Source of the DNA: Alphaproteobacteria bacterium
Lineage (GTDB): Bacteria > Pseudomonadota > Alphaproteobacteria > JAVJVX01
Reading direction: 5' to 3'
DNA length: 64,000 nucleotides
Assembly: GCA_040220875.1 (NCBI GenBank)
Contig: JAVJVX010000009.1
Coordinates: forward strand, 434,001 to 498,000
Shown here: positions 1 through 64,000 of the stretch, one piece after another
How positions within the stretch are numbered: position 1 is the first letter of the stretch
Layout: each line of letters opens with the position of its first letter
Notes under the pieces: model-generated
The model's database searches: none
The model's input: only the letters and a program-made list of their open reading frames with translations
What the model was told of the DNA's origin: nothing
Program-made: the position numbers and the translations under genes

Positions 1-188
1 GGTTGCGAGAGGCAAGGCTCATCGGCGTTCTGGAGACCGGCGCCGAAATACTTGGCTGGTTCGCGCCCGAAGAGACAACGACCGTCACCACGGCTCCACG
101 ACCGGGCGCGGCTGCGCCGGGCGGCGAAAAAGGGTATAAGCTGGAAGAGCGGCAGCGGCTTGAACAGGTGATCGAGGATCTCAATTAG
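1..188 (+). CDS. cvpA: CvpA family membrane protein, C-terminal fragment
   Basis: Only the last 61 codons are present; the gene enters from outside the window in the frame that starts at base 3. The fragment reads as a short amphipathic helix (REARLIGVLETGAEILGW) followed by a Pro/Ala-rich linker and a charged C-terminus, which resembles the cytoplasmic tail of CvpA (colicin V production) inner-membrane proteins. Its stop codon TAG overlaps the GTG start of purF by one base, and cvpA-purF is a widely conserved gene pair, so the assignment rests partly on context. The membrane segments themselves lie outside the window. Confidence 0.65.
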   Translation, partial: LREARLIGVLETGAEILGWFAPEETTTVTTAPRPGAAAPGGEKGYKLEERQRLEQVIEDLN

Positions 189-1654
189 TGGCATCCAATC
201 TTCGCACGACGAATCCCTTCGACGAAGACAAGTTCCGCGAGGAATGCGGCGTCTTCGGCATCTGGGGCCATAGCGATGCGGCGGCGCTGACGGCACTGGG
301 CCTGCATGCGCTCCAGCATCGCGGGCAGGAAGCCGCCGGGATCGTCTCGTACGACGGCGAGCAGTTCCATTCTCACCGGGCGCTGGGGCATGTCGGCGAC
401 AATTTCGGCACCGAAAAGGTGATCGAGCAGCTCCTCGGCCGCTTCGCTATCGGCCACAACCGCTATTCCACGACCGGCGACACCGTTCTGCGCAACGTGC
501 AGCCGCTATTTGCCGAATTCGCCTTTGGTGGCCTCGCGATCGCCCATAACGGCAACCTGACCAACGCTTTTCAGGTGCGCCGGCGCCTCGTGGAGACCGG
601 CTGCCTGTTTCAATCGACCAGCGATACGGAAGTCATCGTCCATCTCATCGCGACCAGTCACAAGAGCACGGTCGTCGACAGGGTGGTCGATGCCCTGCGC
701 CAGGTGGAGGGTGCTTATTCGCTCGTCGCCCTCACACGCAAGAAGCTTATCGGCGTGCGCGATCCTCACGGCGTGCGCCCGCTGGTCCTGGGCAAGCTGG
801 AAGGCTCCTTCATCCTCGCGTCGGAGACCTGTGCCCTCGACATCATCGGGGCGGAACACGTTCGCGACGTCGAGCCGGGCGAGCTGATCGTCATAGATTC
901 CAACGGCCTGACATCGATCAAGCCGTTCCCCGAAGTCAATCACCGGTTCTGTATTTTTGAGTATATCTACTTTGCCCGGCCGGACAGCGTCATCGAAGGC
1001 TCGAACGTTTATCTGGCGCGCAAGCGGATCGGCCAGCAACTTGCCCGGGAGAACCCTGTCGACGCCGATTGCGTGGTGCCGGTTCCCGATTCGGGCGTGC
1101 CGGCCGCCATCGGCTACGCCGAAGAAGCGAAGATTCCCTTCGAGCTCGGCATTATTCGCAACCACTATGTGGGGCGGACCTTCATCGAGCCGACCGACAG
1201 CATTCGCCATCTCGGAGTCAAGCTGAAGCATAACGCCAATTCGGGTCAGCTCCGGGGGCAGCGCGTCATCCTCGTGGACGACAGTATCGTGCGGGGCACG
1301 ACCTCCAAGAAGATCGTCGAAATGGTGCGTCAGGCCGGTGCGAAGGAAGTGCATATGCGCATCGCCAGTCCGCCCACCATCAATTCGTGCTTTTACGGCA
1401 TAGACACACCCGAGCGCAGCAACCTCATCGCCTCCAACCATTCGGTCGAGGAAATGGCACGCCTGATCGGCGTGGACAGTCTGGCCTATCTGTCGATGGA
1501 CGGGCTGTATCGCGCCATGGGCGAGGCAGGCCGGAATGCGGCGACGCCCCAGTATTGCGATGCCTGCTTTACGGGCGAATATCCTATCCGCCTGACCGAT
1601 ATGCTGGAGGGCACCAAGCCGCGCCAGCTCTCGCTTCTTTCGGATGCCCGCTGA
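188..1654 (+). CDS. purF: Amidophosphoribosyltransferase
   Basis: Catalyses the first committed step of purine synthesis, converting PRPP and glutamine to 5-phosphoribosylamine in the cytosol. The 488-residue product has the class II glutamine amidotransferase start EECGVFGI. Cys20 should become the N-terminal nucleophile after removal of a 19-residue propeptide. The motif LHALQHRGQEAAGI follows, and the C-terminal phosphoribosyltransferase domain carries the PRPP loop VILVDDSIVRGTT near residue 363. Late cysteines (Cys465 region, QYCDACF) fit the family's Fe-S-containing branch, but the full ligand set was not checked. The start is a GTG overlapping the upstream stop, which implies translational coupling. 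Confidence 0.97.
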   Translation: MASNLRTTNPFDEDKFREECGVFGIWGHSDAAALTALGLHALQHRGQEAAGIVSYDGEQFHSHRALGHVGDNFGTEKVIEQLLGRFAIGHNRYSTTGDTVLRNVQPLFAEFAFGGLAIAHNGNLTNAFQVRRRLVETGCLFQSTSDTEVIVHLIATSHKSTVVDRVVDALRQVEGAYSLVALTRKKLIGVRDPHGVRPLVLGKLEGSFILASETCALDIIGAEHVRDVEPGELIVIDSNGLTSIKPFPEVNHRFCIFEYIYFARPDSVIEGSNVYLARKRIGQQLARENPVDADCVVPVPDSGVPAAIGYAEEAKIPFELGIIRNHYVGRTFIEPTDSIRHLGVKLKHNANSGQLRGQRVILVDDSIVRGTTSKKIVEMVRQAGAKEVHMRIASPPTINSCFYGIDTPERSNLIASNHSVEEMARLIGVDSLAYLSMDGLYRAMGEAGRNAATPQYCDACFTGEYPIRLTDMLEGTKPRQLSLLSDAR

Positions 1655-2387
1655 GCCCATGACCGGTGAGGCGACCCCACAGCCGCTCGCCGGCCGACTT
1701 GCCCTCATCACGGGGGCGGGACGCGGCATCGGCGCGGCCGTCGCGAAACGGTTTGCGGCCGAAGGCGCACAACTCATTCTGGTCAGCCGGACCCAGGGAG
1801 CGCTCGAGGCGCTGGATGACGAGTTGCGCGAGGCCGGTTTCGAGCCCCCGACCCTTGTCCCGCTCGACCTTGAGGACCTGGACTCGATCGACCGGATGGC
1901 AACCAGCGTGGCTCAGCGCTTTGGACACGTCGACATCCTCGTTGCCAACGCGGCCATTCTGGGCGAACTCACACCCGTCGCCCACATGGACCCCGACATG
2001 TGGGACCGTGTCCTGCGAACGAACCTGACCGCGAACTGGCGTCTGATCCGAGCCTTCGACCCGTTGCTGCGCGCGTCCACTGCGGGGCGCGCAATGTTCG
2101 TGACCTCGGGCATCGCCACCAGCCGGCGGGCCTTTTGGGGCGCCTATGCGGCGAGCAAATCCGGGCTGGAGGCGCTCGTGCAGGTCTATGCGCGCGAGAT
2201 GGAGAAAACGCCTGTGCGGATAAATCTGGTCAATCCGGGCATCGTCCGCACGCGGATGCGCGCGACCGCCATTCCGGGCGAGGATCCCCTCACCCTGCCG
2301 CCGCCCGAAGCGATCACGGACACGTTCGTCGAACTGGCCCTGCCCGACTGCCTGCGGAACGGCGAGATCGTCAAAGCCCAGAACTGA
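1644..2387 (+). CDS. Short-chain dehydrogenase/reductase (SDR)
   Basis: A 247-residue classical SDR that presumably uses NAD(P)(H); the substrate cannot be told from sequence. The Rossmann motif TGAGRGIG is near residue 23, NAA (the NNAG position) near 101, and the catalytic YAASK near 168 with a preceding Ser (VTSG). The reading frame overlaps the end of purF by 11 bases if the ATG at 1644 is used. A second ATG at 1659 lies just after the purF stop and is equally plausible, giving 242 residues; no clear Shine-Dalgarno decides between them. It is probably co-transcribed with purF, and this position after purF is common in alphaproteobacteria. It ends 10 bases from the convergent der gene. Confidence 0.88.
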   Translation: MPAEPMTGEATPQPLAGRLALITGAGRGIGAAVAKRFAAEGAQLILVSRTQGALEALDDELREAGFEPPTLVPLDLEDLDSIDRMATSVAQRFGHVDILVANAAILGELTPVAHMDPDMWDRVLRTNLTANWRLIRAFDPLLRASTAGRAMFVTSGIATSRRAFWGAYAASKSGLEALVQVYAREMEKTPVRINLVNPGIVRTRMRATAIPGEDPLTLPPPEAITDTFVELALPDCLRNGEIVKAQN

Positions 2388-2397
2388 TCCGGCCGGG

Positions 2398-3819
2398 TCA
2401 GTCCTTCCTGTTTGCCGGGCGCCGGCGCACCGCCGGTTTCTTCTTCGCCAGCTTGGATACTTTTTTCGGTTTCTTGCCCGCATAGGGGTTGGCGCCCTTA
2501 CGGGCCTCGAGGCGGATAGGCACGCCTTCGAGACCGAAAGCCTCGCGCAGTGCATTCTCCACATAGCGCAGATAGGAAGCCGGCAAGTCATGCGGCTTGT
2601 TCGCAAAGAGTGCGAATGTCGGGGGACGAGCCTTCACTTGGGTGATATAGCGGAGCTGGATCCGGCGGCCACCGGGCGCGGGCGGTGGATGGCTGTCGAC
2701 GAGCGCTGCCAGCCAGCGATTGAGCCTGCCCGTTGAGAGCCGCGTGTTCCAGATTTCGTGAGCACGCACCACTTCGGGCATGAGCCTGTCGAGCTGGCGC
2801 CCTGTCCGGGCGGAAACGGGCACCACGCGCAATCCCTTGATCTGCGGCAACGAACGGGCGAGCCGATCGCGAATCTCCTTGAGAGTCTTTTGTCGCTCGT
2901 CGATCAGATCCCACTTGTTGAGCACCAGCACGAGCGCCCGCCCCTCATCAACCACGTGACGCGCGATCGTCAGATCCTGTTTCTCCAGCCCCGCAGTCGC
3001 GTCGATCACCAGCATGACCAGCTCTGCCAGACGGATGGCGCGCAGCGCCTCGGTGGCCGACGCCTTTTCAAGTTCGGCCTCGATGCGGCTCTTGCGCCGC
3101 AAGCCTGCCGTATCCACGAGCCGCACGGCACGCCCCTGCCACTCCCAGTCAAGCGGGATGGCATCCCGCGTGACACCGGGCTCCGGGCCGGTCAGCAGAC
3201 GTTCTTCCCCGATCAGGCGATTGGCCAGGGTCGATTTGCCGACATTGGGCCGGCCGACGATCGCCAGTCGAAGTGGGCCACTGTCGGCAGCCGCTTCGTC
3301 ATCATCCGCCGCTTCGTCAGCCGGGGCGGCCGCGAAATAAGGCTCCAGCACCTCGAACAGCTCGCCCAGCCCCAGCCCGTGCTCGGCCGACAGCGGGATC
3401 GGATCCCCAAGGCCGAGCGCCAGGGCCTCCTCGGCGCCGGCGCGGGCGCTCCTGGATTCGCATTTGTTGGCCACCAGGATGACGGGCGTACCGATGCGGC
3501 GGAGCGCATTAGCGAAGTGCCGGTCCAGCGGCAAGAGCCCCGCCCGCGAATCAACAAGGAACAGCACCACGTCGGCCTCAGCCACGACGGCTTCGGTGAA
3601 CTGGCGCATGCGCCCTTCGAGCGTCCCGGCCGACACATCCTCGAGACCCGCCGTGTCGATCGCCAGAAACGACCGGTCACCCAGCCTGGCCTCGGCCGCC
3701 TGCCAGTCCCGCGTTACGCCCGGCACGTCGTTGACGATCGCGAGATGGCGACCGGCAAGGCGGTTGAAGAGCGTTGATTTGCCGACATTGGGCCGGCCGA
3801 CGATCGCGACCCGGAGCAT
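2398..3819 (-). CDS. der: Ribosome biogenesis GTPase Der (EngA)
   Basis: Essential GTPase needed for maturation of the 50S ribosomal subunit. Of 473 residues, two tandem Era-like G domains are evident: GRPNVGKST at residues 8-16 and again near 190, each followed by DTAG (switch II) and NK.D/NKC guanine-specificity motifs (VANKCES, VLNKWDL). A C-terminal KH-like domain and a basic tail (KKPKKVSKLAKKK) complete the family architecture. It is the last gene of a minus-strand run in the order yfgM-like, bamB, der, which is the same order as in gammaproteobacteria. It starts 6 bases after the bamB stop. Confidence 0.97.
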   Translation of the reverse strand: MLRVAIVGRPNVGKSTLFNRLAGRHLAIVNDVPGVTRDWQAAEARLGDRSFLAIDTAGLEDVSAGTLEGRMRQFTEAVVAEADVVLFLVDSRAGLLPLDRHFANALRRIGTPVILVANKCESRSARAGAEEALALGLGDPIPLSAEHGLGLGELFEVLEPYFAAAPADEAADDDEAAADSGPLRLAIVGRPNVGKSTLANRLIGEERLLTGPEPGVTRDAIPLDWEWQGRAVRLVDTAGLRRKSRIEAELEKASATEALRAIRLAELVMLVIDATAGLEKQDLTIARHVVDEGRALVLVLNKWDLIDERQKTLKEIRDRLARSLPQIKGLRVVPVSARTGRQLDRLMPEVVRAHEIWNTRLSTGRLNRWLAALVDSHPPPAPGGRRIQLRYITQVKARPPTFALFANKPHDLPASYLRYVENALREAFGLEGVPIRLEARKGANPYAGKKPKKVSKLAKKKPAVRRRPANRKD

Positions 3820-3825
3820 GGCGCC

Positions 3826-5199
3826 CTACCGGAAGGCCATCAGCGTGGCGTCGTCGGTGAGAACGTAGAGCGTATCACCCGCAACCACCGGGCTCACGTG
3901 AATGGGCTCACCCACCTTGACGGAACCGAGGAACTGTCCCGTATAGGGGGAAACGGCCCCGATATAGCCGTGGGAGCTGACGACAAGGGCCCGGTCCCCC
4001 GCGATGACAGGCCCTGACCAGACAACCAGCTTTTCCCGTTCTTCGGTATCCTCGAAGCGACGCAATTGCGTGATCCAGCGAATCTCGCCGCTTTCGCGAT
4101 GGATGCAGACGATCTCCATGCTGTTGGTCAGCACGTAAACGAAATTACCGGCGACCCAGGGCATGTGGGTCCCCCCCACACTTTGCTCCCAGACGCGCCG
4201 CCCGGTCTGCAGATTCAACGCGACCATGCGCCCGCTATGGCTGACCGCGAAGACCAGGTTATCGTCAATCACCGGCGCCCCACTGATATCGGCGATGGTG
4301 GCCAGCGGGTCCGCCTGGCTGATGGAGACCACCGTATCCGACCAGAGGGTACGGCCGTTGGCCCGACGGATCGCGTAGACCTCGCCGGAGGCGTAGGCCG
4401 CGATCACGACATCAGGGGCAATCGCCGGTTCCGCGCTGCCGAGAATGCCGGAGGCTTCCTCCAGGCCCGCATGTGTCCACAACCGCTCGCCGGTCGCCGT
4501 GGAAATGGCATGGAGACGGCTGTCCACCGTCGTGATGTACACCCGGTCCCCGTCGACCGAAGGCGAGGCCCGCATGGGGGCGGACAGCTTGCGCCGCCAA
4601 ATGATTTTTCCTGTTCTGGCATCAAGCGCGTAAGCGACGGCAAATCCCGTGGTCACGAAGACTCGACCTTCGCCATAGGCAATTCCGGCCGACGAGACGC
4701 TGTCCTCGCTGACATCATCAGCCAGGCTGATCCGCCAGTAGAGATCGCCGGTGCGGGCATCCAGGGCACTGACCCGGGCCCGTGCGTCCATGGTGAAGAC
4801 CACCTCGTCCACGACAAGGGGCTGCGGCAGCAGCGGGGCCTCGTCGTCCCGGCCGGCACCGATATCGGTCGACCAGGCCTCGGTCAGCGTCGCGCTCAAT
4901 GCCAGATGATGAGGCGCATGACCGGGTTCAGCGCCGACCTGGGTCCAATCGCGATTGACCACCGGACGCGGCAAACGCACCGGCACACTCGCGAGGGACG
5001 GGCTCGGGGCAAGCCCGTCCTCGCCCTGGAGGACCGGGACGCGCTCCCCCGGCAGCCGGTCGTCCGGCGTATCCATGAAAAAGCCGCAGGCCGAGAGGGC
5101 GGCCAGGCAAAGCGCCGCGGACGCGCCGGCGCTGGCCCGACCCCAGCGGGGGGGGCCATGTTTTTCCTTTTTCAAACCCTTTGCCTTCACTCGGACCAT
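3826..5199 (-). CDS. bamB: Outer-membrane assembly lipoprotein BamB
   Basis: A 457-residue lipoprotein of the BAM complex that helps insert beta-barrel proteins into the outer membrane. The N-terminus is basic and followed by a hydrophobic stretch ending in the lipobox LSAC, placing the lipidated Cys at residue 38. The remainder is a series of PQQ-like beta-propeller blades (repeated ALDARTGD.YW, AISTATGERLW, ALNLQTGRRVWE, CIHRESGEIRW, AVSPYTGQF). The start could be somewhat further downstream because the segment before the signal peptide is long. It lies between a YfgM-like protein and der, the conserved BamB neighbourhood. Confidence 0.93.
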   Translation of the reverse strand: MVRVKAKGLKKEKHGPPRWGRASAGASAALCLAALSACGFFMDTPDDRLPGERVPVLQGEDGLAPSPSLASVPVRLPRPVVNRDWTQVGAEPGHAPHHLALSATLTEAWSTDIGAGRDDEAPLLPQPLVVDEVVFTMDARARVSALDARTGDLYWRISLADDVSEDSVSSAGIAYGEGRVFVTTGFAVAYALDARTGKIIWRRKLSAPMRASPSVDGDRVYITTVDSRLHAISTATGERLWTHAGLEEASGILGSAEPAIAPDVVIAAYASGEVYAIRRANGRTLWSDTVVSISQADPLATIADISGAPVIDDNLVFAVSHSGRMVALNLQTGRRVWEQSVGGTHMPWVAGNFVYVLTNSMEIVCIHRESGEIRWITQLRRFEDTEEREKLVVWSGPVIAGDRALVVSSHGYIGAVSPYTGQFLGSVKVGEPIHVSPVVAGDTLYVLTDDATLMAFR

Positions 5200-5256
5200 C
5201 TGGTTGTTGGGGTTCCCGGTATTTCGTCGCGCCGTCGCGGCGCGTCGCGGAAACGT

Positions 5257-5904
5257 CTATTGCCCGATCATATCCACCATCTCAGCGACCCGCGCACGCA
5301 GGGGGCCGGGCGCCGTCGGATCGGCGGCAATCTGCGAGAAAAGATCGCGCGCCGCCACCCCGTCTCCCTGCTTCAGGGCCAGCAGGGCCTGCAGTTCCCG
5401 GGCGGAGTGCCGCCACGGGCCATCGTCCTGGGCGAGAGCCGTCAGGCCCGGCTCCAGTTCGGCCGGTGGCGTTTGGTCGAAGGCCGCGTAAAGGGCGAGC
5501 AGGCGCGCGAGATCGCGGTAGAGCGGCGGAATGTCCGAGCTTTCCGCGAGCGCGCGGTAATGCGCGGCCGCAGCCCCGAGATCGCCCGATTCCACCAGGA
5601 TCGCCCCTTCGCGCAGCCGCGCCAGCAGCGCCACGCCGTCGTGATCCGTGCCGTCGCCAATCCGGCCCAGCCGTGCCATCGCCTCATCGTGGAGGCCCAG
5701 GCCCTGCTGTTCAGCCGCCTCGGCCAGCTCGCGCGTCTGCTCGGAGCGGACCGACTGCCGATAGCTGTTCCACCCCACGCCGATTGCCGTCCCGAGCACG
5801 ACGGCCACGACGATCATGATCAACTGTCGGCCGTAACGGGCCCACAGGCTGGCGTATCTTTCGCGCCGGAGGTCTTCTTCAACCTCCTGAAATATATCAG
5901 ACAT
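5257..5904 (-). CDS. YfgM-like TPR membrane protein
   Basis: A 215-residue protein with one transmembrane segment near residues 29-46 (IMIVVAVVLGTAIGVGW) and a periplasmic helical region rich in Ala/Leu with TPR-like repeats (tetratricopeptide_21 type). YfgM family proteins act as ancillary chaperones at the Sec translocon and precede bamB in many genomes. The present gene sits 57 bases upstream of bamB on the same strand, so function is inferred from architecture and position. The cytoplasmic N-terminus MSDIFQEVEEDLRRERY is typical of the family in alphaproteobacteria. Confidence 0.85.
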   Translation of the reverse strand: MSDIFQEVEEDLRRERYASLWARYGRQLIMIVVAVVLGTAIGVGWNSYRQSVRSEQTRELAEAAEQQGLGLHDEAMARLGRIGDGTDHDGVALLARLREGAILVESGDLGAAAAHYRALAESSDIPPLYRDLARLLALYAAFDQTPPAELEPGLTALAQDDGPWRHSARELQALLALKQGDGVAARDLFSQIAADPTAPGPLRARVAEMVDMIGQ

Positions 5905-5989
5905 TTCGGCTCCCCGCCCCGTGAGAGGCGGGCTACATTAGCCCCCCAGCCGGGCGAGTGCAAACGTCATCGGGGCGCCGTCGGGCCGG

Positions 5990-6045
5990 GACAAGACAAG
6001 ACAAGCCAGGACAGGACAAGCCAGGACGGCGCAGGACAGGACAGG
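5990..6045. repeat. GACAR-rich imperfect tandem repeat
   Basis: About 56 bases built from GACAA/GACAG pentamers, with a longer unit (GACAAGCCAG) occurring twice. It lies in the 225-base gap between the divergent yfgM-like and DUF2794 genes. No promoter could be assigned within it. It looks like slippage-generated repetition. Confidence 0.8.
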
Positions 6046-6129
6046 CCCCGACCAGCCCGAAGGCTCCTTGTGCATGGACGGGCCCGGCAAATTACGGAAC
6101 AATGACGCCCCGTCCACAAACTGGGGAGC

Positions 6130-6519
6130 ATGCCCCGCCCCATGGGAACCCTTCATCACTTCAGCCGCCCGCGGGCGGCCAGCCAACCGGCATCCGGCGC
6201 AACCGGCCGGCGACCCGCCCGGGTCAGCTTCAATCGCCAGGAACTCGGACAGATCCTGAACGTCTACAGCCGCAACGTCATGCGCGGCGAGTGGAAGGAT
6301 TACGCCATCGACCACGGCGATTCGATGGCACTCTTCAGCATCTTCAATGGCCAGCACAACCATCCGGTCTTTGCCGTGGCCAAGCTGGGGGGCAAATCAA
6401 AGCGGCGAGGCTTTGCCGTCTACGCCGGAAGCAAGAAGCTGCGCCAGGGGGCGGAATTGGCCGATGTGCTGAGTGTGTTCGACCGCAAGCTCAAGCTGGT
6501 CGTCTCGCGCCAGGGCTAA
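6130..6519 (+). CDS. DUF2794 family protein
   Basis: A 129-residue protein whose core (SFNRQELGQILNVYSR, then EWKDYAIDHGDSMALFSIF, PVFAVAK, KKLRQGAELADVLSVFDRK) matches the pattern of the alphaproteobacterial DUF2794 family. The first roughly 30 residues are basic and low-complexity and may not all be translated; a second ATG lies at 6142. It has no signal peptide or membrane segment. The family has no established function. It is convergent with guaA, with 24 bases between the stops. Confidence 0.82.
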   Translation: MPRPMGTLHHFSRPRAASQPASGATGRRPARVSFNRQELGQILNVYSRNVMRGEWKDYAIDHGDSMALFSIFNGQHNHPVFAVAKLGGKSKRRGFAVYAGSKKLRQGAELADVLSVFDRKLKLVVSRQG

Positions 6520-6543
6520 AGCCCCTTCGCCGCCACCCCTGTC

Positions 6544-8094
6544 TTATTCCCACTCGATCGTGCCGGGCGGTTTCGAGGTCACGTCATAGACGACGCGGTT
6601 GATCCCGCGCACCTCGTTAATGATGCGTGTGGAGGTTTCCTGCAGAAACTCATGGGAAAAGGCGAAGGAATCCGCCGTCATGCCGTCCAGCGATGTCACA
6701 GCCCGGAGCGCGCAGACATAGTCATAGGACCGCTCATCCCCCATGACCCCCACGCTGCGAACCGGCAACAGAACGGCGAAAGCCTGCCAGATGGAATCGT
6801 AGAGCCCGTGATTGCGGATCTGGTCCAGATAGACGGTATCGGCCTTTTGCAAAATCCGGATCTTTTCGCGCGACACCTCGCCCGGAATCCGGATCGCGAG
6901 CCCGGGCCCCGGGAACGGATGACGGCCGATCAGGCTTTCCGGCAGACCCAGAACCCGCCCCAACTCGCGCACCTCGTCCTTGAAGAGCTCGCGCAGCGGT
7001 TCGACCAGCGCCATGCGCATGCGCTCCGGCAGCCCGCCCACGTTGTGGTGCGACTTGATCGTCACACTTGGTCCGCCGGTGGGCGAGACACTTTCGATAA
7101 CGTCCGGGTAAAGCGTGCCCTGGGCGAGGAAATCGACCTGCCCGAGCTTGTGCGCCTCTTCATCGAAGATATCGATGAAGGTGGCGCCGATGATCTTGCG
7201 CTTTTCCTCGGGGTCACTCACCCCTTCCAGCTTGTTGAGGAAGATTTCGGACGCGTCCCGGTGAATCAGCGGGATATTGTAGTGGCGACCAAACAGCGAA
7301 ACGACCTCTTCCGCCTCGTTCTGGCGTAACAGGCCGTGATCGATGAACACGCAGGTCAACTGGTCGCCGATCGCCTCGTGAATGAGGATGGCCGCCACGG
7401 ACGAATCGACTCCGCCCGACAGGCCGCAGATGACATGCCCGTCGCCCACCCGGGAGCGGATTTCGTCGATCGCCCGGTCCCGGAACGCCGCCATCGTCCA
7501 GTCGCCCCGACACCCCGCGACCCGGTGGGTGAAATTCTCGAGAAGCTCTGCCCCCTGCGGGGTATGCACGACTTCGGGATGAAACTGCACCCCGTAATAC
7601 CGCCGCTCGTCATCGGCGATGGCCGCGAACGGCGCGCCGTCGCTCGTGGCCACGGGACGAAAACCCGGCGGCAGGTCGATGACCCTGTCCCCGTGACTCA
7701 TCCAGACCTGCGCGCGGTCGCCCTTTCGCCACAGCCCCTCAAAAAGCCGGCAGCCGTCCACGACATCGATATAGGCGCGGCCGAATTCACGGTGATCCGA
7801 GTTGGCCACCCTCCCCCCGAGCTGATCGCACATCGTCTGCTCGCCGTAGCAGATGCCGAGAACAGGTACGCCAAGGCTGAAAACGATTTCCGGCGCGCGG
7901 GGCGTGCCGATCTGGGTAACCGACGCCGGCCCGCCCGAGAGAATAATCGCGCGCGGGCTCAACGCCCGGATGCGCGCGTCATCGGCATTGAAGGGCAGGA
8001 CCTCGGAATAGACGCCGCTTTCACGCACCCGCCGGGCGATCAGCTGCGTCACCTGCGAGCCAAAATCCAGAATGAGAACGAGATCCGTGGTCAA
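6544..8094 (-). CDS. guaA: GMP synthase (glutamine-hydrolysing)
   Basis: Converts XMP, ATP and glutamine to GMP in the cytosol. The 516-residue chain has an N-terminal class I glutamine amidotransferase with nucleophile Cys82 in LGICYGEQ and a downstream His/Glu pair (FHPEVVH). An ATP-pyrophosphatase domain follows with the P-loop [10 protein letters not shown]. The conserved dimerisation domain ends in KPPGTIEWE, the standard C-terminus. It is one of two guanine-synthesis genes here, with guaB lying 0.7 kb upstream on the same strand and only a GNAT gene between them. Confidence 0.98.
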
Positions 8095-8136
8095 GACGGC
8101 AAATCCTTACCTGATGTCATGGGAGAGCGCTCGGGC

Positions 8137-8685
8137 CTAGAGGTCAAGGGCCAGCGGGCCGCCGGGCACCAGCACATCACGGACGTCGCGCCAGCCATAG
8201 GCTACTTCATGGAGATGGGTGTTCCAGCGGTATTCGTGGCGTTCGCCGACGAGCTTGCCCCCCATCGCTTCGTAGAAGTATCGCGCGTGGTTCTGTCCGA
8301 GCACCCAGACAATAGCGCTACTGATATCCTGCTTCACCATATGGCGAAATGTTTCGGCCAGCAGCATCCGGCCGAGTCCATGACCCTGGAAATCGGGCAG
8401 CAGATAAAGCGTGTAGATCTCGCCCCGGAATTTGAGGGGCCAACTGCGCGCCCGGCCGGCGTTGATGAAGCCGACGACTTCCTCGTCCGATTCCGCCACT
8501 TCGACGATGTTCAGGCCGCCCAGCCGGTCCATCGTCTTGCGCCAGTAGCCTTCCTGCCGGTCGGGAGACAGGCCGAGCAGCACCTCGTCAGGGAGGAGGC
8601 CCGCATAGGCCGTGCGCCAGCTTTCAACGAAAACCTGCGCAATCGTGTGCACGTCTGAGTGATCTGCCGGGCGGACACCTAGCAT
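8137..8685 (-). CDS. GNAT family N-acetyltransferase
   Basis: A 182-residue single-domain GNAT enzyme. The acetyl-CoA pyrophosphate-binding motif QGHGLGRMLLAE (Q-x-x-G-x-G/A) and the preceding beta-strand (GEIYTLYLLPDF) are clear, as is the C-terminal YEAMGG motif. The acceptor substrate is unknown. It lies between guaA (42-base gap) and guaB (78-base gap) on the same strand, so it may be carried on a guaB-guaA transcript, but no purine-related role is implied by the sequence. Confidence 0.9.
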   Translation of the reverse strand: MLGVRPADHSDVHTIAQVFVESWRTAYAGLLPDEVLLGLSPDRQEGYWRKTMDRLGGLNIVEVAESDEEVVGFINAGRARSWPLKFRGEIYTLYLLPDFQGHGLGRMLLAETFRHMVKQDISSAIVWVLGQNHARYFYEAMGGKLVGERHEYRWNTHLHEVAYGWRDVRDVLVPGGPLALDL

Positions 8686-8763
8686 CGCGAGATTCCCGTC
8701 GGGTCCGGCGCCGGCCGCGCACGCGCGCCCGCATCTCCCGCCACCCTGGCACGCAGGGGCGTC

Positions 8764-11039
<2,276 letters not shown>

Positions 11040-11041
11040 GG

Positions 11042-12073
11042 TCAGGAAAGACGGGGCCGGGCGCGCCGGCCGGCAAAGAGCCCGAGCAGGATCCCGTCCC
11101 GGACGCCGCGATCCGCCACCGTCAGCGAGCCCACCGGCACCCGGTCGCAGATGCCGGCCAGCACGGCGCATCCCGGCACGACGAGATCGGCGCGCGCCTC
11201 CCCGATACACGGGTGGGAGCCGCGATCGTCGTTCGACATGCGGCCAAGCATTTCCGCCACTTCATGCACGGTCTCGAAATCGATGGTGGCGCCGTCGACC
11301 CGCCGGCGATCATATCGGCCGAGGCAGAGGTGAACGCCGGCCACGGTCGTCACCGTGCCCGAGGTGCCGAGCAGGTCAACCTCGCGGTCGGCCACGCGCC
11401 GCCCGATCTGATGCCTTGCGTCGAAATCCGAGAGCGCGTCAAAAATTTCGCGGCGGATTTTCTGGTAGGTATCGGGGCATATCGCCGCCCCGCCGAACCG
11501 GTCGGACAAGGTCACCACGCCATGGGGCAGTGAGACGGAATCCCGCAGCCGGGGCGTACCGTCGCGGCCGGTTTCGATCCAGAGGATTTCCGTGCTGCCG
11601 CCGCCAATGTCAAATACCACGGCAGCGGGCTTTTCCGGCTTCAGCAGCGGCGCGCAGCCCGCCAGCGCCAGGCCTGCTTCCTCTTCCGGCGAGATGACCT
11701 CCAGCGCCAGCCCGGTCTCCGCCTCGACCCGGCTCAGGAATTCGGCCCCGTTCGTGGCCCGCCGGCAGGCCTCGGTCGCCACGGTGCGGGCGCGGGAGAT
11801 ATTGCGGCGCGCCATCCGGCCGGCACACTGGCGAAGCGCGTCGATGGTGCGCTCCATCGCATCGTCCGACAGCCGGCCGGTTGCCGCCAGCCCCTCGCCC
11901 AGCCGGACGATGCGGGAAAACGCGTCCACGACCTTGAAGCCACTCCCCGTGGCCCGGGCCATCATCAGCCGACAGTTATTGGTGCCGAGATCGAGTGCGG
12001 CACAGAGACGGTCCCTGCCGGCTCTGCCCCCGGCGGCCCTCGTCCCCTCCTCGTCCCGCGCCCTGTGCTCCAC
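11042..12073 (-). CDS. Exopolyphosphatase / pppGpp phosphohydrolase (Ppx/GppA family)
   Basis: A 343-residue member of the ASKHA phosphatase superfamily. The N-terminal phosphate-1 motif ALDLGTNNCRL and the phosphate-2 motif VVFDIGGGSTEILW are both intact, as is the SLPHGVV segment. The protein is short compared with E. coli Ppx and GppA (about 500 residues) because it lacks the C-terminal HD-like domains, as do many alphaproteobacterial members. Whether it acts on polyphosphate, pppGpp or both cannot be told. It is transcribed with rlmE. Confidence 0.9.
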   Translation of the reverse strand: MEHRARDEEGTRAAGGRAGRDRLCAALDLGTNNCRLMMARATGSGFKVVDAFSRIVRLGEGLAATGRLSDDAMERTIDALRQCAGRMARRNISRARTVATEACRRATNGAEFLSRVEAETGLALEVISPEEEAGLALAGCAPLLKPEKPAAVVFDIGGGSTEILWIETGRDGTPRLRDSVSLPHGVVTLSDRFGGAAICPDTYQKIRREIFDALSDFDARHQIGRRVADREVDLLGTSGTVTTVAGVHLCLGRYDRRRVDGATIDFETVHEVAEMLGRMSNDDRGSHPCIGEARADLVVPGCAVLAGICDRVPVGSLTVADRGVRDGILLGLFAGRRARPRLS

Positions 12074-12286
12074 GATGATCCTCGTCCGCCCGGTCCCCTG
12101 ATATCATGCGAGACAATCTGACTCGTGCCTTGATTTCAGCGGTTTATCCGATTCTCTATGCTGCCCGGCGGTTCCCGGCAGGTCAAGCGCGCATGCAACT
12201 CGCGGCCCCGCTCGAAGCCGTGCCGTGCAGGGCCAAAGCAGCTTTAAGTGCATGCGGCCCTGTGCTAGACGAGGCTGGCGCCCTGC

Positions 12287-12360
12287 TGGGGGATAGTTTA
12301 GCGGTAGAACTCTCGGCTCTGACCCGAGCAGCCCTGGTTCGAATCCAGGTCCCCCAGCCA
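12287..12360 (+). tRNA. tRNA-Gln (anticodon CUG)
   Basis: A complete 74-base cloverleaf with encoded CCA. The acceptor stem pairs TGGGGGA with TCCCCCA. The anticodon stem CTCGG/CCGAG closes the loop CTCTGAC, giving anticodon CTG. The T arm is CCTGG-TTCGAAT-CCAGG. The discriminator base is G. The T-G... start and G73 fit bacterial tRNA-Gln. An extended -10-like TGTGCTAGAC about 20 bases upstream may be its promoter (weak). The remaining 12074-12286 gap shows nothing else identifiable. Confidence 0.96.
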
Positions 12361-12531
12361 TCACCGATTTTCCGGAAAATACCTGGATCGCACCGCCCAC
12401 GACAGCCGTCGGCGGGGCCGGTCACCATGCCGTGAAGCGAACCCCGATCGGGGTCGACGGCACCGCGCGATAGTGGCATTAAGTTGGGCCCGCTGCCCCG
12501 CGCGGCGCCCCATCCCGAAAAGGAGAGACCC

Positions 12532-13380
12532 ATGAGCCAGAGCCCGGCCCCCCGCAAGGAACAGGTTCGCGAGGATTGGGCAAAACGGGGAAGCTATTGG
12601 GACGAATGGGCGGACCAGATGGGCGAGCAGTCCGATATCTTCAATCTGCCTTTCGTCGAGATTGCCGATATCCGCCCCGGTCAAAGAACCCTGGACCTCG
12701 CCTCGGGCGCGGGCGAGCCGGCCCTGACGATCGCCAAAAAGGTCGGCCCCTCGGGGCATGTGACGGCAACCGATCTGGTGGACGAGATGCTTGCCGGTAT
12801 TCGCCGCCGGGCGGCCGATCGCAAACTCACCAATCTCGATTTCCGTCTCGCGGACATGGAAAACCTGCCTTTCGAGGATGAAAGCTTCGATCGCGTCACA
12901 TGCCGTTTCGGCATCATGTTCAGCAGCGACATTTCCCGCACATTCGCCGAGGCCTTTCGCGTGCTCAAGCCGGGCGGACGGGCGGCCTATATGGTCTGGG
13001 GCCCGCTGACCGACAATACGGTGATCGCCGAGACCACGGCCGTCGCCGAAAAGGAACTCGGCTTCTGGCCCTGGAACGACGACATCAACCCCTTTCGTTT
13101 TCCCGAGGCCGGCATACTGGGCCCGGAAATGGCGAAGGCCGGTTTCACCGGGGTCCGCGAGGAGGATATCATCGTAAATCTTCGCCGGCCGCTGGATGGC
13201 AGGCCCTTCTGGCAGGCGCAGATCGATATGGGGGTGGGGCCCCATCTCGACACGCGGGATCCGGCCGTCCGCGAGCGGATCAATCAGGCGGTCGAGGCCG
13301 CCCTCGAAAAATATATCGAGGATGATTTCCACGTCTTCAAAAGCCATGTCCGCGTGGTGGTCGGCGATAAACCGGCCTGA
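12532..13380 (+). CDS. Class I SAM-dependent methyltransferase (UbiE/Methyltransf_11 type)
   Basis: A 282-residue cytosolic methyltransferase. The start at 12532 is set by a strong AGGAG 6 bases upstream. The SAM motif I TLDLASGAGEPALTIA, the acidic end of beta-2 (ATDLVDEM), and the post-motif segments LADMENLPFEDESFDRV and FRVLKPGGRAAYMVWGP are all present. The substrate is unknown. It precedes a PadR regulator and an RND efflux pair in the same orientation, so it could modify a compound handled by the pump. That is inference only, because an operator region separates them. Confidence 0.88.
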   Translation: MSQSPAPRKEQVREDWAKRGSYWDEWADQMGEQSDIFNLPFVEIADIRPGQRTLDLASGAGEPALTIAKKVGPSGHVTATDLVDEMLAGIRRRAADRKLTNLDFRLADMENLPFEDESFDRVTCRFGIMFSSDISRTFAEAFRVLKPGGRAAYMVWGPLTDNTVIAETTAVAEKELGFWPWNDDINPFRFPEAGILGPEMAKAGFTGVREEDIIVNLRRPLDGRPFWQAQIDMGVGPHLDTRDPAVRERINQAVEAALEKYIEDDFHVFKSHVRVVVGDKPA

Positions 13381-13417
13381 TCCGCCCGCCTGGTCCGCCC
13401 GCAAATGGCCGGAGTTG

Positions 13418-13454
13418 TATATCGGACCGATATAGTATATATATCGGTCCGATA
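13418..13454. promoter_or_regulatory. Twin-palindrome operator upstream of padR
   Basis: A perfect 17-base palindrome, TATATCGGACCGATATA (13418-13434), is followed by TATCGGTCCGATA (13442-13454). Each is symmetrical about its central base, and the cores are reverse complements of each other. Their centres are 22 bases apart, so they lie on the same face of the helix. The pair sits 30-66 bases before the padR ATG, in an otherwise unusually AT-rich patch that may also contain the promoter. It is probably the PadR binding site. Confidence 0.75.
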
Positions 13455-13483
13455 CACATAACTGGAATACGGACCCCCCGGCC

Positions 13484-14017
13484 ATGGATGTAAAAAGCGC
13501 CTGTCTCGGCGTGCTCGCCTGCGGCGACGCCACGGGCTACGAAATCCGCAAACAGTTCGAGGAAGGCCCGTTCGGCCATTTCTTCCATGCCGGATTCGGC
13601 TCGATCTACCCGGCTCTCAACCGGCTGCAGACCGAAGGGCTCGTTTCCTGCATGTCGCTTACCCAGGACCGGCGGCCGGACAAGAAGATTTATACGATCA
13701 CGGCCAAGGGCGAGCGCACGCTGCAGAACGTGCTGATGGAAGCGCCTGATATCGACAAGGTCCGCTCCGATTTCATGTTCATTGTCTTTTTCGGTGAAAG
13801 ACTGCCGGCCGACTGGCTGGAAAAGGTCATCGACCAGCGCATCGCCTGGTATCGCGGGGTTCTCGATACGATGTGCCAGGATACGGAGCACCATGCGACA
13901 CCGGGGCAGAAATTCGCCCATGGCTTTGGCGTCGAGATTTACCGCACCGCGGCCGATTACCTGGAAAATCACAAAGCAGAGCTGATCACCGCCGCGCGCA
14001 AGGATTCCGCCGCCTGA
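13484..14017 (+). CDS. PadR family transcriptional regulator
   Basis: A 177-residue regulator with an N-terminal winged helix (CLGVLACGDATGYEIRKQFEEGPFGHFF, then the recognition region GSIYPALNRLQTEGLV and wing DRRPDKKIYTITAKGE). The C-terminal helical domain is PadR_C/Vir-like (LPADWLEKVIDQRIAWYRGVLD). PadR proteins are ligand-responsive repressors, often of their own gene and an adjacent efflux pump. Here the twin palindrome lies upstream and an RND pump lies 51 bases downstream in the same direction, which fits that arrangement. Confidence 0.9.
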   Translation: MDVKSACLGVLACGDATGYEIRKQFEEGPFGHFFHAGFGSIYPALNRLQTEGLVSCMSLTQDRRPDKKIYTITAKGERTLQNVLMEAPDIDKVRSDFMFIVFFGERLPADWLEKVIDQRIAWYRGVLDTMCQDTEHHATPGQKFAHGFGVEIYRTAADYLENHKAELITAARKDSAA

Positions 14018-14068
14018 ATTCCTTTGCCTGTGGTCTTTTGTACTACGGTCCATCAAGTCTGGAATGTC

Positions 14069-15208
14069 ATGACATCCTCCTCTCCCCTTAAGCGACTGTC
14101 CGCACGTCTGAAAGGCAAAAGCTCCTTCATCATCTCGCTGAGCTTCGCTGCCCTGGTCGGGCTGTGGCTGCTGTCCGGTCAGATCGGTGGCGGGCCGGAT
14201 CACGGCGGCAGCGGCGGGGCGGCGCCAGCCGAGGATGCCCCGGCCGAGACAGCCGCCCTCCCCACAGTGCGCGTCAAGATGCTGACGGCAGAGCCGCGCG
14301 CGACGGCGCTGACTGTCACGGGACGGACCAACGCGTCACGCCGCGTGCGCATCCGGGCCGAAACGCCGGGCCGGGTGGACGAAATCGGCGCAACCGAGGG
14401 CACTCGTCTGTCCGAAGGCGATCTTATCGTTCAACTCGCGCCCGACGACCGCCTCGCCCAACTCGCAGAGGCCAGGGCGCTCCTGCAACAACGCCAACTC
14501 GAATACAATGCTGCCGTCGAGCTTGAGAAAAAGGGTTTCAGGTCATCGACCAAGCTGGCAGAGAACCGGGCGGCCCTGGATTCAGCGCGGGCGTATCTCG
14601 AGAGAATCGAGATCGACATCGACAAGACCGAGGTGACGGCGCCATTTGCCGGCATCCTCAACGAACGCTTTGTCGAGCGCGGTGATTACCTCAAGGTCGG
14701 CGACAATATTGCCGAACTCGTGGACCTTGATCCGTTGAAAGTCGTGGGCGCCGTCTCTGAACGCCATATCCAGGACCTCGAGCCGGGCGATCCGGCAAGT
14801 GCGCGCCTGGTCGACGGACGGATTGTGAGGGGGCAGATCAGCTTCGTCTCCGCCGTCGCCGATCCGGCTACGCGCACCTTCCGGATCGAACTGGAAGTAC
14901 CGAACCCCGAGGGCGACATTCGCGACGGTGTCACAGCCGAACTCAATCTTCCCGTCGCTCGCTCGCTGGCGCATTTCGTGAGCCCCGCCGCCCTGACCCT
15001 TTCGAACGAGGGCGAAGTCGGGATCAAGACCGTGCGCGACGATAATACCGTTGAATTTTATCCGGTCACGATCATCGCCGACGAGCGCGACGGCGCCTGG
15101 GTGACCGGCCTGCCCGACAAGGCGCGTGTCATCGTGGTCGGACAGGAGTTCGTGCGTGAAGGCAGCCGGGTGGACCCCGTCAGTGTGGACAAGGACGACG
15201 TCTCGTGA
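14069..15208 (+). CDS. RND efflux periplasmic adaptor (membrane fusion protein)
   Basis: A 379-residue adaptor linking the inner-membrane RND pump to an outer-membrane channel. It has an N-terminal membrane anchor (FIISLSFAALVGLWLLSG). The lipoyl half-motifs flank a short coiled-coil hairpin (RLAQLAEARALLQQRQLEYNAA and onwards), then IDKTEVTAPFAGILNERFVERGDYLKVGD. Beta-barrel and membrane-proximal domains follow. The ATG at 14069 is preferred over one at 14024 because the anchor then lies about 20 residues in. The stop overlaps the GTG start of the pump gene by 4 bases. No outer-membrane channel is encoded nearby. Confidence 0.92.
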   Translation: MTSSSPLKRLSARLKGKSSFIISLSFAALVGLWLLSGQIGGGPDHGGSGGAAPAEDAPAETAALPTVRVKMLTAEPRATALTVTGRTNASRRVRIRAETPGRVDEIGATEGTRLSEGDLIVQLAPDDRLAQLAEARALLQQRQLEYNAAVELEKKGFRSSTKLAENRAALDSARAYLERIEIDIDKTEVTAPFAGILNERFVERGDYLKVGDNIAELVDLDPLKVVGAVSERHIQDLEPGDPASARLVDGRIVRGQISFVSAVADPATRTFRIELEVPNPEGDIRDGVTAELNLPVARSLAHFVSPAALTLSNEGEVGIKTVRDDNTVEFYPVTIIADERDGAWVTGLPDKARVIVVGQEFVREGSRVDPVSVDKDDVS

Positions 15209-18200
15209 ATGCCATCATAGACGCCGCCCTCAGTCATTCGCGGACGGTTCTCGCCAGTCTGGTCGCGATTCTCGTTACAGGGCTCTATACCTACATCACT
15301 ATTCCCAAGGAATCGGCGCCCGATATTCCGATTCCGGTCATGTATGTCTCCGCAACGCTCGAGGGAATTTCTCCGGACGATGCCGAGCGTCTCCTCATCC
15401 GCCCGCTGGAGGAGGAGATGCAAAGCATCGAGGGCGTCAAGGAGATGCGCAGCACCGGCTATGAAGGGGGCGCCTATGTGGTGCTCGAGTTCGAGGCCGG
15501 CTTCAACGCCGACACGGCGCTCACGGATGTCCGCGAAGCGGTCGACGACGCGAAACCCGATCTGCCCGAGGACGCGGACGAGCCAACGGTTCACGAAATC
15601 AATTTCAGCCTGTTCCCCGTTATCGTCATAACCCTCGCCGGCGAGGTGCCGGAACGAACGCTTGTACGTATCGCCCGCAGCCTGCGCGATGACCTCAAGG
15701 CCCTGCCGCCGGTTCTGGAGGCCAAGATCCAGGGACAGCGCGAGGAACAGGCTGAGATCATCATCGATCCGCTGACGGTTGAGAGTTACGGGCTTTCGGC
15801 CGACGAGGTTGCGAGCAGTATCTCCCGCTCGAACCGGCTGGTGGCGGCCGGCGCGCTCGACACCGGCCACGGGCGCTTCTCCATCAAGGTCCCGGGACTG
15901 TTCGAATCGGTCGAGGACATCGTCGATCTGCCGGTCAAGGTCAACGACGATACGGTGATCACGCTGGAAGAAATCGCAACCGGCCGGCGCGGCTACAAGG
16001 ACCGTATCAGTTATGCACGCCTGAACGGCGAGCCGGCGGTCGCACTGGAAGTCTCCAAGCGGGCGGGCGAGAATGTCATCGAAACGATCCGGCAGGTGCG
16101 CGACGTGGTGGACTCTCGCCGGCAGTTCTGGCCGGAGGGGCTGACCGTCACCTTCACGCAGGACAGGTCCGAAGACATCTACCAGATGCTTTCCGACCTC
16201 CAGAACAACGTTATCGCGGCCGTCGTCCTGGTGATGATCGTGGTCGTGGCCGCCCTCGGCCTGCGCGCCGGCGCGCTGGTCGGCGTCGCCATTCCGGGCT
16301 CCTTCCTCACCGGACTCCTTGTTCTCAGCATGCTGGGTCTTACCCTCAACATGGTCGTGCTGTTCAGCCTGATTCTGGCGGTCGGCATGTTGGTCGACGG
16401 GGCGATCATCGTCACCGAATTCGCCGACCGGCGCATGACGGAAGGAGTCGGGCGCCGGGAGGCCTACCGGGAAGCGGCCAAGCGGATGGCCTGGCCGGTC
16501 CTGACGTCCACGGCGACGACGCTCTGCGCCTTCCTGCCACTGCTGTTCTGGCCCGGTGTCGTGGGTGAGTTCATGAAATTCCTCCCGATCACGCTCGTCG
16601 CCACGCTTGCCGCCTCGTTGCTCATGGCGTTGATCTTCGTGCCGACACTCGGCGCTTACATTGACCGGCCGAGCGGCACCGCTGACCCCGCCACCGTCGC
16701 CGTCCTCGAACCCGGATCAACGGAGAAGCTCTATACCCTCCCCGGCTTCACCGGCAGGTATATCCGCCTCCTGCGCCGCGCGCTCCTCCATCCGGGCAAG
16801 GTCCTGGCCGGCACGCTTGCCCTCCTCTTCCTGGTGCAAGCCGCCTATGCGGTTTCCGGTGCGGGCATAGAATTTTTTCCCGATGTCGAGCCTGAGCGCG
16901 CGACGGTGGAAATACACGCTCGCGGCAACCTGTCTGTGGCCGAGAAGGATGCCCTGGTGCGACAGGTGGAAGCCCGTGTGCTGCGGTTGGATGCCCGGTA
17001 TGGCGAGATGGACTCGGTCTATGCCCGCTCGGGCGAGCAGCAATCCGTCGAGGACCGCGCGGAGGATGTGATCGGCTCCATCCAGATCGAGTTCGGCGAC
17101 TGGAGTGACCGTCGCCCGGCCAGGCAGATCATGGACGACATTGTTGCTTCAACGGCCGATCTTGCGGGGATCAGGGTCGAAGTCCGCGAGGAGGAACAGG
17201 GCCCTCCGGTCGGCAAGCCGGTCCAGATCGAGCTCTCCTCGATCGACCCTGCCCTTCTGCCTGATGCGGTCGAGCGGGTCCGCTCCGCACTTCTTCAACT
17301 AGGAGGTTTTCGCGACATCGAGGATAACCGGCCCATTCCCGGGATCGAATGGAAGCTTGAAGTGGACCGGCCGCAGGCCGCGAAATTCGGCGCCGACGTC
17401 TCGGCCGTGGGAAGCGCCATCAAGCTCGTGACCAAGGGCCTCAAGGTGGGCGAATACCGCCCGGACGACACCGATGACGAAATCGACATCGTCGTGCGCT
17501 ACCCCGAGGACTACCGCAATCTGGACAAGATCGACGATGTGCGGGTCCAGACCGACTCGGGGCTGATCCCCATCAGCAATTTCGTTCAGCGCGTGCCCGA
17601 TGCGAAGACCGGCACAATCCGGCGCGTGGACGGCGACCGGGTCATGACGGTGAAGGCCGAACTGGCGGAGGGTGTCCTTGCCGATACCAAGGTGCGGGAG
17701 CTTCAGAACTGGTTCTCGAGCGCCGACTGGGACCCGCGGGTCAAGGTCGCGTTCAAGGGCGAGGACGAGGAGCAGCGCGCCGCGACCGAGTTTCTCTCGC
17801 GCGCCTTTCTGGTTACCCTGGGTCTGATGGCGATCATTCTCGTCACTCAGTTCAACAGCTTCTACAGCGCGTTCCTGATCCTCTCGGCCATCATTATGTC
17901 CACGCTTGGGGTTATGGTCGGCCTGCTCATTATTCATCAGCCCTTCGGTATCGTCATGTCGGGCATCGGTGTCATCGCGCTGGCCGGCATCGTCGTCAAC
18001 AACAACATCGTCCTGATCGATACCTATGACCGTCTGGTCGTGGAAGAAAAAAACCCGCTCGATGCCATTGTGCGAACGGGGGCGCAGCGCCTTCGTCCGG
18101 TACTGCTGACATCTGTCACCACGGCGCTTGGCCTGCTGCCGATGGTGCTGAGCACCAATATCAACCTGATCACGCGCGAAATTGAAGTAGGCGGCCCATC

Positions 18201-18366
18201 GACGCAATGGTGGGTGCAACTCTCCACCGCCATCGTCTCAGGGCTGCTTTTCGCCACGGTGCTGACCTTGTTCGTCACACCATGCGCGCTGATGGTGCGT
18301 CACAATTTCCGCAACTGGCTGACCAGGCGGCGGCGAAGATCCGAGGCGGCCCGGGCGGCAGTCTAG
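15205..18366 (+). CDS. RND multidrug efflux permease (AcrB/HAE1-like)
   Basis: A 1053-residue, 12-TM proton-driven transporter of the inner membrane. The N-terminal TM1 region is followed by a large periplasmic loop, a TM2-6 cluster around residues 340-485, a second periplasmic loop and TM8-12. TM4 carries GMLVDGAIIVTEFADRR, keeping the first Asp of the AcrB DD pair while the second is Gly, as in several RND subgroups. The TM10 Lys position was not verified. The start is GTG, overlapping the adaptor stop. Its substrate is unknown; the PadR gene and operator upstream suggest induction by a small molecule. Confidence 0.94.
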   Translation: MNAIIDAALSHSRTVLASLVAILVTGLYTYITIPKESAPDIPIPVMYVSATLEGISPDDAERLLIRPLEEEMQSIEGVKEMRSTGYEGGAYVVLEFEAGFNADTALTDVREAVDDAKPDLPEDADEPTVHEINFSLFPVIVITLAGEVPERTLVRIARSLRDDLKALPPVLEAKIQGQREEQAEIIIDPLTVESYGLSADEVASSISRSNRLVAAGALDTGHGRFSIKVPGLFESVEDIVDLPVKVNDDTVITLEEIATGRRGYKDRISYARLNGEPAVALEVSKRAGENVIETIRQVRDVVDSRRQFWPEGLTVTFTQDRSEDIYQMLSDLQNNVIAAVVLVMIVVVAALGLRAGALVGVAIPGSFLTGLLVLSMLGLTLNMVVLFSLILAVGMLVDGAIIVTEFADRRMTEGVGRREAYREAAKRMAWPVLTSTATTLCAFLPLLFWPGVVGEFMKFLPITLVATLAASLLMALIFVPTLGAYIDRPSGTADPATVAVLEPGSTEKLYTLPGFTGRYIRLLRRALLHPGKVLAGTLALLFLVQAAYAVSGAGIEFFPDVEPERATVEIHARGNLSVAEKDALVRQVEARVLRLDARYGEMDSVYARSGEQQSVEDRAEDVIGSIQIEFGDWSDRRPARQIMDDIVASTADLAGIRVEVREEEQGPPVGKPVQIELSSIDPALLPDAVERVRSALLQLGGFRDIEDNRPIPGIEWKLEVDRPQAAKFGADVSAVGSAIKLVTKGLKVGEYRPDDTDDEIDIVVRYPEDYRNLDKIDDVRVQTDSGLIPISNFVQRVPDAKTGTIRRVDGDRVMTVKAELAEGVLADTKVRELQNWFSSADWDPRVKVAFKGEDEEQRAATEFLSRAFLVTLGLMAIILVTQFNSFYSAFLILSAIIMSTLGVMVGLLIIHQPFGIVMSGIGVIALAGIVVNNNIVLIDTYDRLVVEEKNPLDAIVRTGAQRLRPVLLTSVTTALGLLPMVLSTNINLITREIEVGGPSTQWWVQLSTAIVSGLLFATVLTLFVTPCALMVRHNFRNWLTRRRRRSEAARAAV

Positions 18367-18367
18367 A

Positions 18368-18403
18368 CAGGTGACGGTCTGGGCAGGTGACGGTCTGGGC
18401 AGG
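18368..18403. repeat. 16-bp tandem repeat after the RND gene
   Basis: Two exact copies of CAGGTGACGGTCTGGG (18368-18383 and 18384-18399) followed by a partial third copy, beginning one base after the pump's stop codon. No hairpin with a T-run is visible, so it is not an obvious terminator. Confidence 0.85.
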
Positions 18404-18513
18404 CGGGGCCGCGAGGGCCGGCCGCCGGTGCCGCGCCGCCTTTACAGTTCCTTAAGCCCTGGATGGGATATTCCGCCCCGGAGACCCTCATTCGATGATG
18501 GCCGAGTTTCTGC

Positions 18514-18891
18514 ATGACCGCGCGCAGCTTTCGCTTTCGTCTCGACGACCTGATCTTTCATGCGTCCAGACCCGCCGATATACCGAATTTATGCGTGAAT
18601 GTCTGCGCCGGCTACATTCCCTTCACCGCTGAATCCCGCGAGGCGCGCCGTGAGATCCATAAATTTCTGTCGGCCACCGACGGCACCCGTCCGGGCACGC
18701 TGACCCTCGGGCGCAACAATCACGAACTCGTCCTTTCAGGGAGCGCGCCGGTCGAACGCGACGCGGCGGAGATCCGGGTCGTTACCCTGGCTCTTGAGGT
18801 CGCGTTCCGCCAATTGGCGTATTTGTCGCGACTTCGGCCGTTTTTGGCAAAATCTCCCCACCCCTCAAGCTTCCTCTCGAACTCCGCCTAG
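18514..18891 (+). CDS. Hypothetical protein, unrecognised family
   Basis: A 125-residue protein I do not recognise. It begins MTARSFRFRLDDLIFHASRP and contains a basic/acidic segment (AESREARREIHKFL), a short Ser/Gly stretch and a C-terminal hydrophobic helix-like region (VVTLALEVAFRQLAYLSRL). No signal peptide or known motif was found. Codon use looks similar to its neighbours, which supports it being coding, but no clear Shine-Dalgarno precedes the ATG. It lies between the RND pump and the LOG-family gene on the same strand, 23 bases before the latter. Confidence 0.45.
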   Translation: MTARSFRFRLDDLIFHASRPADIPNLCVNVCAGYIPFTAESREARREIHKFLSATDGTRPGTLTLGRNNHELVLSGSAPVERDAAEIRVVTLALEVAFRQLAYLSRLRPFLAKSPHPSSFLSNSA

Positions 18892-18914
18892 CGCTCCGGT
18901 ACGCTACCGGCGCC

Positions 18915-19502
18915 ATGGCCCGAATTTCTTCTCTGTGCGTGTATTGCGGATCCGCCGGCGAGTCCGCGCCCCTCTATCGCGCCATGGCCGAAACTCTCGG
19001 CCGCATACTGGCCGCACACAAGGTCCGTCTGGTTTATGGCGGCGGCGGCATCGGCCTGATGGGCGCGCTGGCACGGAGCGCTCGGGCCCACGGCGGTGAG
19101 GTCACCGGGATCATTCCGGGATTTCTGGTCGTCCCCGAGGTGGGCGGCACACCCGGCGGCGACATGATCGTCGTCGCGACCATGCATGAACGCAAACAGA
19201 AAATGGCGGAACTCGCCGATGCCTTCGCCATCCTGCCCGGATCGATCGGGACTCTTGACGAAGCCATCGAAATCATCACCTGGCGCCAGTTGGGGCTGCA
19301 CGACAAGCCGATCCTCCTGGTCGATCAGGACGGCTACTGGCAACCGCTTCTTGCACAGATGCGGGTCTTTATCGAAAAAGGTTTTGCCAAGCCCTGGCTG
19401 TGGGAGCTGTTTCATGTCGTCCCCGGGGTCGAGGACGTGCTGCCCACCTTGGAAGCCCTGCCCCCACCGGTGCCGGGGCGGCGGGCGCTTGACCGGGGCT
19501 GA
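18915..19502 (+). CDS. LOG family protein (TIGR00730; cytokinin-activating phosphoribohydrolase type)
   Basis: A 195-residue Rossmann-fold enzyme. The family signature is clear: VYCGSAGE at the N-terminus, VYGGGGIGLMGALARSA, the Arg-Lys motif MHERKQKMAELADAFAILPGSIGTLDEAIEI (the PGGxGTxxE box reads PGSIGTLDE) and WRQLGLHDKPI. LOG proteins hydrolyse nucleoside 5'-monophosphates to base and ribose 5-phosphate. In bacteria the physiological role is usually unclear. It stands alone upstream of icd, 136 bases away. Confidence 0.92.
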   Translation: MARISSLCVYCGSAGESAPLYRAMAETLGRILAAHKVRLVYGGGGIGLMGALARSARAHGGEVTGIIPGFLVVPEVGGTPGGDMIVVATMHERKQKMAELADAFAILPGSIGTLDEAIEIITWRQLGLHDKPILLVDQDGYWQPLLAQMRVFIEKGFAKPWLWELFHVVPGVEDVLPTLEALPPPVPGRRALDRG

Positions 19503-19526
19503 GGCGCTCGCCGCGGGCAGGCAGGC

Positions 19527-19554
19527 TTGCACTCCGCTTCCCGGATGATATTGT
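19527..19554 (+). promoter_or_regulatory. Possible sigma-70 promoter of icd
   Basis: TTGCAC, a 16-base spacer and TATTGT, about 85 bases before the icd ATG. Each hexamer matches consensus at four of six positions. A small hairpin (GCCGGA/TCCGGC) lies in the predicted leader. Weak evidence. Confidence 0.35.
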
Positions 19555-19638
19555 GCCGCCGCCGGGGACCTGCCGGACCTTCGATCCGGCCGGGACAGTG
19601 TCGGCCCCCCGATATAAAACCAAAAAGAGGTAGGAAAA

Positions 19639-20853
19639 ATGGCAAAAATAAAGGTCGCCAATCCGGTTGTGGAACTCGATGGCGACGAGATGACCCGTAT
19701 CATCTGGGAGATGATCCGTAACCGGCTGATCCTGCCCTATCTGGATATCGACCTGAAATATTACGACCTGGGCATCGAGCACCGCGACGAAACGGACGAT
19801 CAGGTCACCGTGGACGCGGCCGAGGCCATCAAGAAATACGGCGTCGGAGTCAAATGCGCGACCATCACCCCGGACGAGGCCCGGGTCGAAGAATTCGGCC
19901 TCAAGAAAATGTGGCGCTCGCCCAACGGGACCATCCGGAACATCCTCGGCGGGACCGTCTTCCGCGAACCGATCGTCTGCAAAAATGTGCCGCGGATCGT
20001 CCCGAACTGGACCGAACCCATGATCATTGGCCGGCACGCGTTCGGCGACCAGTATCGCGCGACCGATTTCGTCGTTCCGGGCCCGGGCAAGCTTACGATC
20101 AGCTTTGTGCCCGAGGATGGCAGCGCGCCCATCGAGCACGAGGTTTATGACTTTCCCGGCGGCGGCGTCGCCATGGCGATGTATAACCTGGACGAGTCCA
20201 TCCGGGGCTTCGCACGGGCCTGCTTCAACTACGGCCTGAATCGCGGCTACCCAGTCTACCTGTCGACCAAGAACACAATCCTCAAGGCCTATGACGGTCG
20301 CTTCAAGGACCTCTTCCAGGAAGTCTTCGAAAGCGAATTCAAGGACAGGTTCGAGGCGAAGAAGATAACCTACGAGCACAGGCTGATCGACGACATGGTG
20401 GCGGCCGCGCTCAAATGGTCGGGCGGCTTCGTATGGGCCTGCAAGAATTACGACGGCGACGTACAGTCCGACACGGTCGCGCAGGGTTTCGGCTCGCTCG
20501 GCCTGATGACATCGGTCCTTCTGACCCCGGACGGCAAGACGGTCGAGGCCGAAGCGGCGCACGGCACCGTCACCCGCCACTACCGCCAGCATCAACAGGG
20601 CAAGGCCACCTCCACGAACCCGATCGCCTCGATTTTCGCCTGGACCCGCGGTCTCAAGTACCGGGGCCAGTTTGACGAGACACCCGAGGTGACGGCATTC
20701 GCCGAGACGCTGGAAAAAGTTTGCGTCGATACGGTCGAATCCGGGTTCATGACCAAGGATCTGGCGCTTCTGATCGGTCCCGACCAGAAATGGCTCACCA
20801 CCAACGAATTTCTCGCCAAGCTGGACGAGAATTTGCAAAAAGCAATGGCCTGA
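19639..20853 (+). CDS. icd: NADP-dependent isocitrate dehydrogenase (class II)
   Basis: Oxidatively decarboxylates isocitrate to 2-oxoglutarate in the TCA cycle. The 404-residue length, the start [19 protein letters not shown] and the segments [36 protein letters not shown] and NPIASIFAW mark the eukaryote-like homodimeric NADP-IDH subfamily found in many alphaproteobacteria, rather than the E. coli type. An AGAGG Shine-Dalgarno lies 8 bases upstream of the ATG. The stop codon is immediately followed by a tandem repeat and a strong terminator. Confidence 0.97.
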
Positions 20854-20903
20854 CGCACTGGCCCGACGCACTGGCCCGACGTACTGGCCCGACGTACTGG
20901 CCC
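20852..20903. repeat. 13-bp tandem repeat, four copies
   Basis: Four back-to-back copies of GACGYACTGGCCC (two with C, two with T at the variable site). The array starts inside the icd stop codon and ends just before the terminator hairpin. It is not coding. Confidence 0.92.
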
Positions 20904-20909
20904 GAAACC

Positions 20910-20938
20910 AAAAAGGCGCCTCGCGAGGCGCCTTTTTT
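20910..20938. terminator. Bidirectional Rho-independent terminator, icd/alaS
   Basis: AAAAA, a perfect GC-rich stem GGCGCCTC/GAGGCGCC with a minimal loop, and TTTTTT. The A-run and T-run make it functional in both directions, which suits the convergent icd and alaS genes. Confidence 0.93.
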
Positions 20939-20958
20939 CCTGGCCGGAATCTCAGGCT

Positions 20959-23628
20959 TCAGGCTTTCGCGAGCGCGCCCTCGATCGCCGAGACCGCGGC
21001 CTCCAGCCTGTCCCCCCCAGGCCCGCCCGCCTGGGCCATGTCAGGCCGGCCGCCACCGCCCTTGCCGCCAAGCGCCTCGGCGCCGGCACGAACCAGATCG
21101 ACGGCGCTGATTCTCGCGGTCAGATCGTCCGTCACCCCGACGACGAGAGAGGCCTTACCGTCATTGGCGGCCGCGACGGCAACCACGCCGCTGCCGATTT
21201 TTTTCTTGAGATCGTCCGCCAGTCCCTTGAGATCCTTGGGCGCCATGTCACGCACGATCCGGGGCGCAAAGGTGATATCGCCGACCTTGCGGACGGTTTC
21301 GCCGGGCTCCCCTCCGGCAGCGGCCTGGCCTGCGCCGGCCGTTCCACCGAGCGCAAGCGCGCGTCGCGCGTCGCTCAGTTCACGCTCCAGCTTGCGCCGT
21401 TCCTCGACAAGTGCGCCGACCCGCGATCCCAGCTCCTGGGGCCGTACCTTGAGTGCGCTCGCGGCCGCGCGGAGCTGGCTCTCCTCCTCGGCGACATGAC
21501 GTTCGGCAGCCTCGCCGGTGAGCGCCTCGATCCGGCGAACGCCAGCCGAGACCGCACTTTCGCCCACGATCTTGAAGAGGCCGATATCGCCGGTCCGTCC
21601 AACATGGGTGCCGCCACAGAGTTCTGTGGAGAATTTGTCACGCGCATCGCCACCCATGGAAACGACCCGGACCTCGTCCCCGTATTTTTCACCGAAGAGT
21701 GCCAACGCCCCGGCTGAAACCGCTTCGTCCGGAGTCATGTAGCGGGTGGTGACATCGGCGTTTTTGCGAATCCGCGCGTTGACGGTCTGCTCCACCTCCG
21801 CCATCTGCTCGGCGGTCAGCGGCTTCGCGTGGCTGATATCGAAACGGAGCCGGTCCGGCGCCACGAGAGAACCTTTCTGCGTGACGTGACCGCCGACGAC
21901 CCGGCGAAGCGCCTCGTGCAGCAGGTGGGTGGCGGAATGGGCAGCCCGCAGCTTGTCGCGCCGGGCCGATTCGATTGCAGCCCGCACCGTATCGCCGGCC
22001 GAGATGTTGCCACGGCTCATCACCCCGAGATGGACGTGAAGCCCGCCACCGTGTTTCCTGGTATCGCTGACCGAGAAGAGCGCGTCCCCCCGGGTCAGGA
22101 TGCCGTGATCGCCCAACTGGCCACCGGATTCGGCGTAAAACGGGGTCTGGTTCAGAACGATCGCCCCCTCCTGGCCTTCGGCCAGACTGTCGACGAGAGT
22201 CCCGTCGCGCACCATTGCCACGACCTGGCCATCAGCCTCTTCCGCCTCGTACCCAAGAAACTCGCTTACACCCAGCCGGTCGGCCAGATCCAGCCAGACA
22301 TCTTCCTCGACCGCTTCGCCCGAGCCCTGCCAGGCCGCGCGCGCTTCCGCCCGCTGGCGTGCCATTGCGGCCTCGAAGCCGGAGAGTTCAACGGTTTTCC
22401 CCTGGCCGCGGAGAATGTCCTGGGTCAGATCGAGCGGAAATCCGTAAGTGTCATAGAGACGGAAGGCGACGTCGCCCGGCAACGCGCCACCGGCCGGGAT
22501 CTTCGCTTCTTCATCGTCGAGCAGGCGCAGGCCCCGGGCCAGCATGTCCTTGAAACGCTCCTCCTCGAGGCGCAGCGTTTCCGTCATCAGAGCCTCCGCC
22601 CGGCCGAGTTCCGGAAAGGCGCGCCCCATTTCGCCGATAAGCGCCGGCACCAGGCGCCAGATGAGAGGCTCCTTGCAGCCCAGCAAATGAGCGTGACGCA
22701 TGGCCCGGCGCATGATCCGCCGCAACACATAGCCACGCCCGTCATTCGCCGGCAGCACACCATCGGCGATCAGAAAGCAACTGGCGCGAAGGTGGTCGGC
22801 AATGACACGATGGGAAACAGTCCTGTCCCCTTCGGACCGTACGCCCGAGACCTCAACCGAAGCCGAGATCAGGGCCTTAAACAGATCAGTGTCGTAATTG
22901 TCGTGAACACCCTGCAGCACGGCCGCGATGCGTTCCAGGCCCATACCGGTGTCAATCGACGGGTGGGGCAGGTCCACCCTCTCGTCCGGCCGTATCTGAT
23001 CGTACTGCATGAAAACGAGATTCCAGATCTCGATGAAACGGTCCCCCGCCTCGTCCGGTGACCCCGGCGGCCCACCCGGAATATCCGGGCCGTGATCGTA
23101 GAATATCTCGGAGGACGGGCCACACGGTCCGGTGTCGCCCATCGCCCAGAAATTATCCGAAGTGGCGATGCGGACGATCCGGCTCTCCGGCAGGCCAGCG
23201 ATTTTCTTCCAGAGATCGAAAGCGGCATCATCCTCGGCATAGACGGTAACCAGCAAGCGGCCCGGGTCTATTGCGAATTCCCGGGAAACCAGATCCCAGG
23301 CGAGCTCGATCGCCCGTTCCTTGAAATAATCCCCAAAGGAAAAATTGCCCAGCATCTCGAAAAACGTGTGGTGGCGCGCGGTATGGCCCACATTCTCGAG
23401 GTCATTGTGTTTGCCGCCGGCGCGGACGCATTTCTGCGAACTTGCCGCGCGCGCATAGTCCAGCGTTTCGCGGCCGGTGAACACATTCTTGAACTGAACC
23501 ATCCCCGCATTGGTAAACAGAAGCGTCGGGTCGTTGCGCGGCACGAGCGGGCCCGACGGCACGACCTGATGGTCATGCCGGGCAAAGTAATCCAGAAATG
23601 CGCTGCGAATGTCGTTCGAACTGGGCAT
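20959..23628 (-). CDS. alaS: Alanyl-tRNA synthetase
   Basis: Charges tRNA-Ala in the cytosol. The 889-residue chain begins with the class II catalytic core ([21 protein letters not shown], motif 1 to motif 3). An editing domain follows with the zinc/editing motifs [12 protein letters not shown] (HxxxH) and CGGTHV. The C-terminal DHHA1 domain ends with the glycine-rich [16 protein letters not shown] typical of the family. It is downstream of recA on the same strand, a common alphaproteobacterial arrangement; here a terminator hairpin separates them and no recX is present. Confidence 0.98.
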
Positions 23629-23827
23629 AGGCCCCCGTCAAATCCGTGATTGCGCGTCGTCGGGTATCAGGCGTGAGCCGCCCGCTTCCGGGCCGCCCTT
23701 CCCGCCTGACGATGCGGACAGGCCCGCGGCGAGCCACCGGCCGCGTTGCTTTTACCCTGTCATATTTGGGGTGTCCAGCAAGCGGCGCCAGGCCCGCCCG
23801 CCCGGCACGAATGCAACAATGTCCGCC

Positions 23828-23865
23828 AAAAGAGACGGGCGCCGGCCAGTTACGGCCCGCGCCCG
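23828..23865 (-). terminator. Rho-independent terminator of recA
   Basis: On the minus strand, a two-part stem (CGGGCGC with GCGCCCG outside, GGCC with GGCC inside, loop GTAACT) is followed by a T-rich tract TCTCTTTT. It lies about 30 bases after the recA stop. The rest of the 267-base recA-alaS gap should hold the alaS promoter, but none was confidently seen. Confidence 0.8.
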
Positions 23866-23895
23866 ATCATACAATTATCGCCCGACGACGATCGC

Positions 23896-24984
23896 TCAGT
23901 CGGCGCCGTCCTCTTCCTCGACCGCCGACGTGTCGCGCTCGTCAAGCATGGCGCCCGAAAGCAGGCCCGCTTCCTCGCGGATCCGGGCCTCGATCCTACG
24001 GGCCGCGTCCGGATTTTCCCGAAGGTAGGTCTTGGCGTTTTCCCGCCCCTGGCCGATCCGATCGTCCCCGACGGAGAACCAGGTGCCCGATTTTTCCACG
24101 ACCCCGGCCTGAACGCCGAGATCGACCAACTCGCCCATCTTGGAGACACCCTCGCCATACATGATGTCGAATTCGACCTGCTTGAAGGGTGGGGCCAGCT
24201 TGTTCTTCACGACCTTTACCCGGGTCTGGTTGCCAACCACCTTGTCCTTATCCTTGATAGCGCCGATGCGCCGGATATCGAGACGCACGGAGGCGTAGAA
24301 TTTCAGGGCGTTTCCACCGGTCGTCGTTTCGGGATTGCCGAACATGACCCCGATCTTGAGGCGTATCTGATTGATAAAAATCACCAGCGTGCGCGAGCGG
24401 GCGATGGACGAGGTGAGCTTGCGCAACGCCTGGCTCATCAGGCGCGCCTGAAGCCCCACGTGGGTGTCACCCATCTCGCCCTCGAGCTCGGCCCGCGGCA
24501 CCAGCGCCGCAACGCTGTCCACCACCAGCACATCGACGGCGCCGGAGCGGACCAGCGTGTCGGTGATTTCAAGCGCCTGTTCGCCGGCATCGGGCTGACT
24601 GATCAGCAGTTCCTCGACATTGACGCCGAGCTTGCGGGCATATACGGGATCGAGCGCGTGTTCCGCATCGACAAAGGCGCAGGCGCCACCGAGCTTCTGG
24701 GCTTCCGCAACGACGTGGAGCGCCAGGGTCGTCTTGCCCGAACTTTCGGGGCCGTAAATCTCGACAATGCGGCCGCGGGGCAATCCGCCGATGCCGAGCG
24801 CGATATCGAGGCCCAGGGAGCCCGAGGAGATGGTCTCCGTTTCGACCACGGAATCGCCCTGGCCCAGCCGCATGATGGAGCCCTTGCCGAAGGCCCGCTC
24901 GATCTGGGAGACCGCGGCTTCAAGCGCCTTGCTTTTTTCGCTTTCGTTCTTGCTCACGACTTTGAGATTCGGCTCCGCCATCAC
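23896..24984 (-). CDS. recA: Recombinase RecA
   Basis: Forms filaments on single-stranded DNA for homologous recombination and triggers LexA self-cleavage. In 362 residues the Walker [10 protein letters not shown], Walker B-like [22 protein letters not shown], the loop L2 region ([27 protein letters not shown]) and the acidic C-terminus (EEEDGAD) are intact. A GGGAGATCAGTG Shine-Dalgarno region precedes the ATG. A candidate SOS element lies about 100 bases upstream. Confidence 0.98.
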
Positions 24985-25082
24985 TGATCTCCCTTATTTC
25001 ATAAGCCTTTAGCTCAGGCAATCTCGATTTCCGGATTTCTCCGGTGGCCCGCCCCACCGGATATCGGGCGCCACGGACCGGG

Positions 25083-25112
25083 AGTATGTACACGTTTTGT
25101 TCTGCCTCGCAA
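25083..25112 (-). promoter_or_regulatory. Predicted recA promoter with embedded SOS (LexA) box
   Basis: On the minus strand: -35 TTGCGA, an 18-base spacer and -10 CATACT. The spacer region contains GAAC-N7-GTAC (25088-25102), which on the plus strand is GTAC-N7-GTTC. This is one mismatch from the alphaproteobacterial LexA direct repeat GTTC-N7-GTTC. Its location between -35 and -10 is what a repressor site needs. Confidence 0.55.
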
Positions 25113-25156
25113 GGGGAATGTTCTCCGGAAGGGCGCACGGCCCGGAACCGGCGAGG

Positions 25157-27661
25157 TCAGGCGGCGCGGTCGGCGAGGACGTCCTTCACCTTGCCGGCAA
25201 GCTGGTCGAGGCTGAAGGGCTTGGGCAGGAAATGAATACCCGGCTGGCCGTCGAGCCGGCGGCGGAAAGAATCCTCCGCATAGCCCGAGATGCAGATCAC
25301 CCGCATGCTGGGGATCTTTTCCCGCACCGCCTGGATCAGCGCCGGGCCATCCATCTCCGGCATGACGACATCCGTGATCAGGATGTCGATCGGGTCTTCC
25401 AGCGAGTTCATGAGCTCGAGCGCGTTCTCGCCCGAGCGCGCCTCGAGCACCTTGTAGCCCTTGTTACGAAGGGCCCGCGCGCCGAACAGACGCACCGCGT
25501 CCTCGTCCTCCACCAGCAGCACCGTGCCCACCCCCGTCAGATCGGACTGTCGGCGCTCAAGAACCTCCGTCCTTTCGACTTCCGCCGCCTCTTCCACGTG
25601 GCGCGGCAGCAGGATACGGAACTTGCTGCCCCGGCCGGGGCGACTATCGACGGAAATGAAGCCGCCGGTCTGCTTGAGAATGCCATACACAGTCGCCAGC
25701 CCGAGACCGGTCCCGGCGCCAACCTCCTTGGTGGAGAAAAACGGCTCGAAGATGTGTTCGAGCACATCGGGCTCGATGCCGCTGCCGGTATCGCTGATTT
25801 CCACCAGGATATACTCTCCCGCGGATGCCGTCTCCGCGCCCCACTCGGTCGTGTGAACCAGAGTCAGGTTGCTTGTCTGGATCGCCAGCTTGCCGCCACC
25901 TGCCATAGCGTCACGCGCGTTGACGACGAGGTTGATGACGACCTGCTCGAACTGACCCTGATCGGCCTTGACCAGGCCAAGATCGCGGCCATGGGAGAGC
26001 GAGAACTCGATATTCTCGCCAATCAGGCGGCGCAGCAGGTTGGAAAGCTCGGCCAGGGTGTCCGTGATCGAGAGCACCCGGGGCTGCAGGGTCTGCTGAC
26101 GGGAAAAGGCCAGAAGTTGGCGGACCAGGTTCGCCGCCCGGTTGGCGTTCTGCTTGATCTGCATGATATCGGCGAAAGACTGATCGCCGGGCCGATGGCG
26201 CACGAGCAGCAGATCACAGAACCCGATCATGGCGGTGAGCAGATTGTTGAAATCGTGGGCGATGCCGCCCGCCAGCTGTCCCACCGCCTGCATCTTTTGC
26301 GACTGGGCGAACTGGACTTCGAGTGCCTTCTGGCCCGTCGTGTCGAGCGCGTGCACAAGCAATCCCGAGACGGCGCCGTCACGGTCTTCCAGCCGGCTGA
26401 CGAACAGCGAGACCACGGCCTCTTTCCCGCCCACCAGGTGCAGTTCCACCGGCCGGCCGTTCTCCATCCCGCCTGCGGCGGCGGCCAGGACGCTGCGGGC
26501 TTCGTCGCGCTGCTTTTCCACCACCAGGTCGAGGAACTGTCCGCCCGTCAGCGCTTCGCTGGCATTGCCCAGAATCGCCGCCATAGCGGCATTGCACTCG
26601 GTGATCCGGCCTTCCATGTCGAGCAGAATGATGCCGATGGGAGCGGCCTCGTAAAAGCGCTGAAACCGCCTTTCCGACTGGGCCAGAGCCTGTGCCCATT
26701 CGCGTTCGGGCGTGAGGTCGCGGACGACCGAGCGGGTCCGAAGGTTCGTCCCCTCGCCGACCACCGTCTGGGCGATCATGGCGGGAAAGCTTTTTCCCTG
26801 GACCCCCATGAGCCAGACCTCGCCCCGAAATTCCGGGTCCCGACAGGGGCTGTAGGGAAGATCTCCCGCCATCTTGCCCTTCACGAAATCGGAGAGCCGC
26901 CGGCCGCTCGTCAGTTGGACCGGCGTCATGCCGAGCCAGTCCGCGAATGTATGGTTGGCGAACTGGAAACACCCTTCGTGGTCGAGCGAATAGAATCCGA
27001 CTGGCGCGTTCTCGATAAAGTCGGTGATGCGGGCCTGCTCCTCGAGGATCGCCTCGTGCATCTCGTGGCGCGAGGTCACGTCGTAGAACCGCCACGTCAT
27101 GTGTCCCGGGAAATCGGGCACAGGATAGATGTCCGTCTGGTACCAGACCGATTTGCCGTCGGCCGCGATCACCTCGATTTCCGCCTGGCTCGCGATTCCG
27201 GACAGCGAGAGAGCCCGCAGACGCCGGAAGGCGCGGGCCGTCTCTTCCGTTCTGGCCAGGTTGCGCTCGATCGCCGCCATGGGATCGCCGCTGACGCGCC
27301 CGAACAGATGGTCGAAGGCCGCGTTGCTCTCGATCAGAACTTCATTGGTGCCCATGATGAGATAGGGCTGCGAGCCGGCCTGGAACGCCCGCCACATGAT
27401 CGTCTCACCCTTGCCATGCCCGACACGAAAGGCGCGGACGAGCAGATAGGCCGACAGCCCCAGGCCGCCCAGCGCCATGCCTGCCACGACAAGCGGCGCT
27501 GTTTCGAGAAAACCCTCGGCCGAAAACTCTGTCAGCCCGTAGCCGGCAGCCGCCCCGGACAAAACCGCCCCGAGGCCGCCGAGCACGAGGTCGATCCAGC
27601 GCTGCCGGCGCTCGCGCACCTGCCCGTTGTAAGAACGACTATGTGATTGGACACCGCCCAT
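25157..27661 (-). CDS. cckA: Hybrid sensor histidine kinase, CckA-type cell-cycle kinase
   Basis: An 834-residue inner-membrane hybrid kinase. It has two TM segments (about residues 23-45 and 55-77) and about three PAS domains between residues 85 and 440. The HisKA domain carries His469 in GGIAHDFNNLLTAMIGFCDLLL, the diagnostic CckA H-box. An HATPase domain (G-boxes SDTGSGI and GTGLGLATVYG) is followed by a receiver domain with Asp764 in DVVMPEMDG. In alphaproteobacteria CckA sends phosphate through ChpT to CtrA and CpdR. Several perfect CtrA boxes elsewhere in this window make that output relevant locally. ChpT and CtrA are not in the window. Confidence 0.9.
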   Translation of the reverse strand: MGGVQSHSRSYNGQVRERRQRWIDLVLGGLGAVLSGAAAGYGLTEFSAEGFLETAPLVVAGMALGGLGLSAYLLVRAFRVGHGKGETIMWRAFQAGSQPYLIMGTNEVLIESNAAFDHLFGRVSGDPMAAIERNLARTEETARAFRRLRALSLSGIASQAEIEVIAADGKSVWYQTDIYPVPDFPGHMTWRFYDVTSRHEMHEAILEEQARITDFIENAPVGFYSLDHEGCFQFANHTFADWLGMTPVQLTSGRRLSDFVKGKMAGDLPYSPCRDPEFRGEVWLMGVQGKSFPAMIAQTVVGEGTNLRTRSVVRDLTPEREWAQALAQSERRFQRFYEAAPIGIILLDMEGRITECNAAMAAILGNASEALTGGQFLDLVVEKQRDEARSVLAAAAGGMENGRPVELHLVGGKEAVVSLFVSRLEDRDGAVSGLLVHALDTTGQKALEVQFAQSQKMQAVGQLAGGIAHDFNNLLTAMIGFCDLLLVRHRPGDQSFADIMQIKQNANRAANLVRQLLAFSRQQTLQPRVLSITDTLAELSNLLRRLIGENIEFSLSHGRDLGLVKADQGQFEQVVINLVVNARDAMAGGGKLAIQTSNLTLVHTTEWGAETASAGEYILVEISDTGSGIEPDVLEHIFEPFFSTKEVGAGTGLGLATVYGILKQTGGFISVDSRPGRGSKFRILLPRHVEEAAEVERTEVLERRQSDLTGVGTVLLVEDEDAVRLFGARALRNKGYKVLEARSGENALELMNSLEDPIDILITDVVMPEMDGPALIQAVREKIPSMRVICISGYAEDSFRRRLDGQPGIHFLPKPFSLDQLAGKVKDVLADRAA

Positions 27662-27803
27662 GGCGACTCTTGCCCGTACCTCTCAGCCCCGTCCCTGCGC
27701 GCTCGCCGCGTGCCGCTTCGTTATGTAGCACAGCCATGATGGCTTTTCGCAAATTTATCAGCCCGTTACGCTGATTTTCCCGGACCGGGCCGGTGCCGGC
27801 GCG

Positions 27804-28889
27804 CTAGCGCCGGGCGCGGCTCCCGCGGCCCTGTTTCACGCCCATGACATAGCTGATGATCTCGGCCACGACCTTGTAGTGCTCGACCGGGATCTCCTGC
27901 TCGATCTCCATGCCGCCGAAAAGCGCCCGGGCCAGGGGCGGATTCTCGACTATGGGGACATCGTTCTCGTCGGCAACCTCCCGAATTTTGAGCGCGATCA
28001 GATCCGCCCCCTTGGCGACCATTTTGGGGGCATTCATCTTTTCCGGGTCCCAGGCCAGCGCCACCGCAAAATGCGTCGGGTTGGTGATCACGACATCGGC
28101 TTCGGGCACCGCGGCCATCATGCGACCCCGGGCACGTTCCGTCCGGATCTGACGCAGGCGGTTCTTGACCATGGGGTCGCCTTCCGTCTGTTTGAACTCG
28201 TCCTTCAGCTCCTGGCGCGACATTCGCATCTTCTTTGTGAATTCCTGGCGCTGATACAGGTAGTCGAGTCCCGCGATGACGGCCACGATCGCGAAAACGC
28301 CAACAAAGAGCTGACCCGAAAGCGCCTTGAGATCGCCCATCATTGTGGTCACTGCGAGGGTCGGCATCAATTCGATGTCGGAGAGCTGGGGCAGCAGAAT
28401 GATGACGGCGGCAGCCCCCACGATGGCCAGCTTGGCGATCCCCTTGACGAACTCGACGATCGCCTTGAGGGAGAAGAGGCGCTTGACGCCCTCGAGTGGA
28501 GAAATCTTGGAAAGCTTCGGCTTGATGGCCTCGGGCGTCATCATGAAACCGTTCTGGACCAGCCCGGCAGCCAGCGCGAAAACGATCAGAATCCCCATCG
28601 GGACCGCGAGGGCGGCGCCCAGGTTGAGGAAGAGATCGCGGTACAGGTCGGGCGTGGAGGAAGCGGTAAGCGAGAATTCGTGCGCCATGGATATGTATTG
28701 CTGCAACAGCAACGCCAGATCGCGGAACGTCCCGGGCAGGATCATCACGACCAGGATGCTGCCCGCGAGGATCATGAAGGCGTGATTGACCTCGCGTGAA
28801 CTGGCGACCTCGCCCTTCTCCCGCGCATCCTTCAGCCGTTTTTGGGTCGGCTCTTCGGTTTTTTGCGATTGGTCCTGATCGTCCGCCAC
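27804..28889 (-). CDS. flhB: Flagellar export apparatus switch protein FlhB
   Basis: A 361-residue type III export component. It has a hydrophilic N-terminus (DQDQSQKTEEPTQKRLKDAREKGEVASSREVNHA), four TM segments, and a cytosolic domain with the autocleavage motif NPTH (VVITNPTHFAVALAW). The cleavage domain continues VAKGADLIALKIREVADENDVPIVENPPLARALF. The stop codon lies inside a 7-bp perfect inverted repeat (27796-27813). It is the last gene of the minus-strand operon flgB-flgC-fliE-fliQ-fliR-flhB and is followed by cckA. Confidence 0.97.
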   Translation of the reverse strand: MADDQDQSQKTEEPTQKRLKDAREKGEVASSREVNHAFMILAGSILVVMILPGTFRDLALLLQQYISMAHEFSLTASSTPDLYRDLFLNLGAALAVPMGILIVFALAAGLVQNGFMMTPEAIKPKLSKISPLEGVKRLFSLKAIVEFVKGIAKLAIVGAAAVIILLPQLSDIELMPTLAVTTMMGDLKALSGQLFVGVFAIVAVIAGLDYLYQRQEFTKKMRMSRQELKDEFKQTEGDPMVKNRLRQIRTERARGRMMAAVPEADVVITNPTHFAVALAWDPEKMNAPKMVAKGADLIALKIREVADENDVPIVENPPLARALFGGMEIEQEIPVEHYKVVAEIISYVMGVKQGRGSRARR

Positions 28890-28899
28890 AGGCGCCTGC

Positions 28900-29652
28900 C
28901 TACAAGCCGGTCATGGTTTCCTGAAAACTGTTCAGGAACCACATCATCATCACGGAAAGGGAGATTGCGAACACGAACAGGCCGATGCCCAGTTGGACCG
29001 GCAGGGCCACAAAGAAAATCTGCACCTGGGGCATCAGACGGCCGAGCAAGCCGACGCCGGCGTAAAACAGAAGCCCCACCACGAGAAATGGCGCACAGAT
29101 CTGAACGGCGATCAGAAAGCTTTTCGCCGCCGTCTCGGAAATGGCGGCGGCGAAATCCCCCATTGGCAGAGGAGCACCCGGCGGAAAGACATCGTAGCTG
29201 TTGATAACGGCGCCGATCAGCATGTGGTGAAGGCCTGAGACAAAGATCAGAAGGACCGCCAGAATCGCCAGAAACGTCCCGATCAGGGCGCCCTGCTGGG
29301 CGGAGGTGGGGTCGAAGGAGAACGCATTCGCGATACCAAGCTGATAGCCAACGATCATCCCGGCCATTTGCAGCGCCGACATCATCAGTCGGGCAAGAAC
29401 GCCGAAGAAGACTCCAACCAGCGTTTCACGCACAACCAGAACGAGCACGCCCAGTGGACTGGCCGGCAGGTCCGGCAAATCGGGCAGCACGACCGGCGTG
29501 ACCAGAAGCGTAAAGAGCAAGGCGATGGCGAGACGCACGCGGGGGGTGACATAGGCCTCGCCAAATCCAGGCAGGAGCATCAATGCCCCGCCGAGCCGTG
29601 CAAAAACGAGGAATAGGTCGAAAATATCGGCGGGAAGCGAGATTTCGAGCAT
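28900..29652 (-). CDS. fliR: Flagellar export gate protein FliR
   Basis: A 250-residue polytopic membrane protein of the FliPQR export gate. It begins with the family-typical short exposed N-terminus (EISLPADIFDLFLVFARLGGALMLLPGFGE) and continues with multiple TM segments, ending in the amphipathic VFAISLSVMMMWFLNSFQETM. It sits 10 bases before flhB and 6 bases after fliQ, consistent with one transcript. Confidence 0.95.
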   Translation of the reverse strand: MLEISLPADIFDLFLVFARLGGALMLLPGFGEAYVTPRVRLAIALLFTLLVTPVVLPDLPDLPASPLGVLVLVVRETLVGVFFGVLARLMMSALQMAGMIVGYQLGIANAFSFDPTSAQQGALIGTFLAILAVLLIFVSGLHHMLIGAVINSYDVFPPGAPLPMGDFAAAISETAAKSFLIAVQICAPFLVVGLLFYAGVGLLGRLMPQVQIFFVALPVQLGIGLFVFAISLSVMMMWFLNSFQETMTGL

Positions 29653-29658
29653 CGCCGA

Positions 29659-29925
29659 TCAGCCGCCGGTGATGATGCGGTCGACCAGAGCCAGCGTGAA
29701 CGTCGCGAGGGTCTGGTACATGAAAGGCAGCAGGAGAAACATGGACAGAAAGATCACAATGATCTTGGGCACGAATGCCAGGGTCATTTCCTGGATTTGC
29801 GTGAGGGCCTGAAAGAGAGCGACCACGAGGCCCGCGAAGAGCGCGATCAGCATCACCGGTGTTGCGATCTTGATCGTCACCCAGAGCGCGTCGCGGCCGA
29901 TCTCCAGCGCCTGAACTTCATTCAT
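29659..29925 (-). CDS. fliQ: Flagellar export gate protein FliQ
   Basis: An 88-residue protein with two TM hairpin segments (ALWVTIKIATPVMLIALFAGLVVALFQALTQIQEMTLAFVPKI, in parts) and the conserved T/QIQE.TL.FVPK loop. The ATG at 29925 (MNEVQALEIGRDAL) is chosen because the further-upstream in-frame extension is Arg/Ser-rich and overlaps fliE. It is the small subunit of the FliPQR core. Confidence 0.95.
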   Translation of the reverse strand: MNEVQALEIGRDALWVTIKIATPVMLIALFAGLVVALFQALTQIQEMTLAFVPKIIVIFLSMFLLLPFMYQTLATFTLALVDRIITGG

Positions 29926-29944
29926 CCCCTGTGTCCAGACCGCT

Positions 29945-30250
29945 TTAGATCGGCATTCGCATAATGTCCTGGTAGGCCTGGATGACCCGGTCACGGACGG
30001 CGACGACCGTCTGGAGCGCGATTTCGGCATTGGTCACGGCGGCCACGATATCAGTCATGTCCGCTTCGCCCTGAAGGGCCTTCGCAGTGACCGCCTCGCT
30101 CTGCCGGCCTGCCTCGACGGCATTATTGGCCACATCCTTCATCAAATCGGCGAAACTTTCGCCGGGATTGACGCGCGGCTCCATCCCGGCGCCGGATGGC
30201 CGGGCCGAATTTAGGTAAGCGGAGATTGCGCTCGTCGGATCAACAGCCAT
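29945..30250 (-). CDS. fliE: Flagellar hook-basal body protein FliE
   Basis: A 101-residue rod-MS-ring junction protein. The C-terminal two thirds matches the family (SFADLMKDVANNAVEAGRQSEAVTAKALQGEADMTDIVAAVTNAEIALQTVVAVRDRVIQAYQDIMRMPI, in parts). It lies between flgC and fliQ and is exported by the type III apparatus without a cleaved signal. Confidence 0.95.
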   Translation of the reverse strand: MAVDPTSAISAYLNSARPSGAGMEPRVNPGESFADLMKDVANNAVEAGRQSEAVTAKALQGEADMTDIVAAVTNAEIALQTVVAVRDRVIQAYQDIMRMPI

Positions 30251-30320
30251 GTCTTTGTCCCGTCACATATTTTACGTTGTGAGTCTTGCGTCGTGAGTCG
30301 CCGCCGGTCCCGGCCCCGCG

Positions 30321-30728
30321 CTACCGGATGATGCCGAGTGTGCTGCGCAGCATGGTCTTGGACACCTCGATGACGTTGAGGTTGGCTTCGTAGCTGCGCT
30401 GGGCCTCGCGCATGTCCATCACCTCGATCAGGGTATTGACGTTGGGCATCATCACGAAGCCGTTGTCATCCGCCGCCGGGTGGCTTGGATCATGCGTCTT
30501 GACGAAATCGGACTTGTCCTCACCGATCTTTTTCACTGCGACGGTTTCGACGCCCTTCTCGCGGTCAAGCTCGTTCTTGAATGAGATTGTCTTGCGCCGG
30601 TACGGTTCGCCTTCCGGCGTGTCGGCGGCCGAACTCGCATTGGCGACGTTCTGCGCGATGACTTTCATTCGCGCGCCCTGCGCCTTCAGGCCAGAAGCGG
30701 AGATTGTCAGCGCGTCCTTGAGGTCCAT
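30321..30728 (-). CDS. flgC: Flagellar basal-body rod protein FlgC
   Basis: A 135-residue proximal-rod subunit. The N-terminal rod motif (ISASGLKAQGARMKVIAQNVANASS) and the C-terminal rod signature (GFVMMPNVNTLIEVMDMREAQRSYEANLNVIEVSKTML, in parts) are both clear. It is 19 bases downstream of flgB and followed by fliE. Confidence 0.96.
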   Translation of the reverse strand: MDLKDALTISASGLKAQGARMKVIAQNVANASSAADTPEGEPYRRKTISFKNELDREKGVETVAVKKIGEDKSDFVKTHDPSHPAADDNGFVMMPNVNTLIEVMDMREAQRSYEANLNVIEVSKTMLRSTLGIIR

Positions 30729-30747
30729 GGGTTAACTCCTTTGGTCT

Positions 30748-31152
30748 CTAGCGCTGGCGGCCAAGCGCCTGACGGATCATCGAGGCGTGCTTGTTGTAAA
30801 GCGTGGTCGAGGCCTCGTATTCCATGGCGGTCTCGGAAACCTTCAGCAACTGATCCTCGAGCGTGACCGCATTGCCGGAAAGGGAAACGCTGTCGCGGGA
30901 CTTCGTTTCTTCGGCCCGGAAGGGACCCTGGGGCCGCACGCCCTGAATATGGGACTCGTTTGTCGCCACCGGCTTGAGAGCCGCGGATGTACGATTGACG
31001 AGCTGCGAAAAATCGGGCCGCGGCACGTCCTTGGGGCGGTAGCCGGGCGTGTCCAGATTGGCGACGTTCCGTGCCAGCACGGTCTGCCGCTGGTTGAGCC
31101 AGGTCATGTGCCTGGTCATCGCCTTGAAGAGGGGTAGTTTGTCGATGTTCAT
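30748..31152 (-). CDS. flgB: Flagellar basal-body rod protein FlgB
   Basis: A 134-residue proximal-rod subunit and first gene of the flgBC-fliEQR-flhB operon. The N-terminal rod motif (LNQRQTVLARNVANLDTPGYRPKDV) and the C-terminal helix (VSETAMEYEASTTLYNKHASMIRQALGR) fit the family. It diverges from csrA across a 230-base gap that contains an AT-rich element with a degenerate CtrA-like box. Confidence 0.95.
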   Translation of the reverse strand: MNIDKLPLFKAMTRHMTWLNQRQTVLARNVANLDTPGYRPKDVPRPDFSQLVNRTSAALKPVATNESHIQGVRPQGPFRAEETKSRDSVSLSGNAVTLEDQLLKVSETAMEYEASTTLYNKHASMIRQALGRQR

Positions 31153-31283
31153 ACGGCCGCCGGTCGCACTGCCCCGATTTGAGAGGGTCCCGTGGGTTTC
31201 GGCCGTCCTGGCGCTCGACTTTCGCCCCGGCTTTTCAGGGCGTACGGTGTATTTTCGCTTTCATGAAGTATCGGTTTATGGTG

Positions 31284-31298
31284 TTAATAAAGCGTAAA
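31284..31298. promoter_or_regulatory. Degenerate CtrA-like box between flgB and csrA
   Basis: TTAATAAAGCGTAAA, that is TTAA-N7-TAAA, one base from the CtrA consensus TTAA-N7-TTAA. It lies 132 bases before flgB and 85 bases before csrA in an AT-rich island. Its meaning depends on the clear CtrA boxes elsewhere in the window. No clean sigma-70 or sigma-54 promoter was seen in this gap. Confidence 0.4.
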
Positions 31299-31367
31299 AT
31301 CCCGGTGTTTCTCACACTTCGGGCCCGGACACACCGCCCGGACAACACCCGGCCGGGCACCACGTAA

Positions 31368-31382
31368 GCGACAGGACGTTGC
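31368..31382 (+). promoter_or_regulatory. AGGA-loop hairpin over the csrA ribosome-binding site
   Basis: The 15 bases directly before the csrA ATG can fold as GCGAC-AGGAC-GTTGC: five base pairs (one G-U) closing a five-base loop that displays AGGA. The AGGA is also the Shine-Dalgarno, 6 bases before the ATG. A GGA in a hairpin loop is the standard CsrA target, so CsrA probably represses its own translation. This is a structure drawn by eye. Confidence 0.6.
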
Positions 31383-31607
31383 ATGCTCTATCTCACCCGT
31401 AAGGTTGGCGAATCGGTCATTATCGACGACAATATCGAGATTACAGTCGTCGAGGTCCGCGGTAAGACGATCAAGCTCGGATTCGAATTTCCGGCCGATG
31501 TGACCGTCCTGCGCCGCGAGCTTTACGAGAAAATCCAGGCCGAGAACCGCGCCGCCGCCGAGGGCAGCGAAGAATTCGCCAAGACTCTGGCGTCGAAGTC
31601 GAAATAA
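31383..31607 (+). CDS. csrA: Carbon storage / translational regulator CsrA
   Basis: A 74-residue RNA-binding homodimer that blocks or stabilises target mRNAs by binding GGA-loop hairpins. The RNA-contact residues Leu4 (MLYLTRK) and Arg44 (VTVLRRELYEKI) are conserved. The middle strand reads KLGFEFPAD rather than the more usual IGIxAP. A roughly 25-residue polar C-terminal tail extends beyond the core. In bacteria that possess FliW, the CsrA C-terminal region contributes to FliW binding. fliW is encoded about 21 kb downstream and flagellin about 31 kb downstream. The gene is alone between divergent flgB and the flhX-like gene. Confidence 0.96.
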   Translation: MLYLTRKVGESVIIDDNIEITVVEVRGKTIKLGFEFPADVTVLRRELYEKIQAENRAAAEGSEEFAKTLASKSK

Positions 31608-31694
31608 GCCGCCCGCGCCCCGGCGCCGTTTCCACCACGCCTCCCGCTTAAAGAAATTTTTAAGCATAACGCGTTAGGAATATCCCACGGGTCC

Positions 31695-32093
31695 ATGGAG
31701 ACCTTACCCAGGGATTTAGGCTGGCGCGTGACGGACTACCCATCCAGAAAACCGGAATCTCCCGCTGCCCGGGCGCGCGCCGATCTGCCGCCGCGCAACA
31801 CCGTTGCGGTTGCGGTCCGGGGCGAGGCCGCGCCCGAGGACGGGCGACCGGACTCCCGGGCCCGAATCGTCGCCAAGGGCCGGGGTCGGCTGGCAGACCA
31901 GATCGTGCAGATGGCCTTCGCCTCGGGCGTGCGGGTACGCGAAGACGCCGATCTGGCGGAGGTTCTCGAGGCGGTCGATTTGGACAGCGACATCCCGCTC
32001 GAGGCCATCGCCGCGGTGGCGGAAATCCTGGTCTACGTTTATCGCGCCAACCATCTGATATCGGCCGGGACCGCGAAGGATGGCACCCCATGA
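31695..32093 (+). CDS. FlhB C-terminal-domain paralog (FlhX/YlqH type)
   Basis: A 132-residue soluble protein resembling only the cytosolic C-terminal part of FlhB: KGRGRLADQIVQMAFASGVRVREDADLAEVLEAVDLDSDIPLEAIAAVAEILVYVYRAN. The NPTH autocleavage motif is absent and the N-terminal ~55 residues are Pro/Arg-rich and unrelated. In FlhX-type proteins this domain can substitute for the cleaved FlhB fragment or modulate export. Full-length flhB is encoded 3 kb away. Its stop overlaps the next gene's ATG by 4 bases, so they are coupled. Confidence 0.82.
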   Translation: METLPRDLGWRVTDYPSRKPESPAARARADLPPRNTVAVAVRGEAAPEDGRPDSRARIVAKGRGRLADQIVQMAFASGVRVREDADLAEVLEAVDLDSDIPLEAIAAVAEILVYVYRANHLISAGTAKDGTP

Positions 32094-32416
32094 CTGCAAC
32101 CGAGGACGCCCGCCGTCGCCTTGCCACCCTGTCCGACCGTGTCGGGGCCGCCCGCGCCCGTCTGGCCCAGGGGGAGACGGTCGACCTTTCCGGCCTCGAA
32201 ACCGAGGCCCGGGCGACCTGCGAGGCGATCACCAGGACGGGCGGCACGGACGCCGGCGCCCTGACGCCCCTGGTCACGATCCTGCTCGACGATCTCGACA
32301 AGCTCGGCGCCGAACTCGCCCGGCAGCACAAGGAACTGGGCGCGAAGCTGGGACAACTGAACACCCGCCAGCAGGCCGCCCGGGCCTATATCACCCCGAG
32401 CGGTCCGAAACGCTGA
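32090..32416 (+). CDS. Small helical flagellar-operon protein, possible export chaperone
   Basis: A 108-residue protein predicted to be almost entirely helical, with heptad-like patterns (RLATLSDRVGAARARLAQGE and LLDDLDKLGAELARQHKELGAKLGQLN). The C-terminus NTRQQAARAYI resembles the end of FlgN-type flagellar chaperones. I cannot name a family with confidence. It overlaps the flhX-like gene by 4 bases and is followed 5 bases later by fliO, so it belongs to the flhX-fliO-fliP transcript. Confidence 0.7.
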   Translation: MTATEDARRRLATLSDRVGAARARLAQGETVDLSGLETEARATCEAITRTGGTDAGALTPLVTILLDDLDKLGAELARQHKELGAKLGQLNTRQQAARAYITPSGPKR

Positions 32417-32421
32417 CCGCC

Positions 32422-32784
32422 ATGGACATCGACCTCACAACCTATCTTCGGTTTGGCGCCGCCCTTGTGGCCGTCCTTGGCCTCATCTGGGCCGCGGCCT
32501 GGCTGGCGCGGCGCCTCGGCCTCGGGCAGGGCATCCTGACCGCCGGCCCGCGAGCCGAGAAGCGACGACTTCAGGTGCTCGAAAGCCTGGCGCTCGACAG
32601 CAAGCGCCGGCTCGTCCTGGTGGGCTGCGGCGCCGACGCGCATCTCCTGCTGCTCGGGCCGTCCGGCGACCAAATCGTGGCGCGCCATATCCCGGCAGAA
32701 AACGCGACCGGGCACGACGATGGCGCCGAGGATCAAGCCGGGGACATTTCCCGGCCCGCCGCAGCCAGGCCGGCCACGTCATGA
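32422..32784 (+). CDS. fliO: Flagellar biosynthesis protein FliO
   Basis: A 120-residue single-TM protein that assists FliP assembly in the export gate. It has an N-terminal membrane segment (YLRFGAALVAVLGLIWAAAWLARRLG) and a cytosolic beta-rich part (KRRLQVLESLALDSKRRLVLVGCGADAHLLLLG) typical of FliO. The start is set at the ATG at 32422, because the longer in-frame reading is Arg/Pro-rich shadow sequence of the preceding genes. Its stop overlaps fliP by 4 bases. Confidence 0.88.
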   Translation: MDIDLTTYLRFGAALVAVLGLIWAAAWLARRLGLGQGILTAGPRAEKRRLQVLESLALDSKRRLVLVGCGADAHLLLLGPSGDQIVARHIPAENATGHDDGAEDQAGDISRPAAARPATS

Positions 32785-33569
32785 TCTTTCGCCCGTCGAG
32801 ACACCGTTGCCTGGGCCTGGCCGCCCTGATGCCGGCCCTGATGCTGGTCCTGGTGCTGGTCCTGGCGCCGCTCCCCGTTCTGGCGCAGACGCTTTCCCTC
32901 GATATCGGCGGCGATGGCGGCGGCGGCACGACGGGGCGAATCCTGCAGCTCATCGCCATCCTGACAGTGCTCAGCCTTGCGCCTTCGATCCTCGTGATGG
33001 TGACATCCTTCACCCGGATCGTGGTCGTGCTGTCCTTTCTGCGCAGTGCGCTGGGCCTGCAGCAGACGCCACCCAACGCTGTACTGATCTCGCTCGCGCT
33101 CTTCCTGACCGGGTTCATCATGGCACCCACGCTGGAAGCTGCTTACGATAACGGCCTGAAGCCGCTGATCGACGAGGAGATCTCCGAAGAAGTCGCCTTC
33201 GAGCGCACCATGACACCGTTTCACGGGTTCATGATGCGCCACGTCCGCGAGACGGATCTCGAGCTTTTCGTCGGCCTCATTCCCGAGGCCGAGGTGACGG
33301 GGCCGGATGACGTCCCGCTGCGTGCCCTCATCCCCGCCTTCATGATCAGCGAACTGCGCCGGGCTTTCGAGATCGGCTTTTTGCTGTTCGTGCCGTTTCT
33401 CGTCATCGACATGGTGGTGGCGTCGATCCTCATGTCCATGGGCATGCTGATGCTGCCACCCATCGTGATCTCGCTGCCGTTCAAGCTCGTCTTCTTCGTG
33501 CTTGTGGATGGCTGGTATCTCGTGGCCGGCAGCCTGGTCCAGAGTTACGGCGCGGGGGCCGGCCCCTAG
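32781..33569 (+). CDS. fliP: Flagellar export gate protein FliP
   Basis: A 262-residue polytopic core component of the export gate. It has a cleavable-looking N-terminal signal (ALMLVLVLVLAPLPVLAQ) followed by the family core VMVTSFTRIVVVLSFLRSALGLQQTPPNAVLISLALFLTGFIM (read in parts) and the C-terminal VVASILMSMGMLMLPPIVISLPFKLVFFVLVDGW. It is separated from fliQ/fliR, which are in the minus-strand operon, as in other alphaproteobacteria. Confidence 0.97.
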   Translation: MIFRPSRHRCLGLAALMPALMLVLVLVLAPLPVLAQTLSLDIGGDGGGGTTGRILQLIAILTVLSLAPSILVMVTSFTRIVVVLSFLRSALGLQQTPPNAVLISLALFLTGFIMAPTLEAAYDNGLKPLIDEEISEEVAFERTMTPFHGFMMRHVRETDLELFVGLIPEAEVTGPDDVPLRALIPAFMISELRRAFEIGFLLFVPFLVIDMVVASILMSMGMLMLPPIVISLPFKLVFFVLVDGWYLVAGSLVQSYGAGAGP

Positions 33570-33582
33570 CAGGGAACACCGT

Positions 33583-36500
33583 CTATTCGTTCGCCGGCTC
33601 AGCCGCGTCAGGCGTACTGTTTTTCCGGTTTCGATACGAGTCCAGGAACGATGCGAAGGCGCCGGCCTCAGCGACACGCGCCGAGACGGCGTCGAGGGTG
33701 CGGGGCGGGCTCGTTTCGTGGCTGGTAAGCGCCCGGAAATCCTTGGCGAATTGCCCCGCCGTCATGGCGACCTCGTATTTCCGCCGTAACTCGCCCAGTG
33801 CCTGTTCATCTCCCGCCAGGCCAAGCGCCATCCCCCAGCGCAGGATGATCCGCTGCGCGGCCGGGTCGAGCTCGTTGCTACTCCCGAGCTCCTCGAGCGC
33901 ATAGGTGGCATAACTGAAGGCCGCCCGTTTCCAGGCCTTGGCGTCCATATGTATCTCGGCCCGCAGCAGTTCGGCCGCCGGGCCCACGTCGCCGGCGAGC
34001 CGCGTGAGGGCCTCCTCGCCCCGCCCGAGCTCGTTCAGGGCACGGGCCGCCAGACGACCGCGCGCACCGGCGACGGACGCCGCGACGGGATCCACTTCGC
34101 TCGCCGCAAGGGCCCCGAGTGCCGCCTCCGGATCGTTGTCGAGCAGACGGATCTCGGCCAGTCGCTGACCAGCCAGTGCCTTTTCCTCGCCTTCAAGGCG
34201 GAATTCGATCTGGTGATCGAGCAGAGATGCCGCCTGATCCAGCAGATCGACCGCGACGAGGCGTTCGGCCAGGTTACGTACAAGCCTGTCGCCCGCCGCG
34301 CCCGCCGGCGTGAGTTCGCGGAACTCCTCGTAGATAGACAGCGCCTCCAGGGGCGAAAGCCTGTCCGCGTCGCCGTCGAGATAGAGTGTCTGGAAGATCT
34401 CCCCCATGCGCTGGGTGATGGCCGGAACTTCGGGACGTCCGGCAAAGGCGGTGGCCGCGTCACGCAATGTGGATAGCGCCTCGCGGGGCCGGTCAAGGTC
34501 TTCCTGAAGCCCCGCCATCTGACGCAGGAGATTGAATTCGAAGGAATCTCCCCGCCAAGCGAAGCGCAGGCGCGTCAGCTCCTCGATCGCTTCCTCGGGC
34601 GTGATCCGGTCGAGATCGAGCAGCAGGCGCACGGTTTCGAAGGCGGCCAGGGCACGGCTGCGCCGATCCGTGCCGCGCGCCACCTCTTCCCAGATTGTGA
34701 GCGCATCCTCGGGCCGGCCAAGACCGGCCAGCACCCGACCCCGGAGATAGGCCCAGACATTGCTCTCGGGAGCGGAAAGCCGCTGGTCCTGCAAGGCAGC
34801 CAGATAGCTTTGAGCGGTCTGATACTGGCCCGCCTGGACCGCGGCCTCGGCCGCTTCCAGACCAAGCCTGACGGCGTAGGGAGCGGGCAGGCTGAGGAGC
34901 CGTTCGCCGGCTTCACGAAAACCGATGACGGCGCTCCCCCATTCTTCCCGCGCACCCGCCAGCGCCGCCCGCCACAGGGCGATGCCGGGCTCGTCATCGA
35001 GACTCGAATGACCGAGATCCTCGCCCGCAGCCGTCAGGTTGCCGGCCATGAGATGACTGGCACCGCGAAGTGCCCGCACATCCGGCGCCTCCAGGATGCG
35101 AGGGTCATAGGACACCATGAAATCGACGAGGCTGGCAGCCTCGCGGGTGATTCCAAAGGCGAAATTCAATTGCGCCAGTTCGAGCCGCAGCCGGTTACGA
35201 TCGGCCTCGGGGGCCGCGGCCAGCGCGGACTCGATGGCCTGCTTTTTCTCGACGAAGGAGAGTTCGGGCGCCCCCCGCCAATGTTCCACAGGCAGGATGT
35301 AAGGCCCTGGCGCGGTATCGGGCGCCGGGAGGGCGCTCTGCGCGGCGCTCGAGAGGTAGAGCGGTCCGTCGGCGCCGATTTCGACGGCCTTGGCCACGAC
35401 CGAGACATCGAGTGCCTCGACCCGGGGACTCACGACAAGGCCCTGCGCTGATTGTAGCAGGGTGAACTGGGCAAAGGCCCGGTCCTGTGCCAGCCCCTGT
35501 CCCAGATCCTTGAGCGGCACGACGATCAGCCGATCGCCCACTTCGGGATCGGCCAGATGGACCGGCCGGGATGCGTCGGTGACGGGCAGCACCACTTTGC
35601 CGCCGGCGGGTCCGCCGGGCCGCGTTACCACGTCCACCGGCTTGATTAACTGTGCCGGACTTTCCTTGAGTTCGACGATCCAGTGAGTGCCGTCGCGCTG
35701 GAGGCTGGGCTGATAGTTGGAAGGATTGCCGAGGCGCAGATAGGCGGCGCCCCCCGCGGCGGAGGGAGCGTTGCCGGCCTGTACCTGACGGTTGAACCTT
35801 GTATCGTCGGCCTTGAGCTGATCGAGCGTCATCCGCGCCGGGGCATCGAAGACGATCCACAAATAGCCGGCCCGGTTGAAAGCGGCGGCGGCGACAGATT
35901 TGGGCCAGGGAAAGGTCAGCTTGACCAGGCCCAGGCTGCTTTCCGCCGCGGCCACGTCGAGCGAGGCCTGCCCGTGCGCCAGAAGGGGCTGGGGCGGCTG
36001 GAGAGGCTCGGCGGTCTGCGGCGCCGCGGGGGCTGCCGGCGCGGGCAGCGCATCCAGAACGACCTTGTGGCCGAGCCGGAAATGTCGGAGCCGGGCATCG
36101 TTGCGCAGGGTCAAGCGCAGGGTCGTTTCCGAGTCCTTGCCCTCGCTCAGGACAGTTGCATCGGCAAAATGTTGCGGCACCTCTCGCTCGAGATCGCTCA
36201 GATCCAGAGTCGCCGTCGCCTGAAAACGGATATCGGCACGGTTCTCCTGCTGATCAACGCGATAAGGCACATGCGCCGGCCAGTCCACGACGAGCCGGCT
36301 GAATGCCTTGTGTTCACCCGCCCGCACGCGGACCCTGCCGGCCGCCTGACCGGACGGGGCCACTTTCGCCGGCATCAGGTCGATCGCGACATTGCCCGAA
36401 TCGACGAAACTCCGGTACGTCATGGGTCCGGTGAGGCGCAGAGTGATCCCCCGGCCATCGGCGGCAGCCTCGGTCCCGGCGACATAGCGCCGCAAAGCCC

Positions 36501-36750
36501 GCACCGATTTCATGTAATCGGCCCTGAAGGGTGCGTCAAAGACGATCGTGAGCCGCCGGTCGTCCCGGGAGATTTCATGGCCAACCGGCCGGCCCCAATC
36601 GAAGACCAGCCGGCCGAACGTGCCGTGATCCCAGCCACGCACCGTCAGATCTTCCGCGGCGCGGGCCGGTTGCCCGGCGCCGATGGCTGCGACCAGCGCC
36701 ATAACGGCCAGCCCGGCCGCGACGGCCCGAATGGCGTCTTTCGCGCTCAC
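33583..36750 (-). CDS. Giant periplasmic protein with three AMIN-like domains and TPR repeats
   Basis: A 1055-residue protein with a Sec signal peptide (cleavage expected after about residue 32, GAGQPARA-AED). Three consecutive beta-rich segments share the pattern RLV.DW..P...., each about 100 residues: GRLVFDWGRPVGHEI, SRLVVDWPAHVPYRV and VKLTFPWPKSV. Each ends in a hydrophobic strand such as VAIDLMP, VVLDALP or WIVELKE. This resembles AMIN domains, which bind peptidoglycan or localise envelope machines. Residues ~470-1000 are alpha-helical with TPR-like repeats. The gene overlaps the MotB-like gene by 4 bases and ends the cheY operon, so it probably acts at the motor or its periplasmic surroundings. 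Its specific function is unknown. Confidence 0.75.
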   Translation of the reverse strand: MSAKDAIRAVAAGLAVMALVAAIGAGQPARAAEDLTVRGWDHGTFGRLVFDWGRPVGHEISRDDRRLTIVFDAPFRADYMKSVRALRRYVAGTEAAADGRGITLRLTGPMTYRSFVDSGNVAIDLMPAKVAPSGQAAGRVRVRAGEHKAFSRLVVDWPAHVPYRVDQQENRADIRFQATATLDLSDLEREVPQHFADATVLSEGKDSETTLRLTLRNDARLRHFRLGHKVVLDALPAPAAPAAPQTAEPLQPPQPLLAHGQASLDVAAAESSLGLVKLTFPWPKSVAAAAFNRAGYLWIVFDAPARMTLDQLKADDTRFNRQVQAGNAPSAAGGAAYLRLGNPSNYQPSLQRDGTHWIVELKESPAQLIKPVDVVTRPGGPAGGKVVLPVTDASRPVHLADPEVGDRLIVVPLKDLGQGLAQDRAFAQFTLLQSAQGLVVSPRVEALDVSVVAKAVEIGADGPLYLSSAAQSALPAPDTAPGPYILPVEHWRGAPELSFVEKKQAIESALAAAPEADRNRLRLELAQLNFAFGITREAASLVDFMVSYDPRILEAPDVRALRGASHLMAGNLTAAGEDLGHSSLDDEPGIALWRAALAGAREEWGSAVIGFREAGERLLSLPAPYAVRLGLEAAEAAVQAGQYQTAQSYLAALQDQRLSAPESNVWAYLRGRVLAGLGRPEDALTIWEEVARGTDRRSRALAAFETVRLLLDLDRITPEEAIEELTRLRFAWRGDSFEFNLLRQMAGLQEDLDRPREALSTLRDAATAFAGRPEVPAITQRMGEIFQTLYLDGDADRLSPLEALSIYEEFRELTPAGAAGDRLVRNLAERLVAVDLLDQAASLLDHQIEFRLEGEEKALAGQRLAEIRLLDNDPEAALGALAASEVDPVAASVAGARGRLAARALNELGRGEEALTRLAGDVGPAAELLRAEIHMDAKAWKRAAFSYATYALEELGSSNELDPAAQRIILRWGMALGLAGDEQALGELRRKYEVAMTAGQFAKDFRALTSHETSPPRTLDAVSARVAEAGAFASFLDSYRNRKNSTPDAAEPANE

Positions 36751-37508
36751 TCCGCTTTCCTCGCTCTTATGATGATGTCGACGCGATCGGCCGGAAGTGC
36801 GCCACCTCCCGGCAGGGACGCAGGCCTTCCCGCCTGTGGCGCGCCATATCCGAAGCTTCCGATGCCGCGCGTATAGCCGGCCGCCTTGAGTGCGTTGGCG
36901 GTGACGATGGCCCGGCTGGCGGACAGATTCCAGTTCTGGTCGAAGCTTCCGCCCGGTCCCGTGGCGGAGACAGGGGCGGCGGCATGGCCATGGACCTCTA
37001 CCTGATTGCCGATATGGCGAAGAATGCCACCGAAGGCATCAAGGGCCTCGCTGCCTTCGGGACGAAGCGAGACGCTTCCGCCCTCGAACAGCAGCCAGCC
37101 CGGCAGCGAAATCACGAGCCTGTCTTCCTCCACCATCATTTCGGCCGCGGCCAGTCTCTGACCGACCAGACTCTGGCTTTCGATAATCCCCGCCAGATAA
37201 TCGAGGTCGGCCGCCGCATTGGGCCGCAGCAACTGGGCGTTCTTCTGGGTATCAGATCTTGGTTTTTCGGCCTCGCGCGCGGGGGCGCTTTGCGTCGACA
37301 AGGCGGTCGTCAGCGCTTCGAACCTATCTCCCTCGATCTGCTTCATGGCGAACAGCAGCACAAAAAAGGTAAGAAGCAGCGCCACCACATCAGTGAAGAT
37401 GACAAGCCAGGCCCCCGACGGGACGCTCTCGCCCGCATGATCCCCGCCTGGCGGCCAATCGGCGCCGGGCCGTGTCTGGGTTTCCGCCATGTCGCCGGTT
37501 ACAGTCAT
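36747..37508 (-). CDS. MotB-like stator protein with intact membrane Asp
   Basis: A 253-residue inner-membrane protein. It has one TM segment, WLVIFTDVVALLLTFFVLLFAM, with Asp40 in the position of the proton-carrying Asp of MotB. A periplasmic OmpA/MotB-like peptidoglycan-binding domain follows (LFEGGSVSLRPEGSEALDAFGGIL, then NLSASRAIVTANAL and a DRVDIIIRA end). It could be the true MotB or a paralog; no motA lies in the window. It overlaps both neighbours by 4 bases (ATGA), implying tight co-expression with the Asp-less paralog and the giant AMIN-like/TPR protein. Confidence 0.8.
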   Translation of the reverse strand: MTVTGDMAETQTRPGADWPPGGDHAGESVPSGAWLVIFTDVVALLLTFFVLLFAMKQIEGDRFEALTTALSTQSAPAREAEKPRSDTQKNAQLLRPNAAADLDYLAGIIESQSLVGQRLAAAEMMVEEDRLVISLPGWLLFEGGSVSLRPEGSEALDAFGGILRHIGNQVEVHGHAAAPVSATGPGGSFDQNWNLSASRAIVTANALKAAGYTRGIGSFGYGAPQAGRPASLPGGGALPADRVDIIIRARKAE

Positions 37509-38194
37509 CGGCCTGCCTTGCCGCCGGGTGGGGGAATTGCGGGCAGTGCCGAGCCGCCGGCCGCGTCGCTCGGCGCGATCAGGATCCGAACCATGTCGGC
37601 ATCTCCCCGGTCGACGCCGGAAAGCACCGTCCCCGCGCCCGCCCCGCGGCTGACGAGTGCCGCCGCGAAAGCGCCCGCGCGGCGAAGAGAAACCGGCGGC
37701 GTGCCGGCCAGCTCCTCATCTGAAATCCAATGCGACCCGGTGAGAAACTGGAGATCGAATCGGCGTGAGGCCTCCCTCTCCAGCGAGACCACGAGATTGT
37801 CGAGAAACCGCGCCGATTCGGGCCGAAGCCGGGCGTCACCCGGCACGAAGAAAACATCGGCCGGAATTTCCACCTTGAGCACCTGCCCGCCATGGACCAC
37901 CTCTACCTGTGCAAGCGGCAACGCCGTCTGGACCAGACTGGAGATCCGGTCGATGTAAGGGTCGGCGCCGGGCGACAGCCCGACGCTCGCGACGAAGCGC
38001 TCGCCCCGGTATTGCCCTTTCGTCGCGTCGGCGAACGTCTCGCTGACACTGTTCAAGGTCGCCTCGGTCTTGACGTCGTTGTAACTGGACAGGCTGTTAA
38101 GCAGGACGAAAATTGCCAGGAGCAACAGGTACAGTCCGAGATAGACCTGGATTGCGCCCGGCTCCACCTGGTCATTGATCTCGTCGCCCGCCAT
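37505..38194 (-). CDS. MotB/OmpA-like membrane protein lacking the stator Asp
   Basis: A 229-residue protein with the same layout as the downstream MotB-like gene: a short cytosolic N-terminus, one TM segment (IQVYLGLYLLLLAIFVLLNSLSS) and a periplasmic OmpA-like domain (VFFVPGDARLRPESARFLDNLVVSL, then VSLRRAGAFAAALVSRG). No Asp or Glu occurs inside the TM segment, so it cannot serve as a conventional proton channel subunit. It may pair with the Asp-bearing protein or act as a structural scaffold. It follows cheZ by 12 bases. Confidence 0.75.
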   Translation of the reverse strand: MAGDEINDQVEPGAIQVYLGLYLLLLAIFVLLNSLSSYNDVKTEATLNSVSETFADATKGQYRGERFVASVGLSPGADPYIDRISSLVQTALPLAQVEVVHGGQVLKVEIPADVFFVPGDARLRPESARFLDNLVVSLEREASRRFDLQFLTGSHWISDEELAGTPPVSLRRAGAFAAALVSRGAGAGTVLSGVDRGDADMVRILIAPSDAAGGSALPAIPPPGGKAGR

Positions 38195-38206
38195 CGGGTC
38201 ACCACC

Positions 38207-38848
38207 CTAGTCGAAGCTGGCGAGAATGGCGTCGATATCTTCCTGAGTAGCGCCTTCGCCCGGCGTTGCCGGCCCGTTCAAAAGATCCGCTTCCGTTGTT
38301 GCGCCAGCGGTTCCTTCACTGGATACCGCCGCGGCCGTCTCCTTGTGCCTGCCGTCGGGATCGACGACTTCAAGAAGCTTGATAACCCGCTGCTCGATCA
38401 AACGGAGGGTGTTGACGACCTTGGTTACGCGTTGACCCGTAATGTCCTGGAAATTGCAGGCTTCATAAATTCTCGTAACCGCCATCTCCAGCTTCTCAGC
38501 CGCCTCGCCCTCGAGGCTACCGGTCACTTCCTCGATCGCCTCGGCGCATTCGAGGATTACGTTCGTGGCTTCCTCCGCCGCATCCACCACAGCACCCAAC
38601 TCATCAGTTGCGGTCGGGATATCGTGGGTCTGGATGTGCTCCGGCTGCAGGGCCGTCACTTCCTTCCGCGTTTCTTCAATGGTTCGGGCCAAAGCCAGCA
38701 GTTCTTGCTGCAGGCGCAAGTCAGAGGCAGTCACGTCACCCTCCAGAGATTCAACAGCCGACTCCACCATCGCTTGGAGCGCCGCGGCATCGGGAATTTC
38801 TGCAACTTCGGCGGAAAGCTTGCTGACCTGGTCGGACGCAAAACTCAT
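38207..38848 (-). CDS. cheZ: Protein phosphatase CheZ
   Basis: A 213-residue helical protein that dephosphorylates CheY-P. The active-site helix ACNFQDITGQRVTKV contains the conserved Asp/Gln pair, and the extreme C-terminus QEDIDAILASFD is the CheY-binding peptide, separated by a flexible linker. CheZ is best known from beta/gammaproteobacteria, but similar proteins occur in Rhodospirillales. It lies 23 bases downstream of cheY. Confidence 0.92.
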   Translation of the reverse strand: MSFASDQVSKLSAEVAEIPDAAALQAMVESAVESLEGDVTASDLRLQQELLALARTIEETRKEVTALQPEHIQTHDIPTATDELGAVVDAAEEATNVILECAEAIEEVTGSLEGEAAEKLEMAVTRIYEACNFQDITGQRVTKVVNTLRLIEQRVIKLLEVVDPDGRHKETAAAVSSEGTAGATTEADLLNGPATPGEGATQEDIDAILASFD

Positions 38849-38871
38849 TACTGTCCCCCTCAGTACTCTTT

Positions 38872-39261
38872 CTAGAAAGCGCCTATGACGCTTTCGAGCT
38901 TGGTTTTCAGTGTCGCAGCGTTGAAGGGCTTGACGATATAATTGTTGACGCCCGCTTCTTTCGCCGCGATGACATTTTCTGTCTTGCTCTCCGCCGTAAT
39001 CAGAATGAACGGGGTCGGACTAAGGTCCTTGTCGGCACGCACCTCCTTGAGAAGCTGGAAGCCTGTCATCGGCTCCATGTTCCAGTCGGAAATGACGAGC
39101 TTGAACCCCCCGTTGGCGCGAAGCTTCTGGAGTGCCGCGCTGCCGTCAGTAGCCTCCTCGACATTACTGAACCCGAGCTGTTTCAAGAGGTTACGGATGA
39201 TCCTGAGCATCGTCTTGTAATCGTCGACGATCAGGATGGGCATATTCATATCAACAGCCAT
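38872..39261 (-). CDS. cheY: Chemotaxis response regulator CheY
   Basis: A 129-residue stand-alone receiver domain. The acidic pocket Asp13/Asp14 (ILIVDDYKTM), the phospho-acceptor Asp59 (LVISDWNMEPMTGF), the Thr/Ala switch (ILITAES) and the Lys in YIVKPF are all present. It is very similar to motor-binding CheY. It heads the cheY-cheZ-motB-like operon, and a perfect CtrA box lies 95 bases upstream. Confidence 0.96.
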   Translation of the reverse strand: MAVDMNMPILIVDDYKTMLRIIRNLLKQLGFSNVEEATDGSAALQKLRANGGFKLVISDWNMEPMTGFQLLKEVRADKDLSPTPFILITAESKTENVIAAKEAGVNNYIVKPFNAATLKTKLESVIGAF

Positions 39262-39355
39262 AAGTCACTTTCCATTGTCATTTTTTGGCCGGGTTCAGGG
39301 CCCCCTCCCGATCCCGGCAAGCGAGCCGACACGCCATGACCCTAAAAAATTGCGG

Positions 39356-39371
39356 TTAAATTGCCCTTAAC
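39356..39371. promoter_or_regulatory. Perfect CtrA box upstream of cheY
   Basis: TTAAATTGCCCTTAAC matches the CtrA consensus TTAA-N7-TTAA(C) at every fixed position. It sits in the 124-base gap between cheY and motE, about 95 bases before the cheY start. Confidence 0.75.
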
Positions 39372-39385
39372 ACGAGATATCCCGA

Positions 39386-40108
39386 TCAAGGTCTTTCGGC
39401 GACCTCGGCGGGTTCACGCTGGCGGGCCATTTCGAGGGTGACACCTTTCGCGCGCGCCGGGTCCATATCGGCCAGGATCGGCGCCGTCTTGCTTTCCTTC
39501 ATCCGGCCGAGAACCTTGAGAAGGACATCCATCTCCAGATCATTGAAGATGCGCGCAGCGTCTTTCGACTTCATTTTCTCGTAGATCGTGACCAGGCTCT
39601 TGAGCTTGGCTTCTTCCTGCTTGTCAAATTTATCGATGAGGGCCTCTACGGTCCCTTTGAGCTGGGTCAGTTCCGCAATCTTCTGCTCGACCCGCGTTTC
39701 AGTCGCTTTCAGCAACCGATCGCGCATGGCAATATCTTCTTCCCATGCCTTCAGCTCGTTGCGACGGGTCACGAGACGTTGAAGAGTCAGTATCTCGGAC
39801 TCCGTCATCTGGCTCAAATCCACGAACCCGTCAGCCGAACCCGCTGCCGTTCCCTGGTCCGCGACCGCTCCATCCGTCTCCACGTCCTCGGGTTCCGTAC
39901 CGGCGGCCGCGCTTTCCGTCTGATCGCTCGCCTCTTCCGTCTCCTCTGCCGCCTGTGCCTGATTGGCCCGAAGGCTGAAACCGGAGTTCTGGTCCGTCAT
40001 GTCCGACCAGAAGCCACCGATTTTGACGCTCAGCAGGACTCCGAGGCAGCCAATGGCGACCGGCAGGACCCGAAATCTGACCATGCGCCGGGGTTTGGCG
40101 GCCATCAT
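39386..40108 (-). CDS. motE: MotE family flagellar protein
   Basis: A 240-residue protein with an N-terminal membrane anchor or signal (VLPVAIGCLGVLLSVKIGGF), a long acidic Glu/Ala linker, a coiled coil (LQRLVTRRNELKAWEEDIAMRDRLLKATETRVEQKIAELTQLKG, in parts) and an MgtE-N-like helical end (IYEKMKSKDAARIFNDLEMDVLLKVLGRMKESKTAPILADMDPARA). MotE proteins of alphaproteobacteria are periplasmic chaperone/motility factors. It is last in the fliL-fliM-DUF6468-motE operon and overlaps DUF6468 by 4 bases. Confidence 0.85.
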   Translation of the reverse strand: MMAAKPRRMVRFRVLPVAIGCLGVLLSVKIGGFWSDMTDQNSGFSLRANQAQAAEETEEASDQTESAAAGTEPEDVETDGAVADQGTAAGSADGFVDLSQMTESEILTLQRLVTRRNELKAWEEDIAMRDRLLKATETRVEQKIAELTQLKGTVEALIDKFDKQEEAKLKSLVTIYEKMKSKDAARIFNDLEMDVLLKVLGRMKESKTAPILADMDPARAKGVTLEMARQREPAEVAERP

Positions 40109-40617
40109 CGGCCCCCGTCAAGGGCCCGCAACAGCCCCTCCGCCGCCTGCGACGGCGATCTCATCGGGCCAGGCTCACCCTGCCGGCGACGCACCTCCTC
40201 ACGAAGCGCCGAGCGGCGCGGCGGCACACCGGACCCAAGCACAGTCTCATCCGGTTCCGTCACCTCTTTTGCCCGGGAGCCCATTGTTCTGCGCGCACCC
40301 GAGATCGATCCCTCCAACCGATCAGCCAGTCGCTGACCGCTGCTCAGGATGACATCCAGTTCATCACGAAGCGCTTTGCCTTCGCGCGTGCCTGCCGCCA
40401 GATCCCGCACCAGACCCTCGCCGGCCGACTTCATTTCGGTGACACCCTTTTCCGCGCTCGCAGCCGCCGCCTGAAAGGCGGCCAGCATTCCACCCATCTC
40501 GTTCTCATTGTTTTTGAAAACCTTGAGGCGATTGTTGAGCACGACACAAAACCCGATCATCACCGCAACCAGAACGATGAGGGCACCATCGAGAAAAAGG
40601 CCTAGTGTCATGTTCAA
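40105..40617 (-). CDS. DUF6468 domain protein
   Basis: A 170-residue protein with one N-terminal TM segment (LGLFLDGALIVLVAVMIGFCVVLNNRLKVFKNNENEMGGML) followed by a helical cytosolic region and an Arg-rich disordered tail. It matches the DUF6468 pattern seen between fliM and motE in alphaproteobacteria. The role is unknown but motility-related by context: 4-base overlaps with both fliM and motE. Confidence 0.8.
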   Translation of the reverse strand: MNMTLGLFLDGALIVLVAVMIGFCVVLNNRLKVFKNNENEMGGMLAAFQAAAASAEKGVTEMKSAGEGLVRDLAAGTREGKALRDELDVILSSGQRLADRLEGSISGARRTMGSRAKEVTEPDETVLGSGVPPRRSALREEVRRRQGEPGPMRSPSQAAEGLLRALDGGR

Positions 40618-41717
40618 TTATCCTTATCAGCACGTGACTTTCGGTCGATCTGGACCGCGATACGGCCGCGGGACCGCCCGACTTTTCCGGTAAACAGGGG
40701 AATATCGCCGCAGCAGATCTTGACGTCGGAATCCGGCATGGCGTCCAGCATCAGCCGCTCGCCCACTCTGATGTTCATGATTTGGGTCAGCGACATCAGT
40801 TGCTCATCGAGTACCGCCGTGACCTCGATATCGGTGGACCACAGCTCGGTCGCGAGATGGTTTTCCCAGATCGAGTCGTGGCCGAATTTCTCGCCAACAA
40901 ACATCTGCAAGAGGAGTTCCCGGATCGGCTCCAGCGTCGCATACGGCAACAGCAACTCCATGCGTCCGCCGCGATCTTCCATGTCGATCCGGAAACGCGC
41001 CAGAATGGCGGCGTTGGCCGGGCGCGCGATGGTCGCGAAACGGGGATTGGTCTCGAGCCGCTCGAACCGGAAATTGACCGGGCTCAGAGGGTCGAAAGCG
41101 GCGCTGAGATCGGACAGGACGACCTGCATCAGCCGGTCGACCAGCGTGTGCTCGATCGTCGTGTAGGGCCGCCCTTCGATGGCCAACGGCACCGTTCCGC
41201 GACGACCGCCCAGCAACACGTCCACGACCGAATAAATCAGCGAACTGTCGACCGTCATCAGCCCGTAATCGTCCCATTCCTCGGCCCGGAACACCGCCAG
41301 CATCGCCGGCAGCGGGATCGAGTTGAGGTAGTCCCCAAACCGGACCGACGTGATGTTATCGAGCGAAACCTCGACGTTATCGGAGGTAAAATTTCTCAGG
41401 CTGGTGGACATCATGCGCACCAGCCGATCGAAGATGACCTCGAGCATGGGCAGGCGCTCATACGAAACGAGCGCACTGTTCACAATGGCGCTGACACCAC
41501 CCCCGCCAGAGCCATTTTCGTCATCGTCGAAGCCCAGCAGGCTGTCAATCTCGTCCTGGTTGAGGACGCGGTTCTGCGGCACGTGATCGGCGCCGCCCTG
41601 GGAGTCGTCACCTTCCCCGTCGGTCATCGCCTCCCATTCCGCCGCCAGCGCGTCGGCGTCAGCGTCGGAATTGTCGTCTTCGGGCTTCTCTGCTGCTTGA
41701 TCTGTCGTATCGGACAT
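40614..41717 (-). CDS. fliM: Flagellar motor switch protein FliM
   Basis: A 367-residue C-ring protein that binds CheY-P and FliG. The CheY-binding motif LNQDEIDSLLGFDD lies at about residue 52 instead of at the extreme N-terminus, behind an acidic extension containing ALAAEWEAM; this is usual in alphaproteobacteria. The FliM core (DNITSVRFGDYLNSIPLPAMLAVFRAEEW, IEGRPYTTIEHTLVDRLM) and the C-terminal SpoA domain (LDEQLMSLTQIMNIRVGERLML) are intact. It follows fliL by 44 bases. Confidence 0.97.
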   Translation of the reverse strand: MSDTTDQAAEKPEDDNSDADADALAAEWEAMTDGEGDDSQGGADHVPQNRVLNQDEIDSLLGFDDDENGSGGGGVSAIVNSALVSYERLPMLEVIFDRLVRMMSTSLRNFTSDNVEVSLDNITSVRFGDYLNSIPLPAMLAVFRAEEWDDYGLMTVDSSLIYSVVDVLLGGRRGTVPLAIEGRPYTTIEHTLVDRLMQVVLSDLSAAFDPLSPVNFRFERLETNPRFATIARPANAAILARFRIDMEDRGGRMELLLPYATLEPIRELLLQMFVGEKFGHDSIWENHLATELWSTDIEVTAVLDEQLMSLTQIMNIRVGERLMLDAMPDSDVKICCGDIPLFTGKVGRSRGRIAVQIDRKSRADKDN

Positions 41718-41761
41718 TCAGGACTCCGGCCAAAAGTAACGGGCCTAAGGCCTCGACGGGC

Positions 41762-42298
41762 TCACTGAACGAGCATTTCGGTAAAGAGGACGTCGTTGAC
41801 CTTGATGGGTTCAACCGCTGCGCGGACACGCGCCAGAAGCTCCTCGCGCAGGCGGTGAATTCCGGCCGACCCTCGAAGATCCTCGGCCCGAAGTTCACGA
41901 AGGTAGACCTGAAAATGGTCCATAACCCGGGGCATGCGAAGTTCGACTGTAGCGATATCGCTCTCCTCCGGTACTTCCAGCGCCACCTTGATCTTGAGAA
42001 AGCTGGTGCGCCGGCCGGCGGCGTTGAGGTTGACGAGCATTTCGGGCAGCTCGACATAGACTGGCGGCGCCTCGGCCGTCTCCTCGCCAACAGTCTCATC
42101 GGCCACCACTTCGGCCTCGTCCTCGGACCCCAGTCCCGCCACGAAAAAGAGGGCCCCCAGGGCGAGAAGGAACATGACCGCCGGCAGGATGATAAAAAGG
42201 ACAAGCCGCTTGCCGTTCCAGCTTTTCTTCGGCCCCAACTCGAGGTCTTCGCCCTCGAGGCCGCCGTCTTCAGCCTCTTCGTTCGTGACATCTGTCAT
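41762..42298 (-). CDS. fliL: Flagellar basal-body-associated protein FliL
   Basis: A 178-residue single-TM protein that surrounds and strengthens the stator. It has an N-terminal acidic cytosolic segment, a TM helix (LVLFIILPAVMFLLALGALFFVAGL) and a periplasmic stomatin-like domain (VYVELPEMLVNLNAAGRRTSFLKIKVALEV, with the terminal NDVLFTEMLVQ). It is first in the fliL-fliM-DUF6468-motE operon and divergent from flgF. Confidence 0.95.
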   Translation of the reverse strand: MTDVTNEEAEDGGLEGEDLELGPKKSWNGKRLVLFIILPAVMFLLALGALFFVAGLGSEDEAEVVADETVGEETAEAPPVYVELPEMLVNLNAAGRRTSFLKIKVALEVPEESDIATVELRMPRVMDHFQVYLRELRAEDLRGSAGIHRLREELLARVRAAVEPIKVNDVLFTEMLVQ

Positions 42299-42680
42299 CG
42301 GTCAGCCGCTCGCCCCTGCCCCGGATGACGAGCGCGTCGCCAACCCGGTGAATAATTGCCGGCAGGACATAAGGTGTTGCCCCGCAAGTCTCATGGGCAG
42401 GACCCTAAACAGGTTTTGTTAACGATAAGTTGAGCTACGGCGAAATCACGGCACGCCGGCCAAATAAATGCGGCAAAAAATGCCGGGCAAGCCCTGCATC
42501 GCGCGGCCTGACAGACCGGATTTTGCCGGGCGCCGATCAGCCATCCCGCTGATTTAGCGCCATTTCCACCATGGCACGCGAGATGCAAGACGAGGGGCGC
42601 ACGGCACTCGCGCCGGGTGACGTCTTGCCCTTCGAGCGCGGTGCGAAAACGAACAGAACGGCGTTTACGAGGTTTTCCGC
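42299..42680. promoter_or_regulatory. fliL-flgF divergent regulatory region (382 bases)
   Basis: This stretch has no gene. It contains a near-consensus CtrA box, TTAACGATAAGTTGA (42419-42433, TTAA-N7-TTGA, one mismatch), about 120 bases before fliL. A sigma-54 element near flgF is listed separately. In Caulobacter the fliL operon is a CtrA-controlled class II promoter, so the position is as expected. Confidence 0.5.
42572..42587 (+). promoter_or_regulatory. Sigma-54 promoter of flgF
   Basis: TGGCACGCGAGATGCA fits the -24/-12 consensus TGGCAC-N5-TTGCA at all but one position, with the invariant GG and GC 10 bases apart. Transcription would begin near 42599, about 80 bases before the flgF ATG. 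Confidence 0.72.
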
Positions 42681-43400
42681 ATGTCCACACTGGGCCATGT
42701 CACCCTTTCACGGCAGATGGTGTTGCGCAGCCAGCTTGATTCCATTGCGCACAACATTGCCAATGCTGAAACGCCTTCCTTCAAGGGACGGCATACTTTT
42801 CTGGTGGAAAAAGTGGCGCGCCCGCCGCAGGGGAACGCCATCTCCTTCGTTTCCACCATCGCCGATCTGCGCGATTTTTCCGAAGGGCCGCTCAAAACGA
42901 CCGGTGGCGAGCTTGACCTGGCGATCCGGGGCGCCGGCTTCTTCAAGGTGGATAACGGATTTACCACCCAATACACTCGCAACGGCAGCTTCGAACTGGA
43001 TTTCGACGGCCAGCTCACCACCAAATCGGGCTCACTGGTGCTCGACACCAATGACCGCCCCATCGTCATCCCGCCCGATGCCGGACCGGTCGCAATCGCC
43101 CGGGACGGCACGGTTTCGGGCCCCGCCGGGGTGCTGGGCACGATCAAGGTGGTCACCTTCGATGATCCGAACAGCCTGACCGATGCCGGGGACACGCTTT
43201 ACACCGCAAGCCAGCCCGAGATCGAGGCCGAAGGGCATGAGATTCATCAGGGCGTGCTGGAAACCGCCAATGTCCAGGCGGTAATGGAAATTACCCGCAT
43301 GATCGAGGTATTGCGCGCTTACCAGTCAGTGCAGCGCATCACCGAACAGAATCACGATCTGTCGCGCCAAACCATCCAGAAACTGACGGAAGTCAATTAG
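42681..43400 (+). CDS. flgF: Flagellar basal-body rod protein FlgF
   Basis: A 239-residue proximal-rod protein. The rod N-terminus (LRSQLDSIAHNIANAETPSFKG), the central D1 segment (LDLAIRGAGFFKV, TRNGSFELD) and the C-terminal rod helix (VQAVMEITRMIEVLRAYQSVQRITEQ) are all recognisable. The N-terminus (MSTLGHVTLSRQMVLR) fits FlgF better than FlgG. It heads flgF-flgG-flgA-flgH under a sigma-54 promoter. Confidence 0.95.
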   Translation: MSTLGHVTLSRQMVLRSQLDSIAHNIANAETPSFKGRHTFLVEKVARPPQGNAISFVSTIADLRDFSEGPLKTTGGELDLAIRGAGFFKVDNGFTTQYTRNGSFELDFDGQLTTKSGSLVLDTNDRPIVIPPDAGPVAIARDGTVSGPAGVLGTIKVVTFDDPNSLTDAGDTLYTASQPEIEAEGHEIHQGVLETANVQAVMEITRMIEVLRAYQSVQRITEQNHDLSRQTIQKLTEVN

Positions 43401-43417
43401 AAACCGGGGAACATCCC

Positions 43418-44203
43418 ATGAAGTCACTCGATATCGCCGCCACCGGCATGCTTGCCCAGCAGCTAAACGTGGACGTCATTTCGAACAACATTTCGAATAT
43501 GAACACCACGGGCTACAAGCGCCAGCGCGCCGAATTCCAGGATCTCCTCTACCAGAGCCAGCTTGCGGTCGGCTCCACCTCCTCCGATGCCGGAACTATT
43601 TCGCCGGCCGGCGTGCAGACGGGGCTGGGTGTGAAGGCGGCGGCGGTCTATCGGATGACCAACCAGGGCACTCTCACCCAGACCGACAACCCCTTCGACA
43701 TCGCCATTCAGGGCAAAGGATATTTCGAGATCGACCTGCCCACCGGCGAGACCGGCTATACCCGTGCCGGATCGTTTCAGGTCAGCCCGGACGGCGAACT
43801 GGTGACGACCGAGGGATACCTGGTCCAGCCGGGTGTCACCATCCCCAACGATGCCACCAACGTGACCATCAACGAAAGTGGCGAGGTGATCGTCTCTCAG
43901 CAGGGCGTCGCCGCACCCATCAATGTCGGACAGTTAAGCCTTGTCGTGTTCCCGAACGAGGCCGGGCTGGAGGCCGAGGGGAGCAACCTTCTCACCGAAA
44001 CAGCCGCCTCCGGCGGCCCCATCGCCGGCGTGCCCGGCGAAGCCGGATTCGGCTCCCTGATTCAGGGGTTCCTGGAATCGTCGAACGTGGACGCGGTGGC
44101 CGAGATTACCTCGCTGATCCGCGCCCAGCGAGCCTATGAGATGAACTCCAAGGTGATCGAGACAGCCGATCAGATGATGTCCACGACCACCCAGCTAAGG
44201 TAG
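43418..44203 (+). CDS. flgG: Flagellar distal-rod protein FlgG
   Basis: A 261-residue distal-rod subunit with the diagnostic start MKSLDIAATGMLAQQLNVDVISNNISNMNTTGYKRQRAEFQDLLYQ (in parts). It has the core IAIQGKGYFEIDLPTGETGYTRAGSFQVS and the C-terminus SSNVDAVAEITSLIRAQRAYEMNSKVIETADQMM. The length is standard. It lies 17 bases after flgF. Confidence 0.98.
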   Translation: MKSLDIAATGMLAQQLNVDVISNNISNMNTTGYKRQRAEFQDLLYQSQLAVGSTSSDAGTISPAGVQTGLGVKAAAVYRMTNQGTLTQTDNPFDIAIQGKGYFEIDLPTGETGYTRAGSFQVSPDGELVTTEGYLVQPGVTIPNDATNVTINESGEVIVSQQGVAAPINVGQLSLVVFPNEAGLEAEGSNLLTETAASGGPIAGVPGEAGFGSLIQGFLESSNVDAVAEITSLIRAQRAYEMNSKVIETADQMMSTTTQLR

Positions 44204-44211
44204 GCCCAGCG

Positions 44212-45192
44212 ATGAGACCGCTTACCCTTTTCTTCACGATCCTCGCCGCCATGGCCCTCTCGAGCGCGGGTTGGGCCGACACGCCCCTGTTGCGTCACCA
44301 CGTTGTCGTCAGTGCGCCGAAAGTCACGCTGGGAGACGTGTTCCAGGGGGCAGGCGAGCATGCGGACACCGTCGTCGCCAACGCACCCGCCCCTGGACGA
44401 AGCATCGCCTATGACGGCGCGTGGCTCCGGTCAGTCGCCCAGGCATACGGGCTCGACTGGCGGCCGACCGGCACCGAGACCGTTCAGATCGAGCGTGCGA
44501 GCCGGCTCATCACGGCCGGTGAAATCAAGGCGGCCCTGATCAGGGCGCTTGGGAGTGCGCGCGAGGGCCCGCGGCACGGATCGGATACGATGTCGCTCAG
44601 CCTGGATAACGAGACCCTCCGTTTCGAGGTCAGCGAGACCGCCACCGGACCGGTCACGGTCGCCGATTTGCGGCGCCTCGATGATTCCGGGCGTTTCCGT
44701 GCAATCCTGCGCCTGCCAAGCGCTGGCGACCGGCCAGACGATGTGCAGGTGTCGGGGCAGATTCATCACATGATCGAGATCCCCGTGCTGACGGAACGGG
44801 CGGCGCCGGGCAAGGTGATCCGCAAACGCGATATCGAGTGGCTTTCAATGCGCAAGGAAGCGCTGGACCGCCGGGATATCGTCGACGCGGAGGCACTGAT
44901 CGGAAAAAGCCCGCGGCGCGCCATTCGCGCGGGTGAACCGGTGCGCCACCGCGACGTACAGGAGCCGATCATCGTGAAAAAAGGCCAGATGGTCACGGTA
45001 CGGTATGTCACGGACCGGATGACGCTCATCGCGCAGGGCAAGGCCATGGAGGACGGCGCCCGGCGCGAAGTCATCCGAATTCTCAACCTGCGCAGCAATT
45101 CGGTCATCGAAGGCGAGGTCGCCGGCCCGTCGGTCGCCGATGTTATCACCAACAAGATGTCGATCGGCGCTGGCGTAGCGGCGCTGAACTAA
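44212..45192 (+). CDS. flgA: Flagellar P-ring assembly chaperone FlgA
   Basis: A 326-residue periplasmic chaperone for FlgI. It has a Sec signal peptide (LTLFFTILAAMALSSAGWA), an N-terminal wing domain and a C-terminal SAF domain (ERAAPGKVIRKRDIEWLSMRKEALDRRDIVDAEALIGKSPRRAIRAGEPV, in parts, then VKKGQMVTVRY). It lies between flgG and flgH, 8 bases after the former. Confidence 0.94.
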   Translation: MRPLTLFFTILAAMALSSAGWADTPLLRHHVVVSAPKVTLGDVFQGAGEHADTVVANAPAPGRSIAYDGAWLRSVAQAYGLDWRPTGTETVQIERASRLITAGEIKAALIRALGSAREGPRHGSDTMSLSLDNETLRFEVSETATGPVTVADLRRLDDSGRFRAILRLPSAGDRPDDVQVSGQIHHMIEIPVLTERAAPGKVIRKRDIEWLSMRKEALDRRDIVDAEALIGKSPRRAIRAGEPVRHRDVQEPIIVKKGQMVTVRYVTDRMTLIAQGKAMEDGARREVIRILNLRSNSVIEGEVAGPSVADVITNKMSIGAGVAALN

Positions 45193-45222
45193 GGCCGGCC
45201 CACCGGCCCGGGAGTGGAATTC

Positions 45223-45981
45223 ATGGCTTTTCTTTATTCGCGCCTCATCGTGCCGCTCGCCCTTGCCGCCGCCATGTCAGGCTTGAGCGCATGCAGCACG
45301 GTCGACCGGCTGAGCCAGGTCGGAGAGGTGCCGGTTTTGACCCAGATCGAGGATCCGACCCGGCTTGAGGGTTACCGGCCTGTGAGTATTCCCATGCCGG
45401 AGACCCATACGGCCGAGCGGACGCCCAACTCCCTTTGGCGCACCGGAGCGCGGGCGTTCTTCAAGGACCAGAGGGCCGGCCGCGTGGGCGATCTCCTGAC
45501 CGTTCTGATCGATATCGAGGATGGCGCCAAGTTCAACAACAAGACACGGCGTTCGCGCAAGAACAGCGAAAGCGCCAATGCGGACAAGCTGCTAGGGCTG
45601 GAAAGCAAGCTCAGCAAGATCCTCCCCGACGCGGTGGACCCTACGAACCTGGTGGATGCCGGCAGCGAGAGCTCGAGCGAGGGCGACGGCGAGATTGACC
45701 GTACCGAAGAACTGGAACTGACGGTGGCGGCGCTCATCACCCAGTCTTTGCCCAACGGAAATCTGGTGATCGTCGGCCGGCAGGAGATCCGCGTGAATTA
45801 CGAGGTGCGCGAGTTGCAGGTGGCCGGCATCATCCGGCCCGAGGACATCAGCTCCACCAACAGCATCAGATTCGAGCAGATCGCGGAAGCGCGGATTTCC
45901 TACGGCGGGCGGGGCCATATTTCGGACGTTCAGCAGCCCCGCTACGGACAGCAGGTCTATGACATCCTGTTCCCGTTCTAG
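45223..45981 (+). CDS. flgH: Flagellar L-ring lipoprotein FlgH
   Basis: A 252-residue outer-membrane L-ring lipoprotein with a signal peptide ending in the lipobox LSAC (Cys24). The family motifs SLWRTGARAFFKDQRAGRVGDLLTVLIDI and VNYEVRELQVAGIIRPEDI are present, and the C-terminus GRGHISDVQQPRYGQQVYDILFPF is diagnostic. The ATG at 45223 is preferred over a GTG at 45214, because the GGAG Shine-Dalgarno (45211-45214) lies 8 bases before the ATG and overlaps the GTG. Confidence 0.96.
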   Translation: MAFLYSRLIVPLALAAAMSGLSACSTVDRLSQVGEVPVLTQIEDPTRLEGYRPVSIPMPETHTAERTPNSLWRTGARAFFKDQRAGRVGDLLTVLIDIEDGAKFNNKTRRSRKNSESANADKLLGLESKLSKILPDAVDPTNLVDAGSESSSEGDGEIDRTEELELTVAALITQSLPNGNLVIVGRQEIRVNYEVRELQVAGIIRPEDISSTNSIRFEQIAEARISYGGRGHISDVQQPRYGQQVYDILFPF

Positions 45982-45996
45982 GCGGGCCGGGCCCGC
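45982..45996. terminator. Hairpin between convergent flgH and dksA (weak terminator candidate)
   Basis: GCGGGC-CGG-GCCCGC is a perfect six-pair stem filling the 18-base gap between the two stop codons. No T-run follows on either strand, so intrinsic termination is doubtful. Confidence 0.35.
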
Positions 45997-45999
45997 GGC

Positions 46000-47076
46000 T
46001 CACTCGTCGCGGTAGGTCCGCTCCAGCCGCTCGTGCCGCTCCTGGGCCTCGATGCTCAGCGTGGCGATCGGCCGGGCCTCAAGGCGTTTCAAGCCGATGG
46101 GCTCGTCCGTCTCCTCGCAATAGCCGTAGGTGCCGTCCTCGATCCGTTGCAACGCGGCGTCGATCTTGGCGATCAGCTTGCGCTGGCGATCACGGGTACG
46201 CAGCTCGAGCGCGCGGTCCGTCTCCTGCGAGGCGCGATCGGCAATATCGGGCTCCTGAAGGCTTTCCTCCTGAAGATGCTGCAGTGTCTCGCTCGACTCT
46301 TTCAGGATATCCTCCTTCCAGGCCAGGAGCTTTTGCCGAAAATATTCACGCTGCAATTCGTTCATGAAGGGTTCACTCGCTCTGGGTCGGTAATCCGGCG
46401 GCAGAAGCGGACGGATCGTGTTTTTGGCCTCACCGTTGATGCGCCGGCGCTTCTCCATCGCCTGGCGCGCCTTGTCGCGCCTGGTCTTGGGGCTGCCGGT
46501 CCGGGGGGGCTTCTTTACGCCGGTCGTCTTGGCCGCGGTTTTCACAGAAGACGAGTGCTGGGTTTTCGGGCTGGCCGTTTTCTTCTTGGCCGCCGCCTTC
46601 GATTTGGTTGTTTTAGGCACGGGCTTTTGAACTGTCCTGGAAGAGTTGCGCAATGCTTTGCGGCCAGCGGTATCCTTCCTGACCGCCGCTTTCCTCGAAG
46701 CCGTCCTCCCTCCGGACTTCGTCTTGGTCACCCTCTTTTTCGCAGGGCTCTTCCGGGCCGCCACCTTGTGAGAGGCAGTCTTCGAACCGGCCACCCTGCT
46801 CCGGGCGGGCCGTTTCGCCGCGGTCTTGCGCTGCGCCGGCTTCTTGCCGGTCTTGTTGCCAGCCTTGTTGCCGGTCTTGTTACCGGTCTTGTTGCCAGCC
46901 TTGTTACCAGCCTTGGCCCTCGTTGTTTTGGCCGGGGTCTTCTTGGCCGGCGCCGCCTTTTTCCGGACCGCCCCTTTTCGGGGCGCGCCGGCACCGCTGG
47001 CCGTGGTCGCGGCCCTCTTGCCCCTTGTCGGGGTCTTCCGGGCGGATGCGGCCTTTTTCGGCTTGGTCTTGGGCAT
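46000..47076 (-). CDS. dksA: DksA-family RNA polymerase-binding protein with a histone-H1-like N-terminal tail
   Basis: A 358-residue protein. The last ~121 residues are a DksA domain: coiled coil (NELQREYFRQKLLAWKEDILKES) and globular domain (GTYGYCEETDEPIGLKRLEARPIATLSIEAQERHE). Only one of the four zinc-ligand Cys of E. coli DksA remains. The first ~195 residues are Lys/Ala/Thr/Pro-rich with PAKK and six AGNK/TGNK-type tetrapeptide repeats, like histone H1 tails. The ATG at 47076 is chosen: it has a GGGAGAA ribosome-binding site and lies about 30 bases after a good promoter, while a longer reading would cross that promoter. DksA links RNA polymerase to ppGpp. Its position between flgH and fliX is flagellar. 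Confidence 0.88.
   Translation of the reverse strand: MPKTKPKKAASARKTPTRGKRAATTASGAGAPRKGAVRKKAAPAKKTPAKTTRAKAGNKAGNKTGNKTGNKAGNKTGKKPAQRKTAAKRPARSRVAGSKTASHKVAARKSPAKKRVTKTKSGGRTASRKAAVRKDTAGRKALRNSSRTVQKPVPKTTKSKAAAKKKTASPKTQHSSSVKTAAKTTGVKKPPRTGSPKTRRDKARQAMEKRRRINGEAKNTIRPLLPPDYRPRASEPFMNELQREYFRQKLLAWKEDILKESSETLQHLQEESLQEPDIADRASQETDRALELRTRDRQRKLIAKIDAALQRIEDGTYGYCEETDEPIGLKRLEARPIATLSIEAQERHERLERTYRDE
46840..46911. repeat. 12-bp tandem repeat encoding (A/T)GNK in dksA
   Basis: Six in-frame 12-base units (CTTGTTGCCRGY on the plus strand, with small variations; the first unit reads CTTCTTGCCGGT) encode AGNK/TGNK tetrapeptides in the basic tail of the DksA protein. Copy number could vary between strains by slippage. 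Confidence 0.9.
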
Positions 47077-47112
47077 TTCTCCCTTGCCTTTCTCCGACTT
47101 CAGGCGGCGCGG

Positions 47113-47141
47113 AGTATATGCAGGCAGCCAGACGGGGGCAA
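47113..47141 (-). promoter_or_regulatory. Predicted sigma-70 promoter of dksA
   Basis: Minus strand: -35 TTGCCC, a 17-base spacer and -10 TATACT. Transcription would start near 47106, giving a roughly 30-base leader to the ATG at 47076. Confidence 0.6.
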
Positions 47142-47180
47142 GAACCGCCTGCCTCAAAAAATTTTTTATTTTTCAGATGC

Positions 47181-47618
47181 TTATTTGATTTTTTCGCCGG
47201 GGGTGCCGCGGACGAGCTTGGCCAGCTCCACGGCCGCGCGGAGTTCGATCTCCGATAGAATCGCAGCCAGGCGCGGGTCCGCGGGCCGGTCCCGGTTATT
47301 CTCGAGTTTCCTGGTGAGATTTTCCAGGGTGGCGCGGTCCAGCCGGCCGAGGAGAAGCCCCACCCGGATATCCTCGAGATCGCGCAGCAAATCGGCCCCG
47401 CGTTGCAGGCCGGCGGAAGCCATGTTCCCGGGGGCGCGCTCGTCATGTTGCTGCAGGGCGAGGAGGCCGTCGAGCGCACCGGGCTGGCTGACGGCCACCG
47501 GTTGGCCCGAGGAGTCCTTGGGCGAGAGATGTTCCGCGAAGGCCGACGGTGTCGGACCGGCGCGTTTGGTTTTTCGCGCCGGGGTCGATCTGGTGACTCC
47601 GGTGGGATCTATTCTCAT
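47181..47618 (-). CDS. fliX: Flagellar assembly regulator FliX
   Basis: A 145-residue protein matching FliX: the N-terminus MRIDPTGVTRSTPARKTKRAGPTPSAFAEHL, a helical middle (LLRDLEDIRVGLLLGRLDRATLENL) and the conserved end PRLAAILSEIELRAAVELAKLV. In Caulobacter FliX couples completion of the basal body to activation of FlbD and thus sigma-54 flagellar promoters, and is itself CtrA-controlled. Here a perfect CtrA box lies 108 bases upstream and sigma-54 elements precede flgI and flgF, matching that logic. It is divergent from flgI. Confidence 0.92.
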   Translation of the reverse strand: MRIDPTGVTRSTPARKTKRAGPTPSAFAEHLSPKDSSGQPVAVSQPGALDGLLALQQHDERAPGNMASAGLQRGADLLRDLEDIRVGLLLGRLDRATLENLTRKLENNRDRPADPRLAAILSEIELRAAVELAKLVRGTPGEKIK

Positions 47619-47725
47619 GCCACGCGCCCTGATTCCGGCGAATACGTCAGGGGCTGCGGGCGCGCCGGCCGGGGGCCGACCACGTCCTTGCCCGGACGCC
47701 TATCCCGCAGCCTAGGGGTCCGGAT

Positions 47726-47741
47726 TTAACAGGGCGTTAAC
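47726..47741. promoter_or_regulatory. Perfect CtrA box upstream of fliX
   Basis: TTAACAGGGCGTTAAC matches TTAA-N7-TTAAC exactly. It is centred about 115 bases before the fliX start, and in Caulobacter fliX is a class II, CtrA-dependent gene. Confidence 0.78.
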
Positions 47742-47901
47742 CCTGGGTGTCCGCGCCATCGACACCCGCGCATGGTTGCCCGGCAGAACTTGCCGACCCA
47801 CCCCGCCAGCCCGGCAGCGCTTGCCCGGTTCCCTGAGGATCCTGCACCCGAAACCTCAGGCACAAGCAAATAAAATCAATAGGTTGCTCCAGAGCCGACC
47901 G

Positions 47902-47917
47902 TGGCACGCCGTTCGCA
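47902..47917 (+). promoter_or_regulatory. Sigma-54 promoter of flgI
   Basis: TGGCACGCCGTTCGCA: -24 TGGCAC and -12 TCGCA with GG and GC 10 bases apart, one mismatch to consensus. Predicted transcription start near 47929, about 39 bases before the GTG start of flgI. Confidence 0.75.
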
Positions 47918-47967
47918 TTCCGAAAGTGGTTCGAACACCAGCAAGCGATCAGGCGGGGTCAGATCAC

Positions 47968-49119
47968 GTGTCAGTATTTTTGGGCTTTAAGAAATTCGGT
48001 TTCGGTCGGCGGTGCCTCTCGCTTCTCCTCGCGCTTGGCCTCGCCGTCTCTCACGCCGGACCGGCGGCGGCGGCCGTCTCACGCATCAAGGATATCGCCG
48101 AATTCCAGGGCGTGCGGGACAACATGCTTGTCGGCTATGGCCTCGTCGTCGGCCTCGACGGCACAGGTGACGACCTCGATGATGCCAGCTTCACTCGCCA
48201 GAGCCTCATCGGCATGCTGGAGCGGCTTGGCGTCAATACACGCGACGAGGAGCTCGATACCGATAACGTCGCCGCCGTGATCGTGACCGCCACCATGCCG
48301 CCCTTCGTCCGCCACGGCAGCCGGATCGACGTCTCGGTCAGTGCGCTGGGCAATGCCGAAAGTCTGCTCGGCGGGACTCTCCTCGTAACCCCCCTGCTGG
48401 GCGCCGATGGCGAAGTCTATGCCGTCGCCCAGGGACCCGTCGCCGTCGCGGGATTTTCCGCCGCCGGAAATGCCGGCTCGGTAACCAAGGGCGTGCCCAC
48501 CAGCGCCCGGATCGCGGGCGGCGCCATCGTCGAACGCGAGGTCGGGTTCGAGCTTGCGCAGATCGCCACTGTCCAGGTCTCGTTGCGCAACCCCGATTTC
48601 ACGACCGCCCGGCGGGTGAGTGAGGCAATCAACGAATTTCTCGAAACCAGCGCGGCCGCGGCCCTTGACCCTGGCACGATCCGGGTCGCCGTGCCCCCGC
48701 GTTACGAAGGCAATGCCGTGGCGCTGATGACCGAAATCGAGCAACTCATCGTCCAGCCCGACCAGGTCGCCCGGGTCGTGATCGACGAGAAGTCCGGGGT
48801 CATCGTCATGGGCGAACAGGTTCGGATCAGCAAGGTCGCGATCGCGCAGGGGAATCTCACGATCCGGATTACGGAAACGCCCCAGGTTTCGCAACCCAAC
48901 CCGTTCTCCAACACAGGCGAGACGATCCAGGTGCCGCGCACGGAACTCGAGGTCGACGAAGGCGAAACGCGCCAGCTCACAGTCTTCGAGGCGGGCGTGA
49001 ACCTGACGGAACTGGTCAACGGCCTCAACGCGCTCGGTGTCGGTCCGCGTGACATGATCTCGATCCTTCAAGCCATCAAGGCCGCAGGTGCGCTGCAGGC
49101 CGAAATCGAGGTGATGTGA
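47968..49119 (+). CDS. flgI: Flagellar P-ring protein FlgI
   Basis: A 383-residue periplasmic ring protein. The GTG at 47968 is chosen because a Sec signal peptide (LSLLLALGLAVSHAGPAAAA) begins about 16 residues later and because a sigma-54 promoter lies in the potential upstream extension. The mature start SRIKDIAEFQGVRDNMLVGYGLVVGLDGTGDD is diagnostic, as is the end LVNGLNALGVGPRDMISILQAIKAAGALQAEIEVM (both read in parts). It is the first gene of flgI-flgJ-flgN-flgK-flgL-fliW. Confidence 0.97.
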   Translation: MSVFLGFKKFGFGRRCLSLLLALGLAVSHAGPAAAAVSRIKDIAEFQGVRDNMLVGYGLVVGLDGTGDDLDDASFTRQSLIGMLERLGVNTRDEELDTDNVAAVIVTATMPPFVRHGSRIDVSVSALGNAESLLGGTLLVTPLLGADGEVYAVAQGPVAVAGFSAAGNAGSVTKGVPTSARIAGGAIVEREVGFELAQIATVQVSLRNPDFTTARRVSEAINEFLETSAAAALDPGTIRVAVPPRYEGNAVALMTEIEQLIVQPDQVARVVIDEKSGVIVMGEQVRISKVAIAQGNLTIRITETPQVSQPNPFSNTGETIQVPRTELEVDEGETRQLTVFEAGVNLTELVNGLNALGVGPRDMISILQAIKAAGALQAEIEVM

Positions 49120-49442
49120 TGATCGATTCCCATTTCACCGAAGCGGCGCGAATGAGCCTGGGCGATCGCAATTCACCCGAATCCATCGTGCGCCGCGCCA
49201 CCCAGACCAAGAGTGACGCACGCCAGGCGGCCGAGGAATTCGAATCCGTGTTTCTCTCGAAAATGCTCGACCAGATGTTTGCCGGAATCAAAACCGATGG
49301 ACTTTTCGGCTCCGGCCCGAGCGGAGACATCTATCGCTCGATGCTGAACCAGGAATACGGAAAGGTGATCTCGACCACTGGCGGAATAGGCATCGCCGAC
49401 CAGGTGGAGCGGGAAATTCTCAAGCTGCAGGAGTTGAACTGA
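49116..49442 (+). CDS. flgJ: Rod-binding protein, FlgJ N-terminal type
   Basis: A 108-residue single-domain rod cap: AAEEFESVFLSKMLDQMFAGIKTDGLFGSGPSGDIYRSMLNQEYGKVIS (in parts) is the rod-binding domain. The muramidase domain found in gammaproteobacterial FlgJ is absent, as is usual in alphaproteobacteria. The start is either the GTG at 49116 or the ATG at 49119; both overlap the flgI stop. Confidence 0.93.
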   Translation: MMIDSHFTEAARMSLGDRNSPESIVRRATQTKSDARQAAEEFESVFLSKMLDQMFAGIKTDGLFGSGPSGDIYRSMLNQEYGKVISTTGGIGIADQVEREILKLQELN

Positions 49443-49443
49443 C

Positions 49444-49881
49444 ATGGACCCGAACAGCCTCGCCGAAGATCTGATTGCGGTCACGAGCCGGCTCTCGGCC
49501 ATCCTGGAGCAGGAGAACAAGCTGCTCCAGGCGATGAAGCCGGCCCGGATTACCACCCTTCAGGACGACAAGGTGGCGCTGGCAAACGCCTACCAGGCGC
49601 TGATGCGCGAATTGGCCCGCGATCCGGCGCCGATCGCCCAGATGGAGCCCATCCTGCGCCAGACGGTCGAGAAGACACTGAAGCAGTTCAATGAACTCGC
49701 CAACCGCAACATGAACGCGTTGCGCGCGGCCCAGGAGGTGAACCGGCGCGTCATGGTCACAATCGTTGACGCCATAAAAAGCCAGTCGACCGGTCAGCGC
49801 GGCTACGGCAGGACCGGGCGGGCATCCGCTGGCGATGCCGGCGGAAGGCCGATTTCAGTCAGCGTGAACGAGCGTCTGTAA
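49444..49881 (+). CDS. flgN: FlgN-like flagellar export chaperone
   Basis: A 145-residue helical protein (LIAVTSRLSAILEQENKLLQAMKPARI, then LANAYQALMRELA and FNELANRNMNALRAAQEVNRRVMVTIVDAI) with the layout of FlgN, the export chaperone of FlgK and FlgL. The C-terminal ~30 residues are Gly/Arg-rich and likely disordered. It sits immediately before flgK, as in many bacteria. Confidence 0.82.
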   Translation: MDPNSLAEDLIAVTSRLSAILEQENKLLQAMKPARITTLQDDKVALANAYQALMRELARDPAPIAQMEPILRQTVEKTLKQFNELANRNMNALRAAQEVNRRVMVTIVDAIKSQSTGQRGYGRTGRASAGDAGGRPISVSVNERL

Positions 49882-49907
49882 TGGACCTCTAACGGAAAGC
49901 CACGGTC

Positions 49908-51998
49908 ATGAGCCTTACCCTAGCGCTTCAGAACGCGGTCAGCGGGCTGCAATACAGCCAGACAACGCTGAACACGATCTCGAACAACATCGCAAACGCG
50001 AATACCGAAGGCTATACCCGCAAGACGGTCGACGTGGAGGCGCGCACGCTGGCCGGCCAGGGCGCTGGCGTCAATGTCACCGGGCTGAGCCGCTCGGTCA
50101 GCCAGGGGCTCCTCTCGGATTTACGCATTCAGATTTCCGCGGTCGAGAACCTCACCTATCAGAGCGAGATTTTCGGGCGCATGCAGGACATGTTTGGCTC
50201 GTTGGCCAGCGGAAGCGATATCAGCTCGCAAATCAACGACCTCGAACAGGCGCTCGAGGTCCTGGCGACCACGCCGGAATCCGAGGACGCGCGAATTGCG
50301 GTAATCAACGAGGCCCAAAATCTGGTCAACGAACTGAACTCGATGGCGGCCAGCGTGCAGAAACTCCGGCTCGAGGCAGACCAGACTGTCGGCGCTTCCG
50401 TAACGCGCGTTAACGAGCTTCTGGGCCAGATCGACCAGTTGAACAGGCAGATCGCCGACGCCAAGGGTAACAATCGCGTCTCGGTCGAACTCGAGGATCA
50501 ACGCGACCAGGCAATGAGCGATCTGGCCAAGGAAATCGACTACAGTTTCTTCGTTCGCGATACCGGCGAGGCCGTGATTCTGACCAAGACCGGCCGGACC
50601 CTGCTGGACGGGTTCGTGCGCCCGCTATCCCATGCCACGGCCTCACAGATGGATCAGGGGCTGACGCTGGGAAGCGGGATCGACGGCATATTCCTGGGCG
50701 GTGTCGATATTACGGCCGAGATCACGGACGGCCGCATGGCCGGCGCGATCCGGATGCGCGACCAGGTGCTGCCGAATTTCGGCGCCCAGCTCGACAACCT
50801 CACGGTCACCATTCGCGACGAAATCAACGCCGTTCACAATACCGGCGCCGGCCATCCCGCCGCCTCGACCCTGACCGGTACGCGCGTCTTCGGCAACACC
50901 GCCAACGACATTTTTTCAGGTACAGGCACGGTGCGTCTCGCCCTTGTGGACCAGAACGGCAATTACGCGCCCGGCACGCCCCCCACCGATGCGGATTTCT
51001 ACGATCTGGATCTTACGGCCCTCGGCCCGGTCTCGATTGATGCGCTGGCGGCGGATATCAACGCCAATCTTACAAATATCAACGCCACCATCGTGAACGG
51101 ACAGCTTGTCCTCGAGGGCTCCGGCGGCTTCCGGGTCGCGATCGACGACCAGGGCTCCGAGGAAGTCACGACGGGCCGTAGCTTTTCGCATTACTTCGGG
51201 CTGAACGACTTCTTTGTCTCGGGCGAAGTTTATTCGGCCTACGAATCAGCCCGACAGACCGCCGCCACGACCCCCGTCGGCTCCGACGGCCAGCTCACGA
51301 TCAGCTTCGCCGGCATGACCGCTGCCGCCACCGTCAATTACACGTCGGCGACCACCCTCACGACGCTGGCAACAGACATCACGACGCAGATCGCCGCCCA
51401 GGGCGGCAACGCCACCGCCAGTGTCGTCAGTGACGGGGACGGCGTGCGTCTCGTGATTTCGGATCCGGATGGGGATGAACTGCATTTCGCGGAAACCGGC
51501 GGCGGCAGCGCGTACCGGGATCTCGGCCTCGGCACGCGGGACGACGCCATTTCAACCACAATCTCGCTCAGGAGCGATATCGCATCCAACCCGTCCCTGA
51601 TTTCGCGTGGCCGGGTCTCCAGTGCGACCCCTACTGTCGGCGGGTCCGCCATCAGTGCGGGTGACAATCGAACAGCGCTGGCGCTCGCCGCAAAGTTTTC
51701 CGAAGGCATCGTGTTTGGCACCTCGGGCGGGATCGCGACAACGAACACGACCTTCTCCGGCTTCGGTGCGACCATGGTTTCGCTCAATGCCTCGCAGGCG
51801 CAGCTCAACGACAGCACGCTCGATTTCCAGACAATAATGCGTAACGAGCTGTCCGGCAAGGTCTCGGGGCAAAGCGGTGTCAATGTCGACGAGGAGCTGG
51901 CCAATATGACGGTCTTCCAGAACGCTTATGCCGCCAACGCACGGGTCATTTCCGTGACTGCGGAACTCCTTGAAATCCTTGTCAATCTTGGCCGATAG
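49908..51998 (+). CDS. flgK: Flagellar hook-associated protein FlgK (HAP1)
   Basis: A 696-residue hook-filament junction protein. The N-terminus (SLTLALQNAVSGLQYSQTTLNTISNNIANANTEGYTRK, in parts) and the C-terminus (NVDEELANMTVFQNAYAANARVISVTAELLEILVNLGR) are the HAP1 D0/D1 helices. The long central part with Thr/Ser-rich beta segments is the exposed domain. The second gene after it, fliW, and the flagellin gene further on make it part of the late flagellar set. Confidence 0.96.
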   Translation: MSLTLALQNAVSGLQYSQTTLNTISNNIANANTEGYTRKTVDVEARTLAGQGAGVNVTGLSRSVSQGLLSDLRIQISAVENLTYQSEIFGRMQDMFGSLASGSDISSQINDLEQALEVLATTPESEDARIAVINEAQNLVNELNSMAASVQKLRLEADQTVGASVTRVNELLGQIDQLNRQIADAKGNNRVSVELEDQRDQAMSDLAKEIDYSFFVRDTGEAVILTKTGRTLLDGFVRPLSHATASQMDQGLTLGSGIDGIFLGGVDITAEITDGRMAGAIRMRDQVLPNFGAQLDNLTVTIRDEINAVHNTGAGHPAASTLTGTRVFGNTANDIFSGTGTVRLALVDQNGNYAPGTPPTDADFYDLDLTALGPVSIDALAADINANLTNINATIVNGQLVLEGSGGFRVAIDDQGSEEVTTGRSFSHYFGLNDFFVSGEVYSAYESARQTAATTPVGSDGQLTISFAGMTAAATVNYTSATTLTTLATDITTQIAAQGGNATASVVSDGDGVRLVISDPDGDELHFAETGGGSAYRDLGLGTRDDAISTTISLRSDIASNPSLISRGRVSSATPTVGGSAISAGDNRTALALAAKFSEGIVFGTSGGIATTNTTFSGFGATMVSLNASQAQLNDSTLDFQTIMRNELSGKVSGQSGVNVDEELANMTVFQNAYAANARVISVTAELLEILVNLGR

Positions 51999-52010
51999 GA
52001 GGTTCAGGAT

Positions 52011-52928
52011 ATGACCCGTATCACCGACATTGCCGCCCACGCGCAGCTTCTCTCGAACATGGCGGCCGCCCAATCGCGGATCGGCAAGCTCAACGTGCAG
52101 ATCTCCTCCGGCAAGACAGCGCAGCGCTTTCAGGGGCTGGAGTTGCAGGACACGTCGCGGCTGATCGACCTCAAGACGTCCCATCAGCGCACCGCACAGT
52201 TCCTGCGCAACATTCAGGCAGCCGACCAGCGGCTGACCTTTATGGAGAATGCGGCCAGCACGACCTTCGATGTCGCAAAGCAATTCCGCACCCAGCTCAT
52301 CAATGCCCTCAACATGGATAACGCCAGCGACCTCACGCTAGTGAGCGACGCCCGCGCCTTCCTGGAAACAGTGGCGGGGCAGCTCAACAAGACTCACGAG
52401 GGACGCTACCTGTTTTCCGGCACCCGGACGGATACCCGGCCGGTCGATATTGACGATCCCGATTTCTTCTCGGTCTTTCCGGCGATGCCGACTTCGGCAG
52501 ATACGAGTTATTTCCAGGGAGACTCCCAGAAACTCACGGTCCGCGCGGATACCGATATTTCAATCACCTACGGGGTGACGGCGGATCAGGCGGGTTTCGA
52601 GGAAATCATTCGCGCCCTCAAGCTCGTCAGTATTGCCGGGCAGCCGCCCAGCCGCGATGTGCTGGAGGAAGCACTCGGCGTGACGAATCAGGCCATTGAC
52701 GACATTCCGCGGATCGTCAGCTCCATTGGCGCCGTTCGCAAGCAGCTTCAGGACGTGGAGACAATCCATACCGACCTGCAGCTTTATCTCGAACAGGGGA
52801 TTTCAGATATCGAGAACGTCGATGTCAGCAAGGCGCTGACGCAATTGAGTCAGGAGCAGCTCACGATGGAGGCGTCCTTTTCGACGATTTCCGTGATGCG
52901 GGGTCTGACATTGACCAATTTCCTTTAA
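52011..52928 (+). CDS. flgL: Flagellar hook-associated protein FlgL (HAP3)
   Basis: A 305-residue flagellin-like junction protein. The N-terminal D0/D1 region (SNMAAAQSRIGKLNVQISSGKTAQRFQGLE) and the central GRYLFSGTRTDTRPV loop are FlgL signatures, and the C-terminal helix (LTQLSQEQLTMEASFSTISVMRGLTLTNFL) ends as FlgL and flagellin do. An AGGAGG lies 14 bases before the ATG and an AGGAT directly before it. Confidence 0.93.
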   Translation: MTRITDIAAHAQLLSNMAAAQSRIGKLNVQISSGKTAQRFQGLELQDTSRLIDLKTSHQRTAQFLRNIQAADQRLTFMENAASTTFDVAKQFRTQLINALNMDNASDLTLVSDARAFLETVAGQLNKTHEGRYLFSGTRTDTRPVDIDDPDFFSVFPAMPTSADTSYFQGDSQKLTVRADTDISITYGVTADQAGFEEIIRALKLVSIAGQPPSRDVLEEALGVTNQAIDDIPRIVSSIGAVRKQLQDVETIHTDLQLYLEQGISDIENVDVSKALTQLSQEQLTMEASFSTISVMRGLTLTNFL

Positions 52929-52962
52929 TCCCGTCCCGAGCAAAGCAAAGAGAGGACTGACC

Positions 52963-53448
52963 ATGCACGCAACCAAACTGACCCACACCGAATCGAGCGC
53001 GGCAGAACCGCCGCCCGACGGGGTGCGAATGATCGAGACGCGGTTTGGCGAGATGCCGTTCGACCCGCAAAATTCCCTGACCATGCCTCAGGGGCTGATC
53101 GGCTATTCCGATTTTCGCGAGTTCGGTCTGCTGGCCCTGCCGGATAGTGGTCTGGGTGCGATGATGCTCCTGCAAAGCCTTTCGGAGGCCAGCCTGTCCT
53201 TCATCGTGGCGCCGTACAATGCGGAAAGCGGCATGATCGACGACAAGGACCTGGCCGACGCCGCGCGGGCGCTTGGCATCGGGCGGGACGATCTGGTTGT
53301 GCTGCTGGTGGTGACCGTCCAGCGGGAGGCCGACACCATCAAGATCTACGGCAACCTGAGGGCGCCGGTCATGGTCGACAACGAGCACCACATCGCCCGG
53401 CAATACGTTCTCCCGAACCCGAAATATCCGGTTCGCTACGAGTTCTAG
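52963..53448 (+). CDS. fliW: Flagellar assembly factor FliW (CsrA antagonist)
   Basis: A 161-residue protein with a ~22-residue polar N-terminal extension before the FliW fold. The hallmark segments are FGEMPFDPQNSLTMPQGLIGYSDFREFGLL, MMLLQSLSEASLSFIVAPYNAE, DDLVVLLVVTVQ and NLRAPVMVDNEHHIARQYVLPNPKYPVRYEF (read in parts). FliW binds CsrA and lifts its repression of flagellin translation; flagellin in turn sequesters FliW. Order flgN-flgK-flgL-fliW is the Bacillus order. A GAGAGGA ribosome-binding site precedes the ATG. FliW is not usually emphasised in alphaproteobacteria, where FlbT and FlaF act on flagellin; neither of those is in this window. Confidence 0.9.
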   Translation: MHATKLTHTESSAAEPPPDGVRMIETRFGEMPFDPQNSLTMPQGLIGYSDFREFGLLALPDSGLGAMMLLQSLSEASLSFIVAPYNAESGMIDDKDLADAARALGIGRDDLVVLLVVTVQREADTIKIYGNLRAPVMVDNEHHIARQYVLPNPKYPVRYEF

Positions 53449-53468
53449 GCCGGCCGGACGCTGCCGCC

Positions 53469-53484
53469 TTAAGTGAAGATTAAC
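53469..53484. promoter_or_regulatory. Perfect CtrA box upstream of the glycosylation island
   Basis: TTAAGTGAAGATTAAC matches TTAA-N7-TTAAC exactly. It lies in the 107-base gap between fliW and the rfbF gene, about 72 bases before the latter. Confidence 0.72.
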
Positions 53485-53555
53485 CCTGTTGGGACCATAG
53501 TTCGGCAACCGGAAAATGGCCGAAACCGGGCCGACAGGGGGTTCAGGAAAGCACC

Positions 53556-54368
53556 ATGATGGCAATCAACGAGATGGATGTGATTCTCCTCTGCGGCGGG
53601 CTCGGCACGCGGCTGCGCGAAGAGACGGAATTCAAGCCCAAACCCATGGTGGAGATCGGCAAGCATCCGATCCTCTGGCATATCATGCGTCATTACCGCG
53701 CCTATGGACCGAGGAATTTCATCCTCTGCCTCGGTTACCGGGGTGACGTTATCCGCGATTATTTCATCAATTACCGCCGCCATAACAGCGATGTGGCGGT
53801 CGATCTTCGCAGCGGCGGCATTGAAACCCTTTCCAACGAGTTCGACGAGGACTGGCGCGTGGTGATGGCCGAGACCGGCAGCGAGTCGCTGACCGGCCGG
53901 CGCATGGCCCTCGCCCTCAAGTATCTGCGCGGAGACACCTTCTTTGCCACCTACGGTGACGGGGTCAGCAATGTCGATCTCAACCAGCTCATGATGCACC
54001 ACCGGCGATCGGGCAAGCTGGCGACCGTGACGGCGGTCCATCCCTCTTCCCGCTTCGGAGAGCTGTCGATCCAGGACGGACTCGTCGATTCCTTCGCCGA
54101 GAAGCCCCAGGTTACCGAAGGCTGGATCAATGGCGGGTTTTTCGTGTTTGAACGCGCCGCATTCAACGGCGTTTCGCCGGAAGAGAATTTCAGCCTGGAA
54201 GAAGGCATCCTCGAAGAGCTCGCCGCCCGCGGACAGCTTGCAGTCTACCAGCATCACGGCTTCTGGCAGTGCATGGACACGTTCCGGGAGATGGAGCTTC
54301 TCAACCATATGTGGAAATCGGGTCAGGCACCCTGGCGGGTGGAGAACGAGCAAAGACTATCGGCATGA
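53556..54368 (+). CDS. rfbF: Glucose-1-phosphate cytidylyltransferase
   Basis: Makes CDP-glucose from CTP and glucose 1-phosphate. In 270 residues the nucleotidyltransferase signature LLCGGLGTRLREETEFKPKPMVEIG is complete, as are the FILCLGYRGDVIRDYF and ATYGDGVSNVDL segments and the late INGGFFVFE. It is the first gene of the sugar island; its stop overlaps rfbG by 4 bases. An alternative ATG lies one codon downstream. Confidence 0.95.
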   Translation: MMAINEMDVILLCGGLGTRLREETEFKPKPMVEIGKHPILWHIMRHYRAYGPRNFILCLGYRGDVIRDYFINYRRHNSDVAVDLRSGGIETLSNEFDEDWRVVMAETGSESLTGRRMALALKYLRGDTFFATYGDGVSNVDLNQLMMHHRRSGKLATVTAVHPSSRFGELSIQDGLVDSFAEKPQVTEGWINGGFFVFERAAFNGVSPEENFSLEEGILEELAARGQLAVYQHHGFWQCMDTFREMELLNHMWKSGQAPWRVENEQRLSA

Positions 54369-55426
54369 CACCCGAATTCTGGCATAACCGCGCTGTTTTC
54401 CTGACCGGTCATACCGGGTTTATGGGCGGCTGGCTGAGCTTCTGGCTGGCCGAGCTCGGCGCCCGGCTGACGGGCTACGCATTGACACCGCCAACGCGTC
54501 CGAACTTTTTTTCCCTCTCCGGACTCGAAACGCGCCTCCATTCGCTGATTGCCGATATTCGCGACCCGATCCTTCTGAAGAACGCCATTCTGTCGGCCGA
54601 GCCCGAAATCGTGTTTCACCTGGCCGCCCAGCCTCTTGTTCGGGATGCGTACCGCCGACCGGCCGAGACTTTCGAGACCAACGTGATGGGCACCGTCAAC
54701 CTGCTCGAGGCGATCCGGCACTGCCCCTCCGTGCGGGCGGTGGTGATCGTGACATCGGACAAGGTGTATGCGAACCAGGAATGGGCCTGGGGATACCGCG
54801 AATCGGACCGTCTCGGCGGCCGGGAACCCTATGGCGCGAGCAAGGCAGCGGCGGAAATCGTGGTCGATTCCTACCGCGCCTCCTATTTCGCAAGCCAGGC
54901 CACGCCCTGCGCCATCGCCACGGTCCGGGCCGGAAATATCATCGGTGGCGGTGATTGGGCGGCCGAACGCCTGGTACCGGACGCGATCCGCGCCTTTGTT
55001 CGCGGTCAGACACTCGCGATCCGCCACCCCGAGGCCGTCCGGCCCTGGCAACATGTACTGGAACCCCTCAACGGCTATCTCTGTCTGGCGGAAAAACTGA
55101 TAGCGGATCCCGACGGCACGGCAGGTCCCTGGAATTTCGGCCCGGCGCAGGACGATATCCGCCCGGTCGCCTGGCTGGCAGACCGGATCAGCGAACTCTG
55201 GGGGGACGGCGCTCACTGGCATCACGCCAATGAAAGCGGTCCTTACGAAGCGACACTGCTTGCCGTCGATAGCGCCAAGGCGCACCAGAAACTGGGCTGG
55301 CGCCCAGTCTGGACGCTGGACCACGGGCTGGCGGAAACGGTGGCCTGGTACAAGGCAGAACAACGGGGCGCCGATTGCGCCGCTCAGACAGCATCACAGA
55401 TCGAACGATTTCAGGAGGCAGCCTGA
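54365..55426 (+). CDS. rfbG: CDP-glucose 4,6-dehydratase
   Basis: Converts CDP-glucose to CDP-4-keto-6-deoxyglucose. The 353-residue extended SDR has the NAD motif GHTGFMGGW, the catalytic Tyr/Lys in EPYGASKAAAEIVV and the substrate-class segments VIVTSDKVYANQEW and GGGDWAAERLVPDAIRAF. The ATG at 54365 is used because it overlaps the rfbF stop (ATGA). The next gene's ATG again overlaps its stop. Confidence 0.95.
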   Translation: MTPEFWHNRAVFLTGHTGFMGGWLSFWLAELGARLTGYALTPPTRPNFFSLSGLETRLHSLIADIRDPILLKNAILSAEPEIVFHLAAQPLVRDAYRRPAETFETNVMGTVNLLEAIRHCPSVRAVVIVTSDKVYANQEWAWGYRESDRLGGREPYGASKAAAEIVVDSYRASYFASQATPCAIATVRAGNIIGGGDWAAERLVPDAIRAFVRGQTLAIRHPEAVRPWQHVLEPLNGYLCLAEKLIADPDGTAGPWNFGPAQDDIRPVAWLADRISELWGDGAHWHHANESGPYEATLLAVDSAKAHQKLGWRPVWTLDHGLAETVAWYKAEQRGADCAAQTASQIERFQEAA

Positions 55427-56700
55427 TGGCGCTGGCAAATCAATCCGTCCCACCGCTTGAAGGCGAGCGTTGGCATTCCCACTGTCGTTTCTGCCGCGCC
55501 CCCCTGACCACCACCCTGGTCGATCTCGGCACCACGCCCGCGGCCAATGCGTATCGGACGCCGACCCAGATGCGTCTGGGCGAGACCTACTACCCGCTAC
55601 ACGCTTATGTCTGCGACAGTTGCAAGCTGGTCCAGCTCGAGGATTTCCAAACTCCGGGCCAGCTTTTCTCCGATTACCTGTATTTCTCCTCGTATTCCGA
55701 GAGCTGGCTGGAACACGCCGCCGCTTTCGCCGACATGGCAGTTGAGCGCTTCGGTCTCACGCCCCGCTCACTGGTGATGGAAGTTGCCAGCAACGATGGC
55801 TATCTCCTCAAGAATTTCCTCAGGAAACGTATTCCGGTGCTGGGCATCGAGCCGGCCGCAAATATAGCCATGGCGGCCCAGCGCGACGGCATTCCGACCC
55901 TGGTCGAGTTCTTCGGTGTCGAGGCCGCACGGCATCTGGTTCGTGGCGGACAACTGGCTGACCTGCTGATCGGCAATAATGTGCTGGCCCACGTACCCGA
56001 CATCAACGATTTCGTACGCGGCCTGTCGGTGGTGCTCAAACCCGACGGTGTGCTGGTGATGGAGTTTCCCCATCTCCTCAACCTGCTCGAGAAAAGCCAG
56101 TTCGACACCATCTATCACGAGCATTTTTCCTACCTCTCCATCCTGGCCGTCGAACGGATCTTTGAAGCCCACGGCCTGGCCATCTTCGACGTGGACAGGC
56201 TGCCGACCCATGGCGGCTCGCTCCGGATCTATGCCTGCCTCGCGATCAACCGCCGGCCGGAGGAAGCGGGGCTGGCCGAGGTCCGGGCCGCGGAAAAAGC
56301 GGCCGGTTTGGGCCGGCTTGAGACCTATGCCGGATTTTCCGAAAGATGCGGGACGATCAAGCGCGACCTGCTGCGCTTCCTGATCGACGCACGCGAAGCC
56401 GGCAAGACGGTAGCCGGCTACGGCGCGCCCGCGAAAGGCAACACGCTCCTCAATTACTGCGGCATCAAGGCCGATCTACTTCCCTTCACGGTGGATATCA
56501 GCCCGCACAAGCAAGGGCTTTTCCTGCCGGGCAGCCGAATCCCCGTGTTCGATCCGGGCCACCTGACCGAAGCGCGGCCGGATTATGTCCTGATCCTGCC
56601 CTGGAACCTGACTGCGGAGATCACACGCTCCATGTCGCATATCCGGGACTGGGGCGGCCGCTTTGTCGTCCCCATTCCTGCCCTCACGGTGCTGGACTGA
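55426..56700 (+). CDS. Sugar C-methyltransferase (class I, zinc-binding N-terminus)
   Basis: A 424-residue enzyme of the TylC3/NovU-like C-methyltransferase type that adds a branching methyl to NDP-ketosugars. It has an N-terminal Cys-rich zinc motif (CRFCRAPL and later CDSCKLVQ), a SAM domain (VMEVASNDGYLLKNF, then NNVLAHVPDINDFV) and a C-terminal Methyltransf_14-like domain (KTVAGYGAPAKGNTLLNYCGI). The product is probably a C-methyl-4-keto-6-deoxyhexose linked to CDP, given the preceding genes. The methylated carbon cannot be told from sequence. Confidence 0.88.
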   Translation: MALANQSVPPLEGERWHSHCRFCRAPLTTTLVDLGTTPAANAYRTPTQMRLGETYYPLHAYVCDSCKLVQLEDFQTPGQLFSDYLYFSSYSESWLEHAAAFADMAVERFGLTPRSLVMEVASNDGYLLKNFLRKRIPVLGIEPAANIAMAAQRDGIPTLVEFFGVEAARHLVRGGQLADLLIGNNVLAHVPDINDFVRGLSVVLKPDGVLVMEFPHLLNLLEKSQFDTIYHEHFSYLSILAVERIFEAHGLAIFDVDRLPTHGGSLRIYACLAINRRPEEAGLAEVRAAEKAAGLGRLETYAGFSERCGTIKRDLLRFLIDAREAGKTVAGYGAPAKGNTLLNYCGIKADLLPFTVDISPHKQGLFLPGSRIPVFDPGHLTEARPDYVLILPWNLTAEITRSMSHIRDWGGRFVVPIPALTVLD

Positions 56701-56715
56701 CCGGAGACCGGAGAC

Positions 56716-57255
56716 ATGCTGTTCTCCTCCATCGATTTGGGCGAAGCCTGCGTCATAGATCCCACACGTCACGAAGACGCGCGCGGTTACTTTGCCCGCA
56801 CCTATTGCGCGCACGAATTCAGGGCCATGGGGCTGAACACCGAATGGATCCAGTGCGGCACATCCTACAGCCGCCTGGCCGGGACGCTGCGCGGCCTGCA
56901 CTTCCAGCAGACGCCCTTCGCCGAGATCAAGCTGGTCCGCTGCACGCGCGGCGCGATCTTCGATGTCATCGTCGATATTCGTCCCGGCTCACGCACGCGG
57001 GGCCGCTGGTTCGCAACCGAACTCACGGCCGAGAACGGCCGGATCATCTATATCCCCGAGGGCTTCGCGCACGGCTTCCAAACGCTTTGTGACGGAAGCG
57101 AGGTATTCTATCAGATCTCCACAGCCTACGAGCCCGAGGCCTCGTCCGGTATCCGTTACGACGATCCGACGATCGAAATCCCGTGGCCGCTGCCGGTTTC
57201 GGAAATCAGCGCGCGGGACGCCGCGCTGCCCGATATGGACATGGCACCATGCTAG
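56716..57255 (+). CDS. dTDP-4-dehydrorhamnose 3,5-epimerase-like enzyme
   Basis: A 179-residue RmlC-type cupin. The catalytic His lies in GTLRGLHFQ, with further motifs VIVDIRPGSRTRGRW, YIPEGFAHGFQTL and the Tyr-bearing VFYQISTAY. In this cluster the likely substrate is a CDP-linked 4-keto-6-deoxy sugar rather than a dTDP one. It starts 15 bases after the C-methyltransferase, consistent with epimerisation after methylation. Confidence 0.88.
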   Translation: MLFSSIDLGEACVIDPTRHEDARGYFARTYCAHEFRAMGLNTEWIQCGTSYSRLAGTLRGLHFQQTPFAEIKLVRCTRGAIFDVIVDIRPGSRTRGRWFATELTAENGRIIYIPEGFAHGFQTLCDGSEVFYQISTAYEPEASSGIRYDDPTIEIPWPLPVSEISARDAALPDMDMAPC

Positions 57256-57737
57256 AGATCTCCCCAGACGCTCGGATTTCCCCCCTTGCGGATATCGAGG
57301 ATTCTGTCCGCGGATCGCGCATCATCATACATCCCGGCGTTTGCATCGATTCCTTCGTCAAGTTCAAGCCGGCGGGCGGCATGGGCGACGTGGTGATCGG
57401 CCGGGGCACGACCATCAATTCCGGCTGCGTTCTCTATACCGGTAACGGCATCACCATCGGCGAGCATTGTGCGATCGCCGCCAATTGCACCTTTGCCCCC
57501 GTCAATCATGCCTACCAGGACAGCTCACGTCTTATTGTCGAGCAGGGATTTCAGGAAAGCCGCGGGGGAATCTGCATCGGAAATGACGTCTGGATCGGCG
57601 CCAATTGCGTCATTCTGGACGGCGCCGTTATCGGGGCCGGCGCGGTGATCGCCGCAGGTACGATCGTGCGCGACGAATTGCCTCCCTATTCGGTCAGCCG
57701 CGGCATCCCCGCCACCGTCACAGGGTACCGGTCATGA
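57249..57737 (+). CDS. Left-handed beta-helix acyltransferase (hexapeptide repeat)
   Basis: A 162-residue acetyl/acyltransferase. Hexapeptide-repeat strands (VVIGRGTTINSGCVLYTGNGITIGEHCAIAANC, in parts, and ICIGNDVWIGANCVILDGAVIGAGAVIAAGTIV) make a LbH fold; the loop His in FAPVNHAY is a candidate catalytic base. It probably acylates the sugar made by this cluster. The ATG at 57249 overlaps the upstream gene by 7 bases. Confidence 0.88.
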   Translation: MLEISPDARISPLADIEDSVRGSRIIIHPGVCIDSFVKFKPAGGMGDVVIGRGTTINSGCVLYTGNGITIGEHCAIAANCTFAPVNHAYQDSSRLIVEQGFQESRGGICIGNDVWIGANCVILDGAVIGAGAVIAAGTIVRDELPPYSVSRGIPATVTGYRS

Positions 57738-58564
57738 AGTTCACAATTTTCGGCGCAACAGGTTTTATCGGGGCGGCCCAGCTCCGCTATCTCCGGGCCC
57801 AGGGACACGAGGTGCTGACCCCCGGCCGGGAGGAGACAGCCGATGCCAGGTTCCTGGCCGGGACCGATTTCGGTCACGCGATCTATGCGATCGGGCTCAC
57901 GGCCGATTTCCGGCGCAAGCCCATCGAGACGCTCCGCGCGCATACCGGTGTTCTGGCCGAATTGCTGGCGCTGGGAAAATTCAGCTCCTTTACCTACCTC
58001 TCTTCAACCCGGGTTTATGGCTGCGAGGGCGGACCGACCCACGAGGAAGCCCCGCTCACTCTCAGTCCGGCCAAGCCCGATCATCTCTACAATGCGAGCA
58101 AAATCGCGGGCGAATCCCTTGTTCTTGCCCTCGACCGGCCCGACTACCGAGTGGTGCGGCTTTCCAATGTTTACGGCGCGGATTTCACCTCGGAGAATTT
58201 TCTCACCTCCGTTCTGCGCCAGGCGGTCCGGGGCCGCATCCGCCTGCACACATCTCTTGCCTCGGAAAAGGATTACATCGCCCTCAGTGACGTCGTGGAT
58301 ACGCTCCCCGCCATCGCGCTGGCGGGCCGGCACCGGCTATACAATCTGGCGGCCGGTGAAAACGTTTCCCATGGCGAGATATGCGACCGGCTCGCCCGGC
58401 TATGCCAGGCGGATATCCGTGTTGGCGAGGGTGCGCCGATAGTGCGTTGCCCGCCGATCGACATCTCGCGACTGGGGGCGGAGTTTGATTTCCGGCCCGC
58501 CTCTCTCCTCACCGATATGACGCGCCTGGTCGCCCTGTCGCGCGCGGAGCTCGAAACGGCATGA
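57734..58564 (+). CDS. NAD-dependent sugar epimerase/reductase (extended SDR)
   Basis: A 276-residue SDR with a GATGFIG nucleotide motif right at the N-terminus (MKFTIFGATGFIG), STRVYG before the catalytic YNASK, and RLSNVYGADF. By position it is the likely 4-ketoreductase that completes the CDP-sugar, but an epimerase role is also possible. The ATG overlaps the previous stop (ATGA) and the next start overlaps its stop. Confidence 0.85.
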   Translation: MKFTIFGATGFIGAAQLRYLRAQGHEVLTPGREETADARFLAGTDFGHAIYAIGLTADFRRKPIETLRAHTGVLAELLALGKFSSFTYLSSTRVYGCEGGPTHEEAPLTLSPAKPDHLYNASKIAGESLVLALDRPDYRVVRLSNVYGADFTSENFLTSVLRQAVRGRIRLHTSLASEKDYIALSDVVDTLPAIALAGRHRLYNLAAGENVSHGEICDRLARLCQADIRVGEGAPIVRCPPIDISRLGAEFDFRPASLLTDMTRLVALSRAELETA

Positions 58565-59340
58565 TCCAGATCGACATGAAAAAAGGCGTGGTCATACTGA
58601 CCGAGGAGGATGCACCCGGGGGACAGCACCGGGTCTCCCACAGGATGGACACGCAAGAAGCCTTCCGGGCTGTCTCACGCGCCTGGATCCGTGCGGGCTG
58701 GGACACCAAATATGTCTACGGGTTCTCGTGGTTTGGCCGGCCGGTCATTCAGCTGCCGGATGACATGATCCGGATTCAGGAAGTGATCTACGCGCTCAAG
58801 CCCGACATTCTGATCGAGACGGGCGTCGCCCATGGCGGGTCCCTCGTCTTTTACGCCACACTTTTCGAGGCCATGAAAAAAGGCCGCGTCGTCGGCATAG
58901 ACATCGAAATCCGGCCGCACAATCGTGCCGCCATCGAGTCCCACGAGTTCTTCGACCGGATCACGCTGATCGAAGGTTCATCGATCGATCCGGATATCGG
59001 GGCGAGAGCGCGGGAGGAGGTCAAGGAGAGCGATACTGTCCTGGTGATTCTCGACAGCAACCATACCAGGGACCATGTTCTGGAGGAGCTGAGGATGTAT
59101 GCCGACCTGGTTTCCGTCGGCTCCTATATCGTTGCGACAGATGGCGTGATGGGAGAGGTCGTGGGCGCGCCACGCACCGAAGCCGACTGGTCCTGGAACA
59201 ACCCGAAGGAAGCGGCTCTTCAATTCGTCGCCGAGGATTCCCGCTTCAAAATCGAGGAGCCGGCATTTCCCTTTAACGAGGGGCTGATCACGGAGCGGGT
59301 CACCTATTGGCCCGGCGCCTTCGTCAAGCGCGTCCGCTAG
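58561..59340 (+). CDS. CmcI-family protein (rhamnosyl O-methyltransferase / cephalosporin hydroxylase-like)
   Basis: A 259-residue protein of the RMNT_CmcI family. The family landmarks are present: IQLPDDMIRIQEVIYALKPDILIETGVAHGGSLVFYATLFE (in parts), the acid-metal segment VVGIDIEIRPHN and VLVILDSNHTRDHVLEELRMYADLV. These are SAM-dependent O-methyltransferases of sugars in many bacteria, so a role in O-methylating the flagellin glycan is likely. The cephalosporin name reflects homology only. It overlaps the SDR gene by 4 bases and is the last gene of this run. Confidence 0.85.
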   Translation: MIQIDMKKGVVILTEEDAPGGQHRVSHRMDTQEAFRAVSRAWIRAGWDTKYVYGFSWFGRPVIQLPDDMIRIQEVIYALKPDILIETGVAHGGSLVFYATLFEAMKKGRVVGIDIEIRPHNRAAIESHEFFDRITLIEGSSIDPDIGARAREEVKESDTVLVILDSNHTRDHVLEELRMYADLVSVGSYIVATDGVMGEVVGAPRTEADWSWNNPKEAALQFVAEDSRFKIEEPAFPFNEGLITERVTYWPGAFVKRVR

Positions 59341-59352
59341 CGCCGCGCCATA

Positions 59353-61887
59353 TCAGGCGGCCGCGGCCGCTTTGCCAGCAGTTCTCTCTTTTTCCTTCAG
59401 TGCCGCGCGCAGCGCCGCCTGGAAATTTTCCACGAAATCGTCGATCCGGCAGAGCGCGGATTGCTGGACCATCGGCCGCAGATGGTAGCGAAGAAAGGTG
59501 ATGCTGTCGGGATTTTGAGCCAGCTCAACCGCCGCATCGATGAATTCGGCATCTGATCCGACAGAAAGCTCACCCAGGCTGACGTTGTTGAGGATCGAAT
59601 GGCTCATGCGCTGGTGCATGCCCGGTCCCACTTTCGTGACCACCGGCACGCCCATCCAAACGGCCTCGCAGGTCGTCGTGCCCCCCGTCAGGGGGAAAGT
59701 ATCGAGCGAGATATCGATCTCGTTATAGAAGTCGAGATGGGAGGTCTCGATCTTCTTGTTATTCACGAAATACAGACGTTCGGGGCCTATGCCGTGTTTT
59801 TCGAACTCGCGCACCAGGTTCGTCTTGAGAACAACGGAATCGATTTCGGGGCGCACCACAAGAAACCGCGAGTCGGGCACGCGCGACATGACCTGACCCC
59901 AGAGCCCAATTGTTTCGGGCGTGTATTTGTAGGTATTGTTGAGCGTCCCGAAGGTGATGATCCCGTTTCTTTCGAATGGAATGACCGGATTGATTGGCAC
60001 ATCCTCGAAGGAATCGAAGCAGACCCAGCTTTCCGGCAAAACCAGCGGCTTTTCCGCCAGAAGGTCCTCGCGGACCGGCTTTACGTAAGGATCGGTTACG
60101 AGAAAATCAACGGTCTCCATGCCCGTGGTGTAGGGATAGCCGAGCCAGCAGATCTGAACCGGTGCCGGCTTGTAGGCCAGGACCTCGAGCTTGTGGGACA
60201 TGGTAAATCCGTTCAGCTCGATCAGAATATCCACCTCGTCCCGTCGGATGGCTTCCGCGATCTCGCGCTCGCTCATCCCGTCCACGAACGTGAACCTGTC
60301 GACATGATCGATAAATTTCTTTTGCAGCGGATCGTTCGGCGCACGTTCGGGCGTGTAGCAATAAAACTCGAAGCCGGACTTGTCGTAGTTGAGCAGGATC
60401 GGCCCGACGAAACGGGCAACAGAATGCCCCTTCAGATCGGACGAAAGAACTCCGACGCGAATTTTCCGCCCCTTGTCGCGTGTGCGCAGTTTGGCCTCGG
60501 GAAGCGGACTGGCCTGCGAGGCGCGGACCATGTTGTCGGCCCAGCCCTTGTGAAGGCTGAAGAGCTTGGAGAGCTGATCATCCGTTCTGGCGTGAACCAG
60601 GAGATCGAGAAAGACCGCCGATTGTCCGCTCGTGTGGAACTGCCGGGTCAGCCCGAACAGATCGCCCAACTCGCGAAGCCCCTCGAAATCGCAGGTTGCC
60701 TGGAAAATCTGGAATGGATTGCAGCGGTGGCCCGGCTCGAGGTCGTCCAGTGTCAGCGTCGCATGAGCATAGAAATTTGCTTCATCGTATCGGTTGAGAT
60801 GACGAAGGGAGCGGATCAGGTTTACATGAGGCCCCGGCGCCCGCGGCGCGCGTTGTAGCGCCTCCTTGTAGAACTTGATAGCCAGGTCGTAGCGGTGCTG
60901 ACCCATGAAGGCATTGCCGAGATTGTTCAGCGCCGGGTACTTGCCGGGATCCAGCTCGATTGCCTTGGCATAGAAATGCGCCGCCAGGTCTATCCGATTG
61001 AGCGTATTCAGGCAGGAGCCGGCATCGTTCCAGGCTTCGTAACTGTCAGGATTGAGCTCCACAATCTTCTGAAGAACGCGTATCGCGGCCTCCATCCGGC
61101 CAAGCCGCCCCAGCGTACGCCCCACCACGGCATGCTGATGCCAGTCTTCCGGGTCATTTTCCATTTGCTGCAGATAGGACTGGATCGCCGCCTCGGGGTC
61201 GCCGCCTTCCTCGACGGAACGCAGAATTTCGGCGCGGAATTCTTCCGATTCCCCGGCCGTATCGAAGGCCCGGCGATATGCGGTCATTGCCTCGCCGGTC
61301 CGACCGAGCTGTTCGAGACAAAAGCCCACGTTGCTGTGAGCGCGCGTATCGTTGGGATCGATGAGAAGATGCTGTTCGTAAGCCGAGACCGCTGCCGCGA
61401 AATCTCCGGATTGCTGCAGGATTTCACCACGCTGGCGGTGGTAGTTTTTGAGTCCGGGCTCAATTTTCCGGGCGGCGTCGAGCATCGTCAGCGCATCCCC
61501 GAAACGCTCGGTCTCCCGCAGCAGAACGATGTAGTGAAGACGCGCCTGCAGGTCCTGCGGATCCAGGCTCAGGGCCGATTTCAACGATTTCTCAGCCGCC
61601 TCGTAGGTCCCGGTCTCGATCCGGATCTTGGCCAGATTGCCGAGGAAATCCGCGCGGTCCGGCGCCGCCTGGATCGAGGCCTCTATCTTTTCGACCGCGG
61701 TCGCGCTGTCTCCGGATTGATGATATGCGATTCCAAGATAGTGCAAGGCATCGGGGTGCGCCGGCACCTTTTCGAGCACCTTGCCGTAAATTTCGATTGC
61801 ATCCTCGAGATTGCCCGCCTGATGCATCCGGACGGCGCGCTGCATCAGATCACCTATACGCAGCCTGCCTTGTCTCTTGGCCATCAC
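59353..61887 (-). CDS. TPR-containing OGT-like glycosyltransferase (GT41 family)
   Basis: An 844-residue cytosolic glycosyltransferase. Residues ~10-390 are about ten TPR repeats (YGKVLEKVPAHPDALHYLGIAYHQSG and similar). Residues ~440-820 resemble the GT-B catalytic domain of O-GlcNAc transferase/SPINDLY: IRVGVLSSDLKGHSVARFV, DILIELNGFTMSHKLEVLAYKPAPVQICWLGYPYTTG (in parts), FGTLNNTYKYTPETIGLW and LDTFPLTGGTTTCEAVWMGVPVVT. Bacterial members near flagellin genes modify flagellin Ser/Thr residues. It is convergent with the CDP-sugar genes and lies 1.1 kb from flagellin. Confidence 0.9.
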   Translation of the reverse strand: MMAKRQGRLRIGDLMQRAVRMHQAGNLEDAIEIYGKVLEKVPAHPDALHYLGIAYHQSGDSATAVEKIEASIQAAPDRADFLGNLAKIRIETGTYEAAEKSLKSALSLDPQDLQARLHYIVLLRETERFGDALTMLDAARKIEPGLKNYHRQRGEILQQSGDFAAAVSAYEQHLLIDPNDTRAHSNVGFCLEQLGRTGEAMTAYRRAFDTAGESEEFRAEILRSVEEGGDPEAAIQSYLQQMENDPEDWHQHAVVGRTLGRLGRMEAAIRVLQKIVELNPDSYEAWNDAGSCLNTLNRIDLAAHFYAKAIELDPGKYPALNNLGNAFMGQHRYDLAIKFYKEALQRAPRAPGPHVNLIRSLRHLNRYDEANFYAHATLTLDDLEPGHRCNPFQIFQATCDFEGLRELGDLFGLTRQFHTSGQSAVFLDLLVHARTDDQLSKLFSLHKGWADNMVRASQASPLPEAKLRTRDKGRKIRVGVLSSDLKGHSVARFVGPILLNYDKSGFEFYCYTPERAPNDPLQKKFIDHVDRFTFVDGMSEREIAEAIRRDEVDILIELNGFTMSHKLEVLAYKPAPVQICWLGYPYTTGMETVDFLVTDPYVKPVREDLLAEKPLVLPESWVCFDSFEDVPINPVIPFERNGIITFGTLNNTYKYTPETIGLWGQVMSRVPDSRFLVVRPEIDSVVLKTNLVREFEKHGIGPERLYFVNNKKIETSHLDFYNEIDISLDTFPLTGGTTTCEAVWMGVPVVTKVGPGMHQRMSHSILNNVSLGELSVGSDAEFIDAAVELAQNPDSITFLRYHLRPMVQQSALCRIDDFVENFQAALRAALKEKERTAGKAAAAA

Positions 61888-61935
61888 TCAGTTTTCCCAT
61901 GCCATTTGCAGGCCCGACCGCCGCCAGGCCGGTGT

Positions 61936-62691
61936 TCACTTGATAAGAAGTCCCTGCCCGGTGGGAAGCTCCAGGATCTTGTAGCCCCGATCTGCCATAA
62001 ACCGGTCTTCGGCGCGCTGCTGATCGGCATAGCCAAGCCAGCCGTAATCGTCGAAGACAATCGCCCCCCCTGGCACAACCTGGTCGAACAGACGCTCCAG
62101 CGCGCCGATTTCGGCGTCGCGATTGTTCATATCGATATGGAGAAATGCGATCGGGCCGTTGGGCACGGCCTTTTCGAACGAGTCCGGGACCGGCCCCTGG
62201 GTCACGACGGCATTCGGCACATTGCGAAAGCGTTCTGTCACCTGGGCGAAAAGCCCGGCCGAATGTTCCGGCATGGCATGGTGGCTCATATCGTCCGTAT
62301 GCTCGAACAGATCGTAGAGGTAGAAACGCCGCCCGGTTTCGGAGGCGAAATCGACGTAATCGCACACGATTCTCGCCGAAGTCCCCTTGTAGGACCCGCA
62401 CTCGACGAAATCCCCTTCCCGCCGCAGCCCGTGCTGCGCCGCCCAGCACAACACGTAGACCCGCCACATGACGGCCTTTTCAGGCCCTGTCTCGGCATGG
62501 CGATTGAATGCAGCCAGGAAAGGCTCGTCCCCCAGCAGGGTGAGATTTCGCCCGAACGTGATGAGATTGTCGGCCGCGAAGATGCCCGGCTGGACATTGC
62601 CGAGCATATCCTTGAAACCTCTGGTAAAAACTGGCTTGTTGCGGACGCCGTAGAAGATACCCGGAGCAAAGTTTTTGGCGAGTTTCACCAC
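61936..62691 (-). CDS. TylF/MycF-like class I methyltransferase
   Basis: A 251-residue SAM-dependent methyltransferase. The N-terminal segment NLITFGRNLTLLGDEPF is typical for TylF-like enzymes. The SAM region is GDFVECGSYKGTSARIVCDYV, and the metal-binding Asp positions lie in IAFLHIDMNN and GGAIVFDDYGW. TylF enzymes O-methylate sugars; here the substrate is probably the flagellin glycan or its precursor. It lies upstream of and co-directional with the glycosyltransferase gene, 48 bases apart. Confidence 0.85.
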   Translation of the reverse strand: MVKLAKNFAPGIFYGVRNKPVFTRGFKDMLGNVQPGIFAADNLITFGRNLTLLGDEPFLAAFNRHAETGPEKAVMWRVYVLCWAAQHGLRREGDFVECGSYKGTSARIVCDYVDFASETGRRFYLYDLFEHTDDMSHHAMPEHSAGLFAQVTERFRNVPNAVVTQGPVPDSFEKAVPNGPIAFLHIDMNNRDAEIGALERLFDQVVPGGAIVFDDYGWLGYADQQRAEDRFMADRGYKILELPTGQGLLIK

Positions 62692-62945
62692 AGAAAATCC
62701 TGTTGACGCGAAAGGGCCGCCCGCAGGCGCGTTCGCGCGCCGCCAGCGGTCTCACCATGGTCGATCAGCGTTAAGTTTCGGTAAAATCGGCCACTTTCCG
62801 GCATTCAAGCGGGCATGGAAACAGCCGGGCATGGAACCCGAAAGTTTTCCGCCCTCCGATTTTCTTTAACCCTTCCTAAAACTTTGCCGCCCTAATCTTG
62901 CGCCCGAGCCCCGAGAAAGCCTGCTCCAACGGCAGGCGGCTCGCG

Positions 62946-62962
62946 GGGAACAGGATGTTCCC
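62946..62962 (+). promoter_or_regulatory. CsrA-type hairpin in the flagellin leader
   Basis: GGGAAC-AGGAT-GTTCCC forms a perfect six-pair stem with a five-base loop AGGAT, presenting the GGA core. The stretch ACAGGATGT closely resembles the CsrA high-affinity consensus. It lies 48 bases before the flagellin ATG, while a second GGA is in the ribosome-binding site (62998-63002). Two such sites, one upstream and one over the SD, are the arrangement at Bacillus hag. Confidence 0.68.
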
Positions 62963-62989
62963 GAACGGCAGGTAGCTGTTTATCCCAAA

Positions 62990-63002
62990 CTCCAAGTAGG
63001 AG
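62990..63002 (+). promoter_or_regulatory. Hairpin sequestering the flagellin Shine-Dalgarno
   Basis: CTCC-AAGTA-GGAG is a short four-pair hairpin that includes the GGAG of the flagellin ribosome-binding site (AGGAG, 8 bases before the ATG). It is weak on its own but could cooperate with CsrA binding. Confidence 0.5.
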
Positions 63003-63010
63003 AACACACC

Positions 63011-64000
63011 ATGTCTCTCAACATCATCTCCAACTTCGCGGCCAATGCGGCTCACCGCAACCTGGCCACGACCGAAGCTCAAACCACTGCTTCCTTGACC
63101 AAGCTGTCTTCAGGTAGCCGCGTGGTTTCGGCCAAGGACGACGCCGCGTCGCTCGCGATCGGTTCTCGTCTGAACGCCGAGGTCCAGGCCCTGAAACAGG
63201 CATCCGTGAACGCGGGTCAGGCCGTCTCGATGCTCCAGATCGCTGACGGCGCCATGGCGCGCGTGAACGACATTCTGGTCCGGATGAAAACCCTCTCGGT
63301 GCAGGCTGGTTCCGGCCAGCTTTCCTCGACAGAGCGGAGCATCCTCGACTCGGAGTTCCAGGCACTCACGTCGGAAATCGACCGTATCGCCCAGGACACC
63401 GAGTTCAACGGCCAAACCCTGGTGAACGGCTCCACATCGACCACGACCGTGCTGAACGGCCAGGCGGCCGGCGACCGTATCTTCGAAGCGGCCGACGGTT
63501 TTGCCGGAATCGCGCTCGATTCCGACGTGGGCGATGCAGCCATCAGCGTGTCGTTCAACGCTACCGATAACGTCCTCACCCTCACCAACCTGACGACCGG
63601 TGTGAGCGAAGGCGTGAACATTGGCGGCACGGCCATCGCGCTGAACGAAGAGCAGAGCGTGCGCTTCAATCAGATCGGTGCCACGATTACCCTCAACTCC
63701 GCCTTCGACAAAACCACCGACATTGCGCCGACCGGCGCCGTGACGGAAGCCAACGATGGCGGCACGGGGTCAATCGACACCGCCACGATCACGTTGCTCA
63801 ACGCGGATGTCGCGGATGCGGTGGAAACCCTGTCCTCGCTGTCGGCCTCGATCGACGCCACGACCGCGAACAGTGCCGGCGTTTCGCTCGGTGCGTTCAC
63901 GGCCAACGCTGTGGATTTAAGCACGGTCGGGACGAAGAACCTGACACTCAGCGACGGAACCAGCGATATCGAGATCAGCTTCGTCGTCACCGAAGGGTAC
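63011..64000 (+). CDS. Flagellin, 3'-truncated at window end
   Basis: The filament subunit, exported and polymerised at the tip. 330 codons are present and the frame is open to the window end. The N-terminal D0/D1 is classical (NIISNFAANAAHRNLATTEAQTTASLTKLSSGSRVVSAKDDAASLAIGSRL, in parts, then LVRMKTLSVQAGSGQLSSTERSILDSEFQALTSEIDRIA). It is followed by a Thr/Ala/Gly/Asp-rich variable domain from ~residue 140. The C-terminal D1/D0 helices lie outside. The many Thr/Ser residues in the variable domain are plausible glycosylation sites for the nearby OGT-like enzyme. It has a strong AGGAG ribosome-binding site with CsrA-type leader structures. Confidence 0.95.
   Translation, partial: MSLNIISNFAANAAHRNLATTEAQTTASLTKLSSGSRVVSAKDDAASLAIGSRLNAEVQALKQASVNAGQAVSMLQIADGAMARVNDILVRMKTLSVQAGSGQLSSTERSILDSEFQALTSEIDRIAQDTEFNGQTLVNGSTSTTTVLNGQAAGDRIFEAADGFAGIALDSDVGDAAISVSFNATDNVLTLTNLTTGVSEGVNIGGTAIALNEEQSVRFNQIGATITLNSAFDKTTDIAPTGAVTEANDGGTGSIDTATITLLNADVADAVETLSSLSASIDATTANSAGVSLGAFTANAVDLSTVGTKNLTLSDGTSDIEISFVVTEGY

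Follow-up and report, generated by a model that had tools for sequence, protein, structure and literature searches.

Tandem pentaloop hairpins in an alphaproteobacterial flagellin leader as the probable operator of a diverged CsrA-FliW switch

In Bacillus subtilis, flagellin is controlled by the Hag-FliW-CsrA system at the hag leader, in which CsrA has two or more sites, one of them on the Shine-Dalgarno sequence (PMC7652899). A comparable CsrA-FliW-flaA system is found in the Gram-negative Campylobacter jejuni, where the CsrA sites lie in stem-loops of the flagellin leader and FliW is the antagonist. The CsrA of C. jejuni selects the sequence mAwGGAs, with GGA present in every ligand, and the replacement A36V lowers its binding (PMC6692469). 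Complexes of RsmE and RsmN with RNA show a dimeric reader, with two RNA-binding faces, on small A-initial loops (ANGGA hexa- and pentaloops) closed by a short stem. ANGGA pentaloops are high-affinity ligands of RsmE, the GGA bases have been described as irreplaceable, and the structures have been read as ruling out other bases (PMC4005645). In the Alphaproteobacteria, the FlbT and FlaF proteins of Caulobacter control flagellin expression after transcription, acting at the leader of the mRNA (PMC4894983). A search of open-access literature found no report of FliW-CsrA control in this class, except for a mention of the genes in magnetotactic bacteria.

The window analysed here is a 64,000-nucleotide stretch of the 2.54-Mb, 99% complete genome of an alphaproteobacterium. 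All three gene types of the switch occur in this genome, which carries two flagellins, one FliW and one CsrA. The preliminary description of the window had named a FliW, a CsrA and a flagellin in it, and Pfam matches bore out all three. The predicted CsrA antagonist and flagellin partner, FliW (52963-53448, plus strand), scored 63.2 bits against a Pfam cut-off of 25 and is similar to the solved FliW of PDB entry 5dmb (chain 5dmb_A, phmmer E 7e-7). CsrA (31383-31607, plus strand; Pfam CsrA, 82 bits) is 74 amino acids long, has 5dmb_D as its best PDB match, and ends in a C-terminal extension, IQAENRAAAEGSEEF, that resembles the CsrA solved with FliW. The flagellin gene (63011-64000, plus strand; Pfam Flagellin_N, 123.5 bits) runs off the window, and the second flagellin follows about 5 kb downstream on the same contig (G000:C9:502249).

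The proteins and the target are thus those of B. subtilis, and the CsrA C-terminal extension contacted by FliW is common to both. Directly before fliW lie flgN, flgK and flgL (49444-52928, plus strand), in the order previously proposed, as identified with Pfam and NCBIfam; FlgN, at 24.2 bits, falls under its cut-off. The order flgN-flgK-flgL-fliW is also that of Bacillus. Unlike in B. subtilis, csrA adjoins flgB about 22 kb from fliW, the leader hairpins have ANGWA pentaloops, and CsrA carries F36 and L43. Neither FlbT nor FlaF, which had been noted as absent from the window, matched anywhere in the 2.54-Mb genome, and both profile searches were positive in a Caulobacter control.

The 70-nt flagellin leader, start codon included, had an MFE structure consisting only of three adjacent hairpins (-22 kcal/mol, z -2.2), all on the plus strand. 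The third, upstream element, H1 (62946-62962), can be drawn as GGGAACA-GGA-UGUUCCC or as GGGAAC-AGGAU-GUUCCC with the loop AGGAU; it also formed in the MFE structure of a 121-nt context (z -2.1), so that the GGGAAC/GUUCCC hairpin of the preliminary description is recovered by folding at both lengths. H2 (62963-62981), GAACGGC-AGGUA-GCUGUUU, has the loop AGGUA and is the upstream pentaloop hairpin kept in relatives; it had been overlooked. H3 (62990-63002), CUCC-AAGUA-GGAG, has the loop AAGUA, and the Shine-Dalgarno sequence forms its 3' strand, GGAG. Loop to loop, H2 and H3 are about 24 nt apart. As in B. subtilis, then, at least two sites are predicted in the leader, one of them over the Shine-Dalgarno sequence.

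The preliminary description had read the leader as two GGA sites, the H1 loop and a second GGA in the Shine-Dalgarno sequence. The AGGAU loop of H1 stands, but the second GGA is the 3' stem strand of H3, whose loop is without GGA. Only H1 holds GGA inside its loop, and a leader of GGA-loop sites is not what the fold gives. In place of two GGA sites we find tandem A-N-G-W-A pentaloop hairpins, and the earlier interpretation is on the whole partly supported. No Rfam family matched the window leader up to E 10, nor the related leaders at the gathering threshold. The leader of the second flagellin of the genome (L044 325-391, G000:C9 ~502170-502236) retains CAGGTAG and CAAGTAG as words but folds differently, with stems of only 1-2 bp.

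For comparison we collected 80 flagellin leaders from FliW+ genomes (56 genomes) and 40 from FlbT+ controls. Named relatives were gathered through CsrA, the FliW alignment (A1) being too divergent for a collection scan; the closest named CsrA relatives are Alphaproteobacteria of the genera Thalassospira, Pelagibius, Tistrella, Fodinicurvata and Ferruginivarius. A motif-free scan of 80-nt leaders, with expectations taken from dinucleotide shuffles, found 155 hairpins with 5-nt loops in the FliW+ leaders against 76 expected, and their loops preferred A-N-G-(A/U)-A. At least two ANGWH hairpins were present in 33 of the 80 FliW+ leaders (31/56 genomes), where 0.2 leaders were expected, and in none of the 40 FlbT+ controls. 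The leader pattern is far beyond chance. The usual distance between twin loops is 20 to 25 nt, and the form of H3 in relatives is UCC-ANGUA-GGA, with the stem variants UUC/GAA, CGC/GCG and CAC/GUG. Several relatives, G124, G080 and G194 among them, also have a third upstream ANGWN hairpin like H1. About 40% of the sampled FliW+ leaders, including that of the second flagellin of this genome, are without an ANGWH hairpin.

A second test was anchored on the loop word alone, with no selection for stems, and is the unbiased one. ANGWA was flanked by a stem of at least 3 bp in 74 of 136 occurrences in FliW+ leaders and in 3/24 in FlbT+ leaders. The canonical CsrA word ANGGA lay in a stem in 2 of 39 cases (p 7e-9 against ANGWA), and control loop words did so in 0-8%, except for the reversed word AWGNA, which overlaps the motif.

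These counts bear on a reading in which the switch is canonical. According to it, CsrA reads GGA at H1 (AGGAU) and at the single-stranded Shine-Dalgarno sequence after the weak H3 has melted; loops of the AGGAA type would be A(N)GGAX minus the N, and AAGUA or AUGUA loops would merely tune the masking of the Shine-Dalgarno sequence. GGA does occur in 36 of the 97 motif loops of FliW+ leaders and in H1 of the window, the core contacts L4, R6 and R44 are retained in CsrA, and RsmE takes AGGAX loops lacking the N with low micromolar affinity (PMC4005645). However, the other 61 of the 97 motif loops have no GGA, and words without GG, A[ACU]GWA, were borne on stems as often (45/75) as AGGNA (32/68), unlike ANGGA. 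H2 and H3, moreover, share one loop rule though only H3 meets the Shine-Dalgarno sequence, and the residues of CsrA described below are replaced across the class. We regard GGA reading of this kind as rather unlikely.

Stem covariation supported the hairpins in 24 aligned leaders, which were picked for having both hairpins and include the window leader with its H2: the score was 0.572 against 0.172 for shuffled and at most 0.15 for slid alignments, and 8 of 9 pairs showed two-sided changes. The hairpins might instead be plain structures that attenuate translation or stabilise the mRNA, with no protein reader, and H3 by itself would conceal the Shine-Dalgarno sequence. The loop letters, however, stay constant while the stems vary, the opposite of what pure structure predicts, and the pattern tracks FliW and CsrA and is missing from FlbT+ genomes; this explanation seems to us very improbable.

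In the window's own genome, the best match of a twin-hairpin covariance model (R1) was the window leader (62963-63004, 39.7 bits, E 6.6e-7), itself one of the 24 leaders in the model's training set. The runner-up in that genome (C5:698679) is antisense within a coding gene, and the remaining matches are weak. R1 matched about 40 of 79 FliW+ leader loci and, at E 1, none of 40 FlbT+ leader loci. Class-wide, at E 0.001, it matched 28 genomes, namely 26 FliW+ genomes, G381 and one apparent false positive, a result that is partly circular because the leaders were preselected. G381 is a CsrA+ genome in which the match lies on a flagellin leader outside the training set. Two matches were not counted as flagellar targets: one in G082 that is apparently coding sequence, and one in G064. 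The latter is a twin ANGWN hairpin (L320 ~1480-1547, G064:C118; R1 E 3e-4; no Rfam match) just before an O-acetylhomoserine sulfhydrylase-like gene.

In named relatives R1 also matched upstream of fliE, between flgC and fliE, and in an independent count 14 of 78 fliE leaders had twin ANGWH hairpins, with 0.05 expected. The window's own fliE is without twin hairpins. Those seen, at L213, L222, L253, L262, L277, L281-L284 and L290, belong to Kiloniellaceae, Pelagibius, Denitrobaculum and others. One loop rule ahead of two different flagellar genes argues for a single trans-acting reader.

That reader could be some other RNA-binding protein found alongside FliW and CsrA, with CsrA acting elsewhere. 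Our assignment of the hairpins to CsrA is an inferred one, and CsrA occurs in 18 genomes without a detected FliW, four of which have FlbT. On the other hand, the established partner of FliW is CsrA, the extension of the window CsrA matches that of the FliW-bound CsrA of 5dmb, the spacing of the hairpins and their overlap with the Shine-Dalgarno sequence fit dual-site repression by CsrA, and we know of no alternative protein that reads such hairpins. We therefore consider another reader improbable, and CsrA the likelier one.

The CsrA proteins of the class are themselves unusual. In 60 alphaproteobacterial CsrAs, L2, R6, R44 and E46 were invariant, and the window CsrA keeps L4, R6, R44 and E46. 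Position 36 was F or Y in 54 of the 60, and none of the 60 had H43, the residue there being L, Y, F or M (L or Y in 57). The named alphaproteobacterial CsrA loci had F/Y36 and L/F43 in 80 of 80 cases, as against A36 and H43 in 30 of 30 members of a phylum sample drawn mostly from other classes. The window CsrA, with F36 and L43, thus departs from the usual, not strictly defining, CsrA traits A36 and H43 seen in E. coli and Pseudomonas. The solved CsrAs that were aligned, including the one solved with FliW, also have A36 and H43, so the residue change does not follow from the presence of FliW. Within the class the link between residues and loops is imperfect, since G145 combines A36 with AAGAA loops, and an AGGGA loop accompanies S36 in G242 and G143.

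The solved RsmN complex has Ala54 in contact with the GG dinucleotide (PMC3791407); by its offset from Arg62/R44 this alanine corresponds to A36 of CsrA. Unlike the ligands of RsmE and RsmN, the alphaproteobacterial loops have A or U for the second G of ANGGA. As RsmE binds ANGGA as a pentaloop, ANGWA would be the same pentaloop with its second G changed to A or U. The likeness to C. jejuni is limited in the same respect, its CsrA requiring A36 and GGA, while the window CsrA lacks A36 and GGA is not the rule in the loops. We give an even chance to a combined proposal: that CsrA specificity in Alphaproteobacteria moved from ANGGA to ANGWA in step with the replacement of A36 and H43, and that the class shares one leader plan, in which small hairpins stand in tandem, the last of them covering the Shine-Dalgarno sequence, and their loops are CsrA-type (ANGWA) or FlbT-type (ARAAY) according to the regulator present. 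The GGA requirement of CsrA has been described as set by the protein backbone. If true, a CsrA reading ANGWA would contradict the published GGA-only view (PMC4005645), and a change across the class in both the loop and the residues that flank the GG pocket would amount to a natural specificity switch.

The set of FliW, CsrA and flagellin-leader hairpins is not peculiar to one genome. Across a class sample of 385 alphaproteobacterial genomes, FliW was found in 63, from 43 families, and CsrA and FlbT were over their cut-offs in 75 and 134. CsrA accompanied FliW in 57 of 63 FliW+ genomes and was found in 18 of 322 FliW- genomes (p 6e-45), whereas FliW and FlbT largely excluded each other, FlbT occurring in 1/63 and 133/322 (p 6e-12); both p-values ignore relatedness, and the family counts, in which 2 of the 43 FliW families also hold a genome with FlbT, are the safer measure. 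CsrA was not detected in six FliW+ genomes, five of them less than 90% complete. The class-wide search proposed in the preliminary description thus shows FliW+ genomes with CsrA and conserved, covarying flagellin-leader hairpins of a kind missing from FlbT+ genomes. CsrA together with FlbT was seen in five genomes (G087, G207, G297, G369 and G350), four of them without FliW; because of these five, CsrA is not confined to a role in a flagellin switch.

As in Caulobacter, control in the window would act at the level of the leader, and small hairpins are seen in FlbT+ leaders too, frequently as tandems or covering the Shine-Dalgarno sequence. Unlike Caulobacter, the genome has no FlbT or FlaF match, and the FlbT+ loops are AAAAY or AGAAY as compared with ANGWA. 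In the last 80 nt of FlbT+ leaders, 10 of 40 had GC-AAAAY-GC hairpins, often tandem, and/or UCC-AGAAY-GGA over the Shine-Dalgarno sequence (L116, L118, L121, L125, L127, L136 and L145 among those with AAAAY/AGAAY hairpins). These hairpins may be the target sites of FlbT. The comparison suggests that one leader plan serves either of two alternative systems, FliW-CsrA or FlbT-FlaF, an idea about flagellin control in Alphaproteobacteria that is now accessible to study in genera that can be cultured, such as Thalassospira.

Taken with the steps described for Bacillus (PMC6529632, PMC7652899), the leader is probably a multi-site operator for the organism's own CsrA, in a CsrA-FliW flagellin switch of diverged alphaproteobacterial form and possibly with shifted RNA specificity. 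Its components belong to the protein families of the Bacillus and Campylobacter switches, and it would operate in a similar way. A CsrA dimer would bridge H2 and H3, with H1 as an extra, spare or cooperative site, and the bridged CsrA would block ribosome access to the flagellin mRNA. FliW would strip CsrA off by way of the extended CsrA C terminus, as in Bacillus, and unexported flagellin would occupy FliW, so that flagellin synthesis would track export. In these Alphaproteobacteria, CsrA and FliW would then fill the role held by FlbT and FlaF in others.

A hairpin ahead of csrA was found in 4 of 60 relatives against 1.7 expected and is not general. In the window, such a hairpin, GCGAC-AGGAC-GUUGC (31368-31382), stands just before the csrA start codon, with the Shine-Dalgarno sequence in its loop, which is of the same loop class, and autoregulation of csrA through this AGGAC hairpin on its own Shine-Dalgarno sequence is possible.
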